Positions 1-64,000 of a stretch of 64,000 nt of DNA are shown in pieces. The notes beneath the pieces are model-generated. The model made no database searches. It saw only the letters and a list, made by a program, of their open reading frames with translations, and had not been told where the DNA came from. Location of the stretch: positions 3,844,001-3,908,000 of the forward strand of contig OZ038526.1 in NCBI GenBank assembly GCA_964036665.1, in the 5' to 3' direction. The first letter of the stretch is position 1. Each line of letters begins with the position of its first letter. The DNA comes from Gordius sp. MW1 (Eukaryota > Nematomorpha > Gordioida > Gordea > Gordiidae). Both the position numbers and the translations under genes were made by a program.

Positions 1-110
1 TTAATTCACGTTAAAATTCAATATAAATTAAAAGGAGTCACCCTTATATGCATTATCATGAACTGACGATGAAGGTTAAAAGAGGGGAGAGGGGATGTGA
101 AACGACTTAC

Positions 111-182
111 CTTGAGGACCTTGAAGGCTTCTTCGCAAACCTGCATGCCCCGGGATTCGAAAACCTCCGTACAACCCAAATA
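111..182 (-). CDS. numb: numb coding exon 2 (PTB domain start)
   Basis: 72 nt, 24 codons, phase 0 at both ends. The acceptor is TTCCGCTTAG|TAT and the donor CTCAAG|GTAAGT. The motif [18 protein letters not shown] is highly characteristic of arthropod Numb PTB domains; vertebrate NUMB has YLG.VEVDESRGM at this point. A minus-strand open frame here (76-282) runs in another frame and is not the gene. Confidence 0.93.
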
Positions 183-3100
183 CTAAGCGGAAAAAGCATA
201 CAAACACAATTAAGCATACACGGCTAATATCATTAAGACACGCGAAATAGAATAAGCGTCTACTTTCAGAAATGCTTGACACAAAAACAATAGTAAAGAA
301 ACAAATTAAAAATCTTTACGAAATTCGTGTATGAGCTAACTCATTTGGTCGGGTCCATGGGCGTAGCTATGATTTGGATTTAGAGGGGGGGGGGCAAAAA
401 TGAATTAGGAAGGGGCAAAATGAATTTGAAATTGTAGCCATAAATTATTTTAAATTTTAAAATATTTTTGGATTTAAAGGGGGGCGGCCGCCCTTCCCTG
501 CCACGCCCTGGCTCCGCCCATGGTCGGGTCTACCTACAATAAGGAGAATGGTTTACATTCTAATAATATTTGTGTTACTTCAAACTACTAAAGCTCATTT
601 AATGTAATTATACACATTTACACATATGTCACCCCAAGCCCAAACATGACATAAACCTAATTATAAATTTTTACAGTTATGAGCTCTACTTCAGCAAAGC
701 AGATCACGAAATCTGGTTGATGTTGCAAGCAACATTATTGAGGTACCCTTATCACTTAAAATCCTTAGCCGTTTATGGGGTCGGACCCGGGTTAAAAAAA
801 TATTTTTCCAAAGTGCCGACAGCATATAAAATTATGCAAAAAATAATCTCGTTCAACCCAGCATTAACGTGATGGAAGGAGGGGTTAAGGCTGTGTACCC
901 TTAAAAAGCTTACTGAGAAGCGTCGTCGAAAGCATTGATTAAGTAAATGTCTGTTTATACAGCTGGCACGCGTACGGGGCTCGAGCCAACCGTTCAGAAC
1001 TAAGGCTAATTGATCGATTCAAAGGTATAATTAGCCCCCCCTCCCTGGAAATAATAAGTGTTTTAACCTTGACATATGGGGACGCGGTGATTGTTTTAGC
1101 GTCGTAATTAAGTGTCTAATCGTATGGGGATTGTTATGCGGTAATTCATTGAGTAGCCTAGCCAGCATTGGAATTAGAAGGGGGCAAAAATGATATGGGG
1201 GGGGGGGGGAGGCAAAATGAACATTTTCTGAAATTTTAGCCATAATTTTTATAAGTTTTAACAAATTTTTGGATTTATAGGGAGGCAGCCGCCCATCCCT
1301 GCCCCCCCCCGGCTACGCACATGCGGTAATTAAAAAGCTAGGATTGGTAGGGGGAAGGACGGGCGAGTCGCGATGGCGTTATCACTCTTGAAACAAACGG
1401 AGATTCGCGACGATAACGAGACAGGCGGTGGGTGGTGGGGAGCTGATTAATGTTGAGCCAGCCTAATACATATTCCCACCCTTGGGCGTAGCCAGGATTT
1501 GAATGGGGGGAGGAGATGGTAATAACTTAAGGGGAGGGGCAAAAAGATGTTTTGTTTAAAAATTGGGGGGGGGGGGGGGCAGCTGCCCATTCCTGTCCCC
1601 CCTGACTACGCCCATGTTACCATCTATGGTACATCTCATGCCAAATCGATGAAATGTTCAACTCCTACATCTACTTATTTAAAAAAATGAAGCTAAATGT
1701 TAATACTTTTCAAGCTAATAACACAAAGCGCTCGAGAATTATTGTACATATTTAAGGTACCCTAGTAATTTAAGAAAGTGCCAAATAATGGCATTTCTAA
1801 ACCATAATTCCGTCTATCCCTGCGCCCACCAACACTACGGGTGCCTTTCAAAGGTGAAGCCAACGGGCATGTAAATGGTACCATTCGCATTTAAAAATAA
1901 CGACGTGTAATTAGAACGACGTGTAAAACAGCCTTAAACCGCGCACGCACTCACCCACCCTAAAAACACCCGAGTAAAACCAAAAAACGTTTTGGATTTA
2001 ACCAACCGTGCTACCGCGAAATTAAAAGTGGAGAGAGGAAGGTATGTATGGTACACTGTTGGTACTATAGTAGTAGTAAAGTAATAGTATGGGGATTAAA
2101 TAAGCGCGGGCCTACCTCAACTTTAATCGAACCCACACCGCCCCCTCCCCCCGCCCAAGCGTAATATTAACCAAAAATTGGAGTGTGGGGAAGGAATCGA
2201 GGGAGCAGATGCAATATTTTTTGCGTTCGAAATCTCGCAATTAAAAAAATAAAACCGGGGTCGTCGTTACCTTGCGATAGATAGTGTGGTGTGACATTAA
2301 TGGAGGGGGAGAGGGTAGGGTAGGCCGGAGGGAATTTGTCGCAATATAAATCATCCGCACAGCGTAGAGGAGTCAAGTGGTAATGAGATTTTAATAAGGT
2401 AGATAGGCGGGGGAAGCATTAATTGGTTAGTGAGTTAGTTAGGTTAGTGTTGAGCCTACTTAATAAGCTTTTAAGGGAAGTTTTAGGAGGGATGTCCGAG
2501 GATTGGGACACCATCGCCACATAGGGAGAAGGCGTGGACGTGGCCAGGTGGAGGAGATCCAAATTTTTAAAAAATTGGCAAAAATTTAAAGAAATGATCA
2601 TTTTTCCCCTCCCTATATCATTAATGCCCTCCCCCCCCCCTCTAATTCAAATACAGGCTACACCCATGGAGGGGGGTCTTGTTTTTCGGCTGGTCAGTTT
2701 AAATATGTGACCTCGACCAAAAGGTAGGCTAATTCAACAAAACTTCGGGTTTAGGTGATGATGACAATTGATCCAATAGTCAACGTGAAGTTCTGGCTAC
2801 GGCTGATCGACTTTAATAAAAAGTGGCTTTTGATCACTATATCAATGTTCTTCATAAAAAACATCTATGAAGAACTTTGATTTTGAGAATAAAAATCTTC
2901 TAAAATACTTAATCAAATTATTCTTACAAAAATTTCCCTTATATCAAAATTTAAACCGTTGTGAGAATATTTTGGCACGTATACCTGAAAAAATTGAAAT
3001 TGCTTAAATTATAATCTTTATATAAAGTTTGGATAGACATAACGGGGTCCTTGCCCCGTTTAAAGATCACAAAGCATCCCACCGACCGATCCTTAATTCA

Positions 3101-5736
3101 AAGTGAGATTCCAAGTTAGAACGTCAAAAACTTTAAAAACATTCACACGTTTATTTCAGAAAAATTGAGATTCAATTCCGCTAACCTGCCCCAAAACTCT
3201 AAGCGTTTAGCTGGTTCGCAAAACGTGCGATCATAAATCAATGTACCATTTCATCAACCATAAATCACGACCTATTCAATGGAAGGGAGGCGGGGGGGGG
3301 ATGGGTGAGAAAGTTGTGACAAGTTATAATGACGACATATAATATATATGTAACACCCGACACGACACCTAAGTGTCACACAAACGCAAAACAAGTAGTA
3401 AGGTGACAAAAGGGCGGGGACGAGGTAATGGGGGTGGGGTGAAACGCGACATTTCACTGGCCGAGTTTGTCAAACCATTCCCGGGAGCTATGTCAAAGTG
3501 AAAAAGGAAACTTGAAACACTCAGAGGTGGTAGAAAAACGAAATCTTACGACTTTATAAGGAACAAGAAGGGAGGTTAAGTGCTGAGGTAGGGGGAAAGG
3601 GGGGATTTCAAATAGAAACTGGTGTTGTGTGAGAAGGTAGAAAAAGGGGGATTAAAATTGACGTTTTCAGTAAAAGTGTTAAAAATTCTCGTTGTATAAA
3701 ACTCTAAAAGCACGTTAAAGCCATGTAAAATCTTTTCGGGAGAATCAACTAGTATGGGCGTAGCCAGGGGGGGGACAGAGGGAGACGACTGCCCCCCCCT
3801 TTAAATCCAAAAAGTTATTAAGACCATAAATTGCATAGCACTTAAACAGAAAATTATCATTTTGCCCCTCCACAAATCATCATTGCCCCATGCTAGCTAC
3901 GCCCAAGTCTACTAGTGTTGTAAAAAGACGTGGGGTTTGTTTGGTCTACCCTTGGTTTAACTAAGACTTACGGTCGACTCTGGTATGTGTTTTAAATTTT
4001 GACTAAGCCTAGAGGTTGCCTAAGAAAAGCCGAAAAAAAACCTTTGGCCTGTTTTTGTTGGGACCGGGTCAAAATAGCAGAAAAAAAACAGCAGAATTGG
4101 TCAGAACTGGTCAGATCAAGATTGGTCAGGAGGGTTAAGGTTTGGGTTAGTGTTTTAGGTCAGCGTTTTAGGTTAGGGTCAGGGTTAAGATTAGATGCAC
4201 ATCAAATTCCCTCCCCATTAGAGATTTAATTCTAATATATTGATTATCTAAAATCTTGTTCTGACCAGTTCTGACCAATTCTGCTGTTTTTTCTGCTATT
4301 TTGACTCCGATTCCGACTAAACCCAAAGGTCGATCAAACAAAACCCAGTTTTTACAACACTAGAATCAACTTAAAGTACTTGGAGGAGAATGCTTAAAAA
4401 TTCAAAGTTCACCATTTGAAAAATGAATATCATTTTATAAATATCGGTTCCTATAGAAATAACAATTAACGTTGGCTAAGACGCGGAAAGATTTTTCAAA
4501 GCGACGCCTATTACAGGCTGGGTAAGAAAAAATGAAAAAAATATATTCGAAAAATTAATGAATTCTAGGCCTCGGGCAGAGCGACAACATGATGAGGCAT
4601 CGCATGCCGCAAAAACTGCTCGGTTTTTTTGGCCGACTTTTAGTTTTGGTTGACTAAACATAAACAGACCAAGGACCAAAAAACCTTCGGTCTGTTCATT
4701 CGACTAAGAAAAACAGACAGATTTGTTGCCTAATAAAATTAAATTAGTTTTTAAACTTACAAAGTGAGTAATTATTAACATAAAAATAGATTCAAGGGTA
4801 TTGCTAGAGGGATGCCTTTTAAAAAAATAACCAAGTAAGCTCAATCACCCCCCCCCCCCTCCAATGTTATAAATTATTAATGGTAAGAAAGAAATACAAA
4901 ATCCTATTATCTACTATATATATATATTAGATAGCTTATAAAAAATTTATAAAAAAACTTCACAACTTAGCTAGTGGCCAAATGTAGGTAAAAGGGAAAA
5001 TAAATGTATGCATTAATTTCTAACGCAAAAAAAGTATTGTGTAGTGGAACACAAAATGGTTGGCTGGAAAAGAAATGTGAGAATTTTTTGAAAAAATAAT
5101 TGGCCTTGGGCTATGAATTGAGTCTTACCTTACTTGTGGCGATTAACATCAATAAGGGTTTTGTATGCATATTAATGATGCTGTAAACAAGTAAAAACTC
5201 TTAATGTATACTTTTTATATTAGCTAGTATAAAAGCACATAAAATTAAAACAAATACATATATCGACATTTAACATAATAAAAATATAGATGCATTAAAT
5301 GAGCTACAATACTTAAGTAAAAAGTTTATTACAATTTGTTATATTGAATAACACTCTGGCATAGTTGTCATAACCAAAATTTGAATTTGGAAAAATGTAA
5401 AAAGTCTTGTAATCATTTAAAAATGGGCAAAATTATTATTTGATTTTTAATAAGTTTATTAAAGATATTAAGTTGGAATACATAATTATGAATAAACTTG
5501 ATATAAAGTCAAATATATATTAATACCAAAAATGTAAAAAATTATGAAAAACAAAAGCAGATTTTCGTAATAAAAAAGTATGCAAAGTATTAAATTACCT
5601 TGACTTGAAAATTACAGGTTCCCGATCTCACAGCTAATTCATCTGCTTGCCATTCTACTGGTTTTGATGCTTCATGCGTATGCTGTCCTTTTTTACGACG
5701 AAAGCTTTCTCTTAAACTTTTCTTTATACGGTCCAT
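111..5736 (-). CDS. numb: Numb adaptor protein, first two coding exons (partial gene)
   Basis: Numb is a membrane-associated PTB-domain adaptor that antagonises Notch and is inherited asymmetrically at cell division. Two exons are visible. Exon 1 (5599-5736) encodes 46 residues beginning [14 protein letters not shown], with the basic N-terminus of arthropod Numb, then [19 protein letters not shown]. Exon 2 (111-182) encodes 24 residues beginning [18 protein letters not shown], the start of the PTB domain. Exon 1 ends in phase 0 at AAG|GTAATT; exon 2 starts in phase 0 after TTAG and ends at AAG|GTAAGT, so they join in frame exactly where the family reads VKYLG. The remaining PTB and the C-terminal endocytic motifs must lie left of the window. 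The 5.4-kb intron is full of MITEs. The identification rests on motif recognition from family knowledge; no alignment was run. Confidence 0.93.
356..522. mobile_element. hAT-like MITE, GGGCGTAGCC family, with target-site duplication
   Basis: The element runs from CATGGGCGTAGC to CTCCGCCCAT, with inverted termini and internal runs of G and C. It is flanked on both sides by GGTCGGGTC. An 8-9-bp duplication is typical of the hAT superfamily. It has no coding capacity. Confidence 0.75.
1150..1324. mobile_element. hAT-like MITE, GGGCGTAGCC family
   Basis: Runs from the degenerate left end TAGCCAGCATTGGAATTAG through the shared core GCAAAAATGA...TTTTAGCCATAATTTT to GGCTACGCACATG. The internal order matches the copies at 356 and 37662: G-rich tract, AT core, then C-rich tract. 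Confidence 0.65.
1484..1616. mobile_element. hAT-like MITE, GGGCGTAGCC family
   Basis: Left end TTGGGCGTAGCCAGGATTTG and right end CTGACTACGCCCATG form inverted termini around G-rich and C-rich tracts. No clear target-site duplication was seen. Confidence 0.65.
2598..2669. mobile_element. Partial GGGCGTAGCC-family MITE
   Basis: Only the right half is recognisable: a C-rich tract, CTCTAATTCAAATACAGGCT and an end ACACCCATGG. It is probably truncated or strongly diverged. Confidence 0.4.
3750..4362. mobile_element. hAT-like non-autonomous element with perfect 8-bp target-site duplication
   Basis: The right terminus reads TTTTTACAACACTA. The left terminus TAGT|GTTGTAAAAA is split by a second MITE (3754-3908). 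The 8-mer GAATCAAC occurs just outside both ends (3742-3749 and 4363-4370). Long inverted internal arms repeat GCAGAATTGGTCAGAACTGG around a TTAGGG-like centre. The TIR and 8-bp duplication fit the hAT superfamily. No transposase is present. Confidence 0.75.
3754..3908. mobile_element. GGGCGTAGCC MITE nested in the hAT-like element
   Basis: Starts ATGGGCGTAGCCAGG and ends GCTAGCTACGCCCAAGT. It is flanked by CAACTAGT (3746-3753) and CTACTAGT (3909-3916), an 8-bp duplication with one mismatch. It interrupts the first bases of the TIR of the surrounding element, so it inserted later. Confidence 0.7.
5599..5736 (-). CDS. numb: numb coding exon 1 (start codon exon)
   Basis: 138 nt, 46 codons, ATG at 5736-5734. 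It encodes the basic amphipathic start [17 protein letters not shown], which in this family contributes to membrane association, a short linker, and the WQADE..AVR.GTC..VK segment that begins the PTB fold. The donor at 5598-5597 reads AAG|GTAATT. No TATA box or upstream exon was identified. Confidence 0.92.
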
Positions 5737-7199
5737 ATTATAAATAGAATGTTATGCGGTACAAAATGTCATATAGAATTGTATGAATGCGTGTGGAATA
5801 TCTGGTTTTCACTTATGGCGCATCGCATACTTCTATGCAGTTTCATTTATTGCATATATTACTAAAAATATCTAAATGTATTATAAAATTAGGAAGAAAT
5901 ACTCTAATTTATTAGGGTATATATATCTTACTAAATTAATTTTAGATCACTCTCACACCTTATAAAACATATAGGATATTAATTTGTGGTACCAATTTAG
6001 TAGCATAGCTAAAGAAGGAGTATATTAAGAAGCGCCAATTATCTAAAGATATCGAATGCAGTCTCGACACAACTTTCCTTTATATTAAGGCATAAAATTT
6101 ATTCTTAACGCACTCATATATGTAAGCTTTAAATTAATTTGTGGAGAACCATAAAGTAACTTTAGATTTTTTATATGATGGCGACAAAATCATGACGCTC
6201 ACTAAATAAATTTTTATTACTTAATGTCCTATGCAATGGCATGTTTGTATATAGAAAATAGAAAATGTCGTACAAGCAAGGGCATTGTGTTCAATTTCCT
6301 AAGGATTTAGAGTCTAATAAAAAATATCCATATATGGCAAAAAAATTGTATCAAAACAATTTCCGTCATGTAGGAAGCTAATTAGACAAAATGAGTATTA
6401 TAACAAACCCATAGCATGCCAATAAAAGTTGATACTGCTAAATATATGACAGGCACGTTAGTCGTAAGAAGAGATTAATAAAAGCCACCCACACCACACC
6501 AAACTTAGGCGCCTTAATAGGCTCGTTTACCAAGAAAAAATATTGCATCGCGGATTATTAGTACGATTTCAGTATGAGCAGGAGTTTAATTCAATCTATA
6601 TTTAGCAAACTTCTTTAAATTTTTGTTTGGTCACCTTATGAATTTATTGCATCATCATTCATATCCATCAAATGATCTTTATTTCTACAACTACCAAAAT
6701 TAATTTCCAACGTTTGAGGGCTCTTGACAAAAGCACTCATCTGCCTTAAGTGTTAATGGTAAGAGCTTGGGGTATGAAAAGTGTAGTCAAAATTTTAGTA
6801 GGATTTATCTTAATTTCCTCGATTTTCACCAATTTTGATTTTGTTTTTTTTTTCTAGATATTAAGTTGCAAGTTCCATGCTCTATATTGAGCTCTTTTGA
6901 TACTATTATAGTCCATTGAGGTGTTTATTAATATAGTCATCTACCTTAAATAAAATGTTAATTATTAGGGCATGATTATATTCTAATTTAAAATTTGTCC
7001 AAAATACGTTTGAGAGCATGGTATGAGCACTTATCTCGTTGGGTCAGACTTTTACCTATACGGGATTGAAAAATGTGAGATAAATATAGTGTGCTTAAAA
7101 ATCTCTAAATGCCAATTGCTGTTTGTCACACTTGACGGTTAGCTTCAAGTTTTTTAACGTATACAGCTTACTTTGATTCATACCTTTTTTAAGTCCAAA
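5737..7199. other. AT-rich upstream region of numb, no gene seen
   Basis: This is immediately upstream of the numb start codon. It is AT-rich with scattered short open frames and no recognisable domain. It may hold the numb promoter or untranslated exons, but no TATA box or initiator could be assigned. Towards 7200 it grades into decayed LINE sequence. Confidence 0.4.
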
Positions 7200-8433
7200 T
7201 TAATTTTTAGTCTCCATATCAGCTTGGGTATCTGATGCGCATGCCTTCTACATGCAATTTCTTACTCGGATTTGCTGGGTCATTTTCCTCCCGTCATTTT
7301 AGATGGTCATACAATTTCAATCTTCTGGCAAACAACTTTTTCTGTAGTGAAACTAACCCTTGATTTCTATATGGTCCGTATTCCCAATCATATTAACATT
7401 CGCATCCTCATTGCTAAAATTGGCTCTCCTTTTCCCTAAATGCCCCTCTGCTCCATATATCACCCTGGGCACAAAGGTGTAAACGCCTTTTTAATTCTTT
7501 TGGTATATGTTTTTATGCAGATGTGATTCTTTGTCTTGACTTCCCGACTCCAATCACATATTTGTCTTTATCCTGGTTGAGTCAAAGGCCATTGCTTTCA
7601 GCCCTCTCTATTCACACTTTTACTCGAATTGCCAATCCAACCTTCTAAAGTGAGCACTGTAAAGTATCATCCGCAAAGAGTTGCTCAAGATATTCACATT
7701 TTCAGTTTTTGGTTTTCCTATCATCCATTGTTATAAAAGACAATGGCTGCCGAATCTTTATGCACACCGACATTAGACTAAATCCTTTTGATGTACCACG
7801 AGATGCCCATACTTTGGTATTTAAGTTATTATACATGCCTTATAATAATTTTTTATAAATCTCGAATACACATTTATCACTTAGGCTATCTCATTTTAAC
7901 AACCATAAAACTTTATAGAAACCTTTCTCTAGATCAATATAACATATGTGGAGATCCCTCTCCTTATATTTTTCCTTATCTAATTCCAGAAGGCTCCTAA
8001 GACCATGTATTACATCCGAAGTTCACATTCCAGACATGAGACAATTGAGATTACATGTCTAGCTTCCATTACCATCTCCCACATACTTATTCCGGTTCTT
8101 GCATTCCTGAACAACTCTCCTTATTTTGTAGATTGGTATAACATAGCTTCTATCCCACACCAGCATCCTCTCTTTGTAAGTAAATAGTTGACAGCTTTTT
8201 AATTAAATGACCCCAGCATTTTAAAACCATCCATAGGTATTTTATCAGGTCCCACTGCTCTATCCAAGGTCTCTCTAAGCTTCTAGATAAAAATCCATTT
8301 ATAGCGCTCTTTTTCATTGTTTAGCAACCCTTTAGAGTATAGTTCCTAGTGGTTGGGTATGCTTTTTACTTTTGCACTTTTTTAAGTTCCTTGCCGCTTT
8401 TTAGATTATACTTTTTCCCCATTACCGCCCGCC

Positions 8434-8449
8434 GTACACGCTTGTGTAC
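8434..8449. repeat. Subterminal palindrome of the piggyBac element
   Basis: GTACACGCTTGTGTAC, an interrupted 6-bp palindrome about 105 bp inside the left end. It has counterparts at 8771 and 10332. A transposase-binding role is inferred. Confidence 0.6.
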
Positions 8450-8770
8450 ACCTTTTCGGAGCGTCATTTCATGTATTCTTTCTATCATAATTATGAAAAT
8501 AATTGCTTATTTTAAAGCTATATAATAATGAACTGTAAAAAAATAAAATTTGGCAATAAGGCTTAGATAAATGTATTTGGTTTATCACCGTAATATGGAT
8601 TTGAAACACAATTAATTAGGTAAGATATTATTATCGTTTTTTATTATAAATAAAAAATATTTTAACTTTATTATTGTTTTTATGTATATATAGACCCTAC
8701 TATTACGTGATGTACTATTAGTATGACAATATTTTTAACTACGGTGTGCTGGGTTATATTTTATTGCCCT

Positions 8771-8786
8771 GTACACAAGCGTGTAC
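8771..8786. repeat. Internal palindrome of the piggyBac element
   Basis: GTACACAAGCGTGTAC, the reverse complement of the 8434 copy except for one position. It lies upstream of the transposase frame and could be a second binding site or a promoter element. Confidence 0.55.
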
Positions 8787-8979
8787 AATGGGCACCTGCC
8801 GTCAATAATTGTTTAGTTTGTATTGTTGTAAATTGCGCTCATACATACTTTGGCATAACAGTGACTCACGGATTTGCGTATTTTCAACGGAAGTAAACCA
8901 GTTTCAGTTCGCTTTTGCTCCTTGCAAAGTTCGCACGTGTTGAAACTATAGAGAATTTTGAGTTTACAAAATTCCCACA

Positions 8980-10380
8980 ATGGCGACCCGTCGCGCTTTC
9001 ACAAAAATAGCTATAAAAGATTAGAAGAAGCCCTTGAATCGATAATGTCCGGTGATAACAAAGATATCGAATACGATACAGTAATAGTGCCACCAAACCC
9101 TGATGTTCTGAGTGACGAAGAAGAAGGGAATGATGATGATTTGATATCCTCGAATTTTCCAAAAGATATTCCTGGTACAATTGAAGTAAATCCACGTCAT
9201 CCCGACCATGATGTTTCTGACTGGGACTACAGTGATGAAGAATCACTTTCTAATCACATAAGACTATCAAAAAGAGCTAAAAGTCAAGACACACCTGGGT
9301 GGAAAAAAACTTCACCTACATTCAGCATAACCCATACTGTTACCGAAGCCACTCAAAGCAGACAAAAAAATATTGTAGAATCAATGATTGATCACAATCC
9401 TACAATGTTGTTTGAAAAATTCTTTAATAAAGATGTTATGGACTTGATAGCAGAAAATAGTGTTTTGTACGCAAGATAAAATAATCGCCATAATTTTGAA
9501 TTGAATCGTAAAGACTTAAAAAGTTTTTTGGGAATATTGATGCTAACTGGATATCATGAAGATGCCGATTGTCCCAAGTGAGCATATAGTGTATTTCGAT
9601 AACTTTTTTACGAACTATCAGTTATTGCATGATTTGAGACTTTTGGGTTACAGGGCCACAGGCACAATGCGGGGAAATAGAACGAAGAAATGTCCACTCA
9701 GCACTGTAAAAATGATGAAAAAGCGACCCAGAGCAGAATATGATTACTGATTTGTTTTGAAAAATGAAATATCAATTGTACGCTGGAAAGACAACAATGT
9801 AGTCACTATAGGAACCAACTATGACACTATAGAGCCTCTAGGAAAAGTAAACAGATGGTGCAAGCTTCAAAAGCAAAAGGTGGAATTTGATGTCCCAAGA
9901 CTAATAATAAACTACAACAAAGGAATGGGTGGCGTCGATCAAATGGACCAGTCTATTAGTATTTACAGAGTGCCTATAAAAGGAAAAAAATGGTGGTGGG
10001 TAATATTTACCTACATCCTAGATATGGCCATATCTAACGCTTGGAGACTGCATGTTTTACTCAGCAAGACTGGACAGGTGACATACATGGATCAATTAGT
10101 ATTCAGACGGACGATTGCTCGAGGATACATACAACGGAAAAAACTAAAAGTCGTCCACAGTCAACAATACTTGGACTGGAGCGGAAAACTGTCACAACCC
10201 CGAGCGCATCGTAAAACCATTGCGTTGCGTCATTTGCCACAATCGAGGTCGCTGGCGTTGCGTGCTTTGCGAGAAAACGTTGTGTGTAGAGCGAACTTGC
10301 TTTGGACAATATCACTCCTAATCCGCCCATTGTACACACCCGTGTACACCCCATTATTTTCATTGTTTCATGTTTTTTAA
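8980..10380 (+). pseudogene. piggyBac transposase (PGBD-like), internally deleted and frameshifted
   Basis: The N-terminal acidic region is like PGBD2/PGBD3 proteins: RLEEALESIMSGDNKDIEY, then PPNPDVLSDEEEG. The core begins with NRKDLKSFLGILMLTGYHE. Sequence then jumps to VPSEHIVYFDNFFTNYQLL, which carries the second catalytic Asp, and GGVDQMDQSISIYRVP, which carries a later catalytic Asp. The stretch with the first catalytic Asp is missing, so there is an internal deletion near 9560. Stops occur at 9477-9479 and 9748-9750, and an ATG at 8980 needs a frameshift to join the acidic frame. The C-terminal cysteine-rich domain is degenerate. This copy cannot be active. Confidence 0.88.
10332..10347. 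repeat. Subterminal palindrome, right side of piggyBac
   Basis: GTACACACCCGTGTAC, about 117 bp inside the right end, mirroring the 8434 copy at the left end. Confidence 0.6.
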
Positions 10381-11770
10381 TTTTTTCCTGTTATTTTTCT
10401 GTGCTCAATATTTCACAATAAATACCATAAAAAAATGTGTAGTTTTCTTTTGGGCGTTAAAGGGTTAATTCGTGGCCATCTGTTTTAGCCATGGCCACGT
10501 TTTGCTTTATTTATAGCTTTCACATATGTCCAACTTGTTACCATCCCTATTGCATCACCATATTTTGTCAAGATTTCTTTTCAACAAGACTAGGCGTTGC
10601 AGGTATTCGTTCCACCACCACGTTTCTTTATCGTTTTTGTTTACCCTGTTTGTTTTCCCCTATAGCACAATCGCTACAGATCTTATATTCCGCATAGTGT
10701 TTGCATTCTGGTGATCTTCTATCTGCAAACATTTTATCACTTGATCGTTGTAGACTTCATATACGTTTGATTGTCAAACATTTGATTTCCCCATTTGATC
10801 TCTTCGGGTTGAGTTTTTGCCTTAAAAATGGCATAGTTTATTAGAACAAGTCTGTGTTGGGCTGGCATAGCATCACCTGGCACATCCTTAAAGTCACGTA
10901 TATTCTATAATCCTTTCTTAATATTAAGATTACCTCCATCTGCTATTTTCAGTTTTTACGTAATGAGAGGATTAATATCCCTTTGAATAACCTCTTTGTA
11001 ATGACCAAATCAAATGCCTTAGCTATCTTTCACTTCTTCGTTTCTCGACCCATGTCAATTTATACAATTACCCGGTAGATCCCCTTTCTAATACCAAAGT
11101 AGCAGTTCATATCCGCTCCACATATAACTATCCTGTTTTAGATATCAAACAAAGCCTTTTGTTCTAATCTTCCCAAAAATCATCTTTTCGTTCATGTGTC
11201 AAAAGAAAACTAGACAGGTTTTATTAATATTCAAACTACTTAATATGTTTGTAAAAAATTATTGTGACTCTAATTATTTACTAAACTAATTGAGCAATAA
11301 TTAACTGGTAATTAAAGTAACTAGTTTCAGTTAAATTTCAAAAAAAATATAATAGTTTTAGAACAACTCTAGAGAGGATTTAATTTTGCTTGGATTGGGC
11401 TTAATGCATAATTGGTAACCGAGATTACTGGTTTATTAATTCGGTTATCAACCTGCAATGAATTATGAGTAAGCCTAATAATTGTTTCCTTAAATGATTT
11501 TAATATTATAAGCTTATTCACGAGACTTTATAATATATCGTCCAAAGTATTATTTACCATCGGAAATAAAGGGATGATGAAAAAATTGAAACAGCTTACG
11601 TTGTTTTGAATCATATTCAGTTTTTAAGTGTTATTTACCCAGTGCTTGAAAAAATTTAACGTGTTATGGTTAAAATAGTGGAGAATGAGATGTTGCTAAG
11701 TTATTTTAATTTATCCATTTGATTTCTCTATTTAGTTTTAATAAATTTCACTGCATCTATCATCTCATTA

Positions 11771-11968
11771 TCATAACTTGATGAGTCGTCCTCCTCCTCT
11801 TTTTCCCTGAACTTTCATGGTAAATAATTTTCGATTTAAATTATTCGCTTGTATCGTAAAATATGTCCATACCGCCTTAGCCGATTTTCGATAATCCTTT
11901 CCGCCATAGGTTATATACCCTTGCCCTAGTGTATTCCAAGATCTGGCGTATAAATACTTACAATGCAT
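11771..11968 (-). mobile_element. LINE ORF2 C-terminal fragment
   Basis: An open minus-strand stretch reading ...YRKSAKAVWTYF... and ending MKVQGKRGGGRL. This matches the post-RT tail of the same LINE family (compare MKVPGKRRRG at 24458). It is only a 3' fragment. Confidence 0.65.
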
Positions 11969-12289
11969 TTTAGGCTAGATCTTTAGTGACTTAATGGGAA
12001 AAGGGGTCGCCAGAATAAAAAATAAGATTTTTTTGTTTAAAAATAAAAATGATATTCTCCTTTAAATACAGAAATACACCACATTTAACTCCAGTTCATC
12101 CATGTTCAGTACTTTTTGATTTACATTATTCGTCTCTTTCATAGTGTAGAGAAATATGTTCTCTACTTTAGCTTTTATTATAACCCAAAATAAAAATGAT
12201 TCAAAATGAATAATGGATATATTTATTTATAACGTCTTGTTTATATACACCTATCGGGGTTATTTAAATTATTATTAGTGGTCAAATAA

Positions 12290-13560
12290 TAAGGTTAAGA
12301 TATATGAACAGTGAGGGTTGTGAAAGGTTAAGTTCTTCGGACGATCAAGTTGCTTTATTCAAATTACCTAGAAGGTTAATATCTTTCCTATGTAAAGATA
12401 TAATTCCAAGTAAGTATATTCAAATAAGAAAGGTTAGTGTAACCATAATAGTATATGCCCATACCACCTTAGCCGATTTTCGTTAATCATGTCCGTCATA
12501 GGTTGAATACCCTTTTTGTCGTAAGATGGTCGAGCTTAGTATACCCCAAGATCCACCCTATTATTCTCATCTCTGTGGCATGTAATAACGTTTCTTCTGT
12601 GGTGTTTAATGCCCATGTTTCACTTTAGAGCAACACCGGTCCTACGATGGATTAGTAAGCTTTGCTCTTCAACCATATTCGCATTTTTATTATTTACCGT
12701 ATCTAACCAAAGGTTTATAAACCCTTTTTGTTTCGGAAAATACTTTTCTTTCAAGACCCATGACAAGTGGACGATGTTGCCTGGCAATTTAATCTCCCAG
12801 TATTACTTTGCAATCCTTGATGCTTCATAATTTCTTTCGCCATATGAGCAGATAGTTAATTGACTAAATGCTTCTCACTTCTATAAGTCCCAATATGATT
12901 CTCGCGTTTTTGAAAACAGGTGTTAACGATCCCCATGTCGTATGCTTGGAATACTTGGAGAAGTTTTTTCCCTTCTTTGTTCTTCAGACCATGTACATGT
13001 ACATAGCCTCCAATATTTCGTTCATAGGCCATCTTTCCCTACGCGAGCGTTGAAATCCGCCTCTATAGTTAGCTTTCATTTCGTCCTATTCCTTGTATTT
13101 CTTTTCCAATGAATCGAAGAATATGTCTTTCTCGGATTCCATACACCCAATTTTGGAAGCCTAAGAACGGTTAGGATACCCTCTTGATCTGCAATCTACA
13201 CCCACATTAACCTGTCTGAACATTATTTGACTTCAACCACCTGCCTAGAACGACCACCGACTTCGTTTTTACGATTTGGTGACTCACTGTTGAATAGTTT
13301 GTATCTACAAACTCCTTCCGTTCCACCTCGTCTCTAGTAGGCAGGCGTTGTGTATCTAACTTTTTTTAGCTTTTATGCGACCTCGATGCTCTTTCTTATC
13401 AACGCGCCCACATGCCAGCACGTCTAATTCTTTCCACAACTAATTTACTTAACGTCTTCGTTGTGAGTCAGACAGTAACCTTAATTTATTTCACATTGCA
13501 CGGGCAGGAGTTCAGTGCGGGTCATTTGTGGAGGACGCCCTAGCTTTCTATCGTACAGTT
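12290..13560 (-). mobile_element. LINE fragment with endonuclease joined directly to the 3' tail (RT deleted)
   Basis: On the minus strand, 13560 to about 12700 gives decayed endonuclease text: DVLACGALIRKSIEVA, DIFFDSLEKKYKE, then a broken DFNARVGKDG motif. It is followed almost directly, near 12640-12450, by SETWALNTTEETLLHATEM and RKSAKVVWAY, the post-RT part. The reverse transcriptase is missing, so this copy is internally deleted as well as frameshifted. Confidence 0.72.
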
Positions 13561-13599
13561 TTGTTCAAAACTATCATGTTTTTAGAATTGGTTTTTACA

Positions 13600-16420
13600 A
13601 CTAGTTTCTGACCTGGCCAACCCTCCACTTTTCGCACACGGACTTGGGACTTTTATAGGTAGTGTTCCACACTTTAAAACTCCTGACATAATATTAATTT
13701 TATCATAAGTACTCCAAGTATCGCAAGCCTCATGTACGCACCGATTAACGCAAAGTTTCAGGCAAAAAATGTCGATGTAATACTTCACAAATTGAAACAT
13801 ATTGACAAGATGAAAACTTGACAAAGTCTTAGAACCGATATTTGAAATTATGGAGTCGGACGCGCTTTGCAGATTCAATGTGATTAAACTATGAGTTTCC
13901 TCGAACAGACAATACTACGAGTCAATATCGTTAGAAAATAACCTTAACCAAAGCGGCCACTCTCAACCAAAAATAAATTGGAGGCTGTTAGTCATATGTC
14001 ACATGACATGACCCTTTCTTCAATGAAGGCCCGCCTTAGCCTACCACCCCCCCCCTCCCCCGCTTCACAAATCAAGGGTGTTGAAATCTAAATGGTATGA
14101 AAAGTTGTGTAGTAGTTTAAAATTCTCACATTCCCCCAAAAAATAAAATATACAATAGGTTGGTTGCAACCTATTATGAATTATTGCTAGCTTATGATCG
14201 GGAATATCGATTTAGGGTAGCACTGCCAATTTTGTTTACTAATAAGCGTCAAATTATAAAGGTATTAAAAATATTATTCTTACTTCATTGCTTACTCATA
14301 AAATTTTTTTAGTAATATATTGATGGTATTACTTTTTAATTAAAGATTTTAAAATAAACAATAAATCTAAGCCTAGATAGGTCAATTTGCGACCAATGGA
14401 TACCTATGATTGAGTCAATGATACAATGCTATTAAGGTTCATAGTTGCCTTTAATACCATAAGCTTGATTTAATACATCTTTTAAAATTTTAAAACATTA
14501 ATTGATCGATAGAAGTTTATTTCCAAATAATTATGTATATTATATGCTAAAATATATTAAATTATTAAGCTAGAGCCATGGTGTAATTCTTTAAATATTT
14601 TGTAATGTACTCAAAAAGATTTTGTGTTTAATTAAAATATATTTGTCGGAATTTTGGCTATTAATTTGTTTATGAGTTCGAGTGAACAAATTAATTAATA
14701 AACAGAGTAATTAAAATTTAAGATTAAGCTCATTATAATTGTAAAGAATCTTAATAATGTAATTTATCATTAATTTTGTAGAATAAACAAAATAGCCTAG
14801 TCCCAAAAATTTGTGAACTCTTCATTGCATTTAGTTGTCTTACGATATTTTTTTTGAAAAATGAATACGAACATATTTAATGTGTTAATCCTCGGGTATA
14901 ACATGGCGGGATTAAAAGGTAATAATTTTTAGTAAATTTTTATGTGTATTGATACAAGGGCTGATCCTAGTATAAGTTACGAAACTAAAACTGGAAGTAA
15001 AGCTCTAGGCCAGCCAACATCTAAGAGACTTCAAGGCGCCAGATATGCGTTAGAAAATTTTAAAAATGCTTATGCGAGTACAAATGCTGGGTAATTTGAT
15101 TTAATAGTACTGTATCACTCAAGATGAGCCGACTAAGATTTTTAAAATGAAGGTAAGGGAGACGAATATTGTCATCATTTTATGGAAAATTTGAATATAA
15201 GATGATAGGTATGTTAAGATGACGGCTAGGCAAAAAAATTGAACAGATACGGCGGGAAGCTAAAAAAGCAAAAATCTAAATTTAGGTGGAGAAGTTAATA
15301 CCTAAGTTAAATAAGAAACATTTAATATAAAGAAATGGTTATTGTGTTAAAAGAAATGCTACCAGCACAGGTGTGTAACTATTATATAAAAAATTCCGAC
15401 TACGATAGCAAACAATATAAAAAATATCTTCCCTTAACTGTGACAAATATACATAATATGTTAATATAAGAAAAATGTAATATAGTTTATATGATTTACA
15501 CACGAGGAATTGTATATAAAGGCATTGTGAAGCATAACAATAAATAGTACGTGCGAAAGTAACTATACCAGTTAAAATAATCCAAAAAAATAACGGATAA
15601 AAAGCATAGATGTAAACCAGGGTTTTAACGCGGAAATGAGATGACATGATAAGCTAGTCTCACTATCATTCGTAATCACGACATAGCGCATATATTTATG
15701 CAAAGTAAATAAGTAGCACTGCAAAATGTTATAGACGATTATTAGAATTGCAAAATGTTGAGAGGTGTATCAGGCCCATTTGAAAATTTATAAAATATAA
15801 TGGGGAATTTAGCTTTGAAGTGAGTTCAAATGCATGAATTTTAGGTGTGTAAATGTGCAAAATGGATTTCCGAGATATCACAATGGAGAAATATGCATAT
15901 ATAATAGAAGGGATACATATCGGTCCCTAAGGAAAGCAAAACAAATCAATATATTGGTCAAAAGCCAAACCTTTAGAATCAGACTGAAGAATTAAGATAT
16001 CTAATTGCCTTATAAAGGCTCAGCGTTGATGTGTTCCTAGCTCAATCTTTAGCCCTTGATGCTTTACAGCTTAAATAATGCAACGACTGAGTCTCAAGGA
16101 CAAATAAAAATTACTAGGCAAACTCCTACGTTAAAAATGATATTTTAACTCTTCACAAATCCACAAAAATTGTTTTTGGCTAGGCTCTGACCACAATTAT
16201 GGTTAAAGATTCAAATCGTTTTGCCGACCCCAGGGGGCACCACAGAACCACCTAAACTAGTAAACGCATAGGTTTGCATCATTTATATATGGTAAACGTA
16301 TGTGTATCGGTGGTGGCATAAAAAAGTGGAGGAATGGAGGGAGTAAGGGTGGGACTAATGGGCTTATTAAAGATCTTATGTTATAATGACGTGAGGATAA
16401 TTGTATGAGGTTATGCGGGT
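13600..16420. other. AT-rich intergenic region, no gene seen
   Basis: Downstream of the NDR kinase stop codon. It contains AT-rich sequence and a C-run near 14047. The longer minus-strand open frames (13582-13878 and 15339-15647) have no recognisable domain or splice context. The kinase 3' UTR and poly(A) signal presumably lie just below 16421 but could not be pinned down. Confidence 0.4.
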
Positions 16421-27274
<10,854 letters not shown>

Positions 27275-28393
27275 TTTGTGCAATATAATTTATCTTCTTA
27301 ATCAAATTTGAAAATTTAAAAAGCAGACGATAATTAAATTTAATAGAGCAAAAAATTCTAAAAATTAAAAATAGAATGTATAGGGGTCGATTATCCTTGA
27401 ATCTTAAGAATTGTTATTATAAATATTATAATGCTTTATAATTAATAAATAATAAATTATTAAGATTACAGCTTAATTAACTCATAGCATTAATAAAGTA
27501 AATTAAGGCTTTTAGTATTAGGTTGATTAAATAACTATCACGAATTCATATAAGAGCATATCAAAAATGAGCTGTTCAAAAATATTACAAACTTGACCAA
27601 TAAAAGATAGCAAAGATAATTTGCAATAAATTATTTTTATTTATTTCAAAATTATACAAATCTTCTTTAATATAAACTAGCCACAAGTTTTGTTTAAGAC
27701 TATTACTTAAAAAACCGAAATCGTACATGAAGGAATCAGGCTTAGCCGAGGTTTGTAATAAAAGGTGGCAAAAAGTTGCTATTTATTACATAGAATGTTT
27801 TTTATAGCATTAAAAAAAACAAAATTAATTAATGGGGGGGGGGGGGATCAACTGCCTCTCTCAGCTTTCCCTCAGCTAGGTTTTTGATGAAAGGTCATTT
27901 TTGAAATATGTGGGATAATGATTAAATTTTGTTTTAAATTATATAAAATTTTACATGCGTTTCGAATTATGTTTGACTAATTTTTTTTATCGAATTAATA
28001 TTCTTTTTGGGCTGGATCGGTCATTTTACTTTTTAACATTTTATAAAAGTTAAGGAAATATACCCGATAGTTTGAAAGGCGCGTTTTAGTAGGAAAGAAG
28101 TGGGATATTATCTTATATATGAATGAAAGCTTAGCACAGCATTATTTGCCCATATATATTGAAATCTTTTTTATAGGCCTTCATTAAATTATAAAAAGTG
28201 TATGTTTAAAGGTTCTCTGGATGTCACATTAATAGGGCCTTAAAGATAAAATTACGTTCTCATGGGATGAATAAGTAATAAGGAGGGATAGGGTTCCAAT
28301 ATTTCTGTCCATAGGGACATGTCATCATGGATGAGATACATGGAGAGACAAATACGACACCATTAAGTTTCTGTTTGTCCTTGATGATAAGTC
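27275..28393. other. AT-rich intergenic DNA, no gene seen
   Basis: Upstream of the putative first NDR kinase exon. A poly-G run lies near 27835. No coding signal was recognised. Any kinase promoter would be in the first few hundred bases, but no TATA box was assigned. Confidence 0.4.
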
Positions 28394-28983
28394 TGTAGTG
28401 TTGCGTCAATTACTATTTTGCTCGCGGCATATTACTTATGTCTTGAAACTTAATTGACTTATTTACATTACCTTACTACTTCGCGACGTTAATTGACCAA
28501 TCACATATAACTCGCATTCACCGTATCTTATTAATATATTGGATAGCACCACAACAACATACACACGACTCACACCTCGGCCACCTCACTAACAACCACG
28601 GTAGGCGGATGAAAACTGACTAGTAGTACGAACATCCCTATATTTTCCATCAACCAAGAAATTTTTCAATTTTATGTAACGCTCCACGTCAACGAAGGAG
28701 ACTATTTGTAGTGTTGCGTCAATTACTATTTTGCTCGCGGCATATTACTTGTCTTGAAACTTAATTGACTCATTTACATTACCTTACTACTTCGCGACGT
28801 TAATTGACCAATCACATATACCTCGCATTCACCACTAAATGTAATTGATTTAATCAATTAATTCGCGATTATATAAAGGCGTTTAAAACACTTCTTCATT
28901 ACTCTTCGAACTCTTTTCTTTTCCCTCACTTTATTATATACCTTCAATAAAGAGTCTCCCCTCCTAATAAGTCTCGTGGTCCA
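28394..28983 (+). mobile_element. LTR-like repeat with internal duplication
   Basis: TGTAGTGTTGCGTCAATTAC begins at 28394 and again at 28707; about 127 bp after each start are shared. After the second copy come a TATA box (GATTATATAAAGGCG, about 28867-28881) and an AATAAA at 28946-28951, ending ...TGGTCCA near 28983. The order U3, TATA, poly(A) signal, U5, and TG...CA ends suggest a solo or rearranged gypsy-like LTR. No gag or pol was seen. Confidence 0.5.
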
Positions 28984-28989
28984 ATGTTT

Positions 28990-30590
28990 TAAATTAGCGT
29001 TGTGGAGGGCGCGCCCTGGGGTCCACTAGTGTATTATTATGGGGTGCATAAGCCACACCCACATTGATAGTCTCCTTTGCTTTTAAAGATATTCAATGTG
29101 GGTCTGCTGCAAACCGACCAGATTATTTTTCATAGAGACTCTGATTTACCCTTAGATAGGGGGTGTTAGCTAGTTGTTATTAATGTTACAAAGACCCCCT
29201 TTCTCTTTTCTCCCTCTAGCTTTATTTAGTTTATCAATGTGGTGGTTTAATGTAGCTAGAAAATATAGCACATGTGGCGGTACTATAAATAATAGCGCTC
29301 GCCTTATAATAATTTTATCTAAGATTTAGGACCATAGGGGGGAAAATCAGTAATAAAAAGGACCTTAAACTAGGGAAGCGCATCTCCCAATGGGCCCTTA
29401 AAATGGTGATGGTACTAAGTCTATTTACTCATTTAAACAGCGCATGTCTTAAAAGACACGCTTGATTAAAGCACTAATTAAAACTATCACTAACAGAGAG
29501 AACCCATAATTAATTATGTAAAACAACAAATTTAAGCTGAATTGTAAATGATTTGAAACAAAATATTTTAGTTTTTATATAAGTAAAATATCTAAACTAA
29601 GGTTATTATGAGAATAAATTAAACGTGGGTTTTATATTAAAAATATAATTGACTACGCACATGTGGTACACATATTTTTGAAACTATTTCTAAAGGTGAT
29701 ATTATTTATTATCTCACAATTATCTATGCAGTATGTTTTGAAATGGAAACAATGTAGCTTTGAATATATTACCAGATTTAATTAGCCACTTATTTTATAT
29801 GGAGACGGGGACTCTTGAATTGTCTTATATATCTAATTTTAATATACATGATGATATGTGAAAATAGTTGCCCCTAGATGGTTCTAGGGGTTAGTGTAAT
29901 TAATTAAGGCTAGATAACTTGGTATCATTCCCTTGTTGCGACAACTATTATTAACTTATAGCATCACACATATAAAATATGTCGAATTTTCAGCCTGGTA
30001 ATTACGACTTCAGGACTACATTTATTTTTGATTACATATTGAAGAAAACGGCTACAGAATCCCATTATGCTTTTTGCAACTCACAGTGATGTGAGTGGCT
30101 AAAAAATACCAAAATCCTGATTTGTAGGGGAGAAAAGGTGAACTTGCAAGAGAACCTATTTAGTGGGATCAGAAGGATATGATCTCTTATGCGCTGTTGC
30201 TTGAAAACGACCAGAATATCAATAAAGACAAAATAAAGTGATTTTGTTTTATGAAATTGCAGCAGCACACATGGAACTATTCATGGAAACCATCAAGGTG
30301 AATAGCTAGAAAATCCCATCCGATTAATACATATTATCATGAATGGACATGCCTTTACTGTGCAGGTTTTACTTTTTTAAAAAATGTATGAAAATGAATC
30401 TTACGAAAATGACGCGATAAATGGTTTGCCTCAAGAAAGTAACATTTTGTAGCCAGCAATGGGACTTACTTCGATATAAATTCGTCGTTTTATAAAATAA
30501 GCGTGTATGTTTTTAGCAAAGATTCTGGTTTTAATATTTAATGCCTGTTGAATAAAATATGTCTTTTATAATTAAATTCTAATAATAATC
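28990..30590. other. AT-rich region with possible decayed transposon text
   Basis: No gene was recognised. Around 30020-30270 the plus strand has long, interrupted open text (ILKKTATESHYAFCNSQ and similar) that may be an old transposon remnant. It could not be assigned to a family. Confidence 0.3.
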
Positions 30591-30592
30591 TT

Positions 30593-31280
30593 GTTGTATA
30601 TTGGTAATTCATTCTTTAAGAGGAAAGATGTTGTATGTGTGAATACGTATATTTGTACATCATTTTCTACAGATTATACTATTGCTATAATTATATAGTT
30701 TCAATATTGTAAACCAAATCCAAAACATAAATTCAGGATGTAAATTCATTATTCTAGGGAGTTCATATCAGGATGTTAATCATTATTCTATGGATATGGG
30801 AGGATAGGAGTATTCCCAACTTAAAATAGAAAACTACATATGTAATTAACCCTGCCACTAGCTTCCCCAAAACCCACTTTTCCAAATCCACACCCTCAAA
30901 ACCCCATATTTCCCCTTCTGACAATTTCCACCCCATCTCACCTTCTCAGCTAATCCATTCTTGGGAATAGCATCCCCAGAATCCACGTTGCCAAGTCCAC
31001 ACCCTCACCCTACATATATCACTACTGATAATTTCCATCCCATCTCACCCTTACAGCTAGCCCACTTCAAGAGTTTATGGAATGTTACACATTGTTGTTG
31101 GAGCACATGGTCGAAGAACAAGGGAGCCTTCATTCCTTAAGAGGATAGATGTTGTATATTGGTGATTCATTCTTTAAGAGGAGAGATGTTGTATGTGTGA
31201 ATACGTATATTTGTATATCATTTTCTTCAGATTATAGTATTGCTATAATTATATAGGTTCAATATTGTAAGCCAAATCCG
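30593..31280. repeat. Pair of ~135-bp direct repeats, possibly LTR-derived
   Basis: TGTTGTATATTGGTAATTCA at 30593 recurs at 31150 with few changes, each followed by GAATACGTATATTTGTA. A purine tract TTAAGAGGATAGA precedes the second copy, as a polypurine tract would precede a 3' LTR. Between them (about 30870-31070) is a tandem duplication of a ~115-bp C-rich block containing CCCATCTCACC. No retroviral protein was recognised. Confidence 0.45.
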
Positions 31281-31789
31281 AGTTGGTAAAACACATATGT
31301 TTTTATCTACTTAATTAATTAATCTTTCTTTTGTCCATATCTAGTTTTCCCTCCCCGGCCTTAGTGATCAAGAAAATGTTTTTATGATTCTTATTATTAG
31401 ATTATTATTAGATTAATAAATCTGTATCTAATTTTTGAGGCGAAAGATATCCCTGCAATATACATGTCTGTTATGCTTAAATAGTTTCATTACCTTACAA
31501 AAAATAATGAAATCACATCAACATTAAGATCTGCATAATAATTAACAAGTTTTAAAAGTAAGGACTCATCGTTAAAATATTTCAACTAAGTAAACTAAAA
31601 TTAAATTGACTTTCGACTTAAAATTTAAACGCATCCTAATACAGCCGATGATTAATGCATTAAGAGACAGATGGATTCTGTATCACACCCGAATGAGAAC
31701 GATCCTTCTGTCCAAGTGAATGCAAGCTTTATCCAAATATCTTACCTTTTTTTCTCCCCTTCTTTATCAAGTATTTGATCCACAGTCGT

Positions 31790-32070
31790 GTGGCTTGTTT
31801 TGATAAGTTTATTCCATCTTGATCCGGTAAGGGTCATGTCTTGTCTTCTCAGTTTATATAACATTGTCCATTTACCCTTTCCACTTTACACGAGGGTGTC
31901 ATCTTCCTCTATTCCCGGTACATCCATGTCCAAAACTTTTCGATTTACTTCGCTCGTTTCCCTCCTTAGTATGTGCCCATACCACCATAGCCGATTTTCG
32001 TTATTCAATTTTCGGCCTAAAACTCAATCATATCGCTCGCAGGACATTGAGTCGTAATTTTACTATTGAA
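31790..32070 (-). mobile_element. LINE ORF2 3' fragment
   Basis: The minus strand reads RKSAMVVWAHTKEGNERSKS, the same post-RT motif as at 11.8 and 12.45 kb. The fragment is degenerate. Confidence 0.5.
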
Positions 32071-32099
32071 ATGCTACAATCTAAACGATTTTTTTATAA

Positions 32100-33094
32100 T
32101 GATTTTACTACTATGGGAGTGGGTTCGCAAAATGATTATGAATGCAAAGAAAATGATAAGATTTCGAAAAAAAAATAAAACTTAAAAACGGCGTAGAAAA
32201 TTGATCAACAAAATACTATAGACTTTTCTACAAGCAAAAAAAACAAAAAATTGCTGTGAGCATTTAAAATAGATTAATTTGTGTCCTAAAGTCCAATTTA
32301 ATTTTGTCAATTTTGATTTTATTTAATCGACGCTTTTGTCAGACAACGCTATTTTAATTTAGATGTCAGTAAATCTTGATTGTTTTATCTTACCCTTTGT
32401 AAAATTTGCTATTTAAATCACCATGTCGTATCCGGAGATACTCGTATATTTAAATTCTCCCACCCCCCATGTCCTCTTATACAAAGGATTTCCCCCCAAA
32501 CCCTTGTAAAACTGCTTATCTCAGACATACTTATTTGATTCCCTCCCCTTCCTTTCTTTATACTGCAAGTTCGTTGATTCTGAGATTCTTTTAATCTTAC
32601 ACGCGTTAAAACATCTGCTGTGTTTTCTGTATTGATTTTAATATATAGAATCTGGATATACACGTCTTTTCCTTTATTTAATTTTCCTTACGTGTGTGAT
32701 ACTTTCTCCTTCCCCCTCCCCACGCGCTTATACGTGTTTGTTATTTCTATCACTACGCATCATTGAATATTACACAACATAGTGTATCGAGAGTTGTTTG
32801 ATTTTTCATTCATAATTCTTATATTTTTTCTTCTTAGTTTTTAATTGAATAAAATATGTAGCGAAAACAATTAAGGTATATTATCGTGCAGGCGGTGGAG
32901 TATGGTAACTTATTGTCCACCGTCCGGCCGTCCTCATTCCTATTCCTCATATCTTAAATGTCGCATCCTGCACAAGCATAAATTTCATCTTGTTTAAAAA
33001 ATAGAAAATACCTATTTTACCATGTAACATTCCTGGGAATGCATATGCCACCCATTTTGACATTTAAGTATTTACTGTGCACTTTTATTTAAAA
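32100..33094. other. Intergenic DNA, no clear gene
   Basis: A minus-strand frame at 32418-32663 includes NTADVLTRVRLKES, which vaguely resembles the end of a retroelement RNase H region, but nothing around it supports that. The rest is AT-rich. Confidence 0.3.
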
Positions 33095-34542
33095 CTAGCT
33101 GTGCCCGGCCAAGCGTTGCTTTGGCTCAGTCCTTAAGTGGTTAATTAAGTATAAGCTATTAATAAGACTTATCTAAAATGGGGTCATATATGAAATAATT
33201 TATAATGTGAAAGGTCCGAATGATTTTATGAACCCACTATTTTTAGTATATATTTATATAATAAGACAAACCAAATGCAAATTCTGTTTTAATCATCAAA
33301 TCCGACTAAAATTAAATGTTTTTGAAAAAATTGCTTATTAATGCTGTTATTTATTATACAATAATACCATTATTTTATTTTTCTAGTTAGCTGATTTATT
33401 TGAAATACAATTTTCTTTAATATAATAAAATAATTAATTGAAGGATGGATAATTATTAAAAATATGCTTCTATGATCGACCACGTGATAATAATGACAAA
33501 AACTGCATAATTTAAATTTTATTTAATTAATTTAAATAGTCTGTTAATGTCAGATATTTTTAAAACAAAAAGGTATTTTAGGAATCTGAAAAAGCTATTT
33601 TACCCCTGGCCTATCTGGGCATCTACGGCTAAATCTTCGCTCGAATCGGATCTGAAGTTTCAGAATTTAGCCCTTTTTTAAAACCAAAAGGCCGAGAAAT
33701 GTCCGATATTTTTAAAACTAAAAGGAATTTTAGCAATCTGAAAAAGCTATTTTACACCTGGCCGCCCTGAGAACCTACGGGTAAAGTTTCGCGCAAATCG
33801 GGCCGGTAGTTTCAGAATTTATTCTCATTTAAATATCTCATTTAATAAAAATTAATGATAGATAAATAATGACATTTATATATAAATAGCATTTACTCAG
33901 AATAATCAACGTTCGACTATATTACATTTAAATTATATGTACCTTCATCTTTCTCATTTAAAATATCTCATTTAATGATAATGAGAAAAATTCATCTTCT
34001 TCACCTATATATTTTCTCAAATAATCTATAATTTTATTTATTTCAGGTTAATTCATAAATTTTATGTTGTCACCGTTAAGAAAAGATGACGTTTAAGAAA
34101 TTTAATTCATAAATTTTATGTTGTCTTGTCACCGTTAAGAAAAGATGACGTTTAAGAAATTTAATTCATAAATTTTATATTGTCACCGTTAAGAAAAGAT
34201 GACGTTTAAGAAATTTAATTCATAAATTTTATGTTGTCACCGTTAAGAAAAGATTACGTTTTACTACAAACTACTATAAGTGATACACTTTTACTACAGA
34301 ATTGTCTGTATATTCAAATTTTCGACGAACGCGAGGAGGTGCGTTTGATTGACAGTTTATTGAACGTCAAAACGCATAAAACCCAATATCTCGAAAATTA
34401 AAAGGAATTTTAGGAATCGGCAAAGGCTATTTTACCCCTGGCCGCCCTGGGAACCTATGGGTAAATTTTCGCGCGAATCGGACCGGTAGTTTCAGAGATT
34501 AGCCCTTACATACATACATACACTTTACTTTATATATATAGA
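33095..34542 (-). mobile_element. Non-autonomous Helitron-like element downstream of Pdf
   Basis: It has the same ends as 25245-26823: A|TCTATATATATAAAG at the minus-strand start and the GCCAA/TTGGC hairpin plus CTAG|T at its end. It differs mainly by a ~110-bp internal deletion near 33540. Its right edge is 399 bp below the Pdf stop codon. Confidence 0.72.
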
Positions 34543-34941
34543 TAAGACTAATAATGTAATTATTTTAACTGAAATACTAGATTTTACATTTTATTACAAC
34601 GATAATACATATGAATAGGTAATATTGATACACCTAATAGATATAATATATAAACGATGTCTAATATGCATAATAAAATCTAAAAAAATTCAATATGACA
34701 ATGATGTTATTCACATGATGATGGCTTCATAAATTATATACGTGTTTCATTTTTTGTCCTGCATATAACAATAAAGTATATGAATATAATTAACAGTAAA
34801 ATACAAAAACTTTAAAATTAAATAAATCAAAATTGAATACATTTAGACATATTGAAATTTTGTTTATTAAGCATTATATTTCTCTTTAAATAAATTTTGT
34901 ATGGTATAATGTTTATCTACTTACTCTCTTTTTCTAAAGAT

Positions 34942-35076
34942 TTATTTTCTCTTGCCAGCTCGCTCCAAATTAGGCATCCCTAGTAACGCATTTACTAATT
35001 CTGAATTCCTCTTGTGCATCCCATTATCGTTTCCAGCCAGCAACCCGAGGATTTTTAAAGCGTGGAAGGCTATCCG
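34942..35076 (-). CDS. Pdf: Pdf exon 2: mature peptide
   Basis: 135 nt including TAA at 34944-34942. The acceptor is TGTACCTATAG|CGG. It encodes RIAFHALKILGLLAGNDNGM, HKR, the PDF-like peptide, and GKRK. An AATAAA overlaps the stop codon. The only in-frame upstream stop lies inside the acceptor, so the exon boundary is well fixed. Confidence 0.85.
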   Translation of the reverse strand, partial: RIAFHALKILGLLAGNDNGMHKRNSELVNALLGMPNLERAGKRK

Positions 35077-38000
35077 CTATAGGTACAATTTGCAAATAAT
35101 GGCTTACAAAAAATAATGGCCTGGTTTGAAGCATTAATATTTATGTAATATATTGTATAAGAACACTAATTTAATTATATAAATCACTAGCTGACCCGGC
35201 AAACGTTGTTTTGCCATTTACCCGGGTGTATTCGCAGAATATATATCAACTTATAGATAAATTTTAATAGATTAAGAATATATCAAATATAATTGGTAAG
35301 TGTTTATTATGCAAAGATTTTTAAACAAATAGTTAAAGAGTGTCCAAGGCCCAGGCCCACCCAAGAAAAAAAACCTGGTCCCATGCCCCCCCCCCAAGAG
35401 AAAAATCTTTGGCCCCCTAGCCCTTCAAGCAATTTTTTTTAATTTTTTGTAATTAAAAAACAATATCATAATTAAATTATTTGTTTCTGAATATAACTTT
35501 TAATTCTGAACTTAATAATGTCCGAAGAACTGAGATATATCAACATTTATTGGCACTTTGTTAATAGTATTTTCATTTTTCTCCTTATTTAACGCGCAAA
35601 AAATGATAAAATAAGATTTTTTAATTTATTTAGCCACACAGGCGGGGACACGACCGTCCTATAATAATAATAATCGACGTGAAAAATAAACCTTAATTTT
35701 AAATATTTTTTAAAGGGCATGGGCAAAGGGGGCCTCAATTTATAAAAAGATTTTAAAAGAGTGTTGCAAAATAGTGGATCAGTTATAAATTTTCATGCTC
35801 GTTAATCAAATAAAAATATAGCGGCTGCCTTTATAATAAAATATAAACAAAAAGCGGATACGGATACGCATATAGTTTATTTAACGAAAAATAACAAATA
35901 ATTGATATTTTTAAGATAATGTGTGGCGTTGTGCAAAATTCTGCACCTTTGCCCCCTCCCCAAGCAAATTTAAGCAAATTTTTTAAGTCAAAATAACCAA
36001 AAATTAATCATTAAATTTTGGATACATTTTTTAAAGCTATCGCTAGAGACCTACAAAATGGTATTTTTTGAAATCATAGTCTGGCCCAAGCCCCCCCCCC
36101 CAAGGGAAAAATCTTTGGCCCCCTGGCCCTTCAAGAAATTTTTTGTAATTAAGAAACAATATCATAATTATAATTATTTGTTTCTGAATAAAACTTTTAA
36201 TTCTGAACTTAATAGTGTCCGAAGAACTGAGATACATCAACATTTATTGGCACTCTGTTAAAAGTATTTTAATTTTTCTCTTTATTTAACGCGCAAAAAA
36301 TGACAAAATTAGATTTTTTAATTTATTTAGCCACGCAGGAGGGGACACGCCGTCCTATAATAATAATAATTGACGTGAAAAATAAGCAAAAAAATGACTT
36401 TGATACTCAATGTTTCAAATCGTAAAAACAGCACATGCCTACATTTATCACTCTACAAACGATTCGATTAAACGTCAAAACGTATAAAACTTGACCCCTC
36501 GAAAACTACTGGACTGATTTGGCTGGAACAAATCTTAAAACACGCTCCGGAGTGTCAGGAATGTGAAATTTTGAGCCAAATCGGTCTGGTAGTTTTCCAA
36601 AATTGGTGGCGGCATACACACATATATACACACATAGTTTCATTTTTATATATTAGATTTAGGTAAATAAATTGAACACCTTAAAAAAATTATAATATCC
36701 TAAATTAAGTCTTATTATTTCCATCTTTCTTCGAAATGAGTTAAATAAGGCATACGAAATGGTATAGTCATTGATACCTTATACTATTACTAAATCAATC
36801 TTAACGTGGGCGTTATTATTAAGAAATACAGAACTCATGAATATCACTCATTAATATTTAAAGGACTTGATGTATTCCTATCAACAAATCGTATAATTTC
36901 TTGATTTATGAAATTGAAGAAGATTTTTATTAATTAATTATATTATTAAGCTCACCTACACTATGGTAAACTTCACTTATATAAACGACCGTAGGTATGA
37001 AAAATATTTTTAAACAAATACAAGGCACATGATGATGCCATTTCAATGGCATTACATTTAAAATTATCATCTAATAAACTTGTGCCCTTTTTTACTAAAT
37101 TTAAATATTAAATTACCGAGATTCATGCTGACTTAGTTTATTTATCTTATAATTAACTAAATAATTTCTCACTTTGATCAATGATTTTAAATAAATATAG
37201 TAAAATTGTTATTATTGAATTTATGAGAAATTACAGTTATTTGGTTTAAAACGTTAGCGCTTAAACGGTTTAAGTAATAGATTTGTCGTTAAGATTATAT
37301 TTTAAAAATTATTATTAAAACGATTCCCAATATTCACATTTATTTCGCCTAGGAAATTGAGTTTAAAAGAGAAAAACAAAAACTAGACAATTACCTATGA
37401 TATTCACCTTTATTCATGACTTTTCAATTTATAGAGAGGATCTGTATTAATAAACAACTACTAAAATAATGTAACCAATTACACTTACGGTTCCCCTGCA
37501 AATAAATTAACTAATTACAATTCCTTTTTTTAAAAGAAAAGGAACTAGTTCCAGGAACTAATTACATGTAACTAGCTAATTAACAGCTCTAGTTATGACT
37601 AATTTTGAGCTTAATTATAAGCTTCATATTCACTTATCATCAATTATTAATCAGCTTCTTCATGGGCGTAGCCAGCATTGGAATTAGAGGGGGGGGCAAT
37701 AATGATTAAGGGAGGGACAAAATAATCATTTTTTAAATTTTAGCCATAATTTTAATAAATTTCTGGATTTAGAGGGGGGCAGCCGCCCTCCCTGTCCTCC
37801 CTTGACTAGGCCCACGAGCTTCTTTGAAATAAATCTAGCTTTGATAAAATTCTATTAAAATTAACTTAAACTAAAATCATTCCATCTTATTTTCATCTAA
37901 CAACAGCTGGACATCAACCCTTAAATATTGTATTATAATATAATCAAATCTCGTTTATTTCCCAGAGGCGTATATTGTACGGTCTAATCCAAGTTAATTC

Positions 38001-38843
38001 AACTGTGAGGTTATGTATGTAAATGTATGGAACAGTGGTAGGTTTCAGTACGAATCTAAATTATTAAATTGTTGCCAAGCGCTAAAGTGTTCTTTAAATG
38101 TCTATATATAGCTTAACAGAGATTTGTAAAACTTGAAATTTTACTAATATTGTGATTTTAATGTTCCCAATGCTTATTTATATTAAATGTTATATTATAG
38201 AATATGAAATGTTCGCCTTAAACTTTTAAAACTTTATTGCCGAAAGTTAACATAAAGCAATAAATCATGTCCCAGGCAATCGGTTTCACAACAATTTAAT
38301 TAAGATTAGACAAACTCATTTTAAAATTATTAGTAAAGGGAATTAAATTGGACGCATCACAAGTGGAGGGCCAAATTGCGATCAGGGGTAATAAAAAAAA
38401 TGAGTTATTAAAAGTCAATATATAGAATCACTTTATTATATAGGTTAGAACAGGATTTTGTATATAGAAGATTAGTTTTCACGTCACGTATTGGTCTAGT
38501 CGAGAGGCTGTATTTTTATTTATTGAATTAGACAACATAATTGTTGCTGAAAGTATCAAAGCTGACAACACATAGGCTCAGAGCAGGCTCAAGTAATGCT
38601 TGTTTAAAAAAAAGATTAATTTTTAATTTAAAAATTAAAGAGGCTAAAAACTTATGAGTGGGAAGGTGATGGTGTTGAAATTTATTTTATTTATAAGATT
38701 AAGTGAGGTTAGAAAATTACTTCTCTTGTGACGGAATTCAACGTTTTATCCATTGGTACATCATCTGAATAAAGAGGTTGAAGCAAAGCTTGGGATACGA
38801 GACAAAAAAGTAATCCTAAACAAATGTATTTGGTAGCGGCCAT
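34942..38843 (-). CDS. Pdf: Pigment-dispersing factor (PDF) neuropeptide precursor
   Basis: PDF is the main secreted output peptide of insect clock neurons and acts through a class-B GPCR. Two exons, 38721-38843 and 34942-35076, join in phase 0 to give an 85-residue prepropeptide. Residues 1-19 form a signal peptide (MAATKYICLGLLFCLVSQA). A short acidic/amphipathic propeptide follows, then KR at 63-64, then NSELVNALLGMPNLERA (65-81), G82 as amide donor, KRK and stop. Arthropod PDF/PDH peptides are usually 18 residues starting NSE(L/I)(I/L)NS(L/I)LG(L/I)P. This one keeps NSEL.N.LLG.P but is 17 long with a changed C-terminal half. A single peptide at the extreme C-terminus after KR is the family layout. 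Organism-level expression is unknown. Confidence 0.85.
35187..36657 (-). mobile_element. Helitron-like element in the Pdf intron
   Basis: The minus strand starts A|TCTAATATATAAAA and ends with hairpin GGCAAA-(ACAACG)-TTTGCC, then GGGTCAG and CTAG|T. It belongs to a related but distinct family from the 25.2- and 33.1-kb copies. It contains a ~300-bp direct repeat (about 35370-35685 and 36090-36385). Its left edge is 110 bp from the Pdf exon 2 acceptor. No helicase frame was recognised. Confidence 0.7.
36658..38720. other. Pdf: Remainder of the Pdf intron
   Basis: AT-rich sequence with one MITE (37663-37815). No additional exon or cryptic peptide was recognised. Confidence 0.5.
37663..37815. 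mobile_element. GGGCGTAGCC MITE in the Pdf intron, with 8-bp target-site duplication
   Basis: Runs from CATGGGCGTAGCCAGC to TTGACTAGGCCCACG, flanked on both sides by AGCTTCTT. The 8-bp duplication supports the hAT assignment of this MITE family. Confidence 0.78.
38721..38843 (-). CDS. Pdf: Pdf exon 1: signal peptide and start of propeptide
   Basis: 123 nt, 41 codons. The ATG at 38843-38841 is chosen because it starts a typical signal sequence and lies about 80 nt below a canonical TATA box. A longer open frame upstream would place the TATA box inside the coding region. The exon ends at AGAGAA|GTAATT in phase 0, after NSVTRE. Confidence 0.8.
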
Positions 38844-38914
38844 GTTAGTTCTAACGTAATATATATAAAATAAATTGGGAATTAGTAAATTTGTGGAGAG
38901 CATGTGTCTAAAAT

Positions 38915-38926
38915 CCTTTATATAGG
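38915..38926 (-). promoter_or_regulatory. Pdf: TATA box of Pdf
   Basis: The minus strand reads CCTATATAAAGG. This predicts a transcription start near 38888 and a 5' leader of roughly 45 nt before ATG 38843, which supports the chosen start codon. Confidence 0.65.
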
Positions 38927-38943
38927 TTAAGTATATCAACGAA

Positions 38944-41900
38944 CATCTGATATACTAATTTAATAATACAATAATAATTAAGATTGCTTTGTGTGACACA
39001 GTATTCGAAAGATATAAGTGTTTGAAGTATTGTACTAATACAATGTTTGGTTGCATTTTAATTATCATTTGTCATGAAATTTAATTAACTGATAAAAGTT
39101 AAAAATCACAACTTTAATTAAAACGTCAAGTGTAAAAGTACCATATTCTCAACCTCAACTTTGCTAAAGATTATTTTCTTAGGTAAAAGATTAAACCCTC
39201 ACTATTAGAATCTATATTTTAAATAATATTAATAAAAGATCACACCTGTTATTTTACTTAAAAAACGAAAGTTCATACGTTTATGTGTGAAAACTGAAAA
39301 GAGACTAGTTAGTTTAGGTATAAAGAATGTAAATCTCTTACAGACATATATACACCCTAAATTTCGAAAGAGTTAATGTATGTTATACATATTTATTTGA
39401 TTGCAACGATGGTAATATAAAATTGCTAACTTTTAAATAGCGCTGTTCAATAAAATCCTATTAGATGCGATTTCAATTTAGACAACGTAAGTAATATATA
39501 ATAGAACGACTAAATACAATTTTATAGAGGAGGGTAATAAGTTTTGCTGTCTGTTAATATAGCAACCGAACCTGGAAAATAACTTCGGTTGAATATTATT
39601 AATTATTAATAAATTTTAGCGATTTTCAGGGTGATTTACAGGTATGCAATTTATACAAGTTTGCTATATTCTTAGATACGAACATTTGACTTAAACCTTA
39701 ATTAAACCTATAAAACACTACGACTGATATATTGACAAGTAATAAATTACACAAACTATATAAGTTAAGCAAATAAAGTTCACATTCACAGAGAATATAA
39801 TTCAACTCATACGGTGTTAATATTATTTTAAAATTGAACTAAGATTCAGAAGACCATTATATTGATCTAGTTTTAAATATGTATATCGATTTTTAAAATC
39901 GAAATATACATTTAATTATTTGATTAAACAATCACATTGTTGAATGGATAGGCTGGCCATGCACACCTTTATAAGGCGATGGCTCCTGTGTAAAAATTTC
40001 ACAAAGTGCTTATTTTTCCGTTGTTTATATTAGTAATCAAGGCAAGGTAGCTTTTTATATTGGGCAATAATTTAATTTTATTTAAACCTTTTAATTTAAA
40101 TATAGATCATTTTCGCAGCGATATCAAATTGATCGCATATGAAGCCATTTATACATTAAAATGACTACGGATTTATCGGTGATCCAAAATATAGCTAGTT
40201 ATTAATTAATATTATATATAAGCCAAACGAAGAGTTTTGTAATTGCTTGAATTAATTTGTATAACATAAATTCTATGTGGACGACAAATCGTTTTTAATA
40301 CAAGATTTTAAGATATAATTTACATGACAATATAAGTATGTTATCTGTTGCGTTTAAAACAATTTAAATTGACCCTTTTCCAATTTATATTACCAAAAAT
40401 TGTATATTAATTGTTTCCAAAAATTAGTTAAGCCCGAAGGTAACCATAACACTCCCATGACACTAATGAATAGACCTTTAGTATAGCACAAAGGTTTGGT
40501 TATAAAAACATTTGACCAGGCTAACTCACTTTTACAGATTTAAAAAAAGATAAGGATTAAACAATACGTCATACAAATACTTACCCTGTGTGGCTCTCTT
40601 TAAATGTAGTAAATTGCTGGATCGTGAAAAGAAAAGAATGGACAAAGTATTATATCGAATAAATAATAGGGACCACAATATTATGGACTAAAATTGTTAT
40701 CTCTTAGAATAAAGGGTTAAAAATTAAGACAAATTTTATTATGATTGGTCAGTCACTGGTAAACCCGACTTTTAAGGTGTTCTACGACACTGAGGGTAAC
40801 AGGAGACTTATTGACACAAGTCAGTGCGATGGGGTAAAGGAAAGTGGATAATTAAAATGAGATAAATGGTTAGCTTCTGCGAAGCGTCAAAGGATTAGAT
40901 AAAAATTTGATATTGTACCCTTAATATATTTAAATGATAATAGTGTTTAATTGCAAAAGATAGGCAAAATTTATATTATACACGTAAGGAGTAATGGTAT
41001 AAATATTTAATTTATCGGGATCCTAGAAATCGTGCTCCGAAGGAGGGAGGCGAGGACGGTTGTTTATTTGAAAAAAATGAAGAGGCGTCGGGTAATAAAT
41101 TAATGATATTGGGGTAACTAATTAATTTAACGTGGGGCCTCCTTAAAGATTTTACATTTACCCTACGGGATTCAATAAATAACACGATGAGGGTAGTTGA
41201 TCAATCATCGCAATTGATCACTCACACATAATGATTCCTTCCTATACATAGGTAATGACCGGTAAGCAGCTTTTATTCCTCCCCTTCATTAATAATTACG
41301 ACGGCAAATGTCAGGGTCAGGCTCGCCAAAGTTGCCCTACCTTCTTAGTGTACTTCATAAAAAATTAATCATTGTGATACTTCATTAAAAAACGATTAAA
41401 TATGGACAATAATTAATTGATGTGTGATTAGTAATCAGGAGTTACCTTGTTTACCTAGAATTCATATAAGCAACGACATATTTAAAATTATACAACTTGA
41501 CCAGACTTTATACTGATATTTCCAATTTTCCTTTGGCATTTTTAACTTGAAGACTATAATATACATTTGCTTAGACGCACATGTCTTTTTAAAATAATGA
41601 ACAAATTTAGAGAATGAATCAAAAAGTTGTACAAATGATCCAATGCTAACATTGTGTTACAAAAATATCGAGATTTATTGGATTTAACATGTAATCTTAA
41701 GCTTATAATACACTTTTTTCAGGTTAAAAGTGACCATATATGTTTGAGATGAATTAAGTTCCTAACTCCCAAAGGTCGTGGTCACAACTAAAAAGAAGAC
41801 AAAATTGTATTTTCCCCTTTCCTTTTCATTGGATTAAATAAGGTTAGGGGCAGTTTGATTTAGCTAATAGATCCCCCGTTGTGAAATCCCAACCCAATAC

Positions 41901-44132
41901 CCGTTCACACCATGATCCCATTATATGATCGTAAGGCAATGGCGTCTCTTGTCGTTCCTATAGCGTAAGCCAATGGGTACCAAATAAGTTATGGAAGTCG
42001 GATTTTTTTAAAGAACAAAATTTATTTCAAATTTTTTCATAGTCTTGGAAATTGAATGCTATTGTATATAAAAAGTGATTTAAAGAAAAGCGTCAACTGG
42101 ACAATCTATACCCACCTATTTGTTTAACTCTATTTTAAAAATTAATTCGTGTAACACTAACTATAATGTATTCTTTTGATTATAAACTCATGATTCCAAC
42201 CAATGTGTTTTAATTAATTAATGAAAAATATTATGTGTTTACTGGTCTAAGATATGACAAATTAACTACATTTTTATTTTACTTTTTAAAGCTCTCGAAC
42301 GAAACCCGTAGTTAAGTATAAGGATAGATAAACCATGTGTTCGCTTCGCACCTTTGGTATATTCAGTTTTTTAATAAGGAAGACAATTTTTTAGACTTTA
42401 AACCATTTTTTTATAAATGGTCTTTAATTTTATAAATAATGAATCAATTTTTTTAAGTTTTAGTTCAAACATCAAAATATATTTTGCTTGATTTAAACTA
42501 ACAAAAATATATGAATTAACATTTGTATATTATTACATGCTAAGAATTAAGGTACAAATTAATGAAATAATTTTTTACTATATTTATACATTTTATATTA
42601 GGCAAAATATTAAAAAACAGTAGAAATGTGTAATAAAGCTATATGAGCATATCGAAAATAATTTATATTAAAAGTGAGCTAATTTTCATTTGTATATTAA
42701 TTAATCCTGGCACCGTTCATTTGTCTAAGTTTATATCATACATGAATATGATTTATTTTGTTATTTCTAGTTGAAATAAAATCGCGAGTTTTGTTTTTGC
42801 TTGAAAATTTAATTCTTAAAAATTTCATGTTTAATCATTTTTATTTAACGTTCTTATCGTTATAAATTTAGAATATTAATTTTAACATTTCTAAAGTCTT
42901 TTAAAATATTACATCTAAATTAGTAAATTTATATATAGGTGTGTGGGCATAGGTTACACGGATTTAGAATGTTGCTACACATATTCTGAATATTTTTCGT
43001 ATATAAATTATATATAAAAAATTAGTATATTTTAATATTGAGGTGGGCAAAGCTAATACCAAGTAGTATTTGGCACCATTCCTTCGCCTAGTAAGTGTTA
43101 ATATGAATTTCACGCTTTGGAGGATCAAAATTGGTGGAATGTTGCAATCTAATGGTGGTCGCATATTTGGCTTCGTAAATAAATGGGTCGTTAATAAGTT
43201 TGTATGTCTAGTATTGATATATCAAACCATGCTAAGGAAAATTTAATTAAGTACTCACATTTAATTAACTATCCGGAGAACCAAACATTTGAGGCCCAAA
43301 TCTAGACTCAAAGCGCCACGCCTTAATCATTAATTTAATATATTTTTTATAAGAGCATTTGTATGGCCCTGAACATAATGAAACAGTATACTTAGCGAAA
43401 CGTGTAATTAATATTAAATTAAATCCAAACACACTTTACGAGAGAAATTATTGCACTAAGATTAACTCAAATTTTCATAAATACCCTAGCTATTAGTATT
43501 ACATAGAACTACAATGCTCTTAATAGTTTAAGTAAAACTTTTAAATACATATCCAAACAAATTTCGATGCATTTTAATCAGTTCTGCCGCTCTTAAATTA
43601 ATTGGATGTTACGTCTCGATTTAGTTTAGGATCTATTGTCGATTTCACTTTTTATGATTAACCATGTACTCATTAATCAGTAGCCACAATCGGTTTTAAT
43701 TTAAAACAAGCTGTTTAATTAATTAACTTAAAAAATAATTTAATTGACCACCAACTTAGGTGATAGTCATAGAAAGAAGAAAAGAAAATTAACATTTATG
43801 AATCTGTCATTAGTGTTTATAAAATTAACTAATTCAAAGGCCCACTTAAAATCAATGTTGTTTTTAGATTAAGACATAGGTCATATCAAGTATAAGTATT
43901 TTTCATTAAAATATCTAACACATAACAGTTTTAATTAATAAGCTATTGGATAAATAATTAAGAAAATTTAAAGTAGAGCATCTTGGTTCACTAAATTGAT
44001 TTGGACACATTATCCTTTTTTTATCTAAATTATATTTTAATGTAGCTTAATTACAATATGCTTTGTTTCTTAGGTAAGACTTGTTTTTTTGTTTAATTCC
44101 AAGAATATATTTTGTCCTTGTGAATTGTACTT
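38944..44132. other. Intergenic region upstream of Pdf, no gene seen
   Basis: About 5 kb of very AT-rich sequence. The stretch 40990-41350 is noticeably less AT-rich and less repeat-like than its surroundings and could be regulatory, but no motif was assigned. No open frame with a recognisable domain was found. Confidence 0.4.
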
Positions 44133-45335
44133 TAACCCCGAAGGATGGCAGTCGACGGGTTTCAAATTCATGTCTCCTTATCTAAAATGCATGAGATGAT
44201 TAAATATTAAAATGAGAGCCCATTCAATATTGATGAGTAGCAATTAATTATCCGTTAGCGTGTGGGGGCGGGCAAAACATTTTAGGAGTATCAATGTATT
44301 AACTCAAATGTATTTACTACTTGCCTAGTCGATATTTTTTTGGCCTAGGGTATGACAAATAAACCTACTTGACCTAATTTTTCAGTAATAAAGTAAAATT
44401 TACCTAGGCTAGGAAGGATTTTATTATATTTCCTCTAAGCGTTAGTCAAAGAAAGCGTTTGTTTTCACATATTACTATAGAAAGTTTAGGCGTTTATCTA
44501 TTAAACCAAATATCATTTGCGCAATTATAAGTTAACTCTAAGGCATATATAAATAAGCCTTATATAATAAAATAATAATATAAATTTGAAGGAACTTTGA
44601 CAAATCTATTATAGCAGAGTCACTTACAATAAATCGTTAGAACGAGCGCAATTCATAGACTATTAAAAAGGTAGGATGTTCACAGATACCTTTGCTAAAG
44701 TATTAAACAAACTTGCAACTTGGTCAATTGATAAATCTTCGTTAAGAATTTCAATTGAAAATAAAGGTATGTATATATATGATTTTAAAAAGTTCAACGC
44801 CATATCTAATAAAGTTGTTGTAATTAATTTCTTGTAGTTTAGTAGGTTAGTACCACTTGAGATTAGGGTATAAAAGGCAAAGGACTTTAATCAAATTTTA
44901 TTGAAAGCTTGCAAAAATTGAGGGCAAAGAATTAAAAAGAGGAGCCGAGATTATTGGCTTCCAATTTTTTCATATAGTAACAGAGTTTTGTATTGTTAGC
45001 CTAATTTCTAGGACGAGGTGGACTTTAATAACTTACCTTACTTGAGGAGAATGTTAATCAACCCTCTGCGTTTTTTGGCAAGGCTTTAGGGTGACAAATT
45101 ATTTTATATGGGAGTTAGAACGTCAGATAAGCGCACATTCAGTTAAGGGAACGTTAATGACCATTCTCTAGAGAATGTAAGTTATTCGACACCGATCTTA
45201 CAATTTAATTAGTTTTCTTGCAAAGTTGACATAATTACAACGCACTGCCTATGTTGTAAATTGATACATTTTGTCGTTTTAGCTAGTAGCTCGAACGTCA
45301 AAAAGTTTTAAACCCCTGGCAATGTATAATTTAAA

Positions 45336-46393
45336 TTTTTTTTTAATATAGGAAAGTTTATTAATATATGGCTAATTATAATACGGTAAAATGTAATACA
45401 AATTTAGTATATTAAAAACAAATTAAATAAGAGAGTTAAGTAGCTAATATATCTTCATCTTCCTCTTTTAAAGAAGGACAAGAATCCAAAAAGAATTTAA
45501 AATTAAATTTAGCGATTAAAATCGCAATTGATAGTTTTAGTAGAAATGCGGGAGAATATTTTGAAGGAGGAGATCGTCTGCCTAATTCTTTAAAAAAGGA
45601 CAATGCCATTTTCCCATAGGAGCCGGAACAGGATGAAATTATTGGGATAATAATACTTGAATTTAAAAGGGCTTTGTATTTTGTTAATTTGCGCCCCTCG
45701 GCGAGAGCCATTGGGTCATAATTGAGATTTGAAGGGGCAAACAAATCAATGCATGTAAAGTCCCATTTTAAGAACAGACCCTTTTCCCAGGGCACAAGTG
45801 AGGAGCCGTCAGGGCGCATGCGACCCTCCAGAGAAGGGTCTGAAGGCTCAAGAATGGATTTTAAGAGCCGACTGGATGATGGAGTTGATTTCGGAGTGCC
45901 GCGTGTCTGTGTTTGTTCAACCTGCAATGTAATGGATGACGGGCTTCTTCGTCAACGGGCAGGTCGCAATTCCTACAAGCATATGGTTTGGTGTATTTGA
46001 TACCAAGGCGTAGAGCTATACTGTAGGTTAGCTCGGAATCCTCCAACATCATGTTTGAATACTTACTGGGGTAAGCCTCAAGCCATTCGTGGCCTGATTT
46101 ATCAAACACCAATGACCGAAGGTTGTAATGTTGTTTGGTAACGCTGCTCGTAAGTAGGTGAGCAACGGAGCGCGAAACCAAACAAGCATCCCAATCCTTT
46201 TTAATTGATGTTTGTGGATAGGAGGTTTCTGGAATAACATTAAGGGTCCAGAGGGATAGGGCCTTGACGAATGTTTCATCGGAAGGGTATGGGATTAATT
46301 TTTTTACAATGGATTTTGAAGAAAGGTGGGAGGATATGAATGAGGCCAATGAAAAGGAGCTTGGTGAACAAATTCCAATTCCCAGGCCTCCAG
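45336..46393 (-). mobile_element. 5'-truncated retroelement insertion with poly(A) tail
   Basis: Read on the minus strand, it starts abruptly near 46393, encodes the C-terminus of a retroelement protein, then a 3' UTR with AATAAAC and a run of nine A's, and rejoins the host repeat. The second copy of the host repeat (50131-51572) has no insertion at this point and serves as the empty site. No clear target-site duplication is visible. Confidence 0.75.
45436..46349 (-). pseudogene. Retroelement C-terminal zinc-finger and nuclease-like domain, frameshifted
   Basis: Two overlapping minus-strand frames, 46349-45861 and 45927-45436, form one broken protein. The first ends with a Cys/His cluster (CRNCDLPVDEEARHPLHC) and a following NKHRHAAL. 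The second has RPDGSSLVPW followed by WDFTCIDLFAPS, a PD-(D/E)XK-like arrangement, then GKMALSFFKELGRR. A zinc cluster followed by this type of motif is found at the C-terminus of retroelements with restriction-like endonucleases. At least one frameshift lies between the frames (45861-45927). The function is inferred from motif layout. Confidence 0.6.
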
Positions 46394-46597
46394 ATTTGTT
46401 CTTATATAATATTTAATTAATTTAGGCATTACACGCCAAGGACGTGGCTGCTACGTATTTAAATAAAAAATCGAGTTACAAAGAGTTACAGATGGTAAGT
46501 TTCAAGAATTGTTATAACTTTTACGCATGCTTTTTGTCTCAGACATAAAAAATATTCAGCAATACAATAATGCATAGATATACATTGTTAAGTAAAA

Positions 46598-48010
46598 CTC
46601 GGGCCTTTGGCCCTCGTGGGAAGGGGGAAGGGGAGGAGGGGAAGGGGAGGGAAGAGGGGAAGGGAAGGGGGGAGGGAGGTGCAGGAGGGAAGGGGGAACG
46701 AAACTCATCTATATCCGTATAAACGTAGCATATTTGCTATGCAATTTATGGGCGAGAAAGGTGGGAAGGGGAGAGAATGCTTATAGAGGGGTATAAAATG
46801 CAAAATGATTAATTATTTATACAAATTTTTAAAAAGTTAAATTTTTGTAAAACCTGCTATTATTGAGGAATAGGTTTTCTTTCATTCATTCTTATTTATC
46901 AACTTCTAAATTAATCAAAATGACGAAAGGAACGCAAATAGAGGGTATGACTTTGGAAAAGCCAATAGTCATCCTACCAAAATGTACAACTCTCAATTTA
47001 GAGTTTTTTTTGTATAAATTTAAACAATTTGGTGTAGGCGACCCATAATTTGAATTATGATTATAGACTCTATTTAAATCATGCGCATATGTATAGTACA
47101 AGCAAGATATTAAAAAAACGAAAAAAAATTCCAATCAGACCTTGGCCATTGGTCATTTTCATCACTTTGGCCAGTGGTAATTTTTTTTAATGGTTAGCAG
47201 ACAGCCAAATAACTAGTCTATAATTATAATCTAAAAAAATTGATTTCAATCTCACTTTGGCCAGTGTTCATTTTTTCCATTGGTCAGTAACCAGCAGACT
47301 GCCAAATACTGGCCAATAATTATAAGTTAGAGAAAAAATTTAATCTTAATCTCACTTTGGCCAGTGGTCATTTTTTTTATTGGTCAGTAGCCAGGACACG
47401 GCCAAATAGCCTATATTTAAAAATATAGAAAAAAAAATTTGCTACACTTTGGCCAATGGTCTTTTTTTTATTGGTCAGTAGCCAGGACACGGTCAAAAAG
47501 GATATAATTACATAGGAGACGAAAAAAACGAAAAAAAAATTTTGATGTACTTTGGCCAATGGTCATTTTTTTCGTTGGTCAGTAGCCAGGACACGGTCAA
47601 AAAGTCATATTATCAATGGTATTAACAAGAACAATATATTAATTTAAAAAAAACATTTGCCCTCTCAGGGATTCGAACCAGCAATTAAGAATTTGCCCTC
47701 GCCGGGATTCGAACCCACATCAGTAGAGGCATAGGCTTTGGCACAGGGACCCATATCAGTAGAGGCTTAGGCCCTTGTGGGGGGGGGGAATAGGGTAATT
47801 ATCAATGTTAACCTAATATACCAATTCAAAAAACGCAAAAAAAATTTCAATTCACAATTTGGCCAATGGTCATTTTTTTCATTGGTCAGTAGCCAGGACA
47901 CGGTCAAAAAGTCATATTATCACTGGTATTAAGAAGAACAATATATTTTTTTTATTTAAAAAAATTTTTGTCCTCTCCGGGTATCGAATCGGCAATTAAG
48001 ATATACATCA
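46598..48010 (+). mobile_element. Composite repeat element, copy 1 (GC hairpin, G-rich tract, VNTR, tRNA-like)
   Basis: Starts CTCGGGCCTTTGGCCCTCG, followed by a G/A-rich tract, then TTTGCTATGCAATTTATGGG near 46731. A VNTR (47141-47610, again at 47853-47925) follows, with tRNA-like B boxes GGGATTCGAACC at 47668 and 47714. It abuts the end of duplicated repeat copy 1. Its 3' boundary is uncertain. Confidence 0.55.
47141..47610. repeat. VNTR array, ~110-bp units
   Basis: About five units of TTTGGCCAATGGTCATTTTT, TTGGTCAGTAGCCAG.ACACGG and a variable A-rich spacer. The same unit occurs at 60152-61060 and 62276-63285. Confidence 0.8.
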
Positions 48011-50130
48011 GCAAGTTTCGGCAATCTAAATTAAAGCAAATAATAGATGGCGGTATAAAAGATGTAACACAAGACATCACATAGCTTTATAATTAGATAA
48101 AGACGAATAAAAAAAGTTACATTATGTGTAAAATGAAATAATGATTTATATTTATTTGTGTATACCACATTTAACGATCCATAAAATAATTATGTATTCT
48201 AGGCCAACTTTGAGAGACTTATAAAAACGTAGCATATATTTTTTAAACTATAAAGCTACTTTAGCTCCCATTGATGATTAAAACAGGTGTACAACAAACG
48301 ATATTATGCTAAAAGAATATTAAATTTTTTTTGTATTTGTGAATTTTACTTACCCATTAAAGCCTACCTTCGTATATATTATATCATACGCAAAGTGTAC
48401 CATTTTTAATTAGTAAATTTGCATACTTAAAGACCTTTTGATTTTATCAAATATAGTTAATAATAAAGTTTAAGATGTGATTAACCATACTCATAAATCA
48501 TTTTTATTTTTTAGCTTATTAAATGACTACCATATCTCTTTAAAGAAGTAGTACTTTTGCAAAACAGGAAAAATTGGACCCTCTTTAACTATTTGATTAA
48601 AATTTTCTACATAATAAACAATTACCAATTATATTTGATATATTCTTAATCTATAAAAATTTATCTATAAGATGATATTTAATATATATAACATTAGCTA
48701 AATTTTCATATTAATATATATATATGCTTTAAAATTGAATGTATGATAATTCATAAAGTGGGCAGATGGTCATTTAAAACACTGCAGAAATAGACGTTTT
48801 TTGAGAATCAAATAATAACTAATTAGCAAAATATTCAAGAAAGGTTTCGACTATTTTACCCATTGTCTGAGAGTGTCTAGGAGAGGTTAGGGAGTGGGCA
48901 GTTGCCCCTAATTTTCAAAAATTGTAAATATAAAACAAAATAACGTTAAAATTTTAAAATATTATCATTATGCCACCCCTAAATTAAACATTTTGCCCCC
49001 CCCCTCTCTATGGAATCATCTCTAAGGCCCTTGCGAGTCTTTTTAAGCTTCATCCTGAATTTGTCATATAAATAGAGAAAATTGAAATTATGAAGGATAT
49101 ATACAAGATAAGCCCATTAAATTTGGATATAAGCTTTTGTGCCTGAACAAGCCGAACCAACTATTGTTGCAGTTTCGAAATGTATGAAGATCGAAAAATT
49201 GGTATGCCATTTGCTATTTTCAACGGAATGGCTTAGGCTTTGTCGATAGCCCAATGTTATGTGACAACTAGCTCGATTTTTTGCGTTTATTATAAGATCT
49301 GGCAAAGAAATGGGATGAGTGATGATCTTTTTGATCAACTTCGTCAAGTCTATCGAATAAATATGCCATCAAAAATATTTGGTAGATAATAGGTTTTTGT
49401 TTGAACGTGTCTTTAGTCATTGCTTGGCTACCTTATCTCGAAAGAGAAAAGGATTTTTTTATTAGACTCTACCCAAAGAGGAACAATCCCTTTACTCGCG
49501 ACTTATGTATACCTTAAGTTAGGGCTGTAAATCCTGCAATCTATTCAGCGTTAACGACGAGGTGACATACGATGACATTGAGCATTGGTCTGCCAAAAAC
49601 CCAACGAGATGATGCGCCGCTTTTAATAGACGTTTATATTGATTTTTAACAAATTAATTATTGATCTATTAAATAAATAGCAATTAAAATTATTATTACA
49701 TTGTTTTAATTGCTGAATTCTTTAAATAAATGTTTATAATACTAATATTAGGAAAATGATTATAAAAGGATTGTGTTTCCAAACTTATGAATATAGGGGG
49801 ACTGATGGGAATGGGGGGGGGGGGGGGGGTGTTGATCCTTAGAGAAAAAATTTGATTTAGATTTCATTCATTTTAATATTTTAAATTATTATAAGAAGGT
49901 ATTAGCAGATAAAAATTTGCTAATACGTTTAATTTAAAATTATTACATAGCGGGGTGTATATGAATCTCCAAGGTCCAAGCTTATGATATATACGACGCT
50001 TTAAAAACTATAGTTAGAATTGTTTATTCGAAAAAAAATTTTGCAGATGTTATTATGGTATTAAATTAATAAAAAATCTAAAATTTCAAGTTTTTTCATC
50101 GAGGGGTTATATGTTCAGGTTTTAATGGGT
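48011..50130. other. AT-rich region with degenerate MITE and long poly-G tract, no gene
   Basis: A strongly degenerate GGGCGTAGCC-like element may lie at 48880-49015, with TTAGGGAGTGGGCAGTTGCC on one side and GCCCCCCCCC on the other. Around 49100-49610 there is broken open text on the plus strand that may be a dead transposon. A run of about 18 G's lies near 49812. No real gene was recognised. Confidence 0.35.
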
Positions 50131-51572
50131 TAACCCCGAAGGATGGCAGTCGACGTGTTTCAAATTCATGTCTCCCTATTTAAAATGCATGAGATGATTA
50201 AATATTAAAATGAGAGCCCATTCAAGATTGATGAGTAACAATTAATTATCCTTTAGCGTGTGGGGGCGGGCAAAACATTTTAGGAGTATCAATGTATTAA
50301 CTCAAATGTATTTACTACTTGCCTAGTCGATATTTTTTGGCCTAGGGCATGACAAATATACCTACTTGACCTAATTTTCAGTAATGAAGTAAAATTTACC
50401 TAGGCTAGGAAGGATTTTATTATATTTCCTATATAAGTGTTAGTCAAAGAAAGAGATTGTTTTCACATATTACTATAGAAAGTTTAGATCTATTAAACTA
50501 TATTACTATAGAAAGTTTAGGCGTTTATCTATTAAACCATATCATCATTTGCGCAATTATAAGTTAACTCTAAGGCATATATAAATAAGCCTTATATATT
50601 GATTAGAATAATAATATAAATTTGAAGGAACTTCTACAAATCTATTATAGCAGAGTCACGTACAATTAATCGTTAGAACGAGCGCAATTCTTAGACTATT
50701 AAAAACGTAGGATGTTCACGATATCTTTGCTTTCAAAAAGTATTTAATAAGCTTGCAACTTGGTCAATTGATAAATCTTCTTTAAGAATTTCAATTGAAA
50801 ATAAAGGTATGTATATATTTGATTTTAAAAAGTTCAACGCCATATCTGATAAAGTTGTTATAATTAGTTTCTTGTTGTTTAGTATGTTAGTACCACTTGA
50901 GATTAGGGTATAAAAGGCAAAGGACTTTAATCAAATTTTAATGAAAGCTTGCAAAAATTGAGGGCAAAGAATTAATAAGAGGAGCCAAAATATTGGCTTT
51001 CAATTTTTTCATATAGTAACAGAGTTTTGTATTGTTAGCCTAATTTCTAGGACGAGGTGGACTTTAATAACTTACCTTACTTGAGGAGAATGTTAATCAA
51101 CCCTCTGCGTTTTGTTGGCAAGTCTTTAGGGTGACAAATTATTTTATATGAGAGTTAGAACATCAGATAAGCGCACATTAAGTTAAGGTAACGTTAATGA
51201 CCATTCTCTAGAGAATATAAGTTATTCGACACCGATCTTACAATTTAATTAGTTTTCTCGCAAAGTTGACATAGTTACAACCTGCCTATGTTGAAATTGA
51301 TACATTTTGTCGTTTTAGCTAGTAGCTCGAACGTCAAAAAGTTTAACCTCCTGGCAATGCATAATTTAAATACCTTTGTTCTTATTTGATATTTAATTAA
51401 TTTTGGCATTACACGCCAAGGACGTGGCTGCTACGTATTTAAATAAAAATTTGTTACAAAGAGTTACAGATGGTATGTTTCAAGAATTGTTATAACTTTA
51501 ACACATGCTTTTTGTCTCAGACCTAAAAAAATCAGCTATACAATAATGAATAGACATACATTGTTAAGTAAA
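50131..51572 (+). repeat. 1.4-kb duplicated repeat, copy 2 (uninterrupted)
   Basis: Matches 44133-46597 without the retroelement. It has a local tandem duplication of TTACTATAGAAAGTTTAG at about 50470-50522. It supplies the empty site for the 45336-46393 insertion, at about 51371-51375. Confidence 0.8.
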
Positions 51573-54083
51573 ATCTTAGCTAAAACAAATATTAAAATAG
51601 ATAGAAAATTATCTATTTAACGTTTTATGAAATAATCATGGTTTAATGCAGTATGTGTCATATATAGGTAGAAAGTAAATAGGCCTATTATATAATCGGA
51701 CTTATTGCAAAATTTAAATTGCAGCATTGCTAAGTGTTTGGTAATTAGATGGTGCTGAAACTCCAAATTTTTTAATTTAACATTTGAATCATATTTAGCA
51801 CTTGAAAAAAATGTTGACTTCCAAAAATTAATTCTTTAGAGCCAACAGAAATTTTTAGAGAATATAGTAAATAATAGATTAAGATGATAAGTGCTCATTT
51901 GCTTGATGCATGGGTTTTTGAATATATATTACACATTGTTTGCAATAACTTAAATTTATATAGGATTCATTGTTAAACTGTATTGTTGATATCTATTATA
52001 ATAGTTTTGGGTCGTTCATATTTATAGATTTCCACATTAATTTTATAAATTACTCTAATGTGGAATACTTTATGAGTTTATGTATATTCTGTATGTTACA
52101 ACAATGATTTAATTAATTTTGTTTTTGAATGGCTTTCAATATATTTGATCAACCCGCATACTTTAAAAGTCATAAAATGGTCTGATGAGACCGGTGGATG
52201 AATAAATTTGACCAACGTATACAAACACTTATGTTTTTACCATTAGTTTTTTCATGAAGCAGAAAAAAACAGGAATATACACTGCAGTATATAGACGTTG
52301 ATGATTGCTGGATTTTATAACCACATATATATATCATACAATATTTACAAATAACGTGTATATAAAATGTTATAAATTTCGGCATTATCTTGTAAATCTA
52401 TATCCCACGAATAAAATGCTAGGAACCACTGAAGTATACTAAAATATAAATCGAAACAAATTTAATTGAAATCATTTCAAAATGCTACCCTCTATTGCAA
52501 GAACTATGTTAGAATAATTTTTTTGGCAAACTAGATTTTTTATTTGTCTCGATACTATTGATAATCTCATGGCTCACTTTTTTTAAATTTTTTTTAAATA
52601 TCCTAGAAGATGAACGGTATGTGGATTCAAATACAAATTATGCAATTAAGGGTATTTTAATTTTTCCACAATAATTTTTATTATACTCTAAACTATAACT
52701 ATGTATAATTTCATATAAATGAACACATATTAAATGTTTGAACATTTTAATTTTCATGAAAATCTATAAAACAATTATTTGTGGGCGTAAAACATAAATA
52801 TACACCACATTTTTTGGAAGATACTTTATCCCTCTTTGAGCGAGTACGACTTGCAAATTTGGTGAACAAAACCAGTTAAAAAATAATAACGTAGCAAAGC
52901 ATTGCTTCGAAAAATAGGGCCAGGCTCGGGTGGGGCCTAATTAAAAAGTCTTTTGGGCTCGGGCCGGGCTCGCGCAAAATAAGAATAGAGAAGTCGGGCT
53001 CGGGCCGGGCTCGGACAGAAGAAATTTTATTTTGCAGGGCTCTAGGTATGGTACCAAGATTCATAATTCAAAAAATATAAAACTCAACTACCTTATGTGC
53101 ATACTGTGTCTTTAAAGCAACATATGATTATTACAAAATATAATTATCAAAAATAATAAATATATATAAAATAATTTCATAAATAGTAATTTTAACCTTT
53201 TATTTATCTAATTTTAATGTTTTTAAATTTGTTAAATATATTATTTATCCTTTTAAAATGTGTAGAAAATCGAGAAGAAAAATTTTATAAAAAAATAGCC
53301 ATTTTCAAAAATAGGGTTTAATAAAATGCGAAATTAAAAAAATATAATAGGTCTCGTGGGCCATATTAACATTCGAATCAAAGATATGGGTTGTGGCTTC
53401 AAATACACACCATGCACCTGATTTAAAATTTATTTATATAATATTTATTATATAATTTGTGGTATGTGTATCGAGATATACAGTATGCAATAGAGGGTAA
53501 CAATTGTGTATGTATAATTTTTAAATCTGCAAAATTCGTCGCTTTCAGGCTTTAATTTACTATAATTAACATATATCAATCCAAAGCTTTCAAATGCTTG
53601 TTTCAGTCCATTTAATAAATTATACTGTTGTGACAGTAAATATCCTAATCACAATATGATTAGTGCTATTAAGGTTATCACTAACGGCGAGTAACTTCTT
53701 TCAATTAGACAAAATGAGCGTAGCAGGCATCAAATCGAAAAGGCAAAAAAATAGGATCTAAGGAGAGGATAAGGATGTTACATTTAATTTATTGAGGCTG
53801 AGTATAGCAGCCCATCTTTGCCCCTAAATGCTACGCTTAAAGGGTTAATTTCGATCGCTATCACAAGAAATGGTTAGATTGAAATACCTAGTAAAGGCAA
53901 CCACTATGGTTTAACCATTAAGACCTATTGTTTAAAATTTTATAGGCTTATTACTTAATTGGCAAATTCGTAGGCTCAACGTGATATTATGAGCTTATAA
54001 AAAAGTGAGAATCTCTCGATTTTACCGTGTCAATAGCAAAAATTAATACATTGACAAACAAACAATCTAGACCTATATCTTAC
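51573..54083. other. Intergenic DNA with small repeats, no gene seen
   Basis: AT-rich. A GC-rich stretch at 52918-53040 contains GGGCTCGGGCCGGGCTCG twice. A GGGCGTAGCC-like MITE lies at 53711-53843, from ATGAGCGTAGCAGGCATC to AAATGCTACGCTTA. No coding exon was identified; downstream exons of the uncertain 54-58 kb gene could be hidden here. Confidence 0.35.
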
Positions 54084-57000
54084 CATGAAGGGCTGTGCCA
54101 TTATCTGATCCTGTCCCATTCCTGCAGCGTCCATTCCAGGTGTCAGGGCAAATGTATAGGATGTATAGTTTCCGGCCAACAAAGTGCTTTGCCTAACTGT
54201 GACCGTGGCTATAGTAGCGCCCAAGCTGCAACGAGTATATTAGAAGATGCAAACCCGCTTCTTAAATTTGCAGTACTAAGGGTGGCAACCGATGCGACTC
54301 CACCGAAGGTTACGGCTAATTGAAAAAATTAGATATTTAGATCAATGCTTAAGATTAAAAAATAATTTTATAAAAATGCCACATTAAATAGCCTGAATAT
54401 CGTGATTGTAAGAAAGTAATTTTTTAAACGCTCAACCTTAATTACATATGTATAATTAGATATGAGTAAAATAGCATTAAAAATATAAGTCGATATATAT
54501 GTCTTAACCTTGGAAATGGTTTTATATCAAATAACTCATCATTTTATATAAAAAATACTATATTGTCTATTAAAACATCTAAGTTAAAACACTAGTTAAA
54601 ATAACAGCCAGGTAAATCATTTCTAATAAAGAGTGTGGTTTTTTGGAACGGAGGTTATTATATCTGTCTAAAATCGGGCTGGTCAAAAATGGACAAGCTT
54701 AATAATTAGAAAAAAAGTTGAGGATAAATCGCACTAAAATTACCTTTAAATGCATAGAATTCATTTTTTAAACTACTTTTTAATATAAAATTTTATTTTA
54801 GAAAATTAAAAAGCTTCGATTAATAATAAGGCATCTATTACCTTTTCCAATATCATGTTTATCTATATAGATTTTTCTATGACTTTTGTTATCTATGCTT
54901 TAGCATTTTCAATCGATGTTACAATCTAAATTTCTATATCACATAGGTTCTCACTCGTGCTTCCTCATTTTAATATCCCAGGAGTCTTAAACACTCGATT
55001 TTCTTTCTTAAGCCTCAATCAATTCATCTTTCTAATTGATCAACATCATCTTAATCTGTTTCTTATTGTTTTCTTAGCCGTTGTGCCTAGATTCCTCCCT
55101 ATTTTATTAATTTATCCCTCTCTCATGCCTAACATTCGGCTAAGCATTCTTTTTACCGACTCTAAATATTCTTTCCTATTCCCTATAGCATGGAGCTATC
55201 CTAAGACATGGATTAAATAAATCATCTGTACTATTTATTTATCGATTTCGTTAAATTCTCATTTTTTTATTTAATCTATCCAGTATTCATACTGCTGTAT
55301 CTTTTTGCTTTAATCATCAACCTGAAGAGCTGATAAAATCTACCTAACATAAGCGTTATGCTTTGCGAATGATGCTTTAATATAGTATTTCTAAGTTCTG
55401 TCTTCCAGAACAATTTCTTTTATTGTATTTCGCCTAAATGCAAATCCATGTTCTATGGCATGCAGGATATGTATCCAAACATCATTTTTCCATGGTGCCT
55501 CATACTCCATAATATTTGGAATAAACAGGAAAAGACGAAGGGCTGAAACTTTATTGGTAAAACTCTTAGATATCCCAACCATTGATATAGCATTCATTCT
55601 ATTTTCTTGTAAATGTTTTTTATGTCCCTCACTCAAATCACACCTAGTTTCTTCTAAGACATCTCCAATCTATTTTATTAGTACTCTATCGCGCTTAGGG
55701 CTTTAATCTCCAATAAATTTTTTATTAGTTCATTAGCAGTGTTTATATCTTTGAACCTCACCTATGGTAGTTGTAAATTCTTTTTTGGTGATTCAGATCA
55801 AATTTATGGTTAAAATTCTTTTATTAAGATCTTTGCACTTAAATACACCGATCCGTCGACTTCTTTTCAAATTGTAAGCAATTATAATAATCATGCCATC
55901 TTTGCCATTTTTAATTTCTCCCCTAATTGACCAACATTTTAGAATAGGGCTTGATCTCTCTAATTTGCTTAATAATCTTTTTTAATCCTTGAAAATTTTG
56001 TCTTAAATTGATATCCTGTCCATGACCTTTTATAAAGCATCGTTTGACCGGTCATAGCTATGGTAGGCCTTATAATTGTAATTGCTTTTTCCCCAAATTT
56101 CGTAAAACTTTTCATTTTACTGATACATTTATGCAACTCTTCCTTCCACCTTCATATTATTTTATTATTTGATATACTTGCATTCCTCTAGAGTCAAACG
56201 TCCCGCTTCTTATTCTCGACGCTAGCGCACATTGATTTTCATATATAGCATTTAATTTGAGCTTAGAGTGGCTCATGATTTATTCATTATAAAAACATTG
56301 TTTAGCCTACTTCACTTTTTTCGGACAAAAACCACCAAATTATAAAGAAGTGCAGGGTCAATTACAAGAGTGGCGAAAACAAATACAAAGTAAGCAAAGG
56401 AGTAAGTTACATTTGAAGTGGGGAGAGGGAAAAAGGGTTCTATTTCAAAAGATTTGATTCACCCTTTTCTCTCCCTAGTATGCGGGAGGGGAGTCCTCTT
56501 TTAAACTCAAGTATTTTTATTCCCATAGTTTCATCCTGTTTCGGCTCTTATGGGAAAATGGCGTTATCCTTTTTTAAAGAAATAGGCAGACCTCCTCCTT
56601 CTAAATATTCTCCCGCATTTCTACTAAAACAATCAATTGCGATTTTAATCGCAAAATTAAATCCTTTTTGGATTCTTATCCTTTGTTTAAAGAGGAAGAT
56701 GAATATATATTAGCTATTTAACGCTCTTTTTAATTTTTTTAATATACTAAATTTTTATTACATTTTACCGTATTATAATCAGCCATATATTAATAAACTT
56801 TTTATGGGGGAAAAAAGTTAAAGAAAAACGCTGTAAGTTAAGTCAAATTATGGTATAGATTTTACATTTTTTATATTATATACTTACACACCGAATTACC
56901 GGCGTAGATTCGAAACGCAATTTCAATGCCGCACAACATGGCCGCTGCTCCACTTACTGCTTTTTCAACTGTTATGAGCGGGGTGTTTCCTATATAGCTT

Positions 57001-57847
57001 CCATCTTAGAGGTATCATGCCAGTATGTATAAATATATATTTAAATTAAAAGTTTTAATAATTATATATCATATACAAGCTGTCGCCCAGCTTTCACAAA
57101 ATGAAGTTGCTAAGCTACTTTTAAAATCATAACATCTAAAGGCTTTTCAAAAGGGCTAAAATATATGTATTAATTTGTTATATTTGACTTAAAAAGTGCA
57201 TTACGCAACGTTCGTGATGACGCGCGAAGCGAAAAAAGGCGAAGTGAAGTTTTGAGCTAATTTATCAAACTATTTATTCTTTTTTCTTAATATCTTTATA
57301 TTAATCGTAAAATTTATCATATATCACGAAAATAACAATTGTAAATAGGATGCTTTCTTGGTGAAACCGCAGAGGCAAAAAGCGAACGAAAATAAGATAC
57401 AAATCATTGTGTACTTTTCGCGCTATGGTTAAAAAATTGAATTTGGTATGTAGGTATTTATTTTATTTTTTTGTATGTTTATAGAATAATTACGATCTTA
57501 TCAATAAATACCATTAATATATGATAAATTTCACGATGAATATAAATATTTTAATAAAGATAATGAAAAGTTTGATAATTTAGCTCAAAACTTCACTTCG
57601 CTTTTTTTCGCTACGCGCGTCATCACGAACGCACCCTTAGATATCAGTAAAGTTTGGATATTACACACATTAGCACAATAACGATGTCAAAAATTAAGTT
57701 TTTATTAAATATGAAATAAAAGCTTACTTAAAAGCCAATATCTCCATTCATTAATAGGGACTCTTAAGCTAGCTTGCGTTCTCACTGTTGTGTATCCAAG
57801 ACTCGGAATAATCACCTGACATATTTGCAAAGGCTTGCGCCCGAAGA
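54084..57847 (-). CDS. Unidentified gene: three phase-compatible exon candidates
   Basis: Candidate exons on the minus strand: 57728-57847 (39 full codons, FGRKPLQICQVIIPSLGY...INEWRYWLL), 56900-56989 (29 codons, NTPLITVEKAVSGAAAMLCG...), and 54084-54315 (VTFGGVASVATLSTANLRSG..., then LLAGNYTSYTFALTPG...MAQPFM). Each has AG before and GT after, and both joins are phase 1, so they fit together. The third contains a frame break near 54226-54254. I do not recognise the protein; the last exon looks extracellular and beta-rich. The outer exons, start and stop were not found. In the first candidate another frame is also open for most of its length, so the assignment is tentative. Confidence 0.35.
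54316..56474. other. Intronic or intergenic AT-rich DNA
   Basis: Would be an intron of the unidentified gene. The open frames at 54957-55220 and 55391-55706 show no convincing domain; the text around 55390-56050 may be a very old retroelement. Nothing firm was found. Confidence 0.3.
56475..56810 (+). mobile_element. Second 3' fragment of the zinc-finger/nuclease retroelement
   Basis: The plus-strand frame 56480-56713 reads LLNSSIFIPIVSSCFGSYGK and MALSFFKEIGR, closely matching the C-terminus encoded at 45436-45700. It is followed by the same 3' UTR (ATTACATTTTACCGTATTAT, TTAATAAAC). It is a severely 5'-truncated copy in the opposite orientation. Confidence 0.75.
57196..57637. mobile_element. 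Foldback element with long terminal inverted repeats
   Basis: Left CGTTCGTGATGACGCGCGAAGCGAAAAAA and right GCTACGCGCGTCATCACGAACG are inverted copies, continuing inward through AAGTTTTGAGCTAA and TATCATATAT for about 150 bp with mismatches. The unpaired centre is short and non-coding. It lies between candidate exons of the unidentified gene. Confidence 0.65.
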
Positions 57848-58060
57848 CTATTAAAGATGGAAAATCATAATTAGTAAATATTTATAATCTTTATTTTAAA
57901 TCATCAACTTAAGCAATAAACTGCTATAAATTTGCTCCAACGTTATATATGTCCAACACCCGTTTAATAATAGCTGGAATATAGCTTTATACACTTATTT
58001 TAATTTTTGATTTTAATGGGTATTTTATGAGTTTGGGTGGGTATTTTATTATGGTGCCCT

Positions 58061-58207
58061 ATCAACTCGCCGAAAACATCCTCGCCGAATTTAGTGTCCC
58101 CCAGCTTAAAATCGTCCCCCATTCAACCAATCACAAATTGGGGGACCTTTTTTAGCTGGGGGACATTAAATTCGGCGAGATTGTTTTCGGCAAGTTGACG
58201 GGCCACC
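58061..58207. mobile_element. Hairpin MITE of about 145 bp
   Basis: Almost the whole sequence is one inverted repeat: CTCGCCGAATTTAGTGTCCC on the left and GGGACATTAAATTCGGCGAG on the right, with ends GCCCTATCAACTCGCCG and CGGCAAGTTGACGGGC. The loop contains ACCAATCACAAATT. No coding capacity. Confidence 0.7.
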
Positions 58208-59726
58208 TTTTATTATAAGCCAAGACATATATATGTCTACTGTTATACTTTAGCCATCTGCTGATTGCAAAGTTATAAAACCATTCTGTGAACAACAGTT
58301 TTTGTAACTCTGAATTCGTATTATCTTAGGTGTTTAATAGGAATCGAATATAATGCTACTCAATCATCTAGTCAGGAATTTTAGAATATAATATACTGCT
58401 AAAAACAAGCAGAAATGCTAAAAAATTCCCTATACCTTTGCTTATCTAAAAAGAGTTTACTTATTTATTAAAAATCATTGTTAAGCCGAATTTTTGTTGA
58501 TATGATGATGATTTGGGCTTATTTTTTCTATTAACTTCAATTTAAATAAAATTAAAACAAAATAAACAACTATAAATAATATTAAACATGATTGCTTTTC
58601 TTTAAAGAAATAGTGAATTAACAAGAAATTGAATATAAATCGCGCATTTAAATTCAAATTTTTATTTCATTTTGTTCTTAGGTGTAGTTTGTCAAAGTTA
58701 AACCACCTTTTAAAATGAATATAATTATGAAATTTTTAATTAACTCGAATTTAAAAACAAATTCATTTTTATAATAATTTTGATATGTTTTATTAAGCTT
58801 TTATAATTTAATGATACCTTTATTTCCGATCAATAGGCTTACATTTAGGCTAAGAATTAAAATACCCATATAAAATTTCATCGTGTTATAGATTTACAGA
58901 TAAAGCCAATTTTGAAAAAAATTTTTTTGACTAATTTGCAATTATTAAAAACGCTTTCCTTAATAAAATAAGGGCATAGCATAGCTTAAAATATCACATA
59001 TCAAACGTATTTCCTTAGTAAAGTGACCGCAACTTAAAGCTTACTTAATTGAAAACTTTAAGTAACCTAAATTAATAAGATAACCTTTTTTGTGCATGTA
59101 ACCTTATATGCAATAAGTTGGCGCCACTTAATTATTATTAATGTCTAGATGATAATATTGATAATTATAAAGTATTTTTGGCATAGTTATTTGTGCCTAA
59201 ACTCTTATCGTTAAATTTTTGTCTTTAATTCATAAACAGTAATTATTAATACCATTAGACTATCATATATTGTATTACTTTAAAATGATAGTTTATTTTA
59301 AATTAAGCTTGGATTAAAATGCATCTTAAAACATAAGATTTTTAAGAAATTTATGAGATGTATTATTAAGCTATAGTCAAGGGGGTGGAAAGCAAGACTT
59401 TTCCCTCCTCCCGACTTAAATTTGAAATTTTATTTTATCAATAATGCGATTCAATGGGTTAAAATTTTATAGTTTAGTTGCATAAACGATTTTGAGACAC
59501 TTATAAAAGCCTGGAAACATAATGTATATACATTCAATTTTTTGAATTTAATTTTCGACTAAGGGCATTGTAAAATTTTCGAATGTGATTGTGAAAATTG
59601 CTATGAAAAAAAACTTGGTTGAACATTTTTTTCACGTAAAAACATTAGACCGCCCCATTGCTAGGACGTGACTAATGTTTAATATAGTAAATAATTTCTT
59701 ATATATTTCAATTGTTATAAATATTA
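58208..59726. other. AT-rich intergenic DNA, nothing recognised
   Basis: No gene, RNA or repeat could be supported here. Confidence 0.4.
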
Positions 59727-60151
59727 CTCGGGCCTTCGGCCCTCGTGGGAAGGGGGAGAAGGGAAGGGAAGAGGGGAAGGGAAGGGGGGACGATTCATCT
59801 GTACTTCGTATAAATGTATCATATTTGCTATGCAATTTATGGGCGAGAAAGGTGGGAAGGGGCGAGAATGCCTATAGGGGGGTATTAAATGCCTAATGAT
59901 TAATTAATTATTTATACAAATTTTCCATTATAGGCAAAATGTAATAAAGGCAAAATGTAATATAGGCAAGGGTTAGGGTTAGATTTAGTGTTTGCATCTA
60001 GTTGCGTATTACATTAGTTTTTATGGCCTTTAGTTATTATGGGTCTAACAAACATTATATTATAAAACAACACAATGTTAAGAATTTGCAGAATTGTTGG
60101 GAGAAATTTTTTGTAGAATTTGAACAATTTTTAATTAAAAAAATCAAAAAT

Positions 60152-61060
60152 TTGGCCAATGGTCACTTTTTCTCTATTGGTCAGTACCAACAGATACTCT
60201 ATAAGTCAATGATAGCCAAAAAAACGGAAAAAAAAATTTTGATGCTCACTTTGGCCAATGGTCATTTTTTTCCATTGGTCAGCAGCCAGCACACGGTAAA
60301 AGTGGATATAAATTCATAAGAGTAAAAAAAACGAAAAAAAATTTTCGAATCACATTTTGGCCAATGGTCATTTTTTTCCATTGGTCAGCAGCCAGGACAC
60401 GGTAAAAGTGGATATAAATTCCTAATAGTCAAAAACGAAAAAAAAATTTTCGAATCACATTTTGGCCAATGGTCATTTTATTCCATTGGTCAGCAGCCAG
60501 CGGACGGCCAAAAAGTCATAATAGCAATGGTAGGAACAGGAACAATCATAATAGTCAAAAAAAACGAAAAAAATAATTTCGATTCACATTTTGGCCAATG
60601 GTAATTTTTTCCATCGGTCAGGAGCCAGCGGACGGCCAAAAAGTCATAATAGCAATGGTAGTAACAGGAACAATCATAATAGTCAAAAAAGAACGAAAAA
60701 ATAAACTCGGATTCACATTTTGGCCAATGGTCATTTTTTTCATTGGTCAGCAGCCAACGGACGGCCAAAAAGTCTTATAATCAATGATAGTAACAAGAAC
60801 AATCATAGGAGTCAAAAAAACTCCGGGATTCTAACCCAAAAACTAGTTAAATTGCATAGCAATTAAAAGTAAACAACTTTTATTTATGTTTATTATATAA
60901 CATTGGTCAGCAGCCAGCGGACGGCCAAAAAGTCATAATAGCAATGGTAGAAACAGGAACAATCATAATAGTCAAAAAAAAACGAAAAAAATAATTTCGA
61001 TTCACATTTTGGCCAATTGTCATTTTTTTCATTGGTCAGCAGCCAGCGGACGGCCAAAAA
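60152..61060. repeat. VNTR array, ~120-bp units
   Basis: About seven units built on TTTGGCCAATGGTCATTTTT, ATTGGTCAGCAGCCAGCGGA, CGGCCAAAAAGTCATAATAG and an A-rich spacer. Each unit holds nested inverted repeats (CCAATG...CATTGG, TTGGCC...GGCCAA). Confidence 0.85.
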
Positions 61061-61320
61061 TTCTTATTATCAATGATAGTAACAAGAACAATCATAAGAG
61101 TCAAAAAAAACTCCGGGATTCTAACCCCAAAACTAGTTAAATTGCATAGCAATTAAAAAGTAAACAACTTTTATTTATGTTTATTATATAACTAGTTAAA
61201 TTGCATAGCATTAAAAGTAAACAACTTTTATCTATGTTTATTATATAACAAAAACTAGTTAATTGCATAGCAATTAAAAGTAAACAACTTTTATTTATGT
61301 TTATTATATAATAAAAATTT
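60838..61320. repeat. Tandem 62-bp repeat, about four units
   Basis: The unit contains AACTAGTTAAATTGCATAGC, then AAAGTAAACAACTTTTATTT, then ATGTTTATTATATAAC. One unit (60838-60902) is separated from the other three (61128-61310) by VNTR sequence. Confidence 0.8.
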
Positions 61321-61801
61321 AACAAATCTTATATATAACACACCGAGAGAGATAGAGATGAGGGGTGGGGCACCTCTTATGCATTAATTCAAAAAATAAC
61401 ACAGCGAGGGAGATAGAGATGAGGGGTGGGGCACCTCTTTCTCATCCATTAATTTAAAAAAGCGATAACCTAATATACCCAATGCAAATAGATAGGGAGG
61501 GTAACGGACGGACAGACAGACAACGGACAACGGACAACTAAAAACGAGCCCATAAATTGCATAGCAATTAATAATGGTTTGTGTTTTAAGTTATTACTTA
61601 TGCATATTTAGATAAAACATATCCATATCCACACCTAATTAAGCATTGACTATCAAAATATATATTATTTGTGGTAATCTGTCCTCTCCTATATATTATA
61701 ATTTTATTCCATTGATCAATAATCTCTAGATGATACCCTGTATTTGTTCAAAGATGTAGATGAAAACGACTCACCTATATATAAACAATAATGTAGTTTT
61801 C

Positions 61802-61850
61802 AGTGGCGTAGCCAAGGCCCCCCACCCTAGCAAAAATTCCAAAAATAGTG
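61802..61850. mobile_element. Truncated GGGCGTAGCC-family MITE
   Basis: AGTGGCGTAGCCAAGGCCCC matches the left end of the MITE family. The rest is missing or diverged. Confidence 0.35.
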
Positions 61851-62275
61851 ATATAAATAAAATATTAAAACTCGGGCCTTCGGCCCTCGTGGGAAGGGGG
61901 AGGGGAGAAGGGGAGGGGAGAAGGGAAGGGGGGACGACTCATCTTTACTTCGTATAAATGTATCATATTTGCTATGCAATTTATGGGCGAGAAAGGTGGG
62001 AAGGGGCGAGAATGCCTATAGGGGGGTATTAAATGCCTAATGATTAATTAATTATTTATACAAATTTTCCATTTATAGGCAAAATGTAATATAGGCAAGG
62101 GTTAGGGTTAGATTTAGTGTTTGCATCTAGTTGCGTATTACATTAGTTTTTACGGCCTTTAGTGATTATGGGTCTAACAAACATTATATTATAAAACATC
62201 ACAATGTTAAGAATTTGCAGAATTGTTGGGAGAAATTTTTGTTGAATTTGAACAATTTTTAATTAAAAAAAACAA

Positions 62276-63285
62276 AAATTTGGCGAATGGTCATTTTTTC
62301 TCAATTGGTCAGTACCAACAGATACTCTATAAGTCAATGATAGCCAAAAAAACGGAAAAAAAATTTGATGCTCACTTTGGCCAATGGTCATTTTTTTCCA
62401 TCGGTCAGCAGCCAGCACACGGTAAAAATGGATATCAATTCATAAGAGTAAAAAAAACGAAAAAAAAATTTTCGAATCACATTTTGGCCAATGGTCATTT
62501 TATTCCATTGGTCAGCAGCCAGGACACGGTAAAAGTGGATATAAATTCATAATAGTCAAAAAAAACGAGGAAAACATTTTCGAATCACATTTTGGCCAAT
62601 GGTCATTTTATTCCATTGGTCAGCAGCCAGCGGACGGCCAAAAAGTCATAATAGCAATGGTAGGAACAGGAACAATCATAATAGTAAAACAAAAACAAGA
62701 AAAATAATTTCGATTCACATTTTGGCCAATGGTCATTTTTTCCATCGGTCAGGAGCCAGCGGACGGCCAAAAAGTAATAATAGCAATGGTAGTAACAGGA
62801 ATAATCATAATAGTCAAAAATAAACGAAAAAATAAACTCGGATTCACATTTTGGCCAATGGTCATTTTTTTCATTGGTCAGCAGCCAGCGGACGGCCAAA
62901 AAGTCTTATTATCAATGATAGTAACAAGAACAATCGTAATAGTCAAAACTAAAACGAAAAAAAAACTTGGAATCACATTTTGGCCAATGGTCATTTTTTC
63001 CATCGGTCAGCAGCCAGCGGACGGCCAAAAAGTCATAATAGCAATGGTAGTAACAGGAACAATCATAATACTCAAAAAAAAACGAAAAAATAAACTTGGA
63101 TTCACATTTTGGCCAATGGTCATTTTTTTCATTGGTCAGCAGCCAGTAGACGGCCAAAAATTCATAATAGCAATGGTAGTAACAGGAACAATCATAATAG
63201 TCAAAAAAAACGAAAAAATAAACTTGGATTCACATTTTGGCCAATGGTCATTTTTTCCATTGGTCAGTAGCCTGCGGACGGTCAA
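62276..63285. repeat. VNTR array, ~120-126-bp units
   Basis: About eight to nine units of the same consensus as 60152-61060. Because the unit is close to a multiple of three, long open frames (for example 62729-63310 on the plus strand) arise with a repeated IGQQPADGQKVIIAMVVTGT motif. These are probably by-products of the repeat. Confidence 0.85.
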
Positions 63286-63351
63286 AAAGTCGAATTATCA
63301 ATGGTATTAACAAGAACAAAATTTTAATTTAATTTAAAAAAAAAATAAAAA

Positions 63352-63410
63352 TTTTTGTCCTCTCTGGGGATCGAACTCAGGATCTCTCGCCCGGGAAGCT
63401 GGAGAAATAA
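63352..63410 (-). other. tRNA-derived segment (B box and T-arm remnant)
   Basis: The minus strand reads GCTTCCCGGGCGAGAGATCC, then TGAGTTCGATCCCCAGAGAG, resembling the anticodon arm and T arm of a tRNA with a GTTCGATCC B box. No complete cloverleaf could be folded by eye. Similar B boxes at 47668 and 47714 suggest that a tRNA-derived module belongs to the composite element. Confidence 0.4.
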
Positions 63411-63483
63411 CTTGGTGGACGACGGACGGACGACGGACGGACGACGCACAAAAAACGAGCCCATAAATTGCATAGCAATTAAT

Positions 63484-64000
63484 AAATTAAATTTCAGCAA
63501 AAAGCTTTAACCATCTTTTTTTGTCCTCTTGACACCACATCCATCAATAAGGGTTTTCTATGATCAAGAGATTAAAAGCTTATTCAAAAAACAGGATGAC
63601 ACCGTTGGAAAGAATTGGCAATATTAAATTATCATAGGTAATGATCCTACTTCTAGTGAATTCTCTAAACGACAATCGCTAATCAAATTAAAAAATCAAA
63701 TGTATGATGATCCTCTACACAGAATTAATACCTCATTTATCATATTTGTGTAAAATTCGGTTTGATAAAGTGACAAAAATATAGTAACTACATAAAAATC
63801 ATTGTTATGGTGCCCGACCAGGCCTATTTGAGAATCTTAATTTACGACGGTTGCCTGCCCGGCCCTTGGTCGAGTGGGCCCATTGGGCGTGACTTTTTGG
63901 TTGCTTAATTTTTATTTTTTACAAATAAAATGTTTAAAAAATTTTTTTTTGGCCGCTTTCCCTCCCCTTGAGAAAATCCTGGCTACGCGCCTGAGTTATC
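63484..64000. other. Window end: AT-rich DNA with a degenerate MITE
   Basis: A GGGCGTAGCC-like MITE probably lies at 63887-63990, from ATTGGGCGTGACTTTTTGG to CTGGCTACGCGCCTG. No gene was recognised. Confidence 0.4.

Follow-up and report, generated by a model that had tools for sequence, protein, structure and literature searches.

A probable pigment-dispersing factor gene in the genome of a gordioid horsehair worm

A two-exon locus in the genome of a horsehair worm of gordioid type is very probably the PDF (pigment-dispersing factor) gene of this animal, a reading to which, with the mechanism that follows, we give a probability of about 85%. The window, that is, the whole stretch of 64,000 nucleotides that was analysed, corresponds to C8:3,844,001-3,908,000 in an assembly of 211.8 Mb in 12 contigs. 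The two exons would be spliced into one mRNA, and a signal peptide would direct the encoded precursor into secretory granules, where a convertase is expected to cut at KR and at KRK and the exposed glycine to be turned into a C-terminal amide. The amide of 17 residues would signal through a receptor of class B1, in the manner of PDF elsewhere among moulting animals, with modulation of locomotion, of timing or of both as its expected role. Most likely the gene is an unexceptional representative of a family already known, from a phylum that has received little study.

The precursor gene

The coding part of exon 2 (Table 1) comprises 44 codons and TAA and is directly preceded by CCTATAG. The in-frame TAG of this string is the acceptor's own and lies immediately 5' of the exon, thus exon 2 requires an upstream exon. 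The 15 kb upstream were scanned on the same strand with an ad hoc filter that combines a hydrophobic stretch with a phase-0 GT donor matching at least six of nine consensus places. Three of the 239 upstream ATGs passed, with the highest hydrophobicity for the ATG at 38843; the other two, at 37070 and 37052, are nested in one further open reading frame. Exon 1, as read from 38843, has 41 codons and is followed by GTAATT on the donor side. Given the coarseness of this filter and a donor that agrees with just six of the nine consensus places, the joining of exons 1 and 2 into one mRNA is considered likely but no more than that.

The joined exons translate into an 85-residue precursor with a signal-like N-terminus (judged from hydropathy), KR, NSELVNALLGMPNLERA, G, KRK and a stop. 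This is the layout given in the initial annotation, and both it and the two exons described there, with GT-AG boundaries in phase 0, were borne out by sequence and translation. Precursors of the PDF/PDH/cerebrin family are defined by a signal peptide, a propeptide, a dibasic site and a single PDF, all of which the 85-residue model has, the signal peptide as a putative one, and the glycine plus dibasic site by which a C-terminal amide is recognized in the family is present as G-KRK-stop. The amidated 17-mer has a calculated [M+H]+ of 1839.975. The proposed intron, which is in phase 0 at both boundaries, contains two repeats, one of 178 nt (94%) and one of 70 nt (89%), each in two copies.

Table 1. 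Features of the proposed PDF gene, in positions of the window
Feature	Position	Strand	Basis
Exon 1, coding part, MAATKYICLGLLFCLVSQALLQPLYSDDVPMDKTLNSVTRE: signal-like N-terminus and start of propeptide	38843..38721	(-)	sequence, translation, candidate scan
Proposed intron, 3,644 bases, GT..AG	35077..38720	(-)	sequence; splicing inferred
Exon 2, coding part: RIAFHALKILGLLAGNDNGMHKR, 17-residue PDF, G, KRK, stop	35076..34942	(-)	sequence, translation
Predicted mature peptide NSELVNALLGMPNLERA (presumably amidated)	34957..35007	(-)	translation, genome searches, alignment
G (amide donor) and KRK (cleavage site) before the stop	34945..34956	(-)	translation; processing inferred
TATATAAAG, TATA-like element, starting 81 bases 5' of the ATG	38916..38924	(-)	string search; putative function
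AATAAA 3' of the stop	34863..34868	(-)	string search
Second AATAAA, overlapping the stop codon	34946..34941	(-)	string search

The peptide and its family

The 17-mer was aligned with eight family peptides, with 5,000 shuffles each, and did better than all 5,000 for six of them; alignability above shuffled sequences is a mark of the PDF/PDH/cerebrin family. Drosophila PDF (NSELINSLLSLPKNMNDA-amide; PMC3414713) shares 10 identities with it (z 7.3), the velvet-worm peptides PDF-I and PDF-II (sequences from PMC7235175) share 8 and 9, C. elegans PDF-1a and PDF-1b share 8 and 9 (PDF-1 is SNAELINGLLSMNLNKLSGA-amide; PMC3414713), and scallop cerebrin (NAGTIDSLYNLPDLFAA-amide; PMC4200219 and PMC5996578) shares 5, none of the 5,000 shuffles being as good in any of these comparisons. 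Resemblance was weaker to C. elegans PDF-2 (7 identities, 9 of 5,000 shuffles as good) and to oyster cerebrin, NLGTVDSLYNLPDLLYR-amide (5 identities, 36 of 5,000; PMC4200219 and PMC5996578).

Residues 1 to 12 have an ecdysozoan look. With panarthropod PDF/PDH the hairworm peptide has in common the start N-[SA]-E-L-[IV]-N-x-L-L, P at position 12 and a C-terminal A followed by the amidation glycine and a dibasic site; however, panarthropod PDF has 18 residues and the tail K-x-x-N-D-A or Q-K-L-Q-E-A, whereas the hairworm peptide has 17 and the tail N-L-E-R-A. It is thus not of the arthropod type, defined by 18 residues and an N-D-A-amide end, as it ends in E-R-A. The core N-x-E-L-[IV]-N-x-L and an M at the matching place are shared with nematode PDF-1, which differs in having 20 residues, no proline and another tail. 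Molluscan PDF/cerebrin, as known from oyster and scallop, agrees with the hairworm in its 17 residues, P12 and L14, but its N-terminal half reads N-x-G-T-x-D, without the E-L-[IV]-N core, and the identities amount to 5 in each case.

Residues 12 to 17 (P-N-L-E-R-A) have the length and the P-x-L spacing found in two bivalve PDF/cerebrins, both of which are 17-mers that read P-D-L from position 12 to 14 (PMC4200219 and PMC5996578). Anchored at the C-terminus, the BLOSUM62 scores of this tail, which at six residues is too short to decide ancestry, add up to 12 with scallop, 9 with both Drosophila and velvet-worm PDF-II, 6 with oyster and 1 with velvet-worm PDF-I; anchored at the proline, the sums are 12 (scallop), 0 (Drosophila), 2 (velvet-worm PDF-II), 6 (oyster) and 5 (velvet-worm PDF-I). 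Since the tail has this bivalve length and spacing, descent from an early protostome PDF would be the simplest history. Seventeen residues could be the older length of PDF, because the two bivalve peptides have it too; a residue may have been lost in the hairworm or gained in panarthropods.

The window locus stands alone in the genome in several searches. The hairworm's own 21-residue peptide, used as a six-frame query against the whole genome, found this locus alone at E 4.8e-7, a self-match. An arthropod-type PDF query including the cleavage sites likewise found only the PDF locus across the genome (E 0.0167, 74% identity), and so did velvet-worm PDF-II, at E 0.535. The nematode PDF-1b query found nothing in the whole genome, missing the PDF locus of the window as well, and this search has no positive control. 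A degenerate 24-base pattern for K-[RS]-N-x-E-x-x-N, run on both strands of the whole genome, gave seven matches (two forward, five reverse), and the reversed control pattern gave two; after translation just one of the seven, that in the window, reads on as a PDF with GKR at its end. The initial annotation had named a canonical pdf gene elsewhere in the genome as the finding that would speak against it; these whole-genome peptide and pattern searches found none, nor a second PDF-like exon, within the limited reach of short queries. A database search with the whole precursor (5.8 billion sequences) gave three candidates, all of them beyond the limit of E 10, a null result of little weight because a 17-residue match could hardly score in 5.8 billion sequences.

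Alignments and genome searches together make it very probable that, as had been proposed, a PDF-type gene with a conserved N-terminal half extends over two exons. The accompanying claim of an altered C-terminal half holds in that the tail is not arthropod-like; the loss of a residue, also claimed, is unproven, given that the two bivalve PDF/cerebrins are 17-mers as well.

The source of the genome

The genome is that of a horsehair worm of gordioid type, as indicated by its telomeres, the repeats and gene order of its mitochondrial contig and the best match of a nuclear gene. Arrays of TTAGGG stand at six of eight starts and seven of eight ends of the eight large contigs; insects usually have TTAGG telomeres. 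A lophotrochozoan origin was considered on the strength of TTAGGG and then replaced by Nematomorpha.

Contig C12 is mitochondrial, with a length of 14,798 bases and an A+T content of about 66%. Among 48 pairs of inverted repeats listed (23 of 23 pairs in one half of the contig, 25 of 47 in the other), 12 combine a length of at least 40 nt with perfect complementarity, the longest reaching 108 nt, and several lie inside open reading frames interpreted as nad1, atp6, nad5 and nad2. Repeats of this kind are described as exclusive to Nematomorpha (PMC10380579) and have been reported from four hairworm species with mitochondrial genomes of about 15 kb (PMC6649704). The protein genes of C12, named and ordered by eye with the rRNAs left out, run nad1(-), cox1, cox2, atp6, cox3, nad3, nad4l, nad4, nad5, nad2(-), nad6, cytb. 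The same order is given for Parachordodes pustulosus, two Gordionus species and Gordius sp., and that of Chordodes sp. differs by one transposition (PMC10380579). The two features by which the genome is assigned to Nematomorpha, long perfect repeats inside mitochondrial genes and the gordioid order, are thus both present.

For a photolyase gene on C8, which consists of a single exon, the top database match is in Gordionus sp. m RMFG-2023, at 58% identity. The remaining 119 of the best 120 of 8,000 matches lie at 44 to 50% identity, and all those that carry an organism name come from bacteria. Given this divergence of the photolyase, the source species is probably different from Gordionus sp. 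m RMFG-2023.

The initial annotation had viewed the gene in the light of hemipterans, aphids in particular. A hemipteran or other insect origin is ruled out by the TTAGGG telomeres and the mitochondrial features, and the Gordionus match of the photolyase likewise does not agree with a hemipteran framing. The comparison with aphid pdf fails at the level of the peptide as well: the aphid gene, as described in PMC10299861, encodes a core of 11 residues, flanked by KKK and RR and with no amidation glycine, whereas the hairworm precursor has KR, 17 residues, G and KRK. Both are divergent and have several exons, and the aphid gene, that of an insect, was overlooked at first. Beetle PDFs, with two extra residues in Cucujiformia and two fewer in the one adephagan according to PMC6585902, resemble the hairworm peptide in their altered C-terminal half and length; a divergent PDF of beetle type was dropped as a candidate once the taxon proved nematomorph.

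Alternative readings, candidate partners and family history

Hairworms live inside arthropods, and their pdf gene could stem from horizontal transfer out of such a host, followed by divergence. The N-terminal half, nearest to panarthropod peptides with its 10 identities to Drosophila, fits such an origin, and the bacterial-type photolyase gene suggests that foreign genes enter the hairworm lineage. We nevertheless consider transfer unlikely: the peptide lacks the arthropod tail K-x-x-N-D-A, its own tail resembles that of scallop cerebrin no less than that of Drosophila PDF (BLOSUM62 12 vs 9 when anchored at the C-terminus), the gene carries a large intron with repeats, and the residues are too few for a tree. 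Failure of the locus to yield the described precursor, because it is a silent or decaying PDF copy or because exon 2 is used with another first exon, is very unlikely; one further upstream open reading frame (37070/37052) does pass the exon-1 filter, but the frame is intact, KR, G and KRK are all in place, and the searches found no other PDF-like exon that could take over the function. Chance resemblance to PDF would agree with a match that spans 17 residues and with the genome-wide E of only 0.0167 for the arthropod-type query. It is made extremely improbable by the shuffle tests (0 of 5,000 for six of eight family peptides), by the full layout in one of the seven genome pattern matches and by the signal-like exon lying upstream in the right phase.

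For a PDF gene working as outlined above, candidate partners are encoded in the same genome. The convertase P domain and the copper monooxygenase C-terminal domain have three exon matches each in the genome, 7tm_2 has 15, and the hormone-receptor extracellular domain has seven. Matches to the last two domains lie within about 10 kb of each other at C2:18.55, C2:24.31, C3:5.05, C6:2.17 and C8:3.02 Mb. In a comparison with solved structures that covered four receptor genes, CRF receptors were the best match for those at C2:24.31 and C2:18.55 Mb, and the calcitonin receptor for those at C3:5.05 and C8:3.017 Mb. The exon of the C2:24.31 Mb gene for TM6-7, used as a 78-residue query, scored 50.8 bits with a CRF receptor structure; with a 74-residue query, six database fragments reached 61 to 80 bits. 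Five of the six fragments carry 7tm_2, and the two with an organism name are both from crustaceans. Common to the fragments are the stretches F-A-x-W-S-Y and S-F-Q-G-F-F, which we take to fit PDF receptors, a name that no fragment record bears. On this motif, the gene at C2:24.31 Mb is the best candidate for a PDF receptor. A quick look at clock-related genes gave one TIMELESS-domain match, one photolyase and two weak PAS_11 matches.

PDF genes are known from priapulids, nematodes, velvet worms, tardigrades and arthropods; the first three of these groups have both pdf-I and pdf-II, the second of which is described as lost in tardigrades and arthropods (PMC11879619 and PMC7235175). The tardigrade paper (PMC11879619) does not contain the word nematomorph. 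Hairworm genomes have been published for Gordionus, Chordodes and Nectonema, and the ERGA paper (PMC11408602) names the published ones. A literature search in which Nematomorpha was paired only with the unhyphenated 'pigment dispersing' gave no report of a hairworm PDF among the matches listed; a crab atlas was the single paper to mention the phylum, neuropeptides and that spelling together.

If confirmed, a 17-residue PDF that combines an ecdysozoan N-terminal half with mollusc-like tail spacing bears on the ancestral length of PDF, and also on what became of pdf-I and pdf-II in the nematodes' sister group. Hairworms are known to steer the behaviour of their hosts. To the idea that the worm's PDF amide might be released into the host, act on the host PDF receptor and shift the activity rhythm before the water drive we give hardly any credence, with the arthropod-like N-terminal half in its favour and the absent arthropod tail against it. 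A confirmed hairworm PDF would provide a definite peptide for tests in a phylum known for such steering.

Repeats and coding sequence around the candidate pdf gene

Two short-unit arrays of nearly the same consensus lie 7.7 kb apart, the second a short way 3' of the candidate PDF neuropeptide (pdf) gene. The proposed intron of this gene contains a duplicated segment, the copies of which are about 700 bases apart and share 94% identity over 178 nt and 89% over 70 nt. The transposase ORF is presumably piggyBac-like, and the protein-kinase exons may be of NDR/tricornered type; in the domain search of these exons, PF00069 was matched at 18356-18691 (E 3.5e-15), matched weakly, under the cut-off, at 18708-19010, and not matched at 20016-20336.

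Features located in the window and on contig C8 of the assembly (G000)
Feature	Position	Strand	Details
Transposase ORF	window 9751-10380	+	DDE_Tnp_1_7, E 9.3e-14
Protein-kinase exons	window 18356-20336	-	PF00069 domain search
Two arrays	window 26327-26551 and 34048-34261		unit 54-59 nt
Duplicated segment, pdf intron	window 35375-35652 and 36081-36349
Tandem arrays	window 60218-63319, also 47196-47601		units ~100-129 nt, with TTTGGCCAATGGTCATTTTTTCCATTGGTCAGCAGCC
Photolyase ORF	C8:9808309-9808917 plus flanks (L066:556-2262)		single exon, 569 codons

Repeats on other contigs and at contig ends

Contig C7 (L008) has a near-identical copy of the TTTGGCCAATGGTCATTTTTTCCATTGGTCAGCAGCC phrase within its first 6 kb. 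GC-rich GTCCGTTGTCC-type repeats, read from the first or last 60 bases of the contigs, replace the telomere repeat TTAGGG at the starts of C4 (L005) and C9 (L010) and at the end of C8 (L024). The mitochondrial contig C12 (L015, L016) carries inverted repeats within protein genes, perfect and of up to 108 nt among the pairs listed, matching the description of hairworm mitochondrial genomes in excerpts of two published accounts (PMC10380579, PMC6649704).

A photolyase gene on contig C8

The photolyase ORF was the sole FAD_binding_7 match found in a domain search of the genome, and its top match among solved structures was a DNA photolyase. Among the database matches listed, the top one was from Gordionus sp. 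(58% identity) and all others with an organism name were bacterial. The C8 photolyase is thus possibly a bacterial gene gained by a hairworm ancestor.
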